Shown: one piece after another, positions 1 through 51,910 of the stretch
Position numbering within the stretch: position 1 is the stretch's first letter
Layout of the letters: each line of letters opens with the position of its first letter
Source of the DNA: an uncultured Alphaproteobacteria bacterium
Lineage (GTDB): Bacteria; Pseudomonadota; Alphaproteobacteria; CAAHEQ01; UBA3637
Direction: 5' to 3'
NCBI GenBank assembly: GCA_947624545.1
Contig: CANQKV010000003.1
Span: 1-51,910 of the forward strand
DNA: 51,910 nt
Translations under genes and position numbers: made by a program
Notes under the pieces: generated by a model
Told to the model about the DNA's origin: nothing
The model's input: the letters and a program-made list of their open reading frames with translations, nothing else
The model's database searches: none

Positions 1-1594
<1,594 letters not shown>

Positions 1595-1656
1595 CCTTAA
1601 AAAAAGTTTATCGATTGAAATAAAAAATCTTCACTTCTTAAAAAATACATATTTAT

Positions 1657-1681
1657 GCAAAAAAATGTTGCTTTTTTGCGC
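1657..1681 (+). terminator. Possible terminator after atpC
   Basis: GCAAAAAA and TTTTTTGC form an A/T-dominated stem around a short loop, 63 bases after the atpC stop. The T tract lies inside the stem, as is common for AT-rich intrinsic terminators. The stem has only two G-C pairs, so the call is weak. Confidence 0.35.
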
Positions 1682-1728
1682 ATTTCTATTTATGCTGATA
1701 AAGGTTTTTTAATGAAAGGATATGAGAA

Positions 1729-2190
1729 ATGAAAAAATTAATGTTAGCTTCTGTCGGTTTTGTTTTATTGGCTTCCGGCTCTGCTTTGGCTCATGACAGC
1801 ACGGGTTGCGGTCTGGGCAGTATGGCATGGCGCGGGCAATCGGGCATGTTACCGCAACTGTTAGCCGTTACGACAAACGGTTTATTCGGCTCGCAAACAT
1901 TCGGTATTTCAACCGGTACTTCCGGGTGTGATCCGAACGGACGCATTACGGGCGGAACACAAAAAATGTTTTTGACATTTTTAGAAAACAATATGGAACA
2001 ATTTGCGTTTGATGCGTCACGCGGCGAAGGGGAAACGTTGGTTGCCGTTGCCGGTATTTTAAACGTGCCGGTTGAAAAAGTTGCCACGGTTTCAAAAGAA
2101 CACTTTAACGAAATTTTTTCATCGCAAAACGTTGAAGTTGTTGCCGTTGCCGAAGAAGTGTTAACCCTGTTAAATTTACAGGTTGCTTAA
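1729..2190 (+). CDS. DUF3015 family secreted protein
   Basis: A 153-residue exported protein of unknown biochemical role. Residues 1-21 are a clear signal peptide (MKKLMLASVGFVLLASGSALA, cleaved before HDS). The mature part carries the DUF3015 hallmarks: GCGLGSMAWRGQSG, a TTNGLFGSQTFGISTGTSGC core, and a later ENMEQFAFDASRGEGE segment. The four cysteines could form two disulfides in the periplasm. The start is supported by AAAGGATATGAGAA just upstream. It sits alone between the atp operon and the DUF4105 gene, 21 bases before the latter, so the two may be co-transcribed. Family membership is recognised by pattern; no function is known to me. Confidence 0.85.
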   Translation: MKKLMLASVGFVLLASGSALAHDSTGCGLGSMAWRGQSGMLPQLLAVTTNGLFGSQTFGISTGTSGCDPNGRITGGTQKMFLTFLENNMEQFAFDASRGEGETLVAVAGILNVPVEKVATVSKEHFNEIFSSQNVEVVAVAEEVLTLLNLQVA

Positions 2191-2211
2191 AAACAAAACA
2201 GAGGGCAGAGA

Positions 2212-4059
2212 ATGATTTTGTTAATTCGAAAACTTCTCTGCCTTTTCTTTTGTCTGATACTTGTTTCCTTTCAGACAAAAGCGGATTCTCTTTCCGAAAA
2301 AATACAACAAACGGCTTTTTCACAAGAATGGTTGGCATTGGTTCATTATCAGCCGACATGGTATCAAACTTATAAAAGCTCCATTGACTCGGATAACTTT
2401 TTTTTAGCTCCCGACGGGAAAACAAATCCGAAACATGAACTGGAAGCGACTCTCCGTCTGTTTCAATCAAACGACACGACAAAACAATGCCTTTTCCCCG
2501 CCAGATATTTATTTTTGAAACAACACAATTTCATTCAGAACAATTTTGTGAATTGTCCCGATTATCAATCATTTCAAAAAGATTTAAATCCCAACGGAAT
2601 AACCTTTATTTTTACCGATGCTTATATGAATAATCCGGCGTCTCTTTTCGGACATACTTTAATGCGAACAGATGCGCCGAAAGAAAAAACACAACTCATG
2701 GCGTACGGAATGAATTACGGTGCGTGGGTTGATGAAAAAACTGCCGGTGCGTTATATGCGCTTTACGGATTAACAGGCGGTTATTACGGCGGATTTACGG
2801 TAAAACCCTATTACAGCGTGATTAACATGTATAACAATATTGAAAATCGGGATATTTGGGAATACCAACTGCAATTAACCCCCGATGAACAAGCTTTTTA
2901 TGTCGCGCATTTGTGGGAAGTTGGGCAAACACAAACACGTTATTACTTTTTTACCAAAAACTGTTCTTATTTGTTAATGGAAGTATTGGATGCCGTACGT
3001 CCTTCATTAAAATTGGCACAATCGTTTCCGTTGCAAACCGTGCCGCTCGATACCGTTAAAGCCGTTGCTGGAAAAGAAGGATTGCTTCAAAGCGAAAATT
3101 ATCGCCCCTCTCGTCAACGGCGAATAACGTATCGCTATGAACAAATGAGCCCGACGGAAAAAGAAGCCTTGAAAGATTTGCTGTTTCATGATGATTTTTC
3201 AAAAACAAATGCCTTATCCGCGCCGCAAAAAGCCGCCGTTTTGGATACGGCTTATGAATATGTGCAATATCAATGGATTAAGCAAGATATTTTACTTGAT
3301 GATTATCGGGCAAAATCATTTCAAATATTAAAAGAACGCCGAAAAATGACTCTTTTATCGACAGAAGAGGAAATAAAAGGCGTTTCCCCCTTATTATCGC
3401 ACGATTCTATGCGAATTCAAGGCGCTTTCGGTACGCATCAAGGCAAAACCTATGCGGAGGTGAAATGGCGTCCTGCCTATCACGCATTAACCGATTCCGC
3501 CATCGGTTTATCACCCGAATCCGAAATTCAGTTTTTAGAAACCGTTTTTCGTTACTATACACAGAAAAAACGACTTTATTTGCAAGAAATAACGCTTCTT
3601 AAAATCAGCTCGTTTTCCCCCTATTCACTCTTATTCAAGCCGCTATCCTATCAAATTGAAACAGGCATAAAAAGAGAGAAAAATTTTAAAACAAAAACCG
3701 AAAAACTGATGTATTCTTTATCAGGCGGCTCGGGATTAACTTTTTCATTAACCTCGCATATGTCGATTTATGGTTTGGTTAATTCCGTTTTTCAATACGG
3801 CGGAAAAGCGATGCCGCACCATTTCGGAGTCGGAATCGGCGTTTCAAGCGGTATTTTATATCATCGTCAAAACTGGCAAACACAAATTGAAGGAAAATAT
3901 TGGCTTTCCGATAATGAAATGATTCGAAAAACAAGCATCAAAGGAGAAATTTCATATCATCTTGCCCGAAATTGGGCAATCGGCACAAGCTATGAAGGAC
4001 AAAAAAGAGTCGGCGGTTATGAAAATGATTTTCGCATTTTTTTAAATCGATATTTTTAA
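2212..4059 (+). CDS. DUF4105 (Lnb-type N-terminal periplasmic domain) protein
   Basis: A 615-residue envelope protein with a signal peptide (about residues 1-24, ending FQTKA). Residues about 125-265 match the DUF4105 family: an NNPASLFGHT motif, GGYYGGFTVKPYY, and the NCSYLL motif with a candidate catalytic cysteine, together with a conserved histidine. This is a papain-like Cys-His arrangement. The family includes Lnb-type lipoprotein N-acyltransferases, but many members have no assigned role. The C-terminal 200 residues show alternating hydrophobic strands ending in ...RIFLNRYF, with a terminal aromatic residue, which suggests an outer-membrane beta-barrel-like end. Acyltransferase activity is inference only. 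Confidence 0.8.
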   Translation: MILLIRKLLCLFFCLILVSFQTKADSLSEKIQQTAFSQEWLALVHYQPTWYQTYKSSIDSDNFFLAPDGKTNPKHELEATLRLFQSNDTTKQCLFPARYLFLKQHNFIQNNFVNCPDYQSFQKDLNPNGITFIFTDAYMNNPASLFGHTLMRTDAPKEKTQLMAYGMNYGAWVDEKTAGALYALYGLTGGYYGGFTVKPYYSVINMYNNIENRDIWEYQLQLTPDEQAFYVAHLWEVGQTQTRYYFFTKNCSYLLMEVLDAVRPSLKLAQSFPLQTVPLDTVKAVAGKEGLLQSENYRPSRQRRITYRYEQMSPTEKEALKDLLFHDDFSKTNALSAPQKAAVLDTAYEYVQYQWIKQDILLDDYRAKSFQILKERRKMTLLSTEEEIKGVSPLLSHDSMRIQGAFGTHQGKTYAEVKWRPAYHALTDSAIGLSPESEIQFLETVFRYYTQKKRLYLQEITLLKISSFSPYSLLFKPLSYQIETGIKREKNFKTKTEKLMYSLSGGSGLTFSLTSHMSIYGLVNSVFQYGGKAMPHHFGVGIGVSSGILYHRQNWQTQIEGKYWLSDNEMIRKTSIKGEISYHLARNWAIGTSYEGQKRVGGYENDFRIFLNRYF

Positions 4060-4218
4060 TAACAACCGCCATATGTTTTTTAATTTATTCAAAATGCAAT
4101 CAAAAATATGTTTATCAAAATAAACAGCTCAAAATAAATATTGAATTTCAAAAAATATTTTTTAATGCTTTCTAATTGACTCAACTGTTTATTTTCTCGA
4201 AAGCGCTTAAATAATTTT

Positions 4219-5331
4219 TTATCTTTCTTGTTGCCGAATTAAAGCTTTCACTCCGGCTTCAATATATTTATTTTCATCTGTCGGCACTTCATAAACGGGA
4301 TTTAACCGCTTCATCATGGCATTTTTTGCCGATATTGATTTTTTAAGCACATCGGCATATTTTTGTATGTCGCGTTTTTGAGGCGGTGTTTGATTCCAAG
4401 CAACTTCAATTTCTTCAAAATATCTGTCCCATAAATCATTAACGGCAGCATTTGATTGCACTTTCATCGACGGAAAATGTATTTGATCAGCCCAAGATAT
4501 CCACCGTAAAAGTGCATCGGCATAGGTTCGTGCCAAACGGCAATCACACGATTCGCCGGTTGCAACGGCTTGTAATTGACTGTCAGTTGTGTTGTAATCA
4601 CGCGAATATTGCGGATTATGTTCTTCACTACATCCTTTAACACCGGTAACACGTTTTTCCGACCAATTTGCCAGTCGATCCGTATCACGAATGACATAGC
4701 TGTAAAACAAAACACGTTCTTTTTCTTTATCGGATAGTTTTTGAAATCGCAAATCTTTTTTTAAACTCTCTTCAAAATTTAAAACACCGTGATATTGAAC
4801 AGGCAAAATAATTTCCTCTCTGGTATAGCCCATTCTATCCAAAATGGCACTGCTTTCAAAAGCATGATTATACCCTTTACCGTAAACAGCAGCCAAATCA
4901 ATAAGCTTTCCCGACAACAAATCAACTTCTCCCAACCGACCGATATCATGCAGGCGTGCAATAATTAATAAATCTTGTGTAATTTGTTCTTTATCAAAAC
5001 CCAATTTTAAAAGAGGTTTCAGTGATTGGGGATTATTGACAAAAGTGCGTGTTTCCATAAAAACTTCCGCCGGATGTTTTTTTGCCTTTTTATCAATCCA
5101 TGTCAGCAGTTTTCTTTTTTCGGTAATCGCGTTTACATTTTTAAGTTGATCTAATTTTATTTTTAAAGCATTGCCGATAGACATACTTAAAAAAGCAGCC
5201 TCTGCGGAAGTGTTAATATCAAGCCGTTGTGCATTTGATAAAACGTAAATCGGCAAACAACACCGTTGCATTGAACCGTCTTTTTGCGCAATATCAACCG
5301 TTTTATACGTCACTTTAATTTCCGGCTTCAT
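4219..5331 (-). CDS. HD-domain phosphohydrolase-like protein
   Basis: A 370-residue soluble protein with an HD metal-binding domain. The motif HDIGRLGE (H128-D129) is preceded by helical sequence and followed by conserved H156 (NHAFES), H181 (QYHG) and D216 (RDTDRL), giving the H-HD-H-H-D pattern of metal-dependent phosphohydrolases. The substrate cannot be read from the sequence; nucleotides or cyclic dinucleotides are possible for such folds. I use the ATG at 5331, which has GGAGATTATT directly upstream. The longer frame beginning near 5484 covers AT-rich non-coding-looking sequence. It is convergent with the DUF4105 gene and monocistronic. Confidence 0.78.
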   Translation of the reverse strand: MKPEIKVTYKTVDIAQKDGSMQRCCLPIYVLSNAQRLDINTSAEAAFLSMSIGNALKIKLDQLKNVNAITEKRKLLTWIDKKAKKHPAEVFMETRTFVNNPQSLKPLLKLGFDKEQITQDLLIIARLHDIGRLGEVDLLSGKLIDLAAVYGKGYNHAFESSAILDRMGYTREEIILPVQYHGVLNFEESLKKDLRFQKLSDKEKERVLFYSYVIRDTDRLANWSEKRVTGVKGCSEEHNPQYSRDYNTTDSQLQAVATGESCDCRLARTYADALLRWISWADQIHFPSMKVQSNAAVNDLWDRYFEEIEVAWNQTPPQKRDIQKYADVLKKSISAKNAMMKRLNPVYEVPTDENKYIEAGVKALIRQQER

Positions 5332-5705
5332 AATAATCTCCTTCTGAAATACAACATTAAACAATAACAAAAAGGTATGTTTTTTGCAACACTTTCTTTG
5401 AATTTTTTCAAAAAAAAGTATTATTTTTTTATTTTCTTTGTTTTCAAGAGTTAATCGGAGGGCTTGCAGGGTATATGCCCACATAAAAAAAAACGGAGGA
5501 AAAGTGTCACAACTAGACCTACGTTTATTTGATAACAGGCAATTAATTTGTAATCTGTTGATTTTATTTGTTTTAAATAAATAATACTTCTTGTTTTTCT
5601 CGGCGATCTTTTAAAAAATGTTTATTTAGGAGAAGTGCGTTTTTTTTATTTGATTTTTTTTTAAAGATTGTATAAAATACCCCGTAAAATGAAAAAGGAT
5701 CAGTC
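5332..5705. other. Intergenic region between HD protein and trkH
   Basis: A 374-bp AT-rich gap between divergent genes. It holds the ribosome-binding site of the HD-protein gene, a GGAGG-preceded GTG mini-frame at 5504, and a plausible trkH promoter (TTGATT at 5650, TATAAA at 5671, 15-bp spacer), followed by AAGGAT before the trkH ATG. No tRNA or structured RNA is recognised. Confidence 0.6.
5504..5584 (+). CDS. Possible 26-residue mini-ORF (GTG start)
   Basis: A GTG codon lies four bases after a perfect GGAGG in the long gap before trkH. The frame encodes 26 residues (starting VSQLDLRLF, ending LFVLNK) with a hydrophobic end. It could be a leader peptide or small membrane peptide; it could also be chance. 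There is no homology support. Confidence 0.2.
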   Translation: MSQLDLRLFDNRQLICNLLILFVLNK

Positions 5706-7169
5706 ATGCGTTTTCGACTTATTTTTTCAATTATCGGCTTTATGACCGCTATCGGCGGCTTTATGATGTTATTGCCCGCTGCCGTGGATTTGTTTTGGGG
5801 ATTTTTGCAATCGTCGGCGGTTTTTGCTTTAACAAGCGCCTTAACGGTTGCCGTCGGCACCATTATGTTGCTGATTACCGATGTGCGTCACACACCGCTT
5901 CGAACGAAAGAAATGTTTATTGTCACAACGCTTGTTTGGGCGGCATTTGTTTTGTTTTCAGCTCTGCCGTTTTGCTTTTTGGGATTGAATATGTCGTTTG
6001 TTGACGCTTTGTTTGAAGCGACTTCGGGCTTAACGACAACGGGTGCAACCGTTATTGCCGATTTGTCACGTCTTTCCCCCGGCACGCTTTTTTGGCGCTC
6101 GTTAATGCACTGGATGGGCGGTATCGGCATTTTGGTGGTTGCCATTTTAATTTTGCCGACATTGCAAATCGGCGGTATGCAGTTGTTTAACATTGAAATG
6201 TCGGGCGAATCGGACAGAGACAGTCCCACAATGTCGAAAAATATATTGGGCATTGTTATTTTCTTTATCTTTTTAACCGTATTGGCAACAATTTCATTAT
6301 ATGCCGGCGGAATGGATTGGTTTGACGCCGTTAATCACGCCATGAGCGTTGTGGCAACGGGCGGATTTTCCACACATAACGAATCCATTGCTTATTTTAA
6401 CAGTCCCGTGATTGATTGGATTTTAATTTTCTTTATGTTCATCGGCGGATTACCGCTCGGTATCGGGTGGTGGTTGTTAACACGCAATTTTACGGCGATT
6501 CGAAATAACGAACAAATCAAATATTTTTGCTTTTTCTGTATCGGACTTGTTTTGTTTCTTGCCGCCGTTCGTTGGCATCAGGTATCGTTTGATAACAACG
6601 CTTTGCCCCAAGTGTTGCGCTCAACGGCGTTCAGTGTGGTTTCCATTGTTTCGACAACGGGTTTTGTAACGGTTAATTACGAAGCGTGGGGCACTTATGC
6701 AACAGTTATTTTCTTTTTCCTCTTGTTAACGGGCGCCTGTACCGGATCAACATCGGGCGGTATTAAAATTTTTCGTTATACAATCTTGTTTAAAACCATT
6801 CGCGCCAAATTGAAGAGTGCCGCGCGTCCGAAAGGGATTTTTATTCCCCGTTACGGCAGTAAACCCGTTACGGAAGATGTTGTGACGGGTGTTTTGGTGT
6901 TTATGGGTTTGTATGCCGTTTGCGCTTCCGTGGGCGCTGTGGTGTTGTCGCTGTTCGGACTTGATTTAATTACCAGCCTGTCGGGGGCTGTTGCTTCTCT
7001 TTCCAACATGGGTCCCGCATTGGGAAAACTCATCGGTCCCGATCAAACGTTTGCTTTGTTGCCTGACGGCGCAAAAGTGGTTATGACGCTTCTCATGATT
7101 ATCGGACGATTGGAGTTTGTGGCTGTCTTTGTTTTGCTTGTTCCCTTTTTCTGGAAACGAAATATTTAA
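5706..7169 (+). CDS. trkH: TrkH/KtrB-family potassium uptake protein
   Basis: The membrane pore subunit of a Trk/Ktr potassium uptake system; it partners with a NAD-binding TrkA/KtrA regulator, not seen in this window. The 487-residue length matches TrkH. Four repeated M1-P-M2 units are visible by their filter-like segments: TTTGA (about 110-114), ATGGF (217-221), STTGF (316-320) and SNMGP (433-437), each flanked by membrane helices. The conserved HWMGGIGI segment at 135-142 is typical. AAGGAT lies a few bases before the ATG. It is followed after 96 bases by the asmA-like gene on the same strand. Confidence 0.93.
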   Translation: MRFRLIFSIIGFMTAIGGFMMLLPAAVDLFWGFLQSSAVFALTSALTVAVGTIMLLITDVRHTPLRTKEMFIVTTLVWAAFVLFSALPFCFLGLNMSFVDALFEATSGLTTTGATVIADLSRLSPGTLFWRSLMHWMGGIGILVVAILILPTLQIGGMQLFNIEMSGESDRDSPTMSKNILGIVIFFIFLTVLATISLYAGGMDWFDAVNHAMSVVATGGFSTHNESIAYFNSPVIDWILIFFMFIGGLPLGIGWWLLTRNFTAIRNNEQIKYFCFFCIGLVLFLAAVRWHQVSFDNNALPQVLRSTAFSVVSIVSTTGFVTVNYEAWGTYATVIFFFLLLTGACTGSTSGGIKIFRYTILFKTIRAKLKSAARPKGIFIPRYGSKPVTEDVVTGVLVFMGLYAVCASVGAVVLSLFGLDLITSLSGAVASLSNMGPALGKLIGPDQTFALLPDGAKVVMTLLMIIGRLEFVAVFVLLVPFFWKRNI

Positions 7170-7265
7170 AACAGAAATATTTTTGCCGAAATATTAAAAA
7201 ATGCTTTATTTTTTTGTAAAAAATTGGTATAACAAAATCACTTTGAAAATAAGATAGGACGAAAG

Positions 7266-10200
7266 ATGAAAAAATTTCTCTCAATGCTGTTTATTTTAGC
7301 CTTGTTGATTGTTGGCGGATTGAGCTTTTTTATTGTGCATTCCTTTAATGCCAATGCCTTTCAACAACAAGTCGTGAAAGGTGTTTCCGACTTGACGGGG
7401 CGTGATTTTGCCATTACGGGCGAAACACAGGTCAGCTGGTTTCCGGCGCCGCAAATTATTATGCACGACGTGACTTTGTCCAATGTGCCTAATTCCATGT
7501 ATCGGAGTATGTTGGAAGCTAAAACGGTTATTGTTCAGTTTGATTTAATGTCGCTTTTAAAAGAACCGTTGGTTATTAATCGCATTGAAATTGAAGAGCC
7601 GAAAATTTATATGGAGCGCTTGAATGATTCGGAAACAAACTGGAACTTCCCGTTTTTATTTGTTGACATCAATGATAATTTAGACAGAGATTTAATGGCA
7701 AGCGATATTAATCAGACACGGGTTAATGCGCTGACAATTAAAGACGGTACTTTGGAATATGATAATCGGTCGGATAAAACGGAATGGGTTTTCCAAAAAG
7801 TCAACGGAACCGTTTCATTGGATTCGTTGCAAGGTCCTTATTCCTTTGCGGGTACGTTCGAGGCTTTAAATAAAACGATTGCGGTGCAATTACGGTTGGA
7901 CAGATTAAAAGACGATGCGCCTGTTCGTTTTCAAATGAATTTAAGCGGAGAAGACGGAAATTTTTCATTGGATGATGTGAACGGTACTGTTTTGGTCAGC
8001 GAAAAAAGTGCGCCCAAAATAACGGCTGACGGCTCCTTTAACGTGACTCGCCCGAATGACTTTTTAAAACTGATTAACCTGAAACCGTTAGATCCCTCTT
8101 TAAACGTGCCGTCAATGGGCAGTTTCGGATATGAAACGGATTACGGAAAAGAAACGTTGAAAAACTTTATTATTCGATTCGGTAATCAGGAAGATTCGGT
8201 TGCTTTATCCGGTTCCGTCAGTCGGGAAGAAAAAGATAATCAAACGTTTTATACTTCAACATTGGCGATAAATCGGTTGGACTTCGCTCAATGGCAAAAT
8301 ATTTTGTCCGACATAAATTTGCAACAATTAACCGATGAAAAACGTCCGAACGTAACGTTAAAACTCAATATTAAAGAATTGTTGTGGCAAAAGGAAAAAG
8401 CGGAAAACTTTTCTGCCGATTTAATTAAGAAAAATAATCGGTTTTTAATTGAAAACGGAAAAGCTCTTTTAACGGGAAATACGGCAATTACGTTTTCGGG
8501 CGGTACCTTGACGCAAGATGATAAAATCGGGTTGGATTTGTTGATTGCCGCTTCATCTGAAAATATTAAATCGCTCTTGAATAACTATGTCGATATTAAA
8601 GATTTATCCGATTCGCTTTTGAAAAACGTTAAGTTTAACGGACGGGTTGTTTTTTATCCCGATCGGTACAACGTGGATATTCAATCTCTTGATTTTGATA
8701 AAAGCAAAGTATCGGGTGAAATTGCTTATCAGAAAACGGATAAATTGCCGCAAATAAACTCGCAGTTGAATATTGACAGCATTGATTTTGACTCATACAG
8801 CGGTTATCAACCGCCTAAGGAAGCCGCCGATGTGACAAAATCGGTCACGTTGATTAAAAATTATTTGCAAAACGCTTCTTTTTTAAAAACATTCAACGGC
8901 GGTATTAATTTGGAGCTGAAAAACGTGCGTTTCCATGCCATGCCGATGGAAGAAGCCACCTTGAAAGCTTCCGTGAACGATAATGTGTTGAAAATTGATT
9001 CTTTTGAAACCACAAAAATGGCGAACGCTTCTTTAACGGGATCGGGTGAGTTTACGGGCGTCGGTACGGAAAATGTGGGCATTTCAAATATGAAACTTGA
9101 TTTTAAAACAGACGAATTGGGTTTGTTTTTGGGAAAAGCGCACCTGACAACGGATAACGCTTTCTTGAAAAACTTAAAAGCCTTTGAAATGAATTTGGAT
9201 ATTGCCGAGGCGGAAAATATTTGGAATATGGCTTTGCAGTTAAAGGCTGCCGATATGGAAACTTCTTTCAGCGGTAAAATCGATACAAGTAAAGACATGG
9301 TGCAATATCGTGATATGAATGTTTTTGTGTCCTATCCGAATTTTGCGCGCTTTATGTCGGGAATTGTCGGCTATAATAACATTAACAACTCATTGAGCGG
9401 TCTGATGAAACTCAATGCGACGGTCAACGGAACGGCAAAAGATTTTACCTTTGCAAACGGTGTGTTGCAAATCGGACAAAATCAGCTTAATTTTGACGGA
9501 CATTATGTCGCCGGTGAAAACGGTTTGTTGGATATGAATATTGCAACGCCGTCATTTGACGTCAATAAATATATTTGGAATGAGTTGCGTAATATTTCTT
9601 ATACGGGTTTGGATTCGCAAAAAGCATTACAGCTTTCGAAATTAGATAATTTTAATCAACATATTACCGTTAAAACGGCGCAACTGCTGTATGATAACTT
9701 TGAAGTGAAAAACGCCGTGTTGGAGGCTTCTTTGGGCGAACAGACGTTAACGCTTAAAAACTTAACGGGTACACTGGGAACCGAATCGGCACCCGTTCAA
9801 TTAAACGGATCGCTTTCTTGGCAAAAAGAGCCGGAAATCAATTTTGATTTTAAAGTGGAAAATATGCCGATGAACAATAATATTATCACGCTTAAAAATA
9901 TGTCAATCGGCGACGGAATTTTATCGGCAAACGGACATTTAAGCGCCAAAGGAAAATCGCCCGCCGAAATGTTATCTCATTTAAACGGGCAGGGGCATTT
10001 CGAGTGGAAAAACTTAATGTGGGTCGGCACCAATATTGAGAAAATAGAACCGCTGGTTGATCGAGCCATTCAAAATCGTGTGCCGCAGGCAACATTTGAT
10101 AAAGCCATTTTGCGGTTGTTAACATCGGGAAAAACGCTTGTTGACAGTGTTGCCGGCGATTATACAGTGAATAACGGACAAATGCAGGCAATGGATTCTT

Positions 10201-11324
10201 CTTTGAAAGGCAAAGGTTTCTTATCTGATCCGATGCAGATTGTTTGGGGTATTTCAACGCGTGATTTGGATATTTCCACGCCGCTTTCTTTAACGGAACG
10301 CCCTGATTATCCGCCGTTTGCCTTGTCTTTGAAAGGAAAATTAGGACAGCTTTCTTATCAAACGAATTATGTTGACTTGTCGGCTTCCGTTGCCGATGTC
10401 GTTCGGGCAGATAATGAAAAAATTGAAAAGAAAGCGCAGGCTGATCAGGAAGAACAGGCAACAAAAGCGCGCAATGAACGGGAAGAAAAGGCTCGTCAAG
10501 CTGTTCAGGCTGCGCGTCAGGCTGTTCAAACGGCTTCCGCCAAAGTTAAAACCGGCGATAATTCACGGGCATTGCAACTGTTGCAAAGCGCCCAAGATGC
10601 GTTAGAGTTTATGAACAATCTTTCCATTAAAGAAAACTTGACCGATGCCGAGTATATTCAATTAACCGAGCAATCGCGGTTAGCTGTGTTAAAAGCCGAA
10701 GAAGCCGTTGCCGAAGCGACAAACGACAAGTTTTTTGATGATCGAAAGTTTATTCGAGCAATGGAAAAACAAGCCGTCGCCATGCAACGGGAAATCGAAC
10801 GCATCAGTTCAAGCTATCCGGATATTGAAATTGTGCAAAAATTAGCACCGTTAACGGCAAAATATGCAAAAATGTTATCGGATATATCGGCGCCGTTACC
10901 TATGCCGAATGAAACCGATGAAGAACATTTATCGCATATGGCGCATTCCAAAGCGGCTTATTTGAAAGTGCTGAAAGGATATCAATATGTGTTACGCTTT
11001 GATCCGGAAGCCGTTCCGATGACACCGTTATTGACTGAACAAAACGGTAATAACGGGGAAGAATCGGCAACCCCTCAAATTCCGTTGCAGGAAATAGCCG
11101 ATGAGAGTGCAGATGAACCGCAACAACCTGACACGAGTTTGTCCGATGCGCTGCGAACACGCATTCGGGGGCATATTTCCAAAGAAGGAGAAAATATGCC
11201 GACGGATGAACTTTCGGAAAGTAAATCGGAAACTTCTTTTACTCCCATGGATGCGGGAGAAGAAGAGGCGATGAACTTAACCGTTGGAACAGGTTTGAGA
11301 GGCTCTATTCGCCGATCGGATTAA
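7266..11324 (+). CDS. AsmA family protein with long C-terminal extension
   Basis: A very large (1352 residues) AsmA-like envelope protein. AsmA-like proteins are anchored in the inner membrane, span the periplasm, and are linked to outer-membrane biogenesis and phospholipid transport. A single N-terminal membrane helix (about 4-27) is followed by the AsmA N-domain with FAITGETQVSWFPAPQI and long beta-rich repeats. Near residues 900-1030 is the conserved AsmA_2-type stretch (SPAEMLSHLNGQGHFEWKN region). After about residue 1045 comes an unusual 300-residue charged tail: a K/E/A/Q-rich coiled coil, then acidic low-complexity sequence ending GLRGSIRRSD. The tail is not part of usual AsmA proteins. 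The ribosome-binding site is weak (GACGAAAG). Confidence 0.85.
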   Translation: MKKFLSMLFILALLIVGGLSFFIVHSFNANAFQQQVVKGVSDLTGRDFAITGETQVSWFPAPQIIMHDVTLSNVPNSMYRSMLEAKTVIVQFDLMSLLKEPLVINRIEIEEPKIYMERLNDSETNWNFPFLFVDINDNLDRDLMASDINQTRVNALTIKDGTLEYDNRSDKTEWVFQKVNGTVSLDSLQGPYSFAGTFEALNKTIAVQLRLDRLKDDAPVRFQMNLSGEDGNFSLDDVNGTVLVSEKSAPKITADGSFNVTRPNDFLKLINLKPLDPSLNVPSMGSFGYETDYGKETLKNFIIRFGNQEDSVALSGSVSREEKDNQTFYTSTLAINRLDFAQWQNILSDINLQQLTDEKRPNVTLKLNIKELLWQKEKAENFSADLIKKNNRFLIENGKALLTGNTAITFSGGTLTQDDKIGLDLLIAASSENIKSLLNNYVDIKDLSDSLLKNVKFNGRVVFYPDRYNVDIQSLDFDKSKVSGEIAYQKTDKLPQINSQLNIDSIDFDSYSGYQPPKEAADVTKSVTLIKNYLQNASFLKTFNGGINLELKNVRFHAMPMEEATLKASVNDNVLKIDSFETTKMANASLTGSGEFTGVGTENVGISNMKLDFKTDELGLFLGKAHLTTDNAFLKNLKAFEMNLDIAEAENIWNMALQLKAADMETSFSGKIDTSKDMVQYRDMNVFVSYPNFARFMSGIVGYNNINNSLSGLMKLNATVNGTAKDFTFANGVLQIGQNQLNFDGHYVAGENGLLDMNIATPSFDVNKYIWNELRNISYTGLDSQKALQLSKLDNFNQHITVKTAQLLYDNFEVKNAVLEASLGEQTLTLKNLTGTLGTESAPVQLNGSLSWQKEPEINFDFKVENMPMNNNIITLKNMSIGDGILSANGHLSAKGKSPAEMLSHLNGQGHFEWKNLMWVGTNIEKIEPLVDRAIQNRVPQATFDKAILRLLTSGKTLVDSVAGDYTVNNGQMQAMDSSLKGKGFLSDPMQIVWGISTRDLDISTPLSLTERPDYPPFALSLKGKLGQLSYQTNYVDLSASVADVVRADNEKIEKKAQADQEEQATKARNEREEKARQAVQAARQAVQTASAKVKTGDNSRALQLLQSAQDALEFMNNLSIKENLTDAEYIQLTEQSRLAVLKAEEAVAEATNDKFFDDRKFIRAMEKQAVAMQREIERISSSYPDIEIVQKLAPLTAKYAKMLSDISAPLPMPNETDEEHLSHMAHSKAAYLKVLKGYQYVLRFDPEAVPMTPLLTEQNGNNGEESATPQIPLQEIADESADEPQQPDTSLSDALRTRIRGHISKEGENMPTDELSESKSETSFTPMDAGEEEAMNLTVGTGLRGSIRRSD

Positions 11325-11338
11325 CTTTTTTAAACTTT

Positions 11339-11358
11339 GAAACGGGAAAACCTGTTTC
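11339..11358 (+). promoter_or_regulatory. Hairpin in the leader of the acetate-CoA ligase gene
   Basis: GAAACGGG-AAAA-CCTGTTTC forms an eight-pair stem (one G-T) with an AAAA loop, between the asmA-like gene and the ligase gene. There is no T tract after it, so it is not a standard terminator; it may be an mRNA stability or processing element. Confidence 0.35.
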
Positions 11359-11422
11359 ATAAAATATGTCCGAAGATGTGTCGGATTGGAATTTCACATC
11401 ACGTATAAACAAAGGAGATTAT

Positions 11423-13504
11423 ATGTCATTAGATTCGTTTTTTAATCCGCAAAGCATTGCGGTTGTCGGTGTTTCAAATGATCCGAAAAAATTGGGCGCC
11501 GTTGTTTTTAACAATTTAATCGATGCCGGGTTTCAAGGGCATTTATATGCCGTAAATCCGAAATGCGCGGGAACACAACTGTATGGCAAGGATTGTTTTG
11601 CTTCGTTACGGGATTTACCCGAAGCGGTTGATTTGGCTGTGATTGTTGTACCGGCGAAGTTTACCATGCCCGTTATTGACGATGCCGTTGCCAACAAAGC
11701 CAAAAACATCAGCATTATCACGGCGGGATTCGGCGAAGTCGGCAATCACGAATTGGAAGACGGTATTGCCTTGAAATGTGCCGAAAACGGTATTAATTTA
11801 TTGGGTCCGAACTGTTTGGGACACATTTCCACATTCGATAAATTAAACGCCAGTTTTGCCGACGGTTTCCCTGCACAGGGCAATGTTGCGTTTATTTCGC
11901 AATCAGGGGCATATTGTTCGGCATTAATGGATTGGGCGCGGGAAAAAGGAATCGGCTTTTCGCATTTTATTTCCATCGGGAACAAAGCCTTGTTGGCGGA
12001 AGATCAACTGTTAGATGCTTTGAAAAACGATAAAAATACAACAGCGTTTATTTTCTATTTGGAATCTTTAAAACACGGTAAAGCATTTTTGCGTGTGTTA
12101 AAAGAAGTTTCCAAAACAAAACCGGTTGTGATTATGGAGCCGGGAAAATCGCAAAAAGCGCAAGCTGCCAGTTTGTCGCATACGGGTTCGTTGGCGCCGA
12201 ACTATCGCGTGTTGGAAATTGCTTTGAAAGGATCGGGTGCCGTTCAGGCATATACAACCCGTGAACTTTTCGGATTGTTGGAAATTTTGCAATATACGCA
12301 TCATCACGAATTCGACGGTTCCGTTGCCATTTTAACGAATGCCGGCGGTGTGGGCGTGTTATCCAGCGACTTGTGCGAAGATAACGGTCTTGATTTGGCG
12401 CGTCCGAGCGATAAAACCATTGAAGCATTGAAGGCAGCGTTGCCGGTGGAAGCTTCTTTCGGTAATCCGATTGACGTAATCGGTGATGCGCGGGCGGACA
12501 GATACGAATCGGCGTTAAAGATTTTGTGTGAAAGCGGTGAATATAAAAATATTTTGGTGCTTTTAACGCCGCAAATGGTTACGGACGCAACAGGTACGGC
12601 TGAAGCTATCGTGCGAATTGCTCCGCAATATAAAAACGTGAATATTTTTGCCGTATTTGTCGGCGGTGTTCGTGTGAGAGAAGGGCGTGATATTTTGGAA
12701 AAAGCGCACATTTTGAACTATGAATATCCGATTGATATTATTCGTTCGTTAGGCTTGTTAAAAGCGCAAATGGCTTATCGCGGCGTTAAAGACGTGACGG
12801 TTGAAACAAAGCCTGTTCCGGCGGAAATTAAGGCTGCCGTTCAAAAAGCCAAAGATGAAAAATTAGCGTCCTTACCGCAAAGTACGGTTAATATGATTAT
12901 GGATCATTACAAAATTGATTATCCCAAGAGCGGTAACTATACCGATAAAGCGGCAGCGCTTGATTTTTGTCGGAAAATCTTCCCTGCGCCCGTCGTGTTG
13001 AAATTATCGGCGCCCGATGCACTTCACAAAACGGAAATGAAAGGCATTTATCTGAATGTGTGTGACGAAGCTTCCTTTAACGAAGCGTGGGACGGCTTAA
13101 ACGGCTCTATTGCCAAGTTTAACTTAAAAGGTGCCAGTGTTCTCATTCAGGAAATGATTGTGAAAGCAACGGAAACAATTATCGGTGTAAATTCCGATAA
13201 GAATTTCGGGCGTATTATGGTGTTCGGTACCGGCGGTATTTATACGGAAGTGATGAAAGATACCACGTTGCGTATTTTACCTGCGGAAGACTTTGATGCC
13301 ATGATTAAAGAAACAAAAGTCGGCACTATTTTAAACGGTGTGCGGGGTGAAGAACCGAAAGCCGTCGGTGCCTTGGCGGAAACGCTCAAAAAAATTCAAC
13401 AGGTTGTTTTGGAAATTCCCGAAATTACCTCCATTGACGGTAACCCTGTTTTGGTCACAAAAGACAGAGCCGTTGTGGTTGACTTTAAAATGCTTTTGAA
13501 ATAA
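11423..13504 (+). CDS. Acetate-CoA ligase (ADP-forming), fused alpha-beta type
   Basis: A 693-residue acyl-CoA synthetase of the NDP-forming family, which interconverts acetyl-CoA plus ADP and phosphate with acetate, CoA and ATP. It has a CoA-binding domain (SIAVVGVSND at 11-20, GPNCLG at 128-133), a succinyl-CoA-ligase-like domain (ISQSGAYCSALMDW from 158), and a phosphohistidine candidate H253 in SLSHTGSL. The C-terminal 220 residues are an ATP-grasp domain (KLSAPDALHKTEMKG region and the FGTGGIYTE segment). Fusion of alpha and beta in one chain is common in bacteria. The ATG at 11423 follows AAAGGAGATTAT and is preferred over an upstream ATG at 11366. Substrate could be another short acyl-CoA. 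Confidence 0.88.
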   Translation: MSLDSFFNPQSIAVVGVSNDPKKLGAVVFNNLIDAGFQGHLYAVNPKCAGTQLYGKDCFASLRDLPEAVDLAVIVVPAKFTMPVIDDAVANKAKNISIITAGFGEVGNHELEDGIALKCAENGINLLGPNCLGHISTFDKLNASFADGFPAQGNVAFISQSGAYCSALMDWAREKGIGFSHFISIGNKALLAEDQLLDALKNDKNTTAFIFYLESLKHGKAFLRVLKEVSKTKPVVIMEPGKSQKAQAASLSHTGSLAPNYRVLEIALKGSGAVQAYTTRELFGLLEILQYTHHHEFDGSVAILTNAGGVGVLSSDLCEDNGLDLARPSDKTIEALKAALPVEASFGNPIDVIGDARADRYESALKILCESGEYKNILVLLTPQMVTDATGTAEAIVRIAPQYKNVNIFAVFVGGVRVREGRDILEKAHILNYEYPIDIIRSLGLLKAQMAYRGVKDVTVETKPVPAEIKAAVQKAKDEKLASLPQSTVNMIMDHYKIDYPKSGNYTDKAAALDFCRKIFPAPVVLKLSAPDALHKTEMKGIYLNVCDEASFNEAWDGLNGSIAKFNLKGASVLIQEMIVKATETIIGVNSDKNFGRIMVFGTGGIYTEVMKDTTLRILPAEDFDAMIKETKVGTILNGVRGEEPKAVGALAETLKKIQQVVLEIPEITSIDGNPVLVTKDRAVVVDFKMLLK

Positions 13505-13524
13505 AACGTTTCAAGAAGCATTTA

Positions 13525-13562
13525 AAAAATCCGCGTTGTTGAAATAACGGCGCGGATTTTTA
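13525..13562 (+). terminator. Terminator of the acetate-CoA ligase gene
   Basis: AAAAATCCGCG pairs with CGCGGATTTTT around an inner CCGTTGTT-like loop, 20 bases after the stop codon, ending in a T run. Confidence 0.85.
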
Positions 13563-13583
13563 ATAAAACGAAAAAAAAGAAGC

Positions 13584-13612
13584 TTGACAAAGTGATTAAA
13601 AAGAAGTAATAT
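13584..13612 (+). promoter_or_regulatory. Promoter of tRNA-Ala
   Basis: TTGACA at 13584-13589 and TAATAT at 13607-13612 with a 17-bp spacer, placed 18 bases before the mature tRNA 5' end. It lies right after the upstream terminator, which supports independent transcription. Confidence 0.75.
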
Positions 13613-13629
13613 CTGTTTAAATTTAAAAC

Positions 13630-13705
13630 GGGGTTATAGCTCAGCTGGGAGAGCGCTGCGTTCGCAATGCAGAGGTCGGGGGTTCAATCCCCCCTAACTC
13701 CACCA
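13630..13705 (+). tRNA. tRNA-Ala (anticodon CGC)
   Basis: A full 76-base cloverleaf with encoded CCA. The acceptor arms are GGGGTTA and TAACTCC (one G-T pair), the D arm is GCTC-AGCTGGGA-GAGC, and the anticodon stem CTGCG/TGCAG encloses the loop TTCGCAA, so the anticodon is CGC, reading GCG. The T arm is GGGGG-TTCAATC-CCCCC. The identity pair G3-U70 of tRNA-Ala is met by the third acceptor pair (G-T). Confidence 0.96.
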
Positions 13706-13733
13706 AAAAACCGCTTTATAACGGTTTTTTTTA
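13705..13733 (+). terminator. Terminator after tRNA-Ala
   Basis: AAAAAACCG and CGGTTTTTT pair around CTTTATAA immediately after the CCA end, followed by a T run. Confidence 0.85.
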
Positions 13734-13823
13734 TAACAAAAATGAGAGAAAACCCGAAAGAAGCCGTTTCAATCAATAATGAATGCTTTTTTTTAATCGT
13801 TCAAATTGTTTTAAGGAGTTTTT

Positions 13824-14417
13824 ATGAGTCATACATCAAAAAATTTCACAATGCCGACGCAAATTTGTTCCGAGCGTTTGACTTTGAAAAAAATTAAACC
13901 GAGTGTTCGATTAGCCGATCAATTATTTCAAATTGTTGCGGAAAACAGAGATCACATTTTGCCTTTTCTTGAATTTGCCATGCCCCAAATAACGGGTTCG
14001 ATTGATGATGAATACAAATATCTTGTTCAAGCCGAGCAAGATTGGAATGACGGCAAAAGATTCGAATATGTTATCTGTCCGAAAGGCAAAAACGAGGTGT
14101 TGGGCTGTGTTTGTGTGTTTCAAAGGCATTTACAGATTGATAAATGCGTTGAACTCGGTTATTGGTTAAAGGAAAAGGCAACCAAAAAAGGCTATATGAA
14201 CGAGGCGTTGCGTCAAGTGGTTAAAACGTGCTTTAAAAAAGGCACTGCACGCATTTATATTCGAATCGATACCGAAAATCAAGCTTCCGTTCATGTTGCA
14301 CAAAAAATCGGCTTTCAAAAAGAAGGTGTTGAGCGAAACGGGCGGTATAATTTTTACTTTAAAACGTTTCGCCATATGAATATATTTTCAAAAATAAAAG
14401 AAGATCGGGATGATTAA
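13824..14417 (+). CDS. GNAT family N-acetyltransferase (RimJ/RimL-like)
   Basis: A 197-residue cytoplasmic acetyl-CoA-dependent N-acetyltransferase. It begins with the RimL-type opening SERLTLKKIKPS, contains a first-half segment with paired aromatics (DHILPFLEFA), and the acetyl-CoA-binding region ELGYWLKEKATKKGYMNEAL (about 110-130), where the usual G-x-G loop is replaced by a Lys/Thr-rich version. The C-terminal NQASVHVAQKIGFQKEGVE is the typical closing motif. The start at 13824 follows TTAAGGAGTTTTT. The substrate may be a ribosomal protein N-terminus or another amine; this cannot be fixed from sequence. It is a single gene between tRNA-Ala and the ppiD-like gene. Confidence 0.85.
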   Translation: MSHTSKNFTMPTQICSERLTLKKIKPSVRLADQLFQIVAENRDHILPFLEFAMPQITGSIDDEYKYLVQAEQDWNDGKRFEYVICPKGKNEVLGCVCVFQRHLQIDKCVELGYWLKEKATKKGYMNEALRQVVKTCFKKGTARIYIRIDTENQASVHVAQKIGFQKEGVERNGRYNFYFKTFRHMNIFSKIKEDRDD

Positions 14418-14420
14418 AAA

Positions 14421-14449
14421 AAAGCCTTTGAATTTTGTTCAAAGGCTTT
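14421..14449 (-). terminator. Terminator of the ppiD-like gene
   Basis: A 12-pair stem (AAAGCCTTTGAA with TTCAAAGGCTTT) lies between the convergent GNAT and ppiD-like genes. On the minus strand it is followed by eight T residues, so it serves the leftward gene best; it may also stop rightward transcription. Confidence 0.85.
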
Positions 14450-14466
14450 AAAAAAATTGCTTGTGT

Positions 14467-16356
14467 TTATTCTTCGCCCTGATATTGTTTTACCAACGTT
14501 TTCAAAGCTTTTTCATTGACTTTGACATCGGCATCTTTCATATAATTTTGCATAAAAGCTTCTTTTAAAATGGTTGCGGTACCCGAGGCCGTTTCCTCTT
14601 TTAATGCCGATGTGATTTCCGTTTGACTGCCGGGTTGAATTTCATGCACGATGACCACGAATCTTGATTCGTTCACGGGATAAGCCTGCACGTTATCTTT
14701 GCCGACGGCTTGATGAAAAATATTTTGATTTAATTCGTCATTCAATTCAAAGTTATTATCCCGTGTAAAAACTTCTTTTTGAAGGGTAACGGTTTGCGGC
14801 GGTAAAACAGGTTCTTTTCCTGCCCGAATATCCGCTAAAATCGATTCGATTGTTTTATCCGTGAGCGCTACTTGTTTGTCATGCACCCATTTGGAACGCA
14901 ATTCCTCTTTCACCTGCTCAAAGGGTTTTTGCATAACGGGCGTAATCTCATCAATTTCGGCAACCAGATAACCGTCACCGTTTCGCACAAAACTTGAAAC
15001 ATCACCTTTCTTTAAAATAAACACGTTTTGCAATAATTCCTGATTTTTCATATTTTCAGGTATTGTTTTCCCGTCAGCCGAGTTGCCGGCAATATCTGTT
15101 TTATTGACGGTTACGGTTTGTAAATTCAGTTTTTGTGCCGCTTCTTTCAAAGAAGCACCCGTTCCTAAAATATCTTCCGTTTCGCGCACCAGATTTTCAA
15201 GCGCATCGTAAGCTTCATCGGCAGCCAATGCTTTTCGAATTTGCGCTTTAATCGTTTCTGCCGGTTGCGTTTGAGCAGGCACAATATCTTTGACCCATAA
15301 AATGTGCCACCCCGCCTGCGAGTGAATGGGACCGACAATTTCATTTTTTTCTGCCTTAAAGACAGGCTCTGCCAATTCCTCCATTAATTGATTTTTGGCG
15401 GTTAAGCCGAAATGCGTTTCTTCAGGGGTTTGCGTTGTGTTTTTTAACGCCGTTTCTTCAAAGTTTTCCGGTGTTACAATGCTTTTTGTCTCATTGGCAG
15501 CGCTTTCGGATTTGAAGAACATTTGATATAAATCTCTTTCTTCCGGTTTGTTGTATTTTTCTTTTTGTTCTTCATATCGCGCGTTGACTTCGTTTTCGTC
15601 AATTTTAACGCGTTGCATCATTAATTCGGGCGTTAATGCTAATACGGTTAACGTGCGATATTCCGGATTCATCAATTCCTCGGCATAAGCTTCATAGTAA
15701 TCTTTCAAATCCTGCTCGGAGGGTTGGTCGTTTATAACAATGTTGCTCGGTATAATCGGCATAACGGAAACAATGCGTTTTTCGTTTTTATAATTGTTGG
15801 CGGCTTTTACAATCAATTCGGGGGCATAACTTAAACCCGTCAACGAATCTTGCAAATGCTTGAATGCCAATTCTTTTTTCAGTCGTTCCGATAATTGTGT
15901 TTCATTTAAATCGGTTTGCATTAAATAGGCATAGAATAAATTTTTATCAAACTTCCCCGTATTATCTTTAAAAACGGGATTTTGTTCCACATAAGCGGCA
16001 ACCGATTCGTTTGAAGCGGCAAGTCCGAACCGATCGATTAAAGATTCTTGTACCAAAGCGGAAATTTCTTGTTGTAAAACTTGATCGAAAATGCCGTTTT
16101 TGAGAGCTTGCGAAACAGACATATATTTATTGCCTGCCAAGCGGGCGTAAGTTTTACGGGCGCGTTCAAACGATTGATGAAGCTGTTGCGGCGTTAAGCC
16201 TTTCTTGCCGACTTGCACAATGTCGCTCGACGAATCGTAAGCCGATAAATTGGCTAATCCGCCCAAGCCCCAAAATGCCAACATACTTAATGCCAATGCA
16301 CCTAAAATTAATTTGGCAACCCATGAATTTCCGAGTTTGTTAAAAAAAGTAATCAT
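14467..16356 (-). CDS. ppiD: SurA_N/PpiC peptidyl-prolyl isomerase, PpiD-like periplasmic chaperone
   Basis: A 629-residue inner-membrane-anchored periplasmic folding factor for outer-membrane and exported proteins. A short cytoplasmic start is followed by one membrane helix (about 12-33), a SurA-type N-terminal helical chaperone domain (about 35-230), a parvulin-like PpiC domain (about 260-370, with EPVFKAEKNEIVGPI and AGWHILWV), and a long C-terminal helical region. The length and order match PpiD (about 620 residues). AAGGATAAACGC precedes the ATG. In alphaproteobacteria, PpiD-like genes often sit near other housekeeping genes; here it follows topA on the same strand with a 69-bp gap. Confidence 0.9.
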   Translation of the reverse strand: MITFFNKLGNSWVAKLILGALALSMLAFWGLGGLANLSAYDSSSDIVQVGKKGLTPQQLHQSFERARKTYARLAGNKYMSVSQALKNGIFDQVLQQEISALVQESLIDRFGLAASNESVAAYVEQNPVFKDNTGKFDKNLFYAYLMQTDLNETQLSERLKKELAFKHLQDSLTGLSYAPELIVKAANNYKNEKRIVSVMPIIPSNIVINDQPSEQDLKDYYEAYAEELMNPEYRTLTVLALTPELMMQRVKIDENEVNARYEEQKEKYNKPEERDLYQMFFKSESAANETKSIVTPENFEETALKNTTQTPEETHFGLTAKNQLMEELAEPVFKAEKNEIVGPIHSQAGWHILWVKDIVPAQTQPAETIKAQIRKALAADEAYDALENLVRETEDILGTGASLKEAAQKLNLQTVTVNKTDIAGNSADGKTIPENMKNQELLQNVFILKKGDVSSFVRNGDGYLVAEIDEITPVMQKPFEQVKEELRSKWVHDKQVALTDKTIESILADIRAGKEPVLPPQTVTLQKEVFTRDNNFELNDELNQNIFHQAVGKDNVQAYPVNESRFVVIVHEIQPGSQTEITSALKEETASGTATILKEAFMQNYMKDADVKVNEKALKTLVKQYQGEE

Positions 16357-16425
16357 TTGCGTTTATCCTTTGTTACTGTTTTTTGTTTTTTATACAAAAA
16401 AACGCGCCGTTTTTCAAGTGTTTTT

Positions 16426-18894
16426 TTATTTTTGCCGCATTTTATCTTCAATCAGGCGAACAGCCTCTTCCAAAGAAGGAACTTCTTTTTTGTTTTTAAC
16501 CGATGCCATCACTTTTTCCCATTTGACATAAGGACCGTAATGCCCGATTTGATAGGTAATTTCTTTATCGTTCCATTTGCCCAAAACGGTTGCTTTGGCT
16601 TTTTCTTTCGATTTTGACAGCAATTCTTGCGCTCTTTTGAGATCAATGGTCAACACGTTATCGGTCGGTTCCAACGATTGATATGTTTTTCCGCGTTTAA
16701 CGTAGGGTCCGAATTTGCCCAATGCCGCTTCAATCGGTTCTTTTGTTTTGGAATCGATTCCCAGTTGTCGCGGCAATGAAAGAAGTTGTAATGCCACATC
16801 AAGCGTGATTTTTTCGGGTGCCGTATTCTTGGGTAAACCCGTTCTTTTGGCTTCTTTACCGCTGCCTTCCTGCACATACCAACCGTAAGGACCTTTTCTT
16901 AAAATAATCGGTTTGTTTTGAGGGCTGACTCCCAGCTCTTTTAAGGTTTCTTTACTCTCTTTATCGGTTCCTTCGGCTAAATCGCTCGGCATTTCAAACG
17001 CTTGTTGTTTCGTATATTTACATGTCGGATAATTGGAACAGCCGATAAACGCACCGAATTTTCCCAAATGTAAAGAGAGTTTTCCCGTATGGCATTCGGG
17101 ACAAACACGCGAATCGGGTGTCGGAAAAATTTGTTTTTCCAAACTATGCAACACGGTTTCCATAATGTCATGCGTTTTTGTCGGAACGGCGTGAACCGTT
17201 TGATTGAATTGTCCCCAAAAATCTCTTAAAACAGGCTTCCATTGCGCTTTTCCGTTGGTAATGTCATCAAGCTTGTTTTCCATATTGGCGGTATAATCAT
17301 ATTGGACATATTGATTGAAATAATTTTCCATAAACGCCGTTACGATTTTTCCTCTGTCCTGCGGAACGAACTTTTTGGCAATTAACTTTACATATTCTCT
17401 TTCCTGCAACACGTTTAAAATGGTGGCGTATGTTGAGGGACGTCCGATGCCGAGTTCTTCCAGTTTTTTCACCAGACTGGCTTCCGAAAAACGCGGTGGC
17501 GGTTCGGTAAAGTGTTGCGCCGGTTCGACTTTAATTAAATCGGTTTTATCGCCGACATTCATGGGCGGCAGTAAGGCGTTATCTTCTTCGGGCGAATCAT
17601 CGACATCTTCTTTATAAACTTTAATGAAGCCCGGGAAAGCAATCGTTTGCCCCGTTGCCCGAAATTGTGTTTTTTGCGTGTTTGAAAGAATATCAATACT
17701 CACTTTATCCAAAAGTGCATTTTCCATTTGACAGGCTATGGTGCGCTTGAAAATCAACTCATATAATTTTCGTTGATCGGGCGTTAAATGCGCGGCAATC
17801 GATTCGGGTGTGCGTCGAGCTTGCGTCGGACGAATGGCTTCATGCGCTTCTTGGGCGTTTTTGGAATTGTTTTTATAAAAACGCGGTTTATCGGGTAAAT
17901 AATTTTCACCGTATTCTTTTAAAATCAATTCGCGAATTTGTCCGATGGCTTCTTGCGATAAAGCAACGCTGTCGGTACGCATGTATGTGATTAAACCGAC
18001 CGTTTCTCCGCCGATATCAACGCCTTCGTATAATCCTTGTGCCAGCTGCATGGTTTTTTTGGCACTGAATCCCAGTTTGCGAGAGGCTTCCTGTTGCAGG
18101 GTTGACGTTGTGAACGCGGGCGCGGGATTGCGCTTGATTTGCTTTTTCTCGACGGCGCCGACGGTGTAAAGCGTGTTCAACGCCGTATCAAGTGCTTTGT
18201 CTGCCGCTTCTTTTGTCGGAATATCAAACTTTTTCAATTTTTCGCCGTTTAAATGCGTAAGCTTTGCCTGAAATGCCGTTCCGTCTTTTGTTTGAAAATG
18301 ACCTGTTAAATCCCAATATTCTTCCGCCTTGAAAGCATTGATTTCATCTTCACGTTCACAAATAAGTCGTAACGCTACCGATTGCACGCGTCCGGCGGAA
18401 CGGGCGCCGGGCAGGCTGCGCCATAGCAACGGGGAAATTTGAAATCCGACCAGATAATCAAGCGCGCGTCGTGCCAAATAGGCATCAACCAGCTGCATAT
18501 CAATTTCGCGCGGATTTTGAACGGCTTCCAATACGGCGCTTTTGGTAATTTCGTGAAACACAATACGATAAACGGGCAGTTGCGGATTTAATTTTTTTCG
18601 CTTTTTCAATTCCTGAACCACATGCCATGCAATGGCTTCCCCTTCACGATCGGGGTCGGAAGCCAAATAAAGCGCATCGGCTTTGGCAAGAGCTTTAATA
18701 ATTTCCCGAACGGTTTTTTCGCCGCGACTTTGAACTTCCCAATCCATGGCAAAATCTTCATCGGGACGAACAGAGCCGTCTTTGGCAGGTACATCGCGAA
18801 TATGTCCGAAACTTGCCATGACAAAATAATCTTTTCCCAAATACTTGTTAATTGTTTTGGCTTTCGCCGGTGATTCCACAATAACCAGTTTCAT
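16426..18894 (-). CDS. topA: DNA topoisomerase I
   Basis: A 822-residue type IA topoisomerase that relaxes negative supercoils by single-strand passage. A Toprim domain opens the protein (LVIVESPAKAKTINKYLG from residue 3, catalytic E7; DPDREGE at 80-86). The catalytic tyrosine is Y304 in GLITYMRTDS. The C-terminal third has one clear C4 zinc ribbon (CPEC...CSNYPTC) followed by topoisomerase C-terminal repeats with GPYVK-type motifs. I start at the ATG at 18894, which overlaps the dprA stop codon as ATGA and has GGGAG upstream; an in-frame ATG four codons earlier is less likely. It is the last gene of the plsY-dprA-topA set. Confidence 0.97.
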   Translation of the reverse strand: MKLVIVESPAKAKTINKYLGKDYFVMASFGHIRDVPAKDGSVRPDEDFAMDWEVQSRGEKTVREIIKALAKADALYLASDPDREGEAIAWHVVQELKKRKKLNPQLPVYRIVFHEITKSAVLEAVQNPREIDMQLVDAYLARRALDYLVGFQISPLLWRSLPGARSAGRVQSVALRLICEREDEINAFKAEEYWDLTGHFQTKDGTAFQAKLTHLNGEKLKKFDIPTKEAADKALDTALNTLYTVGAVEKKQIKRNPAPAFTTSTLQQEASRKLGFSAKKTMQLAQGLYEGVDIGGETVGLITYMRTDSVALSQEAIGQIRELILKEYGENYLPDKPRFYKNNSKNAQEAHEAIRPTQARRTPESIAAHLTPDQRKLYELIFKRTIACQMENALLDKVSIDILSNTQKTQFRATGQTIAFPGFIKVYKEDVDDSPEEDNALLPPMNVGDKTDLIKVEPAQHFTEPPPRFSEASLVKKLEELGIGRPSTYATILNVLQEREYVKLIAKKFVPQDRGKIVTAFMENYFNQYVQYDYTANMENKLDDITNGKAQWKPVLRDFWGQFNQTVHAVPTKTHDIMETVLHSLEKQIFPTPDSRVCPECHTGKLSLHLGKFGAFIGCSNYPTCKYTKQQAFEMPSDLAEGTDKESKETLKELGVSPQNKPIILRKGPYGWYVQEGSGKEAKRTGLPKNTAPEKITLDVALQLLSLPRQLGIDSKTKEPIEAALGKFGPYVKRGKTYQSLEPTDNVLTIDLKRAQELLSKSKEKAKATVLGKWNDKEITYQIGHYGPYVKWEKVMASVKNKKEVPSLEEAVRLIEDKMRQK

Positions 18895-20030
18895 GCGTTC
18901 TCCCATTCATTGTTGTAAACGAGGGCTACTTTTCCGCCGGCAAACCGTTCAATTCGACCGGCAAGCTCCAATTCCACCAAAATAATGTTGACTAACTCCG
19001 TTCTTAAACCCGAGCCGCGAATAAGCTGATTGACATCGGTTGTTTCGGGGGAAAGTCTGCTTAAAATAATTTGACGGGCATTATTTAATTCCTGTTCCAT
19101 GGGCAGTGATACGGAATCGTTTTCGGTTGCCTGTAAACTGTCCATTAAAATTTTTGTTGTGTCAAAATCGAGCAAACGTAAAATATCTTCGGCACTTGTT
19201 ACCAAATGAGCGCCGTCTTGAATGAGTTGATTAGGTCCTTCACTGCGCGAATCGAGCGGTGAACCCGGAACGGCAAACACTTCCCGATTTTGATTCAGGG
19301 CGCATCGCGCCGTAATTAACGAGCCGGACAGTTTGTTGGCTTCAATAACCAACACGCCGACGGATAAGCCGGATATAATGCGATTCCGTCGCGGAAAGAA
19401 AGAGGGTATCGGCAAAGTACCCATCGGTAATTCGGATATTAAGCACCCGAGCGATGCGATTTTCTCATATAATTCTTCGTTTTCTTTCGGATAAACTTTA
19501 TCAACGCCCGTACCCAAAACGGCGATTGTTCCGCCTTGTTCCGTCGTATTTGCCAAGGCGCCTTCGTGAGCTGCCGAATCGATACCGCGCGCCATGCCCG
19601 ATGTGACAACGTAATTGTTTTGAGCTAATTGAAAAGCAATTTTTCGCGTGATGTTTTGTCCGTTTGCGGAACAGTTGCGACTGCCGACAATACCGATACT
19701 TGTTTTTTGAAGTAAATTTTTCCAACCTTTTATAAATAAAATCGGCGGACGATCTTCAATTTCTTTTAAAAGCGGCGGATAATCGGGCGATGAAACGGTC
19801 AGAATTTCGGCGTTGTTTTTGTGCGCCGATTCCAGTTGTTGATTTACAAACGAATCGTCGGCAATTTTAATCGGACGATTGCGCCCGCCGCGACGGGCAA
19901 ACTCGGGTAAATGAATGACGGCTTCACGCGCACTTTTAAAATATTTCATTAAGTCGCGAAAGGTAATCGGTCCGACATTTTCACTGAGTGCCAGTTTAAT
20001 TTGATAATATGCTTCGTCCGTTGGTTGCAT
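18891..20030 (-). CDS. dprA: DNA-processing protein DprA (Smf)
   Basis: A 379-residue cytoplasmic protein that binds incoming single-stranded DNA and loads RecA during natural transformation. The Rossmann-like DprA core shows GIVGSRNCSANG, VTSGMARGIDSAAHEGAL, GGTIAVLGTGVDKVYP, and the FPRRNRIISGLS and SGSLITARCALNQNREVFAVPG motifs. An N-terminal SAM-like helical part (about 1-70) and a C-terminal winged-helix region (about 310-375, LSPETTDVNQLIRGSG) are both present, as in full-length family members. Its start overlaps the plsY stop by one base (TGATG), and its stop overlaps topA, so the three are translationally coupled. dprA is also widely kept in species not known to be competent. Confidence 0.96.
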   Translation of the reverse strand: MQPTDEAYYQIKLALSENVGPITFRDLMKYFKSAREAVIHLPEFARRGGRNRPIKIADDSFVNQQLESAHKNNAEILTVSSPDYPPLLKEIEDRPPILFIKGWKNLLQKTSIGIVGSRNCSANGQNITRKIAFQLAQNNYVVTSGMARGIDSAAHEGALANTTEQGGTIAVLGTGVDKVYPKENEELYEKIASLGCLISELPMGTLPIPSFFPRRNRIISGLSVGVLVIEANKLSGSLITARCALNQNREVFAVPGSPLDSRSEGPNQLIQDGAHLVTSAEDILRLLDFDTTKILMDSLQATENDSVSLPMEQELNNARQIILSRLSPETTDVNQLIRGSGLRTELVNIILVELELAGRIERFAGGKVALVYNNEWENA

Positions 20031-20635
20031 CAGGCTTTTTTCTCCTTTTTGAAACGGATTTTGCTTTCTTCGCCTTTAATTAAGCGTTGAATATTGTTGC
20101 GATGACGATAATAAGATAATAAAGTCAACAAAAAATAAATTACGGCAACCGATTTTTTCGATTCTGTCAAATATGCCGCTATCGGCGCAAGGGTTAAAGC
20201 CGTTAAAGCGGCAAGGGAAGAATAACGAAACGTAATGGCGGTTATCAGCCAACATAATGCCGTTATAATGCCGGTTAAAGGTGTCATTGCCAACATAAGT
20301 CCCAGCGTTGAGGCAACGCCTTTTCCGCCCTTAAATTTGAGCCAGACGGGGTAATTATGCCCGATAATTGCCGCAACGCCTGCCGTTAAACCGATGGCTT
20401 GCGCGTGAAATAAAGCTTGAAACACAAAGGCTGCCAAAGCCGCTTTGCCGATATCGCAAAGAAGCGTTGCCAAGGCTAAATCTTTGCGCCCCGTTCTTAA
20501 AACATTTGTTGCGCCGATGTTTCCCGAGCCGATTTTGCGAATATCGCCCAAACCTGCCAAGCGGGTTAAAACAAGTCCGAACGGAATTGAGCCGATAAAA
20601 TAGCCGATGACGATTGCCGTAAAATAAATAAGCAT
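20030..20635 (-). CDS. plsY: Glycerol-3-phosphate acyltransferase PlsY
   Basis: A 201-residue polytopic membrane enzyme that makes lysophosphatidic acid from acyl-phosphate and glycerol-3-phosphate, the first step of phospholipid synthesis. It carries the three PlsY motifs: GSGNIGATN (36-44), KFKGGKGVAST (about 104-114) and the later TRY/HR region (YYRHRNNIQRL). Five hydrophobic helices are apparent. The start at 20635 follows AAAGGAGAAGTT and gives the normal length; an upstream ATG at 20689 would add 18 charged residues before the first helix. It leads the plsY-dprA-topA set. Confidence 0.95.
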   Translation of the reverse strand: MLIYFTAIVIGYFIGSIPFGLVLTRLAGLGDIRKIGSGNIGATNVLRTGRKDLALATLLCDIGKAALAAFVFQALFHAQAIGLTAGVAAIIGHNYPVWLKFKGGKGVASTLGLMLAMTPLTGIITALCWLITAITFRYSSLAALTALTLAPIAAYLTESKKSVAVIYFLLTLLSYYRHRNNIQRLIKGEESKIRFKKEKKA

Positions 20636-20774
20636 AACTTCTCCTTTAATGTTGTTTAAAGTTTTAAACAATTTTAATTTAAAACGCAAGCAAAAAAGAG
20701 AGCTTTTTTTGTTTTCATATATATATGAAAGATTTTTTTTATCGATTTAAAAATTTTTCGAACGAAATGATGTT

Positions 20775-22544
20775 TTAAGGCAGAATAATATCAATTAATT
20801 GTAATTGAATGCGTTTTTTATCGCGCCAAAATTCACGTTTCAGCGTACCGACGGCATAAATCGGCGTTTGTTTTTGATTCAGCAAAAATTGTCCGACGGG
20901 TGTGTCATGAGAACGGAAAGCAATGGCGTTTAAAGAAACGCCGTTCGGTGCTTTCAGCGTGCAACTGATATGTCCGTTTCTTAAAAGTAAGGAACGGGTA
21001 ATCGAAACATTTTTAATCATAAATATCGGTTCGGGATTCGATTCGCCGAAAGGTGCCAACAATGTCAGCGAATCCATCAGCGAATCGGTAACGCCGGAAA
21101 TGGAAATAACGGCATCGAAATATTGCTTTTGTCCGTCAGATACAAGCATTTCCGGCTTAATGTTTTCAAGTAAATATTGCTTGAATGCCGATAAATTGCT
21201 TTCTTTCAGCGAAAAACCGGCAGCCATGGGATGCCCGCCTCCTCGGGATAAAATGCCCCGTTGAATGGCGTTCATGACCAAAACGCCCAAATCAACCCCC
21301 TGTACGGAACGCGAGGAGCCTTTGACTTCATCATTTTCAATGCTTAACGCAAAGACTGGTAAATTATATTTGTCTTTGAGCCGTCCTGCAACAATACCGA
21401 CCACACCCTGATGCCAATTATGCCCTTCAACCACAATAAACGGTGTGTGAAGCCCCGCGCGTTCAACCTGTTGAACGGCTTCTTGCAAAACAGCGCTTTC
21501 AATTTCACGGCGCATATTGTTTAATTCTTCCAATTCTTGCGCCAATATGGTTGCCTGCATGGAATCTTTGGCGGAAAGCAGGTGCATGCCGATATCCGAT
21601 TTGCCGACTCGACCGCAGGCATTAATGCGCGGACCGAAAACATATCCCAAATGATGCGAATCGGGCGGTTCCTTAATTTGCACCATTTCCGCCAATGCTT
21701 TTAAGCCTAAATTTTGTCCCGTACGCATTTGTTTTAAACCTGATTTGACAAACAAGCGATTAACACCGCTTAATTTAACGACATCGCAAACCGTTCCGAA
21801 AGCTACCAAATCCAAATAAATCATTAAATTCGGTTCCGTTCGCGATTGATAAAACCCTTTTTCGCGCAAAATGGCATTTAAGGCAACCGTAAATAAAAAC
21901 ACAACACCTACCGCTGCCAAATAACGACAGGGATGATGAATATCTTCATCCAATCGTTTCGGATTGACCAACGCATACGCGTTCGGCAAATGCGTTGCAT
22001 CGGGATCGTGATGATCTAACACCAACACATCCAGTCCTAAGGCTTCACCGTCGGCAATGGCTTCAAAAGCCGTTGTGCCGCAATCCAACGTGGCGACAAC
22101 CGTACACCCCTTTTCTTTGTATTCTTTCATTTTTTGACTGTTCGGACCATAGCCGTCTTCCCGATCGGGAATAAAACAAAAAACTTGAATGCCGCACGAT
22201 TCCAAAAACATTTTTAATAATGCCGTTGATGTGGCGCCGTCCACATCGTAATCGCCCATTAAACCGACAGGCTCGCCCGCCAATACGGCTTGCGCCATTC
22301 TTTCGGCGGCTTTGCGCATATCTTTCAATGAAAACGGGTTAGGTAAATTATGTTTTAAAGTCGGATATAAAAACGCTTCGGCTTCATCGCATGTGATTTG
22401 TCGTTCCGCCATAATGCGTGCCGTTATTTCGGGCAGATTAAATCGTTGTTGCAAAGCCTCTGCCAAGGAGGAATTATAAGTTTTTGCCGTCCATTGATTT
22501 TTCATGAGCGATTGAAATATTTTTTCATTATCCGAAGCGTTCAT
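20775..22544 (-). CDS. recJ: Single-stranded-DNA-specific exonuclease RecJ
   Basis: A 589-residue 5'-3' exonuclease acting in recombination and mismatch repair. The DHH phosphoesterase domain has DYDVDGATST (D98, D100, D102 region) and the DHH triad at 177-179 (VLDHHDPD). The DHHA1 domain shows SSRSVQGVDLGVLV and GGGHPMAAGFSL, and a C-terminal OB-like part follows (about 450-585). The length is near the usual 560-600. AAGGACATAATCAA lies before the ATG. It is 139 bp upstream of plsY and divergent from glgA, with an AT-rich gap between. Confidence 0.96.
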   Translation of the reverse strand: MNASDNEKIFQSLMKNQWTAKTYNSSLAEALQQRFNLPEITARIMAERQITCDEAEAFLYPTLKHNLPNPFSLKDMRKAAERMAQAVLAGEPVGLMGDYDVDGATSTALLKMFLESCGIQVFCFIPDREDGYGPNSQKMKEYKEKGCTVVATLDCGTTAFEAIADGEALGLDVLVLDHHDPDATHLPNAYALVNPKRLDEDIHHPCRYLAAVGVVFLFTVALNAILREKGFYQSRTEPNLMIYLDLVAFGTVCDVVKLSGVNRLFVKSGLKQMRTGQNLGLKALAEMVQIKEPPDSHHLGYVFGPRINACGRVGKSDIGMHLLSAKDSMQATILAQELEELNNMRREIESAVLQEAVQQVERAGLHTPFIVVEGHNWHQGVVGIVAGRLKDKYNLPVFALSIENDEVKGSSRSVQGVDLGVLVMNAIQRGILSRGGGHPMAAGFSLKESNLSAFKQYLLENIKPEMLVSDGQKQYFDAVISISGVTDSLMDSLTLLAPFGESNPEPIFMIKNVSITRSLLLRNGHISCTLKAPNGVSLNAIAFRSHDTPVGQFLLNQKQTPIYAVGTLKREFWRDKKRIQLQLIDIILP

Positions 22545-22641
22545 TTGATTATGTCCTTACATTTTTTATCAGTTTATCTGTTTTTTTTTCGGAAAGCAAG
22601 TAAAAATGCGACTCTCTTTTTTGAAAAAAGTAAAATAAATC

Positions 22642-22670
22642 TTGCAACAAACGTTTTTTTCTTTTATAAT
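22642..22670 (+). promoter_or_regulatory. Promoter of glgA
   Basis: TTGCAA at 22642-22647 and a perfect TATAAT at 22665-22670 with a 17-bp spacer, followed by GGGGG before the glgA ATG. Confidence 0.65.
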
Positions 22671-22695
22671 GTAATTATTCGACCCAGGGGGAAAA

Positions 22696-24177
22696 ATGGC
22701 GCGAAATGTTTTATTTATAGCAAGTGAAATGACACCGTTTGTAAAGACGGGCGGGTTGGGAGATGTTGTCGGTTCGCTGCCCAAAGTGTTGGCTTTTAAC
22801 AAAGAAATGGTCGTAAAAGTGATTGTTCCGCTTTATTCGTGCATTGATTATCAAAAATACGGTTTATTTTTGCGGATGCAGGGTAATTGCGTCAATATGG
22901 GAAATTGCCAAGAATTTTTCAGTGTACATCAATCAAATTTTGTGCCGAATGTTGAAACATACTTTATTGAATTTAACAAATATTTCGGGCGTCCGATTTA
23001 TCGGCAACACGGCTTGTACGATGATGCTTATTCTCATAATGAATACCAAGATAATGCCTATCGATTTTCGTTTTTTACGCGGGCAGCGTTGCAAACGGCA
23101 AAAGATTTGGGTTTTAAGCCCGATATTGTCCATGTTCACGATTGGCAAACCGCATTGGCGCCGTATTATTTAAAACATGATAACGATCCTTTTTTTGCCG
23201 AAACAAAAAGTCTTTTAACCTTGCATAATGTGCCTTATCAGGGGCGTTTCGGTGCCGATGTCGTTCCGTATGCCAAAATTGATTGGGCAGATTTTAATTG
23301 GACGGCTTTTGAAGATTACGGACGTATTAATTTATTAAAGGGCGGTATTCGGTTTGCCGATAAGTTGACAACCGTTTCCCCGAATTACGCCCGCGAAATT
23401 CTGACGCCCGAATACGGTGCCGGGCTTGATTTTATTTTAAGAGAACGCCAAAACGATTTAACAGGTATTTTAAACGGAATTGATACGCAGTTATGGAATC
23501 CGCAAAAAGATTTTGTTATTCCGCATCAATACAATCAGGTGACGTTTGAACAGGGAAAATCGCTCAATAAAAAAGAGTTGGTGCGCCGTTTCGGGCTTGA
23601 AACCCCTCAAAAACCTGTTTTTTCCATGGCAGTTCGTTTAACGGAACAAAAAGGCGTTCATATGTTGCAGGAATGTATCGAATCGGTGTTGAATACCATG
23701 CAATGTCAGTTTGTCATTATGGGGAACGGCGATGGCGATATTCAAAACTATTTTGAAGCTTTACCCCGTAAATATCCCGGGCAGATTTCCGTGAAAATCG
23801 GCTTTGAAACAGAGTTAGAGCATTTAATGGATGCCGGTGCCGATTTTTCACTCGTGCCGAGCTTATATGAGCCGTGCGGCTTAAAACAAATGGTTTCGCA
23901 AACATACGGAACGTTACCGGTCGGACGGGCAACGGGCGGATTGGAAGATACCATTTTAAATTATAATGAATTCAGCGGAAACGGTACCGGCTTTAAGTTT
24001 CATGATATTTCCTCAAAAGCACTTTATAATACAATCGGTTGGGCAAATGCCACATGGTTTGATCGTCCGAATCACATTCGGGGAATGCGCGAGTTGGCCA
24101 TGAAACAAAATTATTCATGGGATAAATCATCTTTGGAATATAAAAATTTGTATAATCAAATGATAGGAGTAAAATAA
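22696..24177 (+). CDS. glgA: Glycogen/starch synthase (ADP-glucose type)
   Basis: A 493-residue GT5 enzyme that extends alpha-1,4-glucan from a nucleotide-glucose donor. The donor-binding KTGGLGDV motif is at 17-24, and the C-terminal domain has the GT5 signatures AVRLTEQKGVHM, GNGDGDIQNYF, and PSLYEPCGLKQMVSQTYG (the E-x7-E-like catalytic region). The length is that of bacterial GlgA. No other glg gene (glgB, glgC, glgP) is in the window, which is unusual since they tend to cluster. AGGGGGAAAA precedes the ATG. Its stop overlaps the next gene by one base. Confidence 0.93.
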   Translation: MARNVLFIASEMTPFVKTGGLGDVVGSLPKVLAFNKEMVVKVIVPLYSCIDYQKYGLFLRMQGNCVNMGNCQEFFSVHQSNFVPNVETYFIEFNKYFGRPIYRQHGLYDDAYSHNEYQDNAYRFSFFTRAALQTAKDLGFKPDIVHVHDWQTALAPYYLKHDNDPFFAETKSLLTLHNVPYQGRFGADVVPYAKIDWADFNWTAFEDYGRINLLKGGIRFADKLTTVSPNYAREILTPEYGAGLDFILRERQNDLTGILNGIDTQLWNPQKDFVIPHQYNQVTFEQGKSLNKKELVRRFGLETPQKPVFSMAVRLTEQKGVHMLQECIESVLNTMQCQFVIMGNGDGDIQNYFEALPRKYPGQISVKIGFETELEHLMDAGADFSLVPSLYEPCGLKQMVSQTYGTLPVGRATGGLEDTILNYNEFSGNGTGFKFHDISSKALYNTIGWANATWFDRPNHIRGMRELAMKQNYSWDKSSLEYKNLYNQMIGVK

Positions 24178-25085
24178 TGCAAAAAATATCAATAGCGATT
24201 GTCGGTTGGGGTAATGTCGGACGCGCTTGTCGTCGCGCTATCGGCGAATGTTCCGATATGGTTTTAAAAGGCGTTGTGCGTCGTGAATCGTCATTGAGTT
24301 TCGGCGATCCCGAGCTTAAAACAATCAAGGTTGTTTCCGATATTAAAGCTTTGGGACAAATCGATGTCGCTCTTTTGTGCATTCCCTCCCGAGAAGTGCC
24401 GCAACGCATTAAAGAATATCAATCGTTAAAAATCAATACCGTTGACAGTTATGATGAACATCAAAACATTGCTGCTTTGCGTCGTGATCTGGATATGACG
24501 GCAAAAGTGAAAAAAACCGTTTCCATATTTGCTGCCGGTTGGGATCCGGGAACCGATTCGCTGGTGCGAGCGCTCATGAAAGTTGTTTCATTAACGGGGC
24601 GTACCACAACCACGTTCGGCGGTGAACAGGGGGGTCGCAGTATGGGGCATACCGTTCAGGTTAAAAGTATTGAGGGGGTTAAAGATGCCGTTGCTTTAAC
24701 AATGGCAAACGGACGCGGCAAACAAAAACGCAAAGTTTATGTTGAATTGAAAGAAGGTGCCGATATTCGAAAAATTGAAAAAGAAATTCTTGCCGATTCT
24801 TATTTTAAATCGGAGCCGACGGAAGTAATTGCTGTTGAAAGCATTGAACCGTACAATACGTTACATCATTCGGCGGAAATTGAGCGAACCGGTATGGAAG
24901 TTCGGCAAACCTATATTGTCGAGGGAACAAATCCGGAGTTTACCGCCAATGTAATGGTTGCCGCGGCGCGGGCTTGTATGCGCGCTTTCGAAAAAGAGGA
25001 ATACGGCGTTTATACTTTCATTGAACGCCCCGTTATCGATTATTTGTCGGGAAGCGGTCTTGATGAAAGATTGGAGGGCTATTAA
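24177..25085 (+). CDS. ddh: meso-Diaminopimelate dehydrogenase family
   Basis: A 302-residue NADPH-dependent oxidoreductase resembling meso-diaminopimelate D-dehydrogenase, which makes meso-DAP from tetrahydrodipicolinate in one step. The N-terminal Rossmann fold begins IAIVGWGNVGRACRRAI; VDSYDEHQNI, AAGWDPGTDSLVRAL and SMGHTVQVKSIEGV are family hallmarks, as is the late ERTGMEV and NPEFTANVMVAAARA. AGGAGTAAAAT lies before the ATG, inside glgA, so the pair is coupled. The enzyme is patchily spread in bacteria and could coexist with or replace the DapD/DapE/DapF route. It is also possible that the protein acts on another D-amino acid. Confidence 0.87.
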   Translation: MQKISIAIVGWGNVGRACRRAIGECSDMVLKGVVRRESSLSFGDPELKTIKVVSDIKALGQIDVALLCIPSREVPQRIKEYQSLKINTVDSYDEHQNIAALRRDLDMTAKVKKTVSIFAAGWDPGTDSLVRALMKVVSLTGRTTTTFGGEQGGRSMGHTVQVKSIEGVKDAVALTMANGRGKQKRKVYVELKEGADIRKIEKEILADSYFKSEPTEVIAVESIEPYNTLHHSAEIERTGMEVRQTYIVEGTNPEFTANVMVAAARACMRAFEKEEYGVYTFIERPVIDYLSGSGLDERLEGY

Positions 25086-25104
25086 CATTTGTTAAACATT
25101 CATC

Positions 25105-25144
25105 AAAAAAAACGGCATCACGGTGAAAAGATGTCGTTTTTTTA
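25105..25144 (+). terminator. Terminator of glgA-ddh
   Basis: AAAAAACGGCATC pairs with GATGTCGTTTTTTT (one G-T) around ACGGTGAAAA, about 20 bases after the ddh stop. Confidence 0.85.
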
Positions 25145-25275
25145 TAAAAAAGGTGTTATGTCCGTTTTTTTATTGCTTAAATGCTTTTTTCAGACGTCTG
25201 ATTCGTTTAATATGTTGAAATATATTTTTATTTTATTTTTTTTTGTTTATTTTAAGTAATTTTTTAATTTAGAAC

Positions 25276-25303
25276 TTGACTTTTTTAAAAAAACTGATAG
25301 AAT
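25276..25303 (+). promoter_or_regulatory. Promoter of the ankyrin gene
   Basis: TTGACT at 25276-25281 and TAGAAT at 25298-25303 with a 16-bp spacer, about 55 bases before the ATG of the ankyrin gene; the ATG itself is preceded by AAAAGGAAATT. Confidence 0.6.
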
Positions 25304-25358
25304 AAGTTTAATATCTCGTTTTTTAACGGATTATTTTTTCTGAAAAGGAAATTTTATT

Positions 25359-26042
25359 ATGAGACGAAGAAGTACGCTGAGAAGAGCTGCAAATGTTGTA
25401 TTTTCACCGAGGGGAAAAATGGCAGAATTATTTACGATTGTATGGTGCCACAATACTGAAATGTTGGCAAAACGTATTGCTCAAAAAGCAAATCTGAATG
25501 TTCAAGACGGTTTGGGTGATACATTATTAATAAAATCAATTATGCGTGGTTTTGATGATATGGCTCAATTATTGATTGATGCCGGTTGTCGGTTAGATAC
25601 GCAAAATATGCGCGGTGATACCGCTTTAATCGTTGCCGCCAAATATCAGAATGAAAAAATGGTGCGGGTGTTGGCAAAAGCCGGTGCCGATATTGATATT
25701 TGCAATGAACATCTTCAAACGGTCAATGATTTCGTCAGAGAGGAAGAAACCATTCGTTTGTTAGAACAAATTCGTAATTCGGAAAAAGGGCGCCCCGTCA
25801 GAGAACTTAAAGAGTTGGTCTGTAACGGTCCGGCAACAAAGATTATGAAACAATTTGAAACAAAAGAGTTTTTAACAAGCTTGCGTCTGTACGGTTTGTT
25901 TGCGGAAGCGTTTCAACAGTTGAATGTTGAAGAGATTGAAAAAACAAACGATACCATTAAAGGCAAAATTACACGGCGTGAACAGCTCAGCATTGATAAA
26001 GTTCGTTGGGCAAAACTGAAAGCCGAAAAATCGCACTTTTGA
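25359..26042 (+). CDS. Ankyrin-repeat protein
   Basis: A 227-residue protein with no signal peptide. It starts with a basic stretch (MRRRSTLRRAAN) and has about three ankyrin repeats: DGLGDTLLIKSIMRGFDDMAQLLIDAG (about 47-73), NMRGDTALIVAAKYQNEKMVRVLAKAG (81-107), and a degenerate unit starting with ADIDICNEHLQTVNDF. The remaining 100 residues are helical and charged, without a recognised domain. Ankyrin repeats mediate protein binding; in host-associated alphaproteobacteria such proteins can be effectors, but nothing here shows secretion. It is monocistronic with its own promoter and terminator. Confidence 0.8.
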   Translation: MRRRSTLRRAANVVFSPRGKMAELFTIVWCHNTEMLAKRIAQKANLNVQDGLGDTLLIKSIMRGFDDMAQLLIDAGCRLDTQNMRGDTALIVAAKYQNEKMVRVLAKAGADIDICNEHLQTVNDFVREEETIRLLEQIRNSEKGRPVRELKELVCNGPATKIMKQFETKEFLTSLRLYGLFAEAFQQLNVEEIEKTNDTIKGKITRREQLSIDKVRWAKLKAEKSHF

Positions 26043-26057
26043 TTTTGTTGTGATTGT

Positions 26058-26092
26058 TAAAAAAAAGCGGTCTTTATCAGATCGCTTTTTTT
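26058..26092. terminator. Bidirectional terminator
   Basis: AAAAAAGCGGTCT and AGATCGCTTTTTT pair around TTATC (one G-T). It lies between the ankyrin gene and the convergent His-rich gene and has T tracts in both directions. Confidence 0.85.
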
Positions 26093-26119
26093 ATAAATGC
26101 TTCAATTCAACCGCTTGTT

Positions 26120-26569
26120 TTAAATGCCGAAGAAAGCGTTTAAAAAGGAATTAAAAGAATCACCGATATAATCTAAAAATCGGGTTAATTGGCGTTCTGT
26201 TTTTTCTTCTGCCTGTTTCAAATGAACGGATTTTGCCTCTGATATTTTAAATGATGATGATTTTTTTAAAGGCGCCTGATGTGTTCCCGAACGGGCATGT
26301 AAAGCTTTTGAGGGCATTGGAGCAAATAAGAACGTATGGTGCGGCACCGTATTTTTGTAATGCGGTTGAATATTTAAAATTGATCCGTAAGAGTTTCGGT
26401 GTGTTTGATGTTGTGTAAAAACGGGGCTTTGGCGGCGGGTGTTTTTCTGATGATAAAACGGATGGGTATGCGCTGTGTGCGTAGTGTGCGTATTATGATA
26501 ATAATAAGGTCGGTTTGCCAAACAAAGCGGCGTGTATAATAAAATTAAAAGAATAAGAATAAAACGCAT
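26120..26569 (-). CDS. Small secreted His/Thr-rich protein, function unknown
   Basis: A 149-residue protein I do not recognise. Residues 1-18 form a signal peptide (MRFILILLILLYTPLCLA). The next 60 residues are rich in His, Thr, Tyr and Asn (a THTTHTAHTHPFYH stretch), which could bind metal or simply be low complexity. The C-terminal 60 residues are more helical (RQLTRFLDYIGDSFNSFLNAFFGI), ending in an amphipathic or membrane-associating helix. No strong ribosome-binding site is visible. It lies before a transglutaminase-like gene on the same strand with a 67-bp gap, so they may be co-expressed. Confidence 0.6.
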   Translation of the reverse strand: MRFILILLILLYTPLCLANRPYYYHNTHTTHTAHTHPFYHQKNTRRQSPVFTQHQTHRNSYGSILNIQPHYKNTVPHHTFLFAPMPSKALHARSGTHQAPLKKSSSFKISEAKSVHLKQAEEKTERQLTRFLDYIGDSFNSFLNAFFGI

Positions 26570-26636
26570 AACTTACTATACAACAAAAAAAATAAAAAAG
26601 AAATAAGAAAATGAATTCGATTATAAAAATCCCCTG

Positions 26637-27689
26637 TTATTGATTTAAAAAGTTATCGTTTTGTGTCTTTTTTTGAAGTTGATCGGCAAATGACTGTAAT
26701 CGCATCAAAATTTCGTTAAAATCGGAGAATTGTTGTTGATTTTCTCTTTTGTTTTTTCGCTTTTCTTTCGGATCGAATGACAATACAGATCCTTTAAATT
26801 GATTGTCGGAAGAATGTGTCATCAGAACGGGTTGTGTTGTTCCTTTTTGTTTTTTCTTTTGCGGCGGATTTGGTTTTGAAAAATTGTTTAAGGGTTCCTC
26901 GATTGTTTTTTTCTTTTTAGCGTTTTTTTTGTAAGAATTCATAAATTTTATAAAATGTTGATTCTTTTGAAATTCCGGATGTGATGCTAAAAAGGCGTCG
27001 GGCGGTATCGGTTTTTTTAAAAATTGTTTGTCAAACGCAAGCGGATAATGCGTATCAAGCATTTTAAGCGGTGGAGGCAAAAAATATTCTTCGTCAACAA
27101 ATTTTAAGTTTTGATAAGGTTGTTCCTTTTCATTTGTGAGTGCTTCAACATATTCTTCATCATTTTGAATATTTTTGAAAGTCGAACGCGAACTTGTTGT
27201 ATCCAACAGCTGCCATTTTTTGTTGATTTGTACGGCATTCCAGGCATGCAATCCGCCAGGCGAAAATCCGTTTACAACAATAGCGTTCAGACCGGCACGT
27301 CGTGCCATATACACAAACAGTTTGGCAAAATGCCGACAAACGCCGGCACGTTTTTGAAAGGTATCTTGTGGCGTGTCTTTATAGCAATCATACATGCCAT
27401 CGGGTGTGAGAAGACAGTCGGTAAAAGGTTTGTCATTGGTATGTTCATATTTGGTTCGCAACTCATAGTCATCGTAGAGAATATTTAAAGAAATCCAAAC
27501 ATAAATAACACGCGTTGTCAACAGTTCGTCACCCTGAAACGGTCTTGTGAGATAATCGGTTAAGGTGTTTAAATCGTGGGTATATTTATCAGGCACGTTC
27601 ATAGCATGTTTATCCGCCCGCGAATAGACGGCATAACTCCAAACGGGAAAGGAATAAAGCAAGAAAAAAAAGAAAAGAATATACCGCAT
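26637..27689 (-). CDS. Secreted transglutaminase-like protein
   Basis: A 350-residue exported protein with a signal peptide (MRYILFFFFLLYSFPVWSYA). It has a transglutaminase/cysteine-protease-like core with a Cys-His-Asp triad: the cysteine in AGVCRHFAKLF, the histidine in GGLHAWNAVQI and the aspartate in WQLLDTT, within about residues 115-185. The C-terminal third is Lys/Asn/Gln-rich low complexity. Such domains hydrolyse or crosslink peptides; a cell-wall or protein substrate is possible. The upstream frame would use TTG at 27719; I prefer ATG at 27689, which begins the signal peptide, although no strong ribosome-binding site is seen. Confidence 0.75.
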   Translation of the reverse strand: MRYILFFFFLLYSFPVWSYAVYSRADKHAMNVPDKYTHDLNTLTDYLTRPFQGDELLTTRVIYVWISLNILYDDYELRTKYEHTNDKPFTDCLLTPDGMYDCYKDTPQDTFQKRAGVCRHFAKLFVYMARRAGLNAIVVNGFSPGGLHAWNAVQINKKWQLLDTTSSRSTFKNIQNDEEYVEALTNEKEQPYQNLKFVDEEYFLPPPLKMLDTHYPLAFDKQFLKKPIPPDAFLASHPEFQKNQHFIKFMNSYKKNAKKKKTIEEPLNNFSKPNPPQKKKQKGTTQPVLMTHSSDNQFKGSVLSFDPKEKRKNKRENQQQFSDFNEILMRLQSFADQLQKKTQNDNFLNQ

Positions 27690-27726
27690 CAATTCATTAT
27701 ACAAAATATATGCAGACAATGCAAGG

Positions 27727-28941
27727 TTATTTTAAAGATCCCTTATCAGCTCTGAATGCGGGAATATAAAGCATATCACAGAGCAGGGCGGTTGAATAAC
27801 CGATTATTAATGCCGTTGCCGGATTGGTTAAGTCGGCAACATAACCGACAAATGTTGTTCCCAACGTATAAAAAACACAAATAAACATTGAGAAAATGGA
27901 AAGCAACGTACCGCGCTCTTTTTCGGAAACAATATTTTGCATATATGTGCAGGAAGCAGGGGTATAAATGCCGTTGGCACCTGATCCGAGCGTTTTAAAA
28001 AACGGGGCAAAAAAATTGGAGAAAAGGGCTGATGTGATGCAAAAAAGATTATCGGCGCATGCCCCGAAGAAAATGGTTTTTTTAAGACCGATTAAATGTC
28101 CGACTTTGCCTGACAGCCAACTGCAAACAGCGTCTGTCATATGCCCGGCAAAGCGGAAAATTCCCAATGACCAAACAGGAATGATTTCTTTATAAAAATT
28201 GCTGCCGAAGGTAAAAGTCGCTTCGTTGACGGCAAAATGCGCCGAATCGGCAAGCATATAAAGAGAGAGCCTTTTTTCACGATATAAATAACGTAGCGCC
28301 GAAAAAAAATGTTTGAAAGGATTCGTAAAAGTTTGTCGGCAATTTGTTTCCGTTAAAAACAAACTGATTATAAAGGCAAGAGTCATCGGAAAGATAGTGG
28401 CAATCATTGCCGTTTTCATGGAAAAATAAACAAAAATACCGCTTAAAAGCGATCCCAAAGCTAATCCTACGGAGGGATAAATTTTAACATGCGATAAAAC
28501 CGTATGGTATTCGGATTTTCGTCCCAATTTTTCCATACTTTCATAAACAAGGGCATCATTGTTGGCATTGCCGATTCCCCGATATATGCCGAAAAATAAA
28601 CTGCCGATGATTAAAAGTTCGTAAGACGGCGCAAATGCATAAATGATTGCCGCAATCACGCGACAGGCAGCGCCCGTGATGCACACTTTTTTCCGCCCCC
28701 ATGAATCGGCTAAAACGCCTAACGGTAAACTGCATAAAGTACCGGTTGCGTAAGCAATGGCATATATGCTCATTGCTTTGGTAAAGTTCCCTGTAATTTG
28801 TGCAAAAAAAATGGCTTCAATCGGCAATGAAAAAAACATTTTTGTACACAAATAATAAAGGCAAATTAACCGTATGTTTCGTTCATAAGGCGAAAAAGAA
28901 GTCAGCTTAAAAAATGAAAATAATGCCGTTATTTTTTGCAT
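27727..28941 (-). CDS. Major facilitator superfamily transporter
   Basis: A 404-residue membrane transporter with about 12 helices. The MFS motif A appears as GVLADSWGRKKV after the second helix (about residues 75-86), and the second half has a degenerate counterpart (SGKVGHLIGLKKTIFFG). Between the halves is a basic loop (NPFKHFFSALRYLYREKR). The substrate cannot be told. The stop is 38 bases from the start of the transglutaminase-like gene, so they may form an operon with this gene first. Confidence 0.85.
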   Translation of the reverse strand: MQKITALFSFFKLTSFSPYERNIRLICLYYLCTKMFFSLPIEAIFFAQITGNFTKAMSIYAIAYATGTLCSLPLGVLADSWGRKKVCITGAACRVIAAIIYAFAPSYELLIIGSLFFGIYRGIGNANNDALVYESMEKLGRKSEYHTVLSHVKIYPSVGLALGSLLSGIFVYFSMKTAMIATIFPMTLAFIISLFLTETNCRQTFTNPFKHFFSALRYLYREKRLSLYMLADSAHFAVNEATFTFGSNFYKEIIPVWSLGIFRFAGHMTDAVCSWLSGKVGHLIGLKKTIFFGACADNLFCITSALFSNFFAPFFKTLGSGANGIYTPASCTYMQNIVSEKERGTLLSIFSMFICVFYTLGTTFVGYVADLTNPATALIIGYSTALLCDMLYIPAFRADKGSLK

Positions 28942-29036
28942 ATTGCTTTTTTATCCTCTTTTAACAGATTTTGCAATAACTTTTTTACTTGCTTCTTCCT
29001 TTTTTTTCTCTTAATCTGAAAAGAGAAAGGTTAAAA

Positions 29037-29192
29037 ATGAAGCAAAGAATAATTTTTATCTGCGGAAAAGTGCTTTTAATCGGAATGATATGCAGCGTTT
29101 TCGGTATGTGTCGATATTCTGTGCCGATGAATAAAGCATGGAGCGCCTCTTATTTATCCGAACACGTTCACACGAAGGGGTTTCACAAATAA
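29037..29192 (+). CDS. Short hypothetical protein with hydrophobic N-terminus
   Basis: A 51-residue reading frame with GAAAGGTTAAAA before its ATG. Residues 4-24 are hydrophobic (IIFICGKVLLIGMICSVFGM), followed by a polar end (NKAWSASYLSEHVHTKGFHK). It could be a small exported or membrane peptide. It lies between divergent MFS and convergent DUF6311-like genes. There is no family match I can name, so this may not be a gene. Confidence 0.35.
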   Translation: MKQRIIFICGKVLLIGMICSVFGMCRYSVPMNKAWSASYLSEHVHTKGFHK

Positions 29193-29207
29193 AGCCGATG
29201 AGGAGCT

Positions 29208-31535
29208 TTATTTATGAATACGTCGCCGATTTTTACGCTTGTTGGCTTTGTCATTCTGATTGTTTTCTTCATGAACGACTTTTGCGTTATTTTCATTTGA
29301 AGCGTTATCGGCAACCGCCGCATTGTTTGCTTTATCCGCATTTTGAGCGTTGTTACCTTTATCTGCATTTTGAGCATTATCGGCAGCCGCATTGTTTGCT
29401 TTATCCGCATTTTGAGGATTGTTGCCTTTATCCGCATTTTGAGCGTTATCGGCTTTATTCGCATTTTGAGCGTTGTTACCTTTATCCGCATTTTGAGGAT
29501 TGTTGTCGGCTTTTTGAGAATTGTTTTCCTCTTTGGCAGCAGGCTCCTTGTCCTTTTTCTTTTGCGGTTCAACCCGATGATCAACCTGATGATACCGTCC
29601 GTCGCTTTCCTTTTGGAAATATTCTTCACCGTATTTATCCCATCTTAAATTTAACGCAACATCATCAAAATCCAAAATGGTAGCATAATCGGTAAACTTA
29701 TTATCAACATTCCGATACAAGCGATAAGGAGATGTTTGTACCAATGTGTCTGTCCAATATTTATGCGTAACGGGAATCTCGACTTTCTTGAAGTTTTCTT
29801 GTTCCTGTGCGAGCGCTTCATCATATTCCAAGATTTGGAAACCGTCAATGTTTTTAATTTTGCTCTTAATTATTTCCACACTCGGATTCAGTTTTGCCGC
29901 TTCATCAATTCGCTTGGAAAGATCCGAATCGATTAAGTAGAAATATTCTTTAAACGGTACAAATCCCGCTAAAATATTTTCACGAACCTGGTTGACCAAT
30001 TTTTCGGTTTTCGATGAGGGTCGATTTAAAAAGCCGTAGTTCACGTTTTTATTATGGCGTATTGCCCAACGCCACATATCACGATAATTATCGTTATGCG
30101 CAAAGATAAAAACGTTTTTGTATTGTTTATCCAAGCGATCCCATTCTTCCGATTTAAACGGATGGGTTATCGTGTAGGGGTGACGAATATAATCGGATTT
30201 TCCTTTATAGTTCGGATATAAATCCCAAATTTGAACGACAAGCAAAAACGGTAACAGCAGATAAGCAAATTGCGGAAAAGTTTTTCCTGCCGTTTTAATC
30301 AGGAAAAATGCCAATAAATACCATATCGGCCAGAAGAAACGTCCGGAATAGCGGAAAACACTGCCGATCCAATCAATAATCGGACCGGGATTATAATCAA
30401 CTAAAACCAGTGTGCCGTATTTAACCTGACTGGATAAAGAATAAATGAAAAAACCTGCCAATAATAAAGCAATCAGCGCATTTTTCTTTAAGTTTTCCAT
30501 TTTGAAAAGATGCTTGATATGCGGAAAGAACATAATCAACAAAATCAATAAGCCGAATCCGAAATAATTGTCGGCATCAAAATCGTCTTTCAGTCTGGGT
30601 GTTATTGCTGAAAAAACACGTGATTGACTCCAAATCGGATTAAATAAGGCTGCTAAATTTAAGCCGAACAAGCGCCAACCGCCACTGGTTAATACTTGTT
30701 CTTTTTCAACCATACCCAACAAGTAAAACCAGAACAGAAACACACACGCCAGGCAAGTTATGCCCCAAAGAATCGTGCCGAGTCGCACTTCTTTATCAAA
30801 CCAATATTTTTTCAAAATTAAAATGAAAAAGAAACCGCCGACCATCGGTAAAAAGTAGGGGCAAGTCAACGTGGCAAGCGAAAGAATAATGCCCATTGCC
30901 AACCATTCGTTTTTTGTCAGCTTATCGTTTAACCATAAATAAATTGCCCATAATAATATAAATTGACACATAAGGTTAATGTGAACAAAAACGCGCATCA
31001 GCATAATCGGCGCGGTAACGAAAAACAAAGCGCCGATAATAACTAAAAACTTGTTTTTAAAGGCTTTTCTGAAAATTAAAACCGAAAAAACAGCTTGCAA
31101 CGTATAGCTGATTAACATCCAAATACCCACAAACTGTGTTTCGGCAGAAAGTCCGAAAAACTTATGAAATACCTTAAAAATAAGAGAAAGCAAGGGGCTG
31201 CCGTCCGTTCCGTGAACGGAAATGCCGTAAGGATATGCCAGATTCATATGTGTAAAAATCGGCCATCGCCATTCATCCAATCGATAAAAAACACTGCCTA
31301 AATATGAAACCGTAAAATCACCGCCCACAAGAACGAAATCTGTATTATAAACGTCCAGAACGGTAAAACCGAACATAACGAAAAAGGCGATTAAGGTCAG
31401 TCCTACCGTCACGATCATATCGCAGTTGGGATAAATAAAATTTATCAGCTTCGAATAAAATCGACCCAATTTTGTGTTTTGATTTTCCCGAAATTTAAAA
31501 CGGAAGAGCTTTGATGTATCCAGAACAATTTTCAT
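29208..31535 (-). CDS. DUF6311-like polytopic membrane protein (probable GT-C type glycosyltransferase) with module and Asn-rich tail
   Basis: A 775-residue membrane protein. About 11-13 hydrophobic helices fill residues 35-460. The first periplasmic loop has GGDFTVSYLGSVFYRLDEWRWP and a later PYGISVHGTDGSPLL, as in DUF6311 membrane proteins thought to be lipid-linked-sugar glycosyltransferases. Residues about 585-656 carry the shared module (HKYWTD then LRWDKYGEEYF). Residues 657-775 are an extremely Asn/Ala/Asp/Lys-rich repeat tail with copies of QNADKGNN or QNADKANN, ending in a basic NKRKNRRRIHK. The glycosyltransferase role is inferred; the donor and acceptor are unknown. Confidence 0.65.
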   Translation of the reverse strand: MKIVLDTSKLFRFKFRENQNTKLGRFYSKLINFIYPNCDMIVTVGLTLIAFFVMFGFTVLDVYNTDFVLVGGDFTVSYLGSVFYRLDEWRWPIFTHMNLAYPYGISVHGTDGSPLLSLIFKVFHKFFGLSAETQFVGIWMLISYTLQAVFSVLIFRKAFKNKFLVIIGALFFVTAPIMLMRVFVHINLMCQFILLWAIYLWLNDKLTKNEWLAMGIILSLATLTCPYFLPMVGGFFFILILKKYWFDKEVRLGTILWGITCLACVFLFWFYLLGMVEKEQVLTSGGWRLFGLNLAALFNPIWSQSRVFSAITPRLKDDFDADNYFGFGLLILLIMFFPHIKHLFKMENLKKNALIALLLAGFFIYSLSSQVKYGTLVLVDYNPGPIIDWIGSVFRYSGRFFWPIWYLLAFFLIKTAGKTFPQFAYLLLPFLLVVQIWDLYPNYKGKSDYIRHPYTITHPFKSEEWDRLDKQYKNVFIFAHNDNYRDMWRWAIRHNKNVNYGFLNRPSSKTEKLVNQVRENILAGFVPFKEYFYLIDSDLSKRIDEAAKLNPSVEIIKSKIKNIDGFQILEYDEALAQEQENFKKVEIPVTHKYWTDTLVQTSPYRLYRNVDNKFTDYATILDFDDVALNLRWDKYGEEYFQKESDGRYHQVDHRVEPQKKKDKEPAAKEENNSQKADNNPQNADKGNNAQNANKADNAQNADKGNNPQNADKANNAAADNAQNADKGNNAQNADKANNAAVADNASNENNAKVVHEENNQNDKANKRKNRRRIHK
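29301..29522 (-). repeat. In-frame tandem repeats encoding an Asn-rich tail
   Basis: About eight imperfect units of 24-33 bases encode QNADKGNN/QNADKANN-type peptides at the C-terminus of the DUF6311-like protein. The units vary by whole codons (some lack NNA or have AAADN inserted), so the array looks like a slippage or recombination product under selection for frame. Confidence 0.85.
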
Positions 31536-31665
31536 TTTTTCCCCTCTTGTTTCAGTGTGATTAAAAGTTAGTTTTCTTTTTATACCATATTTTATAAAAT
31601 ATCAATAAAAAAATATGTTTTTTTTAAAAAAAATATGTTTCGTGCCGAATAAAGGGGCGGCACAC

Positions 31666-31698
31666 AAAAAAACCGCTCTCGAAAGGAAAGCGGTTTTT
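31666..31698 (-). terminator. Terminator of the ferredoxin gene
   Basis: AAAAACCGCT and AGCGGTTTTTTT pair on the minus strand around a short loop, just after the ferredoxin stop codon, ending in a T run. Confidence 0.85.
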
Positions 31699-31716
31699 AT
31701 AAATGTTATTAAAGAG

Positions 31717-31953
31717 TTATGCTTTCGGCCATTCGGCAGATTGTCGAGCATTAAACTCAATCCACTTGTCATCGGCCTCATCGGAAGAGGAGATGGCACC
31801 TTGCGGACATTCGGAAATACAAACACCACATTCAATGCAATCATCGGGATTCACAACCACTTGCGAATCACCTTCATGAAAAGCGCCAACAGGGCATACT
31901 TCCGTACAACTCTTACATAAAACACATTTATCACCATTAACAACTGACGGCAT
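31717..31953 (-). CDS. 2[4Fe-4S] ferredoxin
   Basis: A 78-residue soluble electron carrier. Two cluster motifs are complete: C-x2-C-x2-C-x3-CP (CVLCKSCTEVCP, about residues 10-21) and C-x2-C-x2-C-x3-CP (CIECGVCISECP, about 39-50). The order and short spacing are those of bacterial clostridial-type ferredoxins; the C-terminal 25 residues (ISSSDEADDKWIEFN) are an added acidic helix. AAGGAGGAATT before the ATG is a very strong ribosome-binding site. It could serve pyruvate:ferredoxin or hydrogenase-type enzymes, which fits the acetate-CoA ligase, but no partner is in the window. Confidence 0.95.
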   Translation of the reverse strand: MPSVVNGDKCVLCKSCTEVCPVGAFHEGDSQVVVNPDDCIECGVCISECPQGAISSSDEADDKWIEFNARQSAEWPKA

Positions 31954-32091
31954 AATTCCTCCTTTTTTTATTGTTGTTACGATTTAAAAACTCTTATCAC
32001 AGAAAATAAAATTAAGCAAGTCTTTTTTTCATATTTTTGTATTTTTTAAGTCATTTTAATAAAATAAGGCAATTACCGAAATGAAAGTCGG

Positions 32092-32916
32092 TTATAATTC
32101 GGGTTTTAAATCGGAAGGAGTATCCCAATATTTTTCTTTTTCGTGAACGGGCATATACAATACGTTATATGTTTGCACCTGATATCCGAGCGGGTTTGTG
32201 CTGGACGGAATGCCGTTTTGATTGATTCGAATAATCACGCGAAAGCGTTGGCGTGCCAAAGCATTTTGTGTTTTGCATTCAATACATGTCTTTGAGTTGT
32301 CTTCACACGGGCAAAGCGGATTAAAAGCATTCGGAATGGGCATATCAAACGTATCAAACACGCCTTCCCACGTGTTTCCGTGAACGCGTTGTAATTCATA
32401 AATATGCACATCGCGGACAAAGCCTTTTGTTCGGGATTCGTTATACATTAAATCGGCTTCTGCCTGAAACGGCGCATAAACTTGTTTGTGATTGGAAAAT
32501 ACGGAAACGGGACCGGCGCTGCCCCACCGTTTTTGCATAGCCGCATTATCCCAAACAATTTCATTTCGATATTTAATATAGTCGCGTAAAATCGATTCGA
32601 TATACAAACGGCTTGCCGAAACGGTTATTTCTTCATATTCTGCCGGTAAAATAACTTTGCGCGACGAATCAATGGTATATAAATTGACGGCACGGCGATT
32701 GGCAATGGATATATCAACACGATCGGCGGAATAAATGACAAATGAGGCAATTAAAATGGTTAAAGCAATATTGATTATAATAATTACCGCCAGAAAACGC
32801 GCTGTTTTCATATACCGCCGTTCGGGCAGGGCTTTAACTTGCATATATTCGGGATAAGCACCTAACACATCGGGCGAATTCGTATTTTTCGGTGCAAATA
32901 AAAACCCTAGACGCAT
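32092..32916 (-). CDS. VirB8-like type IV secretion system protein
   Basis: A 274-residue bitopic membrane protein. A cytoplasmic start (about 1-40) is followed by one membrane helix (ARFLAVIIIINIALTILIASF, about 38-60 in part) and a periplasmic domain. The C-terminal NPLGYQVQTYNV closely resembles the NPLGF-x-V-x-SY-x-V end of VirB8, the assembly factor and scaffold of type IV secretion systems. Also typical are the SRLYIESILRDYIKYRNEIVWDN helix and the FRVIIRI strand. A Cys-rich insert (CPCEDNSKTCIEC) is not usual in VirB8. It is 12 bp after a lipoprotein gene. No other vir gene is in the window. Confidence 0.68.
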   Translation of the reverse strand: MRLGFLFAPKNTNSPDVLGAYPEYMQVKALPERRYMKTARFLAVIIIINIALTILIASFVIYSADRVDISIANRRAVNLYTIDSSRKVILPAEYEEITVSASRLYIESILRDYIKYRNEIVWDNAAMQKRWGSAGPVSVFSNHKQVYAPFQAEADLMYNESRTKGFVRDVHIYELQRVHGNTWEGVFDTFDMPIPNAFNPLCPCEDNSKTCIECKTQNALARQRFRVIIRINQNGIPSSTNPLGYQVQTYNVLYMPVHEKEKYWDTPSDLKPEL

Positions 32917-32928
32917 TTTCTCCTCTTT

Positions 32929-33384
32929 TTAATAATAATTTTTTGCGGCGCTTGTGTTTTTGCTGAGTGAAACATCGAAAATCACTTCTGTGCCGTTCAG
33001 TGAAGAAGAACCAAGCAAAATCATTGCGACACGGTTATCTTTGGCATACGTTAAATAACTGTTGGTTGCGCGAATACTTGTCAACTCCTGCCAGCCGAAT
33101 TTCGGCATTTCCTGCATATAAAAATCAAACATATTCGCTTGATTATACGGCACTTTAAAAGCCAATCGACCGATGAGCGGATCATTGCCGAACAATAATG
33201 TTTTATCCAAACTCATGGTTGCGTTTTCGGGAATGGGAATCTCGCGAAATTGCGCAAAATTAGGGGTTGATTGCATGACGCCGTTTTCAAATGTGTTTTC
33301 TGACTTAAATGAAGGTTGAATGCTTTCATTGTGACAAGCACTCAAAAAAACAAAACTGCTTAAAATAAAAAGTATTGCGCGCAT
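32929..33384 (-). CDS. Lipoprotein of the VirB8-like gene pair
   Basis: A 151-residue putative lipoprotein with a signal peptide and lipobox FLSAC (Cys17). The mature domain starts with a linker and then IPIPENATMSLDKTLLFG, and contains FDFYMQEMPKFGWQELTSI and AMILLGSSS, a compact alpha-beta pattern I associate with small uncharacterised alphaproteobacterial lipoproteins but cannot name. It lies 12 bp before the VirB8-like gene and is likely co-transcribed; a VirB7-like role in anchoring a complex to the outer membrane is conceivable but speculative. Confidence 0.7.
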   Translation of the reverse strand: MRAILFILSSFVFLSACHNESIQPSFKSENTFENGVMQSTPNFAQFREIPIPENATMSLDKTLLFGNDPLIGRLAFKVPYNQANMFDFYMQEMPKFGWQELTSIRATNSYLTYAKDNRVAMILLGSSSLNGTEVIFDVSLSKNTSAAKNYY

Positions 33385-33489
33385 TTTTTATCCTTTCGTA
33401 ATTTAAGAATAAAATAAACTTAAAAATAAATCAAGAGATTTTTATAGAAATCGGCGTTTAAAAAAGCTTTTCTTCATTCAAAAAAGGTA

Positions 33490-33525
33490 TAAAAAAACCT
33501 CTTCCCGAAAAAGAGAAGAGGCTTT
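33490..33525 (-). terminator. Terminator of pal
   Basis: CCTCTTCTC and GGGAAGAGG-like arms pair on the minus strand, followed by seven T, shortly after the pal stop codon. Confidence 0.85.
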
Positions 33526-33536
33526 GTTTTGAAATT

Positions 33537-34031
33537 TTAATAAGCAACCGTTGTGGCACTTCTGTTTTGAGCCCAAGCTTCTTCGGAGGAACCCAAAACG
33601 ACCGGACGTTCTTTACCGTAAGAGATAACCCGAATCCGATCAGATGAAATACCTTGCGCCATTAAGTAATTGCGCGCTGCCATGGCACGACGTTCTCCTA
33701 ATGCCAGGTTGTATTCGCGTGTGCCGCGTTCATCGCAACGACCTTCAATTACAACTAAAACCCGGGGATGATCAGCCAACCATTTTGCTTGTTCAGCCAA
33801 GTTTTGGCGCGCATCGGCCGTTAAATCGGAACTGTCTAACAAGAAATACACAACACTCGGTGTTTCATCGCGGAACTTTTGTGTGTTTTCCGTTTCTTGT
33901 AAATCGGCGATATTGACATCATCATTCCAACCGCCGTTGCCGTTACCGTATAAATCGGCACCGTCTTTTTTTGTTGCACAAGCACTCAACAGCGACATTG
34001 CGCAAATTAAAGCAAATAATTTTTTAAACAT
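33537..34031 (-). CDS. pal: Peptidoglycan-associated lipoprotein Pal
   Basis: A 164-residue outer-membrane lipoprotein of the Tol-Pal system, which links outer membrane to peptidoglycan. Lipobox LLSAC (Cys18) follows a signal peptide. The OmpA-like domain spans about residues 55-160, with VVIEGRCDERGTREYN, LALGERRAMAARNYL, and ISYGKERPV, including the Asp/Arg of the peptidoglycan-binding D-x-R-G motif. AGAGGAAAAA precedes the ATG at 34031; an upstream in-frame ATG at 34178 would add 49 residues with no signal-peptide features. No tolB or tolAQR gene is in the window. Confidence 0.95.
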   Translation of the reverse strand: MFKKLFALICAMSLLSACATKKDGADLYGNGNGGWNDDVNIADLQETENTQKFRDETPSVVYFLLDSSDLTADARQNLAEQAKWLADHPRVLVVIEGRCDERGTREYNLALGERRAMAARNYLMAQGISSDRIRVISYGKERPVVLGSSEEAWAQNRSATTVAY

Positions 34032-34220
34032 TTTTTCCTCTTTCATTGATAAAGTTTTCGGCGGCGTTTTGGCGTTTGGGGATATATTAAACATCAATTT
34101 ATTCCGTTTGGCGTTCAGCGTCGCGTTTTCGATTGTATCAAAACATAAAGGCGATTGAAAGTCAAGGTTTTTTTTCAAAAACGGGATATAAATATGAAAA
34201 AAATTTGAAAACAGGTGTTT

Positions 34221-35411
34221 TTATTGAATGCCTTTTTGATATTTTAATTGATTTCCGTCGTTTTCTTTTATAAATACTTCCGTGCCGTAATGATCCCATT
34301 TAATCGTGACGGTCTCATTATCTTCACGGATGATTTTGCCTGTTTCTTCCGGTATATCCACGCGATAAAAGTTTTTTTTGTCTTTAAAGCGAATCCAATC
34401 TGTCCAATTCGGATGAGAGACAAAAATATCATCTTTTAATATTTTGTTTTTAACACACGAAAAATCATAAGCTTTTTTCAAAACAGTCTGATTGAGTATT
34501 TTTAATTTTTCATTTGATTCGATCATTTTTTGATAAATGAGACATTTATGTTCCGTACTCACATACATGCTTAACCAATTATACGGCACATCTTCCCAAA
34601 AAGGCTTAATTTTTTCCAGTTGAATTTGTTTATATGATTCATTTTGAATTCTGTGATATGAAGGGGGACGTTCGACATTTTTAACATAGCCGAAATACAA
34701 AAGTTTTTCATTGATTTTTGTTATTTTACCGCCTTTGTTTAAAATATCTTTCCATAAACCGCTGTCTTCGGCGTATAAATATTTCGGGTTATATCGTAAA
34801 TGATGCTTATTTAAGAAATCACGACGCATCATAACGGTCGGATGCACAACACCCGATGTAAAATAAGTACTTAAAGCAATTTCATCGGGCGAACTCAGTC
34901 GGGGCGGTGTCAGCGGTTTTCCCGGCTCGATATCCGATCGGTATATATCGCCGCCCAACACGACAATATCGGGATTTTCATTCATTGCCCATACTTGCCG
35001 TTCCAACCGATACGAAACGGATTTGTCGTCATCGTCCATACGGGCAATATATTTACCGCGTGCTTTATCCAATCCGCGATTGAGCGAATAAATCAGCCCT
35101 TGATTGATTTCATTTTTTAAAGGTTTAATGCGCGAATCTTTTTTTGCGTAATTTTGAATTATTTTCCATGTTCTGTCGGTTGAACCGTCATCGATAATAA
35201 TGAATTCGAAATCTTTAAATGTTTGTTGCAGAATCGATTCAATGGCGGTCGGCAAAGCATGTTCGCGATTGAAAGTTGACATCACGACGGAAACTTCGGG
35301 CTGATGTTTCAAATGTTCAATAAAATCATGCGGATTAAAGTATTGTCTCGATAGAAAACCCGATAGAAAAACAAAAATCAAGCTGATAATAAAATAAACT
35401 GTTTTCTTCAT
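34221..35411 (-). CDS. Membrane-anchored family-2 glycosyltransferase with C-terminal module (GT-A)
   Basis: A 396-residue protein. An N-terminal membrane helix (about 3-22) is followed by a GT2 GT-A fold: SVVMSTFNREHALPTAIESILQ, IIDDGSTDRTW, then the DXD region ARMDDDDKS and a later LYAEDSGLWKDIL (the ED motif). The C-terminal residues 329-396 are the shared module (HPNWTDW, then IKWDHYGTEVF). It is a paralogue of the next gene to the right. With N-terminal lysines and one helix, the enzyme domain is predicted outside the cytoplasm, which is odd for a nucleotide-sugar enzyme. The glycan product is unknown. Confidence 0.8.
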   Translation of the reverse strand: MKKTVYFIISLIFVFLSGFLSRQYFNPHDFIEHLKHQPEVSVVMSTFNREHALPTAIESILQQTFKDFEFIIIDDGSTDRTWKIIQNYAKKDSRIKPLKNEINQGLIYSLNRGLDKARGKYIARMDDDDKSVSYRLERQVWAMNENPDIVVLGGDIYRSDIEPGKPLTPPRLSSPDEIALSTYFTSGVVHPTVMMRRDFLNKHHLRYNPKYLYAEDSGLWKDILNKGGKITKINEKLLYFGYVKNVERPPSYHRIQNESYKQIQLEKIKPFWEDVPYNWLSMYVSTEHKCLIYQKMIESNEKLKILNQTVLKKAYDFSCVKNKILKDDIFVSHPNWTDWIRFKDKKNFYRVDIPEETGKIIREDNETVTIKWDHYGTEVFIKENDGNQLKYQKGIQ

Positions 35412-35442
35412 GGAAAGAACTTCGTAAAATTATTTTGTCTTC

Positions 35443-36630
35443 TTATTGAATTCTCCACCGTTTTCCGCCGTTTTCTTTGGTAAACACTTCCGTACCGTAG
35501 TGATCCCATTTGATTGTGACGGTCTTATCATCTTCATGAGTGATTTTACCTGTTTCGGTCGGGATATTTAAACGGACAATCGTTTTATCTTTGGGATTGA
35601 CATAAATAAAGTCATTCCAGAATTTGTGAATGGTTTTGATTGCACCTGCCATCAATTCATTTTTTGTGCAAACAGCCTTTTTCCTCTTTTCAAGTATATC
35701 CTGATTTAAAATATGTAATTGCTCATTTTTTTGAACCATATTTGTGAGAATGATACACTTGTCTGTATTGTTGTTGAAGGCGCCCAATATTTCATAAGGT
35801 GCATCGAAAAAAGGCGCTAATTTTTCTTTTTGAACTAATTTAAACGTTTCACCTTGAATATAGCGATATTTGTCCGGATGCGTAACGTTTTTGATATATC
35901 CGAGATATAATAAGCCCTCGTCAAGTGAAGAAATTTTACCGCCTTTATTCAAGATATCCTTATAAAGACCGGTATCTTCGGCATAGAGATATTTGGAATT
36001 ATATCGAATGTGATGTTTTTCCAAAAAGTCACGCCGAATCATAATGGTCGGATGTGCCAGTGCTGAAGAAAAATAAGTGTTGATGGCAATTTCATCCGGA
36101 TCATTAATCAAGGGATAAGAATGTAACCGTTTCGGAACGGCATCGGCGTTTAAGATAGCTGTGCCCAACACGACAATATCGGGATTTTCTTCCATTGCCC
36201 ATACTTGCCGTTCCAATCGATACGAAACGGATTTGTCGTCATCGTCCATACGGGCAATATATTTACCGCGTGCTTTATCCAATCCGCGATTAAGGGAATA
36301 AATCAAACCTTTGTTTTTTTCGTTTTTAAGGGGAACAATGCGTTTATCCTTTTTCGCATAAGATTGAATAAGTTTCCATGTATTGTCGGTTGAACCGTCA
36401 TCGATGATAATAAATTCAAAATCTTCAAATGTTTGTTGAAGAATCGATTCAATGGCGGTCGGCAAAGCGTGTTCACGATTGAAAGTTGACATTATAACGG
36501 AAACGACAGGCTTGTGGAAAAGATGATAAATAGACGGAAATAATAACTTTTCACTAAATATTCCGGCACAAAAAACGACGATTGTATATAAAATACCGAT
36601 GAGTGCTCTCATGATTTTTGATTTTTTCAT
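35443..36630 (-). CDS. Membrane-anchored family-2 glycosyltransferase with C-terminal module (GT-B)
   Basis: A 395-residue paralogue of the gene 31 bases downstream. The layout is the same: an N-terminal membrane helix (about 8-27), GT2 domain with SVIMSTFNREHALPTAIE, IIDDGSTDNTW, DXD in ARMDDDDKS, and LYAEDTGLYKDIL, then residues 331-395 with the shared module (HKFWND, IKWDHYGTEVF). ATG at 36630 follows GAGGGGAAT; the longer frame from 36750 would add an unlikely extra hydrophobic segment. Near-identical DNA in the DXD region (99 bp with one mismatch) contrasts with divergent C-terminal halves. It is downstream of the sulfotransferase-like gene with a 64-bp gap. Confidence 0.8.
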   Translation of the reverse strand: MKKSKIMRALIGILYTIVVFCAGIFSEKLLFPSIYHLFHKPVVSVIMSTFNREHALPTAIESILQQTFEDFEFIIIDDGSTDNTWKLIQSYAKKDKRIVPLKNEKNKGLIYSLNRGLDKARGKYIARMDDDDKSVSYRLERQVWAMEENPDIVVLGTAILNADAVPKRLHSYPLINDPDEIAINTYFSSALAHPTIMIRRDFLEKHHIRYNSKYLYAEDTGLYKDILNKGGKISSLDEGLLYLGYIKNVTHPDKYRYIQGETFKLVQKEKLAPFFDAPYEILGAFNNNTDKCIILTNMVQKNEQLHILNQDILEKRKKAVCTKNELMAGAIKTIHKFWNDFIYVNPKDKTIVRLNIPTETGKITHEDDKTVTIKWDHYGTEVFTKENGGKRWRIQ

Positions 36631-36694
36631 ATTCCCCTCACATAAATAATAATGTTTTTTTCTAGCATACTCCGAATAAAAAAGCAATAAAAAA

Positions 36695-38560
36695 TTAATG
36701 AATGGGAAAAAGAAAATTGTTTTCATAAAATTGAATCGGCACAACGGCATAATAAAAAGTGGCAGGAATTATGGCACGATAAACTTCTTCGCCTTTATTC
36801 AAACGCATGACAATCGTATTTCCACGGGTGCGATTATGTTCAATCGGAACGGTGGTTGCCGATACCCAAATTTCCTTTGTCACGGGATGAATATAAACAA
36901 GGGATCCCATTTCGGCATGAAAGTTTAAATCTTTCAGAAAAAGCTGATGAACGGTTCGTTTTTTATCATTGATTTTATAAATTGAGGCATATGAATTTTT
37001 TGTTGTTTTAAGCTTTTTATCGAATAATTCACCGGAATTGTCAAAAATAGAGTAAATCCCGTTGCCGGCATATAAAACATTATGTGTTTTTAAAGGCCAT
37101 TTAAAATCGGGAACGGTTTCGATTCCTTCTTGCACGGCTTGCGGATACGGTTTGCCGTTTTTGTCGACAACCGTTAAAACTTTATTTTTCAGTGAACCGT
37201 TTTTTCCGTTTCTGCCTGATTTATTCACTTGTTGATGCGGTGTAAACCACCACAGAAGCTTTTTTGTTTTTTCATCGATTTTGGCAATACCGAAGTGACG
37301 CCCCGATACAATAACGGCTTTGTTTTCGGCATCATAGGTAATGCCGTTGGTATGCGCCCAATCTATTTTATTATAATCATATTCCGTGGATTTGACAATT
37401 AACGATCGATCGGGATTAAGCATTTCCGCCAAATCATAACGTGCCACTTCTTTCCCCGTTTCATAATCTAACTCTAAAACAAAATCGCGATGAGTTGGCA
37501 AATTTTTCCCGTCAATAAGCGCCGTTGTGTTGTTAAATGAGCCGAAAACAAGCAAATTGCCGTTCGGTTTGTGTCCCATGCCGTGAACATAAGTGTAAAA
37601 ATTAGCAGGGTAAGAATAATGCTTTTCCAATTCGCCGAGCAGATTATAGCGATTAATGCCGTTTGGATATTCCGCAAAAATTTTATCTTTGAAAAAATAG
37701 GCATGATGTCCGTTAGGCAGGTTTAAAAAATAGCGTAAATGTCCTTTTTCATCATAAACATCGCCATTGTATGAAGCGTAATAATAAAATTGATTGTCTG
37801 TTTTGCGCTGAACAAACCATTGCGTTGTTAAAGGAATATTTCCCGTTTGAACGTGAACGGTATTTTTTTGAATGGATTTATCTTCAAATTCCGCCGTAAT
37901 CGTTACGGTGTTTTCATAATTGGCATATAAGCCTAAAACAGGCAGAGAATGTTCGTTTTCAAAGGTAGGGAATGTATGAGTAATATCGGGCGAATCGTCT
38001 TTGCCGTGAATGGTTAAAGTAATACGGGCTTTTTGCTTTGTCGGAAACTTTATAAGTGCCGTCAGCGGAGCGATTTTATAGGGATTAACCAGAATAAACG
38101 GCTCTTTTAAAGAATAATCGAAGGAAGAATAGTTTTGCTCAATTTCTTCCGTTATCGGTGTGTTCAAAGTTTTTTGCAAAACATAAGAATTTTTTTTGTC
38201 AGATTGAATAAATATTTCCCAAGGCCATTTTTCCCATTTCACGATGATTTGATTGTCTTTAAAAACAACAAAGGCGCAGTCGTTGTATCCCGTGTTTCGG
38301 CAAAAGCGATTATTGACTATTTTAACCGTTTCGCGCCAGTATATATGTATTAAAGTGATTTGTAAATCATCGGATGATGAGTCGTTTTGTTGAGTTTTTG
38401 ATTCTTTATTCGGAAGAGGGGATTTGTCGGCATAGATATTGTCAATAACGGTCAAACTTCCGATGACGAGTGCTGCAACAAGCAATGTGATTGATAGAAA
38501 GCATAAAAACACGTGATGATGAATGATTTTGCATAAATCACTTTTTAGTTGTTTTGTCAT
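36695..38560 (-). CDS. Anchored arylsulfate sulfotransferase-like protein with N-terminal module
   Basis: A 621-residue protein. One membrane helix (about 17-40) with N-terminal lysines predicts an extracytoplasmic body. Residues about 66-133 are the shared module (IHIYWRE, VKWEKWPWEIF). From about 190 the sequence matches the beta-propeller arylsulfotransferase (ASST) family: IDWAHTNGITYD and VSGRHFGIAKID supply candidate catalytic His residues, FVLELDYETGKEVARY and PHQQVNKSGRNG precede later conserved blades, and KTHNVLY and FDNSGE follow. ASST enzymes move sulfate between phenolic esters and acceptors. It leads the GT-B/GT-A genes, so sulfation of their glycan is a reasonable guess. Confidence 0.75.
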   Translation of the reverse strand: MTKQLKSDLCKIIHHHVFLCFLSITLLVAALVIGSLTVIDNIYADKSPLPNKESKTQQNDSSSDDLQITLIHIYWRETVKIVNNRFCRNTGYNDCAFVVFKDNQIIVKWEKWPWEIFIQSDKKNSYVLQKTLNTPITEEIEQNYSSFDYSLKEPFILVNPYKIAPLTALIKFPTKQKARITLTIHGKDDSPDITHTFPTFENEHSLPVLGLYANYENTVTITAEFEDKSIQKNTVHVQTGNIPLTTQWFVQRKTDNQFYYYASYNGDVYDEKGHLRYFLNLPNGHHAYFFKDKIFAEYPNGINRYNLLGELEKHYSYPANFYTYVHGMGHKPNGNLLVFGSFNNTTALIDGKNLPTHRDFVLELDYETGKEVARYDLAEMLNPDRSLIVKSTEYDYNKIDWAHTNGITYDAENKAVIVSGRHFGIAKIDEKTKKLLWWFTPHQQVNKSGRNGKNGSLKNKVLTVVDKNGKPYPQAVQEGIETVPDFKWPLKTHNVLYAGNGIYSIFDNSGELFDKKLKTTKNSYASIYKINDKKRTVHQLFLKDLNFHAEMGSLVYIHPVTKEIWVSATTVPIEHNRTRGNTIVMRLNKGEEVYRAIIPATFYYAVVPIQFYENNFLFPIH

Positions 38561-38710
38561 CGGTTACTGTTCCCCCCTCAAATCATTTGAATCGAAACAT
38601 AAGCGAATATCTTGATATTCTTTTTCAAAAAAAACTTACCATTCTTTATACTTAAAGTCAAGTTTTAAAAAACACTTTAAAAAATTTAACGGTAGTGCGT
38701 ATCATTTTGC

Positions 38711-38739
38711 TTGACAAATTTTAAAAGATAATATATAAT
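38711..38739 (+). promoter_or_regulatory. Promoter of hipBA
   Basis: TTGACA at 38711-38716 and TATAAT at 38734-38739 with a 17-bp spacer form a perfect sigma-70 consensus. The operator-like dyad at 38726 overlaps the -10, which fits strong synthesis held down by autorepression. Confidence 0.85.
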
Positions 38740-38741
38740 CT
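38726..38741. promoter_or_regulatory. Operator-like dyad O1
   Basis: AGATAATATATAATCT has inverted AGAT and ATCT ends and overlaps the -10 of the hipBA promoter. A near copy occurs 41 bp downstream. The autoregulation of HipB by dyads over its own promoter is a family habit; this assignment is inferred. Confidence 0.5.
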
Positions 38742-38766
38742 ATAAAAGATAAAAAATCGAAATAAG

Positions 38767-38782
38767 AGATAATATAATGTCT
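38767..38782. promoter_or_regulatory. Operator-like dyad O2
   Basis: AGATAATATAATGTCT matches O1 at most positions and overlaps the hipB start codon, 41 bp from O1, close to four helical turns. This spacing would allow two HipB dimers on one face. Confidence 0.45.
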
Positions 38783-39076
38783 ATTATGTTAAAAACGCCG
38801 GCGGAAATATCGCTGGAAATTGCACAGCGTGCCAAAACGGCACGATTAAATGCCAATTTATCCCAAAGCGGTTTAGCCGAAAGGTCGGGCGTGAGTTTAG
38901 GTTCGTTAAAGCGGTTTGAATCGACGGGACAAATCGCGCTGGAATCGCTTTTAAAAATTGCATTGACGCTGAATTGTCTGAATGAGTTTAACGCTTTGTT
39001 TTTAACGCCTGTTTCTCAAATTTCTTTATTTTCTCCGCATACCGAAAAAGTCCGAAAACGCGGGTTGTTAAAATAA
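38777..39076 (+). CDS. hipB: HipB-like antitoxin, HTH transcriptional regulator
   Basis: A 99-residue XRE-type DNA-binding protein. The HTH lies at about residues 20-70 (NLSQSGLAERSGVSLGSLKRFE), typical of the antitoxin half of HipBA, which represses the operon and neutralises the kinase. The C-terminus (PHTEKVRKRGLLK) is basic. Its start codon lies within operator-like dyad O2. There is no clear ribosome-binding site other than AAGAGATAA. It is 12 bp before hipA, so the two are one operon. Identity rests on the neighbouring hipA plus the fold. Confidence 0.85.
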   Translation: MSIMLKTPAEISLEIAQRAKTARLNANLSQSGLAERSGVSLGSLKRFESTGQIALESLLKIALTLNCLNEFNALFLTPVSQISLFSPHTEKVRKRGLLK

Positions 39077-39088
39077 AGCGGGGGAAGA

Positions 39089-40282
39089 ATGATTCGGTTG
39101 AATGTTTATTTGAATGCCTATCAAAAGCGTCAATTCGTCGGTGTTTTGGAACGGCGTGATCGCATTATGTTTGAATATGCGCCGACATTTTTAAAATCGG
39201 GCATTGAGTTGTCGCCGTTTATGTTACCGCTCAAAAGCGGTGTTTTTGTTGATAGCGAACAAACGTTTGACGGATTGTTCGGGCTTTTTAACGACAGTTT
39301 GCCCGACGGGTGGGGGTGTTTGCTTTTAGACAGATATTTGCAAAAGCAGGGTTTATCATATTATGCCATTAATCCGTTGCATCGGTTGTCCATTATCGGT
39401 TCGCAGGCAATGGGTGCGTTGGAATATGACCCGACGCCGACGCCGAATGATAATTGGAAAGATATTTTGCATTTGGATTCGTTATCCAAAGGAGCGGTAG
39501 AGATTATTCAGGGATCCAGTTCCGAATTGTTGGACAGATTAAAGGGTTTGAACGGATCGGCGGCAGGTGCGCGTCCGAAGATTGTGGCTTTGGTGTCAAG
39601 CGATTACAAAACCATTGTAAGCGGACGAATGGCAATGAAAGAATTTCAACCGTGGATTATTAAGTTTTCATCGAAATACGACAATCCGAATTTAGGGGCG
39701 TTGGAATATATTTATTCCGTTATGGCAAAAAAGGCGGGTGTGGATATGCCCGACACATATTTGTTTGAATCCAAGGAGTGTGCGGGACATTTCGGCGTGG
39801 CGCGATTTGATCGGCAAGGTGCCAACAAAATACACATACACAGTGCATGCGGCTTGTTACATGCTTCTCATCGAATGCCGACGTTGGATTATGAAAATCT
39901 GATGCGATTAACGGCGCATTTAACGCATGATATGCGTGAAGTGGAAAAAATGGTTCGGTTAATGATTTTTAACGTGAAAGCGGGCAACAAAGATGATCAC
40001 ACGAAAAACTTTTCCTATATGATGACGGCAGATTATCGGTGGAAAATGACGCCGGCGTATGACATAACACCCTCGGCGGGAATGAACGGGGAGCAAACGG
40101 CTATGGTAAACGGCAAAGGGCGGCACATTTTGAATGATGATTTAATTATGACAGCGCATTTGGCAGGCGTGAGTGAAGCCAAAACGAAGAAAATGATTGA
40201 AGAAGTGGAAGCGGCACTTTCCGATTTTCCGCGCTTATTAAAGGAATACGGCATTCAAACGAATCCGCGTGTTTATTTTTAA
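39089..40282 (+). CDS. hipA: HipA-like serine/threonine kinase toxin
   Basis: A 397-residue HipA family kinase. The N-terminal couple_hipA-type domain (LPLKSGVF, FDGLFGLFNDSLPDGWG) is followed by a kinase fold: GSAAGARPKIV (156-166) for the glycine-rich region, PWIIKFSS with the ATP lysine (K192), catalytic N-x-DDH-x-KN at 300-307 (GNKDDHTKN), and DITP at 325-328. E. coli HipA phosphorylates GltX, arresting translation; the target here could be another protein. GGGGGAAGA precedes the ATG. It ends beside a leftward pilin-like gene. Confidence 0.92.
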   Translation: MIRLNVYLNAYQKRQFVGVLERRDRIMFEYAPTFLKSGIELSPFMLPLKSGVFVDSEQTFDGLFGLFNDSLPDGWGCLLLDRYLQKQGLSYYAINPLHRLSIIGSQAMGALEYDPTPTPNDNWKDILHLDSLSKGAVEIIQGSSSELLDRLKGLNGSAAGARPKIVALVSSDYKTIVSGRMAMKEFQPWIIKFSSKYDNPNLGALEYIYSVMAKKAGVDMPDTYLFESKECAGHFGVARFDRQGANKIHIHSACGLLHASHRMPTLDYENLMRLTAHLTHDMREVEKMVRLMIFNVKAGNKDDHTKNFSYMMTADYRWKMTPAYDITPSAGMNGEQTAMVNGKGRHILNDDLIMTAHLAGVSEAKTKKMIEEVEAALSDFPRLLKEYGIQTNPRVYF

Positions 40283-40289
40283 CGCTTTT

Positions 40290-40724
40290 TTATAAAGCGC
40301 TGAATTGAAAGGATATGTTTGAAGTTTCGTTTTGAGAGCATCCCTCTTTTTTTGCCGGTGCCGTTACGGTAATATCGGAAGCGGCTAAAACAGAACTCAT
40401 TTCCAACACCCGTTCGCAAATATTTGATGCCACGTTTTCAACGGTAATCTCATATTTCGGATTCAAGTCGTGTGTGAATTTATATGTTATTGTGTAATTT
40501 AAATTTGCCTTTAACAGACGAATGACTTCGTTTGATTGCGATTTATTCGTGTTGACGGAAGCTGATTTTTTTGCCATAAACAAAGCATCCCGAATTTGTC
40601 CGGCGCGATATGAAGCAAGCGCATATTCATAACCGCTTAAACTGCCGAGGGATAAAAGACCGATTAAGGCGAGAACCCCGATCATTTCAACCATACTGCG
40701 ACCGCTTTCCGTTTTGTTTTTCAT
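40290..40724 (-). CDS. Pilin-like protein 1 (type IV pilin leader)
   Basis: A 144-residue small protein with a short charged leader (MKNKTESG) and a long hydrophobic helix starting RSMVEMIGVLALIGLLSLG. Taken as a prepilin, cleavage after Gly8 leaves Arg at +1 and Glu at +5. The C-terminal domain is globular with two cysteines. GGAGTAAAA precedes the ATG; the frame from 40739 would add five residues. It lies next to hipA and divergent from the HNH gene. Prepilin identity is supported by three other genes with the same leader within 6 kb; whether they form a pilus, a pseudopilus or something else is unknown. Confidence 0.78.
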   Translation of the reverse strand: MKNKTESGRSMVEMIGVLALIGLLSLGSLSGYEYALASYRAGQIRDALFMAKKSASVNTNKSQSNEVIRLLKANLNYTITYKFTHDLNPKYEITVENVASNICERVLEMSSVLAASDITVTAPAKKEGCSQNETSNISFQFSAL

Positions 40725-40873
40725 TTTTACTCCTTCCAAGAATCATTTATTTTTTTATATTGTAAAAAAAATCGTTTATAAAAGCAATCTTTTTTTCTCA
40801 AAATAAATAAAAAACAGGATAAAAGTTGATTATTTTTTCATTTTGTGATAAAATAATATGACAGGAGAGGAAA

Positions 40874-41326
40874 ATGGGCGTACATTTTACATTACAAGAT
40901 CCGCGTGTTACAAAGGCAATGCGCAAAGAGTTTGACAGACGAAATATGAATCAAAAATTCGTTAAATGGCTCTATCGTAAAGGTTTTTTAATACCATATG
41001 CCGACAAAATCAGTTTGGAGCGGTGTCGACGCGGTCGAATCCCCAACGGCTTCGATGTTCATCATATTGTGCCGTTAAGCGGCGGCGGCACAAATCATGT
41101 TTCGAATTTTTGCTTAATTGAACGCTCGCTTCATAAGTTTATCAACAAGAAATGCTTTGAACCGGCTGTTCGGCGTCTGAAAATCGGAGAAAGTGTTGAA
41201 ATAGAATTGCCTGATTTTCCGAAAGTGGCGTTACGTCGTGATTTTAACGGGTTTATCGATAAAAAATTGCAACACGACAGAGATCGGCAAAAGTTCTATC
41301 AATATTTGCGCCGATACGAAAGATAA
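40874..41326 (+). CDS. HNH-like protein
   Basis: A 150-residue basic protein with an HNH-type core around residues 57-90: FDVHHIVPLSGGGTNHVSNFCLIERSLHKFIN gives the paired His, a later Asn and His of ββα-metal nucleases. The ends are Arg/Lys-rich. No C-x2-C zinc knuckle is seen. AGGAGAGGAAA precedes the ATG. Its stop codon is the first base of the 91-bp direct repeat by tRNA-Arg. It could be a nuclease of a mobile element or part of a toxin; the sequence does not show which. Confidence 0.7.
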   Translation: MGVHFTLQDPRVTKAMRKEFDRRNMNQKFVKWLYRKGFLIPYADKISLERCRRGRIPNGFDVHHIVPLSGGGTNHVSNFCLIERSLHKFINKKCFEPAVRRLKIGESVEIELPDFPKVALRRDFNGFIDKKLQHDRDRQKFYQYLRRYER

Positions 41327-41414
41327 ACTTCGCGAGCGAACTTGTAAGTTCTTATCCCTGCCGATTTTGCACAAAAAAATCCCCTCTGAAAGGGGATTTT
41401 TTATGGCGCACCCG
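41324..41414. repeat. 91-bp direct repeat, copy 1
   Basis: Copy 1 of a near-perfect repeat (one mismatch in 91 bp; offset 158 bp). It begins at the stop codon of the HNH gene, contains CTTCGCGAGCGAA and AACTTGTAAGTT palindromes and an intrinsic terminator, and ends with TGGCGCACCCG, which is the reverse of the last 11 bases of tRNA-Arg. Confidence 0.9.
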
Positions 41415-41425
41415 CCATCGATTGC

Positions 41426-41441
41426 ACTCCCTCGCGGGAGT
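41426..41441. repeat. Hairpin in spacer between repeats
   Basis: ACTCCC-TCGC-GGGAGT is a perfect six-pair hairpin in a GC-richer 67-bp spacer (41415-41481) between the two 91-bp repeats. Confidence 0.5.
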
Positions 41442-41481
41442 GTCTTCACTGGCGTTCAGACCGCCTGCGGCGTCCGCTTCG

Positions 41482-41572
41482 TAAACTTCGCGAGCGAACT
41501 TGTAAGTTCTTATCCCTGCCGACTTTGCACAAAAAAATCCCCTCTGAAAGGGGATTTTTTATGGCGCACCCG
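41482..41572. repeat. 91-bp direct repeat, copy 2 (overlaps tRNA-Arg end)
   Basis: Copy 2. Its last 11 bases are the true 3' end of tRNA-Arg(ACG), including CCA, and its hairpin is the tRNA terminator. Confidence 0.9.
41530..41560 (-). terminator. Terminator of tRNA-Arg
   Basis: AATCCCC and GGGGATT arms with T/A runs on both sides, immediately after the tRNA CCA end on the minus strand. An identical one is in copy 1 at 41372. Confidence 0.8.
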
Positions 41573-41638
41573 GCAGGATTCGAACTTACAACCTTTTGAT
41601 CCGTAGTCAAATGCTCTATCCAATTGAGCTACGGGTGC
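41562..41638 (-). tRNA. tRNA-Arg (anticodon ACG)
   Basis: A full 77-base cloverleaf with encoded CCA. Acceptor GCACCCG pairs with CGGGTGC; the anticodon stem TTTGA/TCAAA encloses CTACGGA, so the anticodon is ACG (read as ICG after deamination), serving CGN codons. The T loop has TTCGAAT. The 3' 11 bases are duplicated in the 91-bp repeat. Confidence 0.97.
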
Positions 41639-41780
41639 ATTTAACGTTTTTCCCTTATACACCTCTTTTTTTTATTTTGCAAGTCTTTTTTTCTCTTTTT
41701 CCGCTTTTTTTTGAAAAAATATTCTTTTCCCCTTTATAACTCCTTGTTTTGCCGATATTTCATTTTTTTTAAAATCATTA

Positions 41781-41809
41781 TTGACAGTCGTTTTAAAAAA
41801 TGATATAAT
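41781..41809 (+). promoter_or_regulatory. Consensus promoter of the 284-residue protein gene
   Basis: TTGACA at 41781 and TATAAT at 41804 with a 17-bp spacer, both perfect, 34 bases before the ATG. The same TGATATAATA context recurs at the next gene's promoter. Confidence 0.85.
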
Positions 41810-41842
41810 AAGTTAAGTTTTTTCAATAAAGGAGAAGTCAAT

Positions 41843-42697
41843 ATGAGTACAGTGAATAACCCGTCACAAACTGATGCAGCTGCTATAGAAGCCGCCAAAA
41901 AGCAAGCGGCAGAAGATAAAAAACGCGCGGCAGAAGAGAAACTCTTAACAGATAAAGAGGTCAATGCTTACATTGATAAGGCAAAAGGCATTGATGGTCA
42001 GCCGGCAGAAGGAAAGGCAAAAGAAAAAGCATTGAGTAATCAAGATGCGCAAAATATCGAGAAGATTTCGAAAAATCCTCAAACGGTTGCAAAAATGAAT
42101 GAACTTTTGAGTGATCCCGTTGTTCAACATGCTTTTGTTTATTCGGCGGAATTTCGTAATACATTACTGAGCAACGCAGCTTCCGCTACCGGTTTATCGG
42201 ATAATGCTGTTAAAGATTTTAAAAAGCTTGTTGAAAGTAAAAACGTGCAAGATGAAATTGCCGAAACAAAAGAAACGCTCAAAAGACCTGAAATTAAAAA
42301 TATGACAGAAGAGCAAAAGAAATTTTTTGCCGAGGAAGACAGAATCGATGGATTGGACGAAGAGAAACGATTGATTCCTCGCTTCATGAATATAGCACAT
42401 GGTGCGCTTTTTTCGGGAGATCGGGTTGTTATGACGCAATCATTAGCATCGATTGTCGGTATGGGTGCCAGTATGGGCAAATTCGGTAAATTCGGCGGTG
42501 CTTTTCAACTGTTGAGCGGTTTCTTTGGGAAACAACGGTTTCTCAATTATATCAGCCTTGATTTTAATAATACATATGGTAACGGCAATTCCACAGAAGA
42601 TAGGAATAAGACCCTCGCTTCAGTTCAAAGCGGAAAACTGGCAAATGACCAGATTTTAGCCATGATGGGGAATATTGGTAACAGCGGCAATGCCTAG
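41843..42697 (+). CDS. Unknown 284-residue protein of the pilin-like block
   Basis: I do not recognise this protein. Residues 1-50 are Ala/Lys/Glu-rich and likely coiled coil (AIEAAKKQAAEDKKRAAEEK). The middle is helical and charged. Residues about 195-235 are Gly/Phe/Ser-rich and less charged (SIVGMGASMGKFGKFGGAFQLL), possibly membrane-associating, and the end is Asn/Gly-rich. No signal peptide is seen. AAGGAGAAGTCAAT precedes the ATG, and a perfect-consensus promoter lies upstream, so high expression is likely. A terminator follows, so it is monocistronic. Confidence 0.75.
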   Translation: MSTVNNPSQTDAAAIEAAKKQAAEDKKRAAEEKLLTDKEVNAYIDKAKGIDGQPAEGKAKEKALSNQDAQNIEKISKNPQTVAKMNELLSDPVVQHAFVYSAEFRNTLLSNAASATGLSDNAVKDFKKLVESKNVQDEIAETKETLKRPEIKNMTEEQKKFFAEEDRIDGLDEEKRLIPRFMNIAHGALFSGDRVVMTQSLASIVGMGASMGKFGKFGGAFQLLSGFFGKQRFLNYISLDFNNTYGNGNSTEDRNKTLASVQSGKLANDQILAMMGNIGNSGNA

Positions 42698-42743
42698 GTT
42701 GGGTTGCAGCCTTTTAAAGCTTGTCACATTGAGTTTTTATTGC

Positions 42744-42774
42744 AAAAAATCGGTCTTTTTCAGACTGATTTTTT
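42744..42774 (+). terminator. Terminator of the 284-residue protein gene
   Basis: AAAAAATCGGTCT pairs with AGACTGATTTTTT (one G-T) around TTTTTC, 46 bases after the stop. Confidence 0.85.
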
Positions 42775-42813
42775 GTATGCTTTAAGGCTTAAAGGTTTTT
42801 TCTGTTTTTTTCA

Positions 42814-42842
42814 TTGACTTTTAAAGGATTTTTTGATATAAT
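42814..42842 (+). promoter_or_regulatory. Near-consensus promoter of the 300-residue protein gene
   Basis: TTGACT at 42814 and TATAAT at 42837 with a 17-bp spacer, sharing TGATATAATA with the promoter at 41781. Confidence 0.8.
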
Positions 42843-42881
42843 ATAAGAAAACGAGGGATTTTCCAATAAGGAAAGGAGTTT

Positions 42882-43784
42882 ATGATGAGCGGTTTAGATA
42901 ATTTTATCAACGGATTAAAAGATACACAAAGCGCCATTAACCGAACGCAAAACGTTGCGAACAGGGTTAGTCGGGTGGCTTCCACCGGCACTAAAATTGT
43001 AAATACGGGCAGTAATCTGGCAGGAAGAGTAACGGGGGTGCAAACAACGTCAAACGGCACTACCGTCGCTGTTCAAACGCAAGGCGGTGCTGGGGCGGCA
43101 GATGAAGTTAACGGTGGGTTGATTGCCCCCGAGGGAACCTGTATTATTCTTCCGCCGCAAGTAACAACCGGCGGAAAACCGCGTTATATCGGGAAAGAAG
43201 CGTATCAAACCATTGTCGATATGATTAACGGAAAATCTACGGTGGGAAATGCGGTTGTTATCGGCGATGATATGAAGCTTTCTTCAAAAGTTTATGATAT
43301 TACCTCGTCGGGTGTGTTTTTAAAAGGCACAAATACGCCCGTTGACATTCAATATAACAGTGATCGTAAAGTTGCAGGGGTTTATTTAACCGAGCGTGAA
43401 TATGAATCGTGTGTGAAAGGCATTACAACAACGGATCAAAACACGCAAAAGTTTACAACTTCTTCCGAATTAGGTACTGCCGAAGATGAAGATGTAAGAC
43501 CATGGTATATTCGTTGGTTAAAAGAAATTATCATCGGAACAACGTTTGTTTTGGGTGGCGGGCTTATGTTTTGGTTGGTTCATCGACAGAAAAAGAAAAC
43601 AAAACAAGCCAACAATCAAGCAAACGATTTAAAACAACAAGCATCGACATTAACCGAGCAAGTGAATGATTTGCAAAAGCAAAATCAAAACACGCTGGCG
43701 GATAACGCGACAAAAGTCAATCCCGACACGTTAGACCCCTCCGCCTCTTTTGTGCAGGTTAATACGGGCAACAGTTTAGGCTGA
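42882..43784 (+). CDS. Unknown 300-residue single-pass membrane protein
   Basis: Not recognised. The N-terminal 210 residues have no signal peptide; about 1-60 are Asn/Thr/Val-rich helical (NFINGLKDTQSAINRTQN), then a beta-rich part (PEGTCIILPPQVTTGG, YIGKEAYQTIVDMINGK). One membrane helix at about 215-233 (IIIGTTFVLGGGLMFWLV) is followed by a basic HRQKKKTKQ and a coiled coil (about 240-275). Basic residues after the helix predict the C-terminus in the cytoplasm and the N-terminus outside, though no export signal explains this. AAAGGAGTTT precedes the ATG. The next gene begins 4 bases after its stop, so they are coupled. Confidence 0.75.
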   Translation: MMSGLDNFINGLKDTQSAINRTQNVANRVSRVASTGTKIVNTGSNLAGRVTGVQTTSNGTTVAVQTQGGAGAADEVNGGLIAPEGTCIILPPQVTTGGKPRYIGKEAYQTIVDMINGKSTVGNAVVIGDDMKLSSKVYDITSSGVFLKGTNTPVDIQYNSDRKVAGVYLTEREYESCVKGITTTDQNTQKFTTSSELGTAEDEDVRPWYIRWLKEIIIGTTFVLGGGLMFWLVHRQKKKTKQANNQANDLKQQASTLTEQVNDLQKQNQNTLADNATKVNPDTLDPSASFVQVNTGNSLG

Positions 43785-43788
43785 AAAT

Positions 43789-44589
43789 ATGTTAACACCG
43801 ATGAACGATTTTTCGGAAAAAAACTCATCTGCGATTTTGGCAAAAACCGTTCGTTGTTTGGTGCAAAAAGTTCAGTTGTTGCAAAATGCCGTTACCGATA
43901 AAAAAACGGTTTCGCAAGTGGCGTTGGAACAACAACGTCAAGCAATGGCAAAGCTTAAAAATTTGGCGTTAAAAGAGCCGATCGGCGTTATGGGATATGT
44001 AACGGCGTGTTGTGTTACAAAAACGAATCTCAATCAGGTGTTTGATTTTCAATATATGCCGTTTCCCTCTGCCGACGGGGCAATTTTAAAAGCTTTTTTT
44101 GAACCGCAAAACATATTTGCGTTATTTCAAAAATATCAAGTGTTAAAAAGGGTTGATTTGCCTGTTTTTACGGCTGATTTTCCTGATTTGGGTCAAAAGC
44201 CGTTTTCGCCGCGGTTGTATGATGTTTTAAATGATACAAAAGACAATTCTCTTTCCTTTTCGAATGAGCTGGCATTTCTTTTTAAAGAGCGCTATTTTCA
44301 GTTGAATTCGGCGAATATAATTGAAAAGCGCGAAAAGCACCGTTTGCAAAACGTGATTGAAGAATTGGCTCAAAAAAATTATCCGTCCATGCAATTATTG
44401 GCGGCGCAAATTGCCGAAAGAAATCGGGAACCGTCGGTAATGAAAGAGTGGTTTAATGCGCTTTTACGCAACAAATACGGTTCGAAAGAACAAGTCAATC
44501 GGGCGCGGGAAGCTTTGCATTTCATTCATCGAAGTCGCAATCCTTTTCAAAAATCGTCTTTCGCAAAGAGTTTTGAGCGAAACGGATAA
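43789..44589 (+). CDS. Unknown 266-residue helical protein
   Basis: Not recognised. A soluble, Lys/Gln/Leu-rich, mostly helical protein (KCLVQKVQLLQNAV-like N-terminus; late KREKHRLQNVIEELAQKNYPSMQL and GSKEQVNRAREALHFIHRSRNP). A region around residues 65-130 has a FDFQYMPFPSADGAILKAFF pattern that suggests a small alpha-beta core. No signal peptide. It starts 4 bases after the 300-residue protein gene, so the two probably act together. A gap of 106 bp separates it from the pilin-like genes. Confidence 0.72.
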   Translation: MLTPMNDFSEKNSSAILAKTVRCLVQKVQLLQNAVTDKKTVSQVALEQQRQAMAKLKNLALKEPIGVMGYVTACCVTKTNLNQVFDFQYMPFPSADGAILKAFFEPQNIFALFQKYQVLKRVDLPVFTADFPDLGQKPFSPRLYDVLNDTKDNSLSFSNELAFLFKERYFQLNSANIIEKREKHRLQNVIEELAQKNYPSMQLLAAQIAERNREPSVMKEWFNALLRNKYGSKEQVNRAREALHFIHRSRNPFQKSSFAKSFERNG

Positions 44590-44695
44590 AATTGTTTTTT
44601 AAGCCCTGCGGTTTATGAATAAATTTTTTCAAAAAAACATTTTTTTTGTTGCGTTTTTTGAAAATATCGTTCATATTAAACGAAAAGGAGATAAA

Positions 44696-45163
44696 ATGAA
44701 AAAAACAGCGGAAAACGGTCGAAGTATGGTTGAAATGCTTGGTGTTCTTGCTATTGCGGGCGTGTTAAGCATTGGCGGTATCATCGGGTATAAACAGGCA
44801 ATGGAAAAGCAGCAATCAAATGCGTTAATGTTTGCTGCCGAACAATATGCCGGCATTATTTTTACGGGTAAAGGGGCGTTGAATGATCAATATGGAAATC
44901 CGAAAATACCGACGGCAGATGAATTGAATTTAAATCCGTTAAAGATTGGTATCAGTGTTACGAATAATTATTTACGGGATACGGGTGTTAAATTGCGATT
45001 AAGCTTTTTTAATGCAAATCTGTGTCGTATTTCTGCCGAGTTGGTCGGCGAGACTTGTATTTTGGCGCAGAATGTATGCCGAACGAATGATCATACGGGG
45101 CTGACTGATGATGATCGGGCGCGTATTGTCGGTTGTTTTGATCATGTTTTTCAATCAAGATAA
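44696..45163 (+). CDS. Pilin-like protein 2
   Basis: A 155-residue prepilin-like protein. Leader MKKTAENG then RSMVEMLGVLAIAGVLSIGG and IIGYKQAMEKQQ form the classic hydrophobic helix of pilins and pseudopilins; cleavage after Gly8 would leave Arg at +1 and Glu at +5. The globular part has four cysteines (about CRISAELVGETC, NVCRTND, VGCFD) that could form two disulfides. AAGGAGATAAA precedes the ATG; an upstream in-frame ATG at 44615 is less likely. It is 9 bases before the next pilin-like gene. Confidence 0.85.
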   Translation: MKKTAENGRSMVEMLGVLAIAGVLSIGGIIGYKQAMEKQQSNALMFAAEQYAGIIFTGKGALNDQYGNPKIPTADELNLNPLKIGISVTNNYLRDTGVKLRLSFFNANLCRISAELVGETCILAQNVCRTNDHTGLTDDDRARIVGCFDHVFQSR

Positions 45164-45172
45164 GGAGGCTGT

Positions 45173-45535
45173 ATGAATAAAAACGAATCGGGACGGTCAA
45201 TGGTTGAAATGTTGGGCGTGCTTGCCATTATCGGTGTTTTATCGATTGGGGGCGTTACGGGCTATTCCATGGCAATGAATCGTTATCAGGCAGAGCAAAT
45301 TTTTAATGCGGCGGTGCAGTTGACGGCAACCACAACGGGGGGCGGAACGGCGACATCGGGTAAAACAATTAACGGAGTCGGTTTATCATTAGATGCAAAG
45401 GGGCGTGTGTGTTTGACATGGGGCGCTGTTTCAGATGATGTCAAAGAAATTGTTGAAACACGGATTGCGCCTTATGAACGCTCGGGTGATTGCATTAATT
45501 TTAAAAAGAAAAAGCGGTTATCTCAATCCGATTAA
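45173..45535 (+). CDS. Pilin-like protein 3
   Basis: A 120-residue prepilin-like protein with leader MNKNESG and helix RSMVEMLGVLAIIGVLSIGG. After the helix comes a short globular part with two cysteines (VCLTWG, DCINF) and a Lys-rich end (KKKKRLSQSD). AAGGAGGCTGT precedes the ATG. The small size resembles a minor pseudopilin. It is coupled with pilin-like gene 2 by a 9-base gap. Confidence 0.85.
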   Translation: MNKNESGRSMVEMLGVLAIIGVLSIGGVTGYSMAMNRYQAEQIFNAAVQLTATTTGGGTATSGKTINGVGLSLDAKGRVCLTWGAVSDDVKEIVETRIAPYERSGDCINFKKKKRLSQSD

Positions 45536-45575
45536 GTTCTTATTGTTTTTTTAAAACGAACAGAAAATAAAAACA

Positions 45576-45618
45576 GCGGGCAGAAAAACGGAAACTCAAG
45601 AAAAACCGTTCTGCCCGC
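45576..45618. terminator. Strong hairpin between convergent pilin-like genes
   Basis: GCGGGCAGAA and TTCTGCCCGC pair with further ACGG/CCG pairing inside. No long T run follows. A second A/T-rich hairpin (CTTTGCTTT and AAAGCAAAAG) lies next to it at 45624-45658, so the pair may stop transcription from both sides. Confidence 0.6.
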
Positions 45619-45661
45619 CGTTCTTTGCTTTAAAAAGATGAACTTTTCAAAGCAAAAGTCG

Positions 45662-46108
45662 TTAGCTTTGTTTGAATACAATACCTGTTAAAGTTGAAGC
45701 GTTTCCGCAGTTGTTTGTTACGCCCAAAATACTGGCACCTGCTTTACAAACGCCGTTAGAGCCGAAATTAATAGTCATTGTAACCGAATCATTACTAACT
45801 GCCGTAGCGGTGATTTCCGCGCCGCCGGGTGTTTTATTTTTATTAGAACTGGTTGAATCTGTTGTTAAACCTGTACTATATAAAGTATGATTGCCTAGTG
45901 TAAATGTATTGTTCATTGCAGCAGCAGTTTGACTGGCTGAATATAATATAACGGCAAATTTGCTTGCCATATCTAACGCTTCGTTAGCCCGATAGCGGTT
46001 CATTGCCATAGAATAACCTGCAATACCGCCGATTGATAAAACGCCGATAATAGCCAAAACACCAAGCATTTCGACCATTGACCGACCTGATTCGTTTGTT
46101 CTTTTCAT
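45662..46108 (-). CDS. Pilin-like protein 4
   Basis: A 148-residue prepilin-like protein. Leader MKRTNESG then RSMVEMLGVLAIIGVLSIGG and IAGYSMAMNRYRANEAL match pilin-like protein 3 over the first 40 residues. The mature domain is Ser/Thr/Asn-rich with two cysteines (GVCKAG, NNCGN), as in small secreted pilins. GAAAGGAAAACAAA precedes the ATG. It is transcribed opposite to genes 2 and 3, so it has its own control; a hairpin lies in its leader at 46133-46163. Confidence 0.85.
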   Translation of the reverse strand: MKRTNESGRSMVEMLGVLAIIGVLSIGGIAGYSMAMNRYRANEALDMASKFAVILYSASQTAAAMNNTFTLGNHTLYSTGLTTDSTSSNKNKTPGGAEITATAVSNDSVTMTINFGSNGVCKAGASILGVTNNCGNASTLTGIVFKQS

Positions 46109-46482
46109 TTTGTTTTCCTTTCATTTAAGTTTTTTTCAAGCTCCCCGAGCCTGAAAAACGTTATTTTTAAGGCATTACCGCCTTTTTTTTTCACCTTTGA
46201 GAGAAACTGTCCCTCAATAATCAGTATAAATTAAACGTACCTTTAATTCATCGTTTTTTTCGACAACTTTTTTTAAAAACGGGGGTTGAACGAGGAGGTT
46301 AAAAACTCAATAAAAATCAAAAAATTATGAGAGAAACAAAAAAAATGCAAAAAAGATAAAAAAAGATAAAAAAAAGTGTTGCAAAAAACGTACGTTTTTG
46401 CAACGCATATTTTTCCTTATATTTCAAATACTTAAAATAGTGCGTAAACGCTTGTTGAAACAAAACGGCGTTTTTGCTTATT
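46109..46482. other. Long A-rich intergenic region
   Basis: 374 bp without a gene. It contains the leader hairpin of pilin-like gene 4, an AAGGC-GCCTT hairpin with T run at 46169-46191 (plus strand; no obvious gene before it), an A-rich stretch with repeated GATAAAAAAA, and a 27-bp palindrome at 46378-46404. I see no coding frame. Confidence 0.6.
46378..46404. repeat. 27-bp palindrome
   Basis: Arms GTTGCAAAAA and TTTTTGCAAC meet over a central ACGTACG; only one base breaks perfect symmetry. It lies 79 bases after the msrAB stop codon. It could be a terminator (long stem but T run inside) or a protein-binding site. Confidence 0.6.
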
Positions 46483-47346
46483 CTATTGATATGACTGCTT
46501 TTTCTTAAAATCTAAGGCAACGGAGTTAATGCAATACCGATTCCCTGTTTTTGTCGGACCGTCGGGAAAAAGATGCCCCAAATGACTGCCGCACCGCGCA
46601 CAAACCACCTCGTTGCGCACCATAAAGTGCGATAAATCAAGCTTTGTGTCAACGGCGTGGGGCAGGGCTTTGTCAAAACTTGGCCAACCGCAGGCAGAAT
46701 TGAATTTCGAATCGGCATTAAAAAGCGCTTGTCCGCAGGCGCCGCACACATATGTGCCGTTTTCCTCAAAAACGGTATATTTGCCCGAAAACGGTTGTTC
46801 CGTTCCCTTTTGACGCATAACTTTATAGCGTTCGGGTGTCATTTTGGCGCGATAATAGGCTTCTTTGTCAAAGGCGTTTGTGTCATGAAAACAGCTTGTT
46901 TTCCCTTGTTTTTCAAAATATTTTTGATGATATTCTTCCGCCGGATAAAAAATGCCCGCTTTTTCAAGTGTTGTGACAATCGGATTTTTAAAAAACGGCT
47001 GATATTCTTTTATTTTTTTCTCTGCCGCCTGTTTTTGCGACTCGTTCAAATAAAAAATTGCCGATCGATATTGCGTGCCTCTGTCAACGCCCTGACGATT
47101 TTTTGTTGTCGGATTATGCGATTGAAAAAACACGTCAAGTAATTCTTCAAAGCTGATTTTTTCAGAATCAAATGTTATTTTTAATGCTTCGGCATGCCCT
47201 GTCGAATCGGTGCAAACATCGGCATAAGTCGGATTTTGCGTTTTTCCGCCGATGTAACCGACTTCGGTGTTTATAACACCCGACAAAGAATCAAAAACGC
47301 TTTGAACACCCCAAAAACAGCCGCCTGCCAAAATAGCTTGTTCCAT
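46483..47346 (-). CDS. msrAB: Fused peptide-methionine sulfoxide reductase MsrA-MsrB
   Basis: A 287-residue bifunctional enzyme that repairs S- and R-methionine sulfoxide in proteins. The MsrA part (about 1-160) has the active-site GGCFWG with Cys10, and RGTQYRSAIFY and EKAGIFYPAEEYHQKYF. The MsrB part (about 165-287) has zinc cysteines (CGACG, CARCG), CGWPSF, HLGHLFPDGP and the catalytic Cys in RYCINS. No signal peptide is present, so it acts in the cytoplasm. It is followed by the alkyltransferase gene on the same strand upstream with a gap of 22 bp. Confidence 0.97.
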   Translation of the reverse strand: MEQAILAGGCFWGVQSVFDSLSGVINTEVGYIGGKTQNPTYADVCTDSTGHAEALKITFDSEKISFEELLDVFFQSHNPTTKNRQGVDRGTQYRSAIFYLNESQKQAAEKKIKEYQPFFKNPIVTTLEKAGIFYPAEEYHQKYFEKQGKTSCFHDTNAFDKEAYYRAKMTPERYKVMRQKGTEQPFSGKYTVFEENGTYVCGACGQALFNADSKFNSACGWPSFDKALPHAVDTKLDLSHFMVRNEVVCARCGSHLGHLFPDGPTKTGNRYCINSVALDFKKKQSYQ

Positions 47347-47368
47347 TTTTCCCCCTTTTTCCCCCTTT

Positions 47369-47692
47369 TTATCGACGCCATTGCCAACGTTTTAAATCAA
47401 CGCGATAGTCTTTTGAAACAATAACGTTTTCATCGGTTAAAAGTTGCTTTTGCCTTTCAATGCCCTCAAACCCGAAATGCTTTGCCAGCTTGCCATTGCC
47501 GTTCACAACACGATGACACGGTGTTGTTACGGGGTAGGGGTTGTGATGTAATGCGTTTCCGACGGCACGCGCTGCCCGCGGTTCGCCGATTAAACGAGCT
47601 ATTTGTCCGTAAGTTGCCACACGCCCTTTGGGAATTTGCTTTGTAACAAAATAAACCCGCTCGGCAAATGATTTTTCAAACGCATTGTTCAT
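47369..47692 (-). CDS. MGMT-family O6-alkylguanine alkyltransferase-like protein
   Basis: A 107-residue protein with only the active-site domain of Ogt/MGMT. The motif PCHRV (Cys acceptor) and IPKGRVATYGQIARLIG, ARAVGNALHHNP and the KLAKHFGFEGIERQKQLL stretch match the family. It repairs O6-alkylguanine by moving the alkyl group to Cys. Many short versions are alkyltransferase-like proteins with Trp in place of the Cys; here Cys is kept, so it may be active. ATG at 47692 with GAAAGGC very near; a TTG at 47728 is an alternative. Confidence 0.85.
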   Translation of the reverse strand: MNNAFEKSFAERVYFVTKQIPKGRVATYGQIARLIGEPRAARAVGNALHHNPYPVTTPCHRVVNGNGKLAKHFGFEGIERQKQLLTDENVIVSKDYRVDLKRWQWRR

Positions 47693-47737
47693 GCCTTTCA
47701 GTTTAACGGCGATTGACGCAAAAAGCAAGTGTTTGTT

Positions 47738-48034
47738 TTACTGATTGATGTTTTCAAGCGTTTCTTCTTCCCCGTGTCGATACTCCGCCGCGTCTTCGGG
47801 CGAGAGAATCGCCAACAATTTGTATAAACCGCCAACGTGATGTTTTTCATCTTCGGCAATTTCCGCCAACACGTTTTGAACACTTTCATTGTCCGTACTT
47901 TCCATAATTTGCTGATATAATTGTATGGCTTCAAACTCCGAAGCAAGCGCAAACTTGACGGCGCGCAACAGTTCAACCGCACTCAATTTATTTTTCGGCG
48001 TGTAAACCGAATCGATATTTGTAAAATCAGGCAT
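47738..48034 (-). CDS. Ferritin-like protein of the encapsulated-ferritin/rubrerythrin type
   Basis: A 98-residue two-helix ferritin-like protein. Helix one has KFALASEFEAIQLYQQIM with the iron-ligand Glu, and helix two has NVLAEIAEDEKHHVGGLYKLL with the E-x-x-H pair, matching short encapsulated-ferritin (EncFtn-like) proteins, which oxidise and store iron. These usually work inside an encapsulin shell, but no encapsulin gene is next to it. AAGGAGAAAAAT precedes the ATG. It is 45 bp upstream of the alkyltransferase gene and could be part of the same stress set. Confidence 0.8.
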   Translation of the reverse strand: MPDFTNIDSVYTPKNKLSAVELLRAVKFALASEFEAIQLYQQIMESTDNESVQNVLAEIAEDEKHHVGGLYKLLAILSPEDAAEYRHGEEETLENINQ

Positions 48035-48259
48035 ATTTTTCTCCTTACTTGGTTTATGTTCACAACAAAAAAATAAGTTGCGAGTACAATTCCTGCAATC
48101 CGCCGAAAGACGGTAAAGAAAAAAATGAAATTTTTGGAAATTTTTTTCCTTGAAAAAACAAAAAAATCGGTTTTGATAAAAAAAAGAGTTGAAAAAATAA
48201 AATGAATGTGTTAAGTTTAACTTGTATTAATTTTTATGTGTCCGAAAAGGAGTTTAAAT

Positions 48260-48526
48260 ATGAAAAAATTTTTAGCATTGGCGCTTGTTTGCTCCGTTGT
48301 CAGCGGTTGTAGCTATTTGGGAGCGCCGGAATCTTATACGGTTGTTGAAGAAAATGTGGCACCTGTTGCCGCGCCGGCTCCGGTTACGGTTTTGCCGTGC
48401 GGCGGTGTTTATTGTGCCGCGCGTACACCAAGATGCGGTTGCGCTCATGCACCGTGCCAAACGAATCCGGGTGTGACCGGTCCGTTAATGGTTACCATTC
48501 CCACACAAGCGGTTACGGTTCAATAA
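48260..48526 (+). CDS. Small Cys-rich lipoprotein
   Basis: An 88-residue lipoprotein with signal peptide MKKFLALALVCSVVSGC; the lipobox VSGC places the lipid on Cys17. The mature part is Val/Ala/Pro-rich and carries a block of Cys (LPCGGVYCAARTPRCGCAHA), which could bind metal or form disulfides. Function unknown. AAAAGGAGTTTAAAT precedes ATG 48260; an earlier ATG at 48236 is unlikely. A terminator follows, so it is monocistronic. Confidence 0.75.
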   Translation: MKKFLALALVCSVVSGCSYLGAPESYTVVEENVAPVAAPAPVTVLPCGGVYCAARTPRCGCAHAPCQTNPGVTGPLMVTIPTQAVTVQ

Positions 48527-48542
48527 TTTCTTGAAATGAAAC

Positions 48543-48577
48543 AAAAAACCCGCTAATGTTTTTTAGCGGGCTTTTTT
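48543..48577 (+). terminator. Terminator of the small lipoprotein gene
   Basis: AAAACCCGCTAA pairs with TTAGCGGGCTTTT around TGTTTT, 17 bases after the stop, ending in a T run. Confidence 0.9.
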
Positions 48578-48629
48578 GTGAAATATTCGGAAAAAAAGCA
48601 ATGAACGGCGCTTTTTGAGCAGAAAAGAA

Positions 48630-48672
48630 TTGACTTATTTTTAAATTATGATAAAATAAGTACATATCGTAC
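48630..48672 (+). promoter_or_regulatory. Promoter and dyad of the S24 regulator gene
   Basis: TTGACT at 48630-48635 and TAAAAT at 48652-48657 (16-bp spacer) are followed by a GTAC-ATATC-GTAC dyad at 48660-48672, near the expected transcription start. This position suits an operator for autorepression. Confidence 0.5.
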
Positions 48673-48701
48673 AAGTATATCTTTCAATCAAAGGAAAAAC
48701 A

Positions 48702-49370
48702 ATGACCGAAACAAACGAAAAAAATTTAAAACAGTCGGAAAGAATGGTTTCTTGCCGCGTGAAACTCGGTTGTCGAGATGCCATGGATTTTTATAAAAAA
48801 TTCAGTCAAAACGGGTTGTTGTTTTCTTATCCGAAATATCAAAAGCACGAAAGCGGTGAGCGCAGACTGAATGAAAAATCCGCCATTGTTTATGCTGAAA
48901 TTTTCAATGTGGATTGGTTATGGTTGCTTTACGGTAAGTCGGAAAAATCCGCCGAAACGGTTGCCATTGATGTGGTTGATGCCATCGCCTGTTGCGGAAA
49001 CGGACATGTGAATTTTGATACACATGTCATCGGGCAACAAATGATGACGGTTTCGGCATTGCATCAAATAACGAACGTGAATCCGAATTATATTAAAATA
49101 TTAAAGGTTGTCGGAGACAGTATGGAACCGACAATCAGCAATAACGATTTCGTTTGGGTTGATATTTCCTGTCATACGCCGACGGGTGACGGTATTTATT
49201 TGTTTTGTATCGGCGAAATGCTGGTTGTAAAACGGGTACAAATCAATCCGTTTGATCAATCGGTGCAAATTTTATCGGATAATGTAAAATATCAGCCGAT
49301 TCGGGCGGAAAATTATCAAGCCGTTCAAACGGTGGGACGTGTGATTTCTTTCACAAAAATGATCGGATAA
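48702..49370 (+). CDS. XRE/S24-type phage-like repressor
   Basis: A 222-residue transcription regulator. The N-terminal 80 residues are a helical DNA-binding domain (CRVKLGCRDAMDFYKKFSQ, YQKHESGERRLNEKSAIVYAEIF, WLWLLYGKSE), and the C-terminal part is an S24 LexA/CI-like serine-peptidase fold with GDSMEPTI (Ser140) and VVKR (Lys177). A clear Ala-Gly cleavage site is not seen, and residues 97-101 (CCGNG) lie where it would be expected. AAAGGAAAAACA precedes the ATG. The next gene starts 5 bases after its stop. It could be a prophage remnant or a cell stress regulator; no phage genes are visible. Confidence 0.85.
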   Translation: MTETNEKNLKQSERMVSCRVKLGCRDAMDFYKKFSQNGLLFSYPKYQKHESGERRLNEKSAIVYAEIFNVDWLWLLYGKSEKSAETVAIDVVDAIACCGNGHVNFDTHVIGQQMMTVSALHQITNVNPNYIKILKVVGDSMEPTISNNDFVWVDISCHTPTGDGIYLFCIGEMLVVKRVQINPFDQSVQILSDNVKYQPIRAENYQAVQTVGRVISFTKMIG

Positions 49371-49374
49371 CAAA

Positions 49375-50175
49375 ATGGATTGGTTACGTCGCTTTATTTT
49401 GTTGAGTATTTATTCGATTGCGCCGCCTTTTTATATGATTTGCGCTACTTTCTTGCTGGATGATTACAGCGGACGCAACAACTTTTTGAAAGAGCATATT
49501 TTCCCTTTTTTAAGTGTGACGATTTGGATTGCCTTTATTTGCGCCTTATCGGCGAATCATTTATGGCGTCGCTATCGGCAAAAACATTTGTTACCCGGCG
49601 AAAAAGTGCGAGATTATCCGTTAATTTTTGTTTTCGTATATTCAATTTATTTTTTGCTGATCGGTTGCTTTTTTTGGGGAGGCGATTGCCTTTATGCGGC
49701 GTTCAGCGGGTTATCGGTGGTGTTGTGGGTTTTGATTTTTCGCGAAAATATGCGCCGATGTGTCGAATATTTGCCGCTTGTGGAAAAGTTTTATTTTTAT
49801 GTGGTAGCGTTTGTTTATCCGATTTTAATTTTAATGATGAGTGATACACTTTCTCTCATTGAAAATACGCCATGGCATATGACCATTTTGTTATCGCCCA
49901 TTGCTTATGTGCCGGGTGTCACAATGTTTGCGTGCGCTTGTTTAATGCTCAAATTAATTTGCCGAATGCGTGAAAGTGCTTTAAAAAAGAACGTGTTCGG
50001 CTTAACGCAAGCCATTTTACTGTTATTAATCGGTGATGTGAGCGGCTGTTTATATTTGGTGCCGTATGTCGGACGCGGTATTTTTCTCATCGGTTTTGTG
50101 ATGAGCTTCGGCGTTTATTTAATTGAATTGTTATATTATTACAAGCGGTGTCGTCATTTTAAAACGGGAAATTAA
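49375..50175 (+). CDS. Polytopic membrane protein, unknown function
   Basis: A 266-residue protein with about 7 hydrophobic helices (for example LLSIYSIAPPFYMICATFLL; AFVYPILILMMSD; MFACACLMLKLICRM) and basic loops. I do not recognise the family. Its gene begins 5 bases after the S24 regulator gene, so it is probably in the same transcript; a regulator plus membrane sensor or effector pairing is plausible. No ribosome-binding site is evident, in line with coupled translation. Confidence 0.72.
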   Translation: MDWLRRFILLSIYSIAPPFYMICATFLLDDYSGRNNFLKEHIFPFLSVTIWIAFICALSANHLWRRYRQKHLLPGEKVRDYPLIFVFVYSIYFLLIGCFFWGGDCLYAAFSGLSVVLWVLIFRENMRRCVEYLPLVEKFYFYVVAFVYPILILMMSDTLSLIENTPWHMTILLSPIAYVPGVTMFACACLMLKLICRMRESALKKNVFGLTQAILLLLIGDVSGCLYLVPYVGRGIFLIGFVMSFGVYLIELLYYYKRCRHFKTGN

Positions 50176-50271
50176 TTTTTTTATGTTTCATACATAAATA
50201 AATCTTGTTTTTTTCATATTTTACGGATAAAATAACTTAAAACGTTTTTTTGTAGGGAAAGGAAAAATGAA

Positions 50272-51910
50272 ATGACGGCATTCGTTATGTTCTTTTTGGC
50301 ATTTATTATTGCTTTATGGAGTTCGGCGCGCTTATGGCAAGGACAAAAGTTATCGCGGTCTCAAAAGGCAGGATTTTATGCGTTTTTCGTGTTTATATGG
50401 CTTTTGCCGTTAATTTACAGACAGTTGGGCTTTAATTTGCCGATTGTTTATACTTTTCCTTATCATTTTTTCGGTTTTTTGTTCTATTGGGCTTATTTGT
50501 TTTTCATTTTTATTTTCGTTCAAGATATTGTTTGGGCTGTTAAGTGGGTGATTCGTTTTTTGAAAAACAAATATAAACCTTTTCCGTGGAAAAGAGAAGC
50601 GCGCATTAAAAAATCGAATGCGTTTTGTTTGATTTGTTCGTTTGTTTTGGCGCTTTTTGCTTTGTTTTCGGGGCTTAAAACACCTGATGTGAAAGAAGTG
50701 AAAATCTATACTTCAAAGCTTTCTTCCAATATGACCATTGTCGCATTAAGCGATTTACATTTACATCATAATTTATCATTGACAAAAATTCAGGAAATTG
50801 TGGATAAAGTCAATGCAATTCAGCCGGATATAATTGTCTTTTTGGGCGATTTTGCCGATGAAGGCACGAGTCGGTTACATCAGCAGTTGTTTGAATTATC
50901 GCAGTTAAAAGCATCGCTCGGAAAATATGCCGTTGCGGGGAATCATGATTTTTATTTAGGGCATGAAGAAGCCAAAGAAGCCTTTAAAGAAGCCGAATTC
51001 ACTTATTTATTCAATGAGGGCGTACAGGTAACGCCGCAACTTTATTTGGCAGGCGTTCCCGATTATCATTCCGTTCGTCAAATCAGCGATTCGGTTGATA
51101 TTCTTCGGGCGCTTTCATCGGCGCAACCGAGTGATTACAAAATATTGTTATCACATCGTCCGAAGTTAATCGATACGTTGGTTCCCAAACAAATTGATTT
51201 ACAGCTTTCGGGGCATACGCACGGCGGACAGGTGTTTCCGCATCATTTGATTGTAAAACTGTTTAACAAATATTTGTCGGGGTTGTATCAAACCAAAAAC
51301 GGCAAGTTATATGTCACATCGGGCGCAGGACAATGGGGCGGACAAATGCGTTTGTTTGCGCCGTCGGAAATTACGGTTATACGGCTCATAGCCGAAGCGC
51401 ACGACGTATTGCCGAAAACGCGTCAAATACCGACATCAACAACAAAGAAAAAAGAAACAGCTGACAAAGGCTTTGTCATTGAAGCTATGCCGAAAGATGA
51501 AGTGGTTGTGAAGAAAGAAACCAAGAAAAGATCGCCGTTAATGCCGATTGTCGGCAAAGTGTTGAAGAAAAACAACGCGTCCGAAGCGAAAAAGACGGCT
51601 TCCGAGCAAGAAGCGAATCTGCCAAAAGAACAAACGTTGCAAACGCAGGAAGAAGTGCTGTCAGAACAAGTAAAAGAGCCGTCCGTCGCGCCGTCGCCGA
51701 TTGATTCGAATAAAAAAACGCTTGAAAAAACAACGAAACAATCAACATTGACTCAAGAAGAGGCTTCTCATGATGAAAATCCGTTTGAAGATATTTCAAA
51801 AGATATTGATTCGCTGATTGCCTCCATTCGTCCGACTCAAATTGATGATTCGGCGCTTGATGACACATCAACGGCGGATACCGATGAAGATATTGATGAA
51901 GAAACGGAAG
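50272..51910 (+). CDS. Membrane-anchored metallophosphoesterase with long tail (3' partial)
   Basis: At least 546 residues; the window ends inside the frame. Four or so N-terminal membrane helices (about 3-20, 35-50, 65-88, 115-133) precede a calcineurin-like metallophosphoesterase domain: SDLHLHH (D161, H163), GDF (D193), GNHD (224-227), LLSHRP and SGHTHGG (H315, H317). This resembles the YkuE/YaeI type linked to lipid-related phosphoesters. From about 390 to the window end is an Lys/Glu/Ser-rich low-complexity tail turning very acidic (DEDIDEE), not usual for the family. AGGGAAAGGAAAAATGAA precedes the ATG at 50272. Confidence 0.85.
   Translation, partial: MTAFVMFFLAFIIALWSSARLWQGQKLSRSQKAGFYAFFVFIWLLPLIYRQLGFNLPIVYTFPYHFFGFLFYWAYLFFIFIFVQDIVWAVKWVIRFLKNKYKPFPWKREARIKKSNAFCLICSFVLALFALFSGLKTPDVKEVKIYTSKLSSNMTIVALSDLHLHHNLSLTKIQEIVDKVNAIQPDIIVFLGDFADEGTSRLHQQLFELSQLKASLGKYAVAGNHDFYLGHEEAKEAFKEAEFTYLFNEGVQVTPQLYLAGVPDYHSVRQISDSVDILRALSSAQPSDYKILLSHRPKLIDTLVPKQIDLQLSGHTHGGQVFPHHLIVKLFNKYLSGLYQTKNGKLYVTSGAGQWGGQMRLFAPSEITVIRLIAEAHDVLPKTRQIPTSTTKKKETADKGFVIEAMPKDEVVVKKETKKRSPLMPIVGKVLKKNNASEAKKTASEQEANLPKEQTLQTQEEVLSEQVKEPSVAPSPIDSNKKTLEKTTKQSTLTQEEASHDENPFEDISKDIDSLIASIRPTQIDDSALDDTSTADTDEDIDEETE

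Follow-up and report, generated by a model that had tools for sequence, protein, structure and literature searches.

Nucleotide sugars are cytoplasmic, and the bacterial glycosyltransferases that use them are thought to act in the cytoplasm. Known arylsulfotransferase (ASST) enzymes, which rely on a catalytic histidine, are periplasmic. Glycosyltransferases that work outside the cytoplasm are described in PMC11127046; these enzymes use lipid-linked donors and have GT-C folds, and they include a precedent for a glycosyltransferase that acts extracytoplasmically and carries a substrate-binding module. The GT-C enzymes with carbohydrate-binding modules (GT136 ORF12, EmbC, and AftD) resemble the proteins discussed here in that both combine a beta-rich accessory domain with extracytoplasmic glycan modification, which for the present proteins is predicted. 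One protein type of this locus, in which DUF6311 is joined to a small module, has a layout similar to theirs. Most module carriers here, by contrast, differ in fold from those GT-C enzymes and sit behind a single anchor, and no link was detected between the ~60-residue module and the carbohydrate-binding modules of the GT-C enzymes. A close parallel is found in the type II glycosyltransferases of the Golgi, notably the polypeptide GalNAc-transferases, with which most non-polytopic carriers share, by hydropathy and charge, a single N-in anchor at the N terminus.

Among the open-licence matches listed, judged by title and start of abstract, none of the literature on exported or GT6, sialyl, or ASST enzymes and on the taxon describes the module, and none reports exported nucleotide-sugar glycosyltransferases of this kind. 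For DUF6311, no paper was found in the open-licence literature. Our preferred explanation, to which we give an even chance, is that the module, with its predicted beta fold, holds glycan-building enzymes of predicted periplasmic location on their acceptor glycan.

Module-bearing genes in the window

The window, that is, the whole stretch of DNA analyzed, comprises 51,910 nucleotides from an uncultured Alphaproteobacteria bacterium (GCA_947624545.1, contig CANQKV010000003.1, positions 1-51,910, forward strand). Four of its genes carry the module, as follows.

29208..31535, minus strand: DUF6311 polytopic protein, with a membrane part, then the module, then a low-complexity tail (PF19830, E 1.2e-19)
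29595..29771, minus strand: module copy of the DUF6311 protein, residues 589-647 of 775 (profile E 5e-18)
34221..35411, minus strand: GT-A gene, encoding an anchor, a GT2 catalytic domain, a linker with two conserved cysteines, and the module
34251..34421, minus strand: module copy of GT-A (profile E 1e-19)
35443..36630, minus strand: GT-B gene, encoding an anchor, a GT2 catalytic domain, a linker with two conserved cysteines, and the module (PF00535, E 9.4e-37)
35461..35631, minus strand: module copy of GT-B (profile E 2e-17)
36695..38560, minus strand: ASST gene, encoding a hydrophobic N-terminal anchor, then the module, then PF17425 and PF05935 (Pfam scan)
38189..38353, minus strand: module copy of the ASST protein, residues 70-124, with the first cysteine pair present (profile E 6e-15 and cysteine statistics)

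GT-A and GT-B score 129.1 and 127 bits, respectively, against PF00535 (gathering score, 23.3) and so belong to that family, whose DxD-like and ED motifs and GT-A fold they also show, as the DUF6311 protein belongs to PF19830 (71.6 bits against a gathering score of 27). Hydropathy gives the latter protein 8 hydrophobic segments, with a long stretch between those that begin at 41 and 136. The ASST protein, whose hydrophobic segment starts at residue 17 by hydropathy, passes the cut-offs of both known ASST models (PF05935, E 8.6e-46, 157.1 bits; PF17425, E 5.5e-24, 84.5 bits; gathering score, 24.2 for each) but differs from described ASST enzymes in carrying the module. GT-B probably begins at 36630, or else seven codons downstream of that point, rather than at 36750, a choice guided by alignment to relatives.

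One module family

The initial annotation had described four similar segments in these genes, and each of them translates as it stated at the coordinates it gave; their alignment shows eight invariant columns. A profile built from the four, the check that had been proposed, recovers them together with four more copies in the same genome, namely, C64 (E 4e-11), a tandem pair in C21 (5e-10 and 2e-4), and C12 (4e-9). The profile also gave a ninth row (E 0.175), which we left uncounted. We then compared the eight copies by pairwise local alignment with 1000 shuffles each. The real score was never reached in 23 of the 28 pairs, while in the others it was reached by 1 shuffle (DUF6311/C21b), 7 (GT-B/ASST), 17 (C21a/C12), 45 (GT-B/C21a), and 63 (DUF6311/C21a). 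Some single pairs are thus unconvincing alone, but as judged from these sequence comparisons the family as a whole is convincing. The wider catalogue spans 22 genomes, in which 122 ORFs together hold 151 module copies.

The module had been called unrecognized, and no Pfam or NCBIfam model spans the segment in the scanned proteins. MIB_HERC2 (PF06701) was considered and rejected, as it reaches 13.1 bits against a gathering score of 33.5, and does so in the L056 module only. AlphaFold predicts the ~60-residue module to be a seven-strand beta domain (block pLDDT 87-92 over the module), and strands of the same kind appear at the end of the full-length GT-A prediction. Fold comparison returned weak matches, and no described family covers the module in the scanned proteins; its closest known systems include small barrels of the lipocalin-like or lipoprotein type (5hal, NlpE, and others). 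The conserved positions are H, W, R, W, W/Y, E, and F. Such conserved aromatic and charged residues resemble a ligand site, although the resemblance is only suggestive.

Fusion partners and distribution

The partners of the module include six transferase families (GT2, GT6, GT8, GT11, PM0188 sialyltransferase, and ASST) as well as the DUF6311 membrane protein. Proteins have one to four copies, at either the N or the C terminus, and the usual layouts are anchor, catalytic domain, linker with cysteines, and module, or else anchor, module, and catalytic domain. A stand-alone form, consisting of an anchor and the module alone, occurs in 18 of the 22 catalogued genomes. The proposal that the module moves as a unit is thereby borne out, since relatives have it N-terminal, C-terminal, in tandem, or alone, on seven Pfam families. 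The accompanying description of the window copies as C-terminal in three proteins and N-terminal in the fourth stands except for the DUF6311 protein, where a tail follows the module, which is therefore not at the very end. The module scarcely occurs outside a single family of alphaproteobacteria, a lineage with relatives from animal guts.

One module on many enzymes, its tandem copies, and the frequency of the stand-alone copy would also suit a docking function, which the initial annotation had put forward alongside binding of a shared glycan. Module copies would bind each other or a common partner (such as the stand-alone anchored copy), so that the exported enzymes are brought together in one complex. 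We think this unlikely, if worth keeping in mind: genomes G001 and G008 match only through a stand-alone copy, which would leave no module-bearing enzyme to dock, and the conserved residues, with their suggestive likeness to a ligand site, also speak against it.

Export signature of the module-bearing enzymes

Judged by hydropathy and charge, 56 of 58 GT2 ORFs with the module have a hydrophobic N-terminal anchor ahead of the GT2 domain, versus 12 of 67 that lack the module (Fisher 6e-21), and in nine module-free genomes anchored GT2 ORFs amounted to 1 of 30 sampled. The charge bias is N-in for 54 of the 58 GT2 carriers, neutral for 3, and N-out for 1. DxD-like and ED motifs are present in all 58 under a loose pattern. 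When all 103 non-polytopic carriers are taken together, 96 have an N-terminal hydrophobic helix, with 84 N-in, 4 N-out, and 4 cut.

These anchors also bear on the idea that the module is a retention tag, binding peptidoglycan or some other constant envelope polymer and merely keeping the enzymes in place. Several ASST carriers have a start that looks by eye like a short signal open to cleavage, which would leave them in need of retention, and stand-alone copies are in keeping with the idea. For most carriers, however, a tag would be redundant given the N-terminal helix or, for DUF6311 proteins, the polytopic membrane part, and we regard this explanation as improbable.

The cysteines give indirect support for catalytic domains in an oxidizing compartment. 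GT2 domains of module carriers have a cysteine density of 0.17%, versus 2.06% in 55 unanchored GT2 ORFs, or 0.29 versus 2.93 cysteines per domain. After the GT2 domain, a C-x15-45-C pattern is found in 58/58 ORFs with the module, 8/12 anchored ORFs without it, and 18/55 unanchored ones. Within the module, the main two cysteine positions are both occupied in 40 copies, one in 3, and neither in 108; two further pairs occur together in 4/4 and 10/10. DsbA-family proteins were found in 12/12 genomes searched. Given the anchors, the nearly cysteine-free GT2 domains, and the co-varying module cysteine pairs, these members of nucleotide-sugar glycosyltransferase families look exported, and at the sequence level export of the module-bearing enzymes appears well supported. 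The export signature was absent from the initial annotation, and we count it as the more surprising part of the results.

The same data leave little probability for glycosyltransferases that are tethered N-terminally on the cytoplasmic face, with the module as a cytoplasmic structural or regulatory extension. The location of nucleotide sugars would favor that arrangement, as would the result for PF04142, the sole nucleotide-sugar transporter family looked for (0/12 genomes), and a distant relative in G667 that appears by eye to be unanchored. Against it stand the cysteine-depleted catalytic domains, the co-varying cysteine pairs, the N-in charge bias, and the fact that ASST bears the same module.

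A possible periplasmic glycan assembly line

If the module does hold enzymes on their acceptor, as we prefer to think, the catalytic domains would face the periplasm, and the enzymes would act one after another to lengthen and decorate a single surface glycan. The module, whose grip on a glycan we infer, would raise the local acceptor concentration, in the manner of the carbohydrate-binding modules found on extracytoplasmic GT-C enzymes or of the lectin domain in Golgi GalNAc-transferases; tandem copies would add avidity, and the stand-alone anchored copy would hold the acceptor. More broadly, and with some hesitation, we suggest that this alphaproteobacterial lineage may have moved five nucleotide-sugar-type glycosyltransferase families and a sulfotransferase to the periplasm, forming a Golgi-like line marked by the module and making fucosylated, sialylated, blood-group-like, and sulfated surface glycans through its GT6, GT11, and sialyltransferase members.

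If this is true, the bacterial periplasm can host stepwise glycan building in the style of the Golgi, which raises the question of how activated sugars are delivered. The module offers a way in, as its profile picks out such enzymes and its ligand would indicate which glycan is involved. The fusions to GT6, GT11, and sialyltransferase domains also mean that the possible presence of host-like glycans on gut bacteria can be put to the test.

The association with ASST extends beyond the window. In a co-occurrence check of the kind that the initial annotation had called for, PF05935 was found, within the order, in 19 of the 23 genomes that bear the module and in 0 of the 20 that lack it.

A segment shared by four window genes

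The initial annotation held that four neighboring genes of the window share a short segment, and this observation is confirmed: all four segments were found where it had placed them, and their alignment shows eight invariant columns. The genes that carry this module, a predicted beta domain of about 60 residues, lie as follows.

Module-bearing genes of the window and the genes between them
36695-38560, leftward: arylsulfotransferase (ASST) with anchor, module, PF17425, and PF05935
35443-36630, leftward: glycosyltransferase GT-B with anchor, GT2 domain, linker, and module
34221-35411, leftward: glycosyltransferase GT-A with anchor, GT2 domain, linker, and module
Between GT-A and the DUF6311 gene: OmpA-family gene, then two genes without a Pfam match
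29208-31535, leftward: DUF6311 polytopic protein with module after the membrane part, then a low-complexity tail

The tail of the DUF6311 protein (29208-29590, minus strand) is made of low-complexity sequence with repeated NADKGNN-like units; many relatives, unlike the window protein, end soon after the module.

Run on the genome that holds the window, a profile built from the four segments, a check that had been proposed at the outset, recovered each of them and four further copies: one in a GT2 protein on contig 64, two in tandem in a GT2 protein on contig 21, and, on contig 12, one that makes up a stand-alone protein of 104 residues. For 23 of the 28 pairs among these eight copies, the pairwise score lay above all 1,000 shuffles; for the remaining five, the real score was reached by 1, 7, 17, 45, and 63 of 1,000. 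In the Pfam and NCBIfam libraries used, the module has no named family, and among the matches listed from open-licence literature (titles and abstract starts) there was no description of it.

Carriers and position of the module

We catalogued carriers in stretches from 22 of the 24 relatives with a module match (window genome included; G015 and G041 left out), which yielded at least 151 module copies in at least 122 distinct ORFs among the matches listed, some of these ORFs ending at contig ends. Carriers were classed by clustering with modules masked and by Pfam searches covering the window's four proteins plus ten representatives. With other members assigned by blastp alone, the main classes were 59 GT2, 17 DUF6311, 13 ASST, and 18 stand-alone proteins (in 18 genomes); rarer sugar transferases comprised 5 GT6, 3 PM0188-type sialyltransferases (presumably GT80), 3 GT11, and 1 GT8, and the rest were 2 polytopic proteins (one scanned, without a Pfam match) and 1 other.

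The module is C-terminal in all 59 GT2 carriers, present once in 42, twice in 14, three times in 1, and four times in 2. Among ASST carriers it is N-terminal in 12 and C-terminal in 1; of the GT6 carriers, 2 have it N-terminally and 3 C-terminally; and in 3/3 GT11 carriers it precedes the catalytic domain. The earlier suggestion that it moves as a unit thus stands, with either terminus and varied copy number seen across classes, and to judge from these arrangements the module behaves as a mobile unit. A module tree required 22 class changes against a possible minimum of 9, although its resolution is low and the excess is not demanded by any strongly supported branch.

Stand-alone module genes (e.g., 1381-1692 of fetched stretch L007) often have genes for an Hsp20-like protein, glycyl-tRNA synthetase, and a small protein with an anchor close by, as named by eye from the translations. 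Two frames are interrupted, by a TGA in a module-bearing frame (G028:C1:701-880) and by a TAG in a GT2 domain (G012:C22:19144-19365), each reflecting a decayed gene or an assembly error. Six loci (L147, L151, L159, L160, L161, and L168) encode anchored GT2 proteins in which no module was detected; by eye, their ends resemble a diverged one.

Taxonomic spread and co-occurrence with ASST

A first search of relatives gave module matches in 24 of 113 genomes, every one from the window's own family; four named relatives are metagenome-assembled Alphaproteobacteria labelled Lapin, Yak_Rectum, Roe_deer_Colon, and BRZ_DV. Across the order, a profile made from 39 diverse copies matched 23 of 43 genomes, and all 43 belong to that family. 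The order may be RF32 of GTDB. Class sampling gave 4 matches in 385 genomes (all of the same family, window genome included), and phylum sampling gave 2 in 398, the window genome and G667 (E = 2.2e-4). The G667 protein has a module-like C-terminal end and, by eye, no N-terminal anchor; the sole match to that region was a 100% identical glycosyltransferase family 2 protein of Methylobacterium haplocladii. A large protein database yielded 48 stand-alone relatives out of 542 candidates, with no Pfam domain listed for any of the 48; for the GT-A C-terminus, 6 of 57 candidates were relatives, counting the window protein itself.

Co-occurrence with ASST, also put forward for checking initially, was borne out: PF05935 occurs in 19 of 23 module-bearing genomes versus 0 of 20 others of the order (Fisher 1.7e-8 across the 43). 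ASST copies without the module also occur, and G003, G004, G008, and G021 are module-bearing genomes yet have no ASST match.

Sequence evidence for probable export

Taking as an anchor a 17-residue Kyte-Doolittle segment of at least 1.3 before the GT2 domain, we found one in 56 of 58 module-bearing GT2 ORFs of the fetched stretches (52 at 1.6) versus 12 of 67 without the module (Fisher 6e-21, uncorrected for relatedness or partly overlapping stretches). Nine genomes without the module, with 57 GT2 places listed, had an anchor in 1 of the 30 GT2 ORFs sampled. Charge bias in the 58 was N-in in 54, neutral in 3, and N-out in 1. Among 103 non-polytopic carriers, 96 have an N-terminal helix (at least 1.2), 84 are N-in, 4 are cut at the 5' end, and 4 are N-out (one GT2, the GT8, one PM0188, and one GT11). 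By loose patterns, 58/58 module-bearing GT2 proteins retain DxD-like and ED motifs.

GT2 domains have a cysteine density of 0.17% when the module is present, compared with 0.21% in the 12 anchored proteins lacking it and 2.06% in 55 unanchored ones. All 58 module-bearing proteins have two or more cysteines between the GT2 domain and the module, and C-x15-45-C follows the GT2 domain in 58/58 with the module, 8/12 anchored without it, and 18/55 unanchored; an odd cysteine count from the GT2 domain start onward in 17/58 speaks against full pairing. Within the module, a first cysteine pair has both positions in 40 copies, one only in 3, and neither in 108, while a second pair occurs together in 4/4 and a third in 10/10. 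By class, the first pair is found in 19/81 GT2, 10/16 ASST, 4/4 PM0188, 3/3 GT11, 2/2 GT8, and 2/5 GT6 copies, and is absent from all 17 DUF6311, 18 stand-alone, and 4 other polytopic copies. DsbA-family genes are present in 12/12 genomes searched. The charge-biased anchor, the scarcity of cysteines, and their pairing all concur, and to judge from sequence the catalytic domains are very likely exported. In G004, L066:1446-2432 (minus strand) encodes a Stealth-family protein (PF11380, PF17101) that lacks the module and, by eye, has a hydrophobic segment at its N-terminus; it may be a further exported sugar enzyme.

A possible role for the module

We propose that the enzymes, held by their anchors in the inner membrane, would face the periplasm and act in turn on one glycan presented there. 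ASST would add sulfate to this periplasmic glycan, and the DUF6311 protein, if a GT-C enzyme, would add a sugar from a lipid donor. The module may, by analogy, be a grip on the acceptor glycan. One report (PMC11127046) describes a GT136 enzyme whose C-terminal carbohydrate-binding module binds unmodified O-polysaccharide and is dispensable for activity under the tested conditions, and EmbC, whose C-terminal carbohydrate-binding module is required for efficient activity; as described there, these substrate-binding modules offer a precedent for the proposed role. It seems rather doubtful that the module instead gathers the enzymes by binding other copies or a common partner, and quite improbable that it simply keeps them in place.

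The main gap in this proposal is donor supply; PF04142 was found in 0/12 genomes searched, and PF01150 in 0/12 by a search lacking a positive control. Substrate-binding accessory domains on extracytoplasmic glycosyltransferases are already known. Periplasmic use of nucleotide sugars by the GT2, GT6, GT8, GT11, and sialyltransferase domains, if real, would make this a new kind of system.

Gene order and divergence

Two relatives, G007 and G009, keep the order ASST, GT, GT, three neighbors, DUF6311; in G005, one GT ORF was detected in the ASST-to-DUF6311 stretch. Across these three genomes, identity to the window is 62-66% for ASST, 59-72% for the best GT matches, and 70-79% for DUF6311, versus 86-97% for the three genes in between and for the MFS gene on the far side of DUF6311; a transglutaminase-like gene further out shows 80% and, for part of its length, 67%. 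Module-bearing genes (59-79%) therefore evolve faster than their immediate neighbors (86-97%), and the pattern at 29208-38560 looks as expected of variable surface-glycan genes. Promoter-like sites in the window total 37, near the 32.4 expected from shuffles; one, a perfect TTGACA-17-TATAAT site at 38711-38739 (plus strand), lies upstream of a rightward ORF at 39089.
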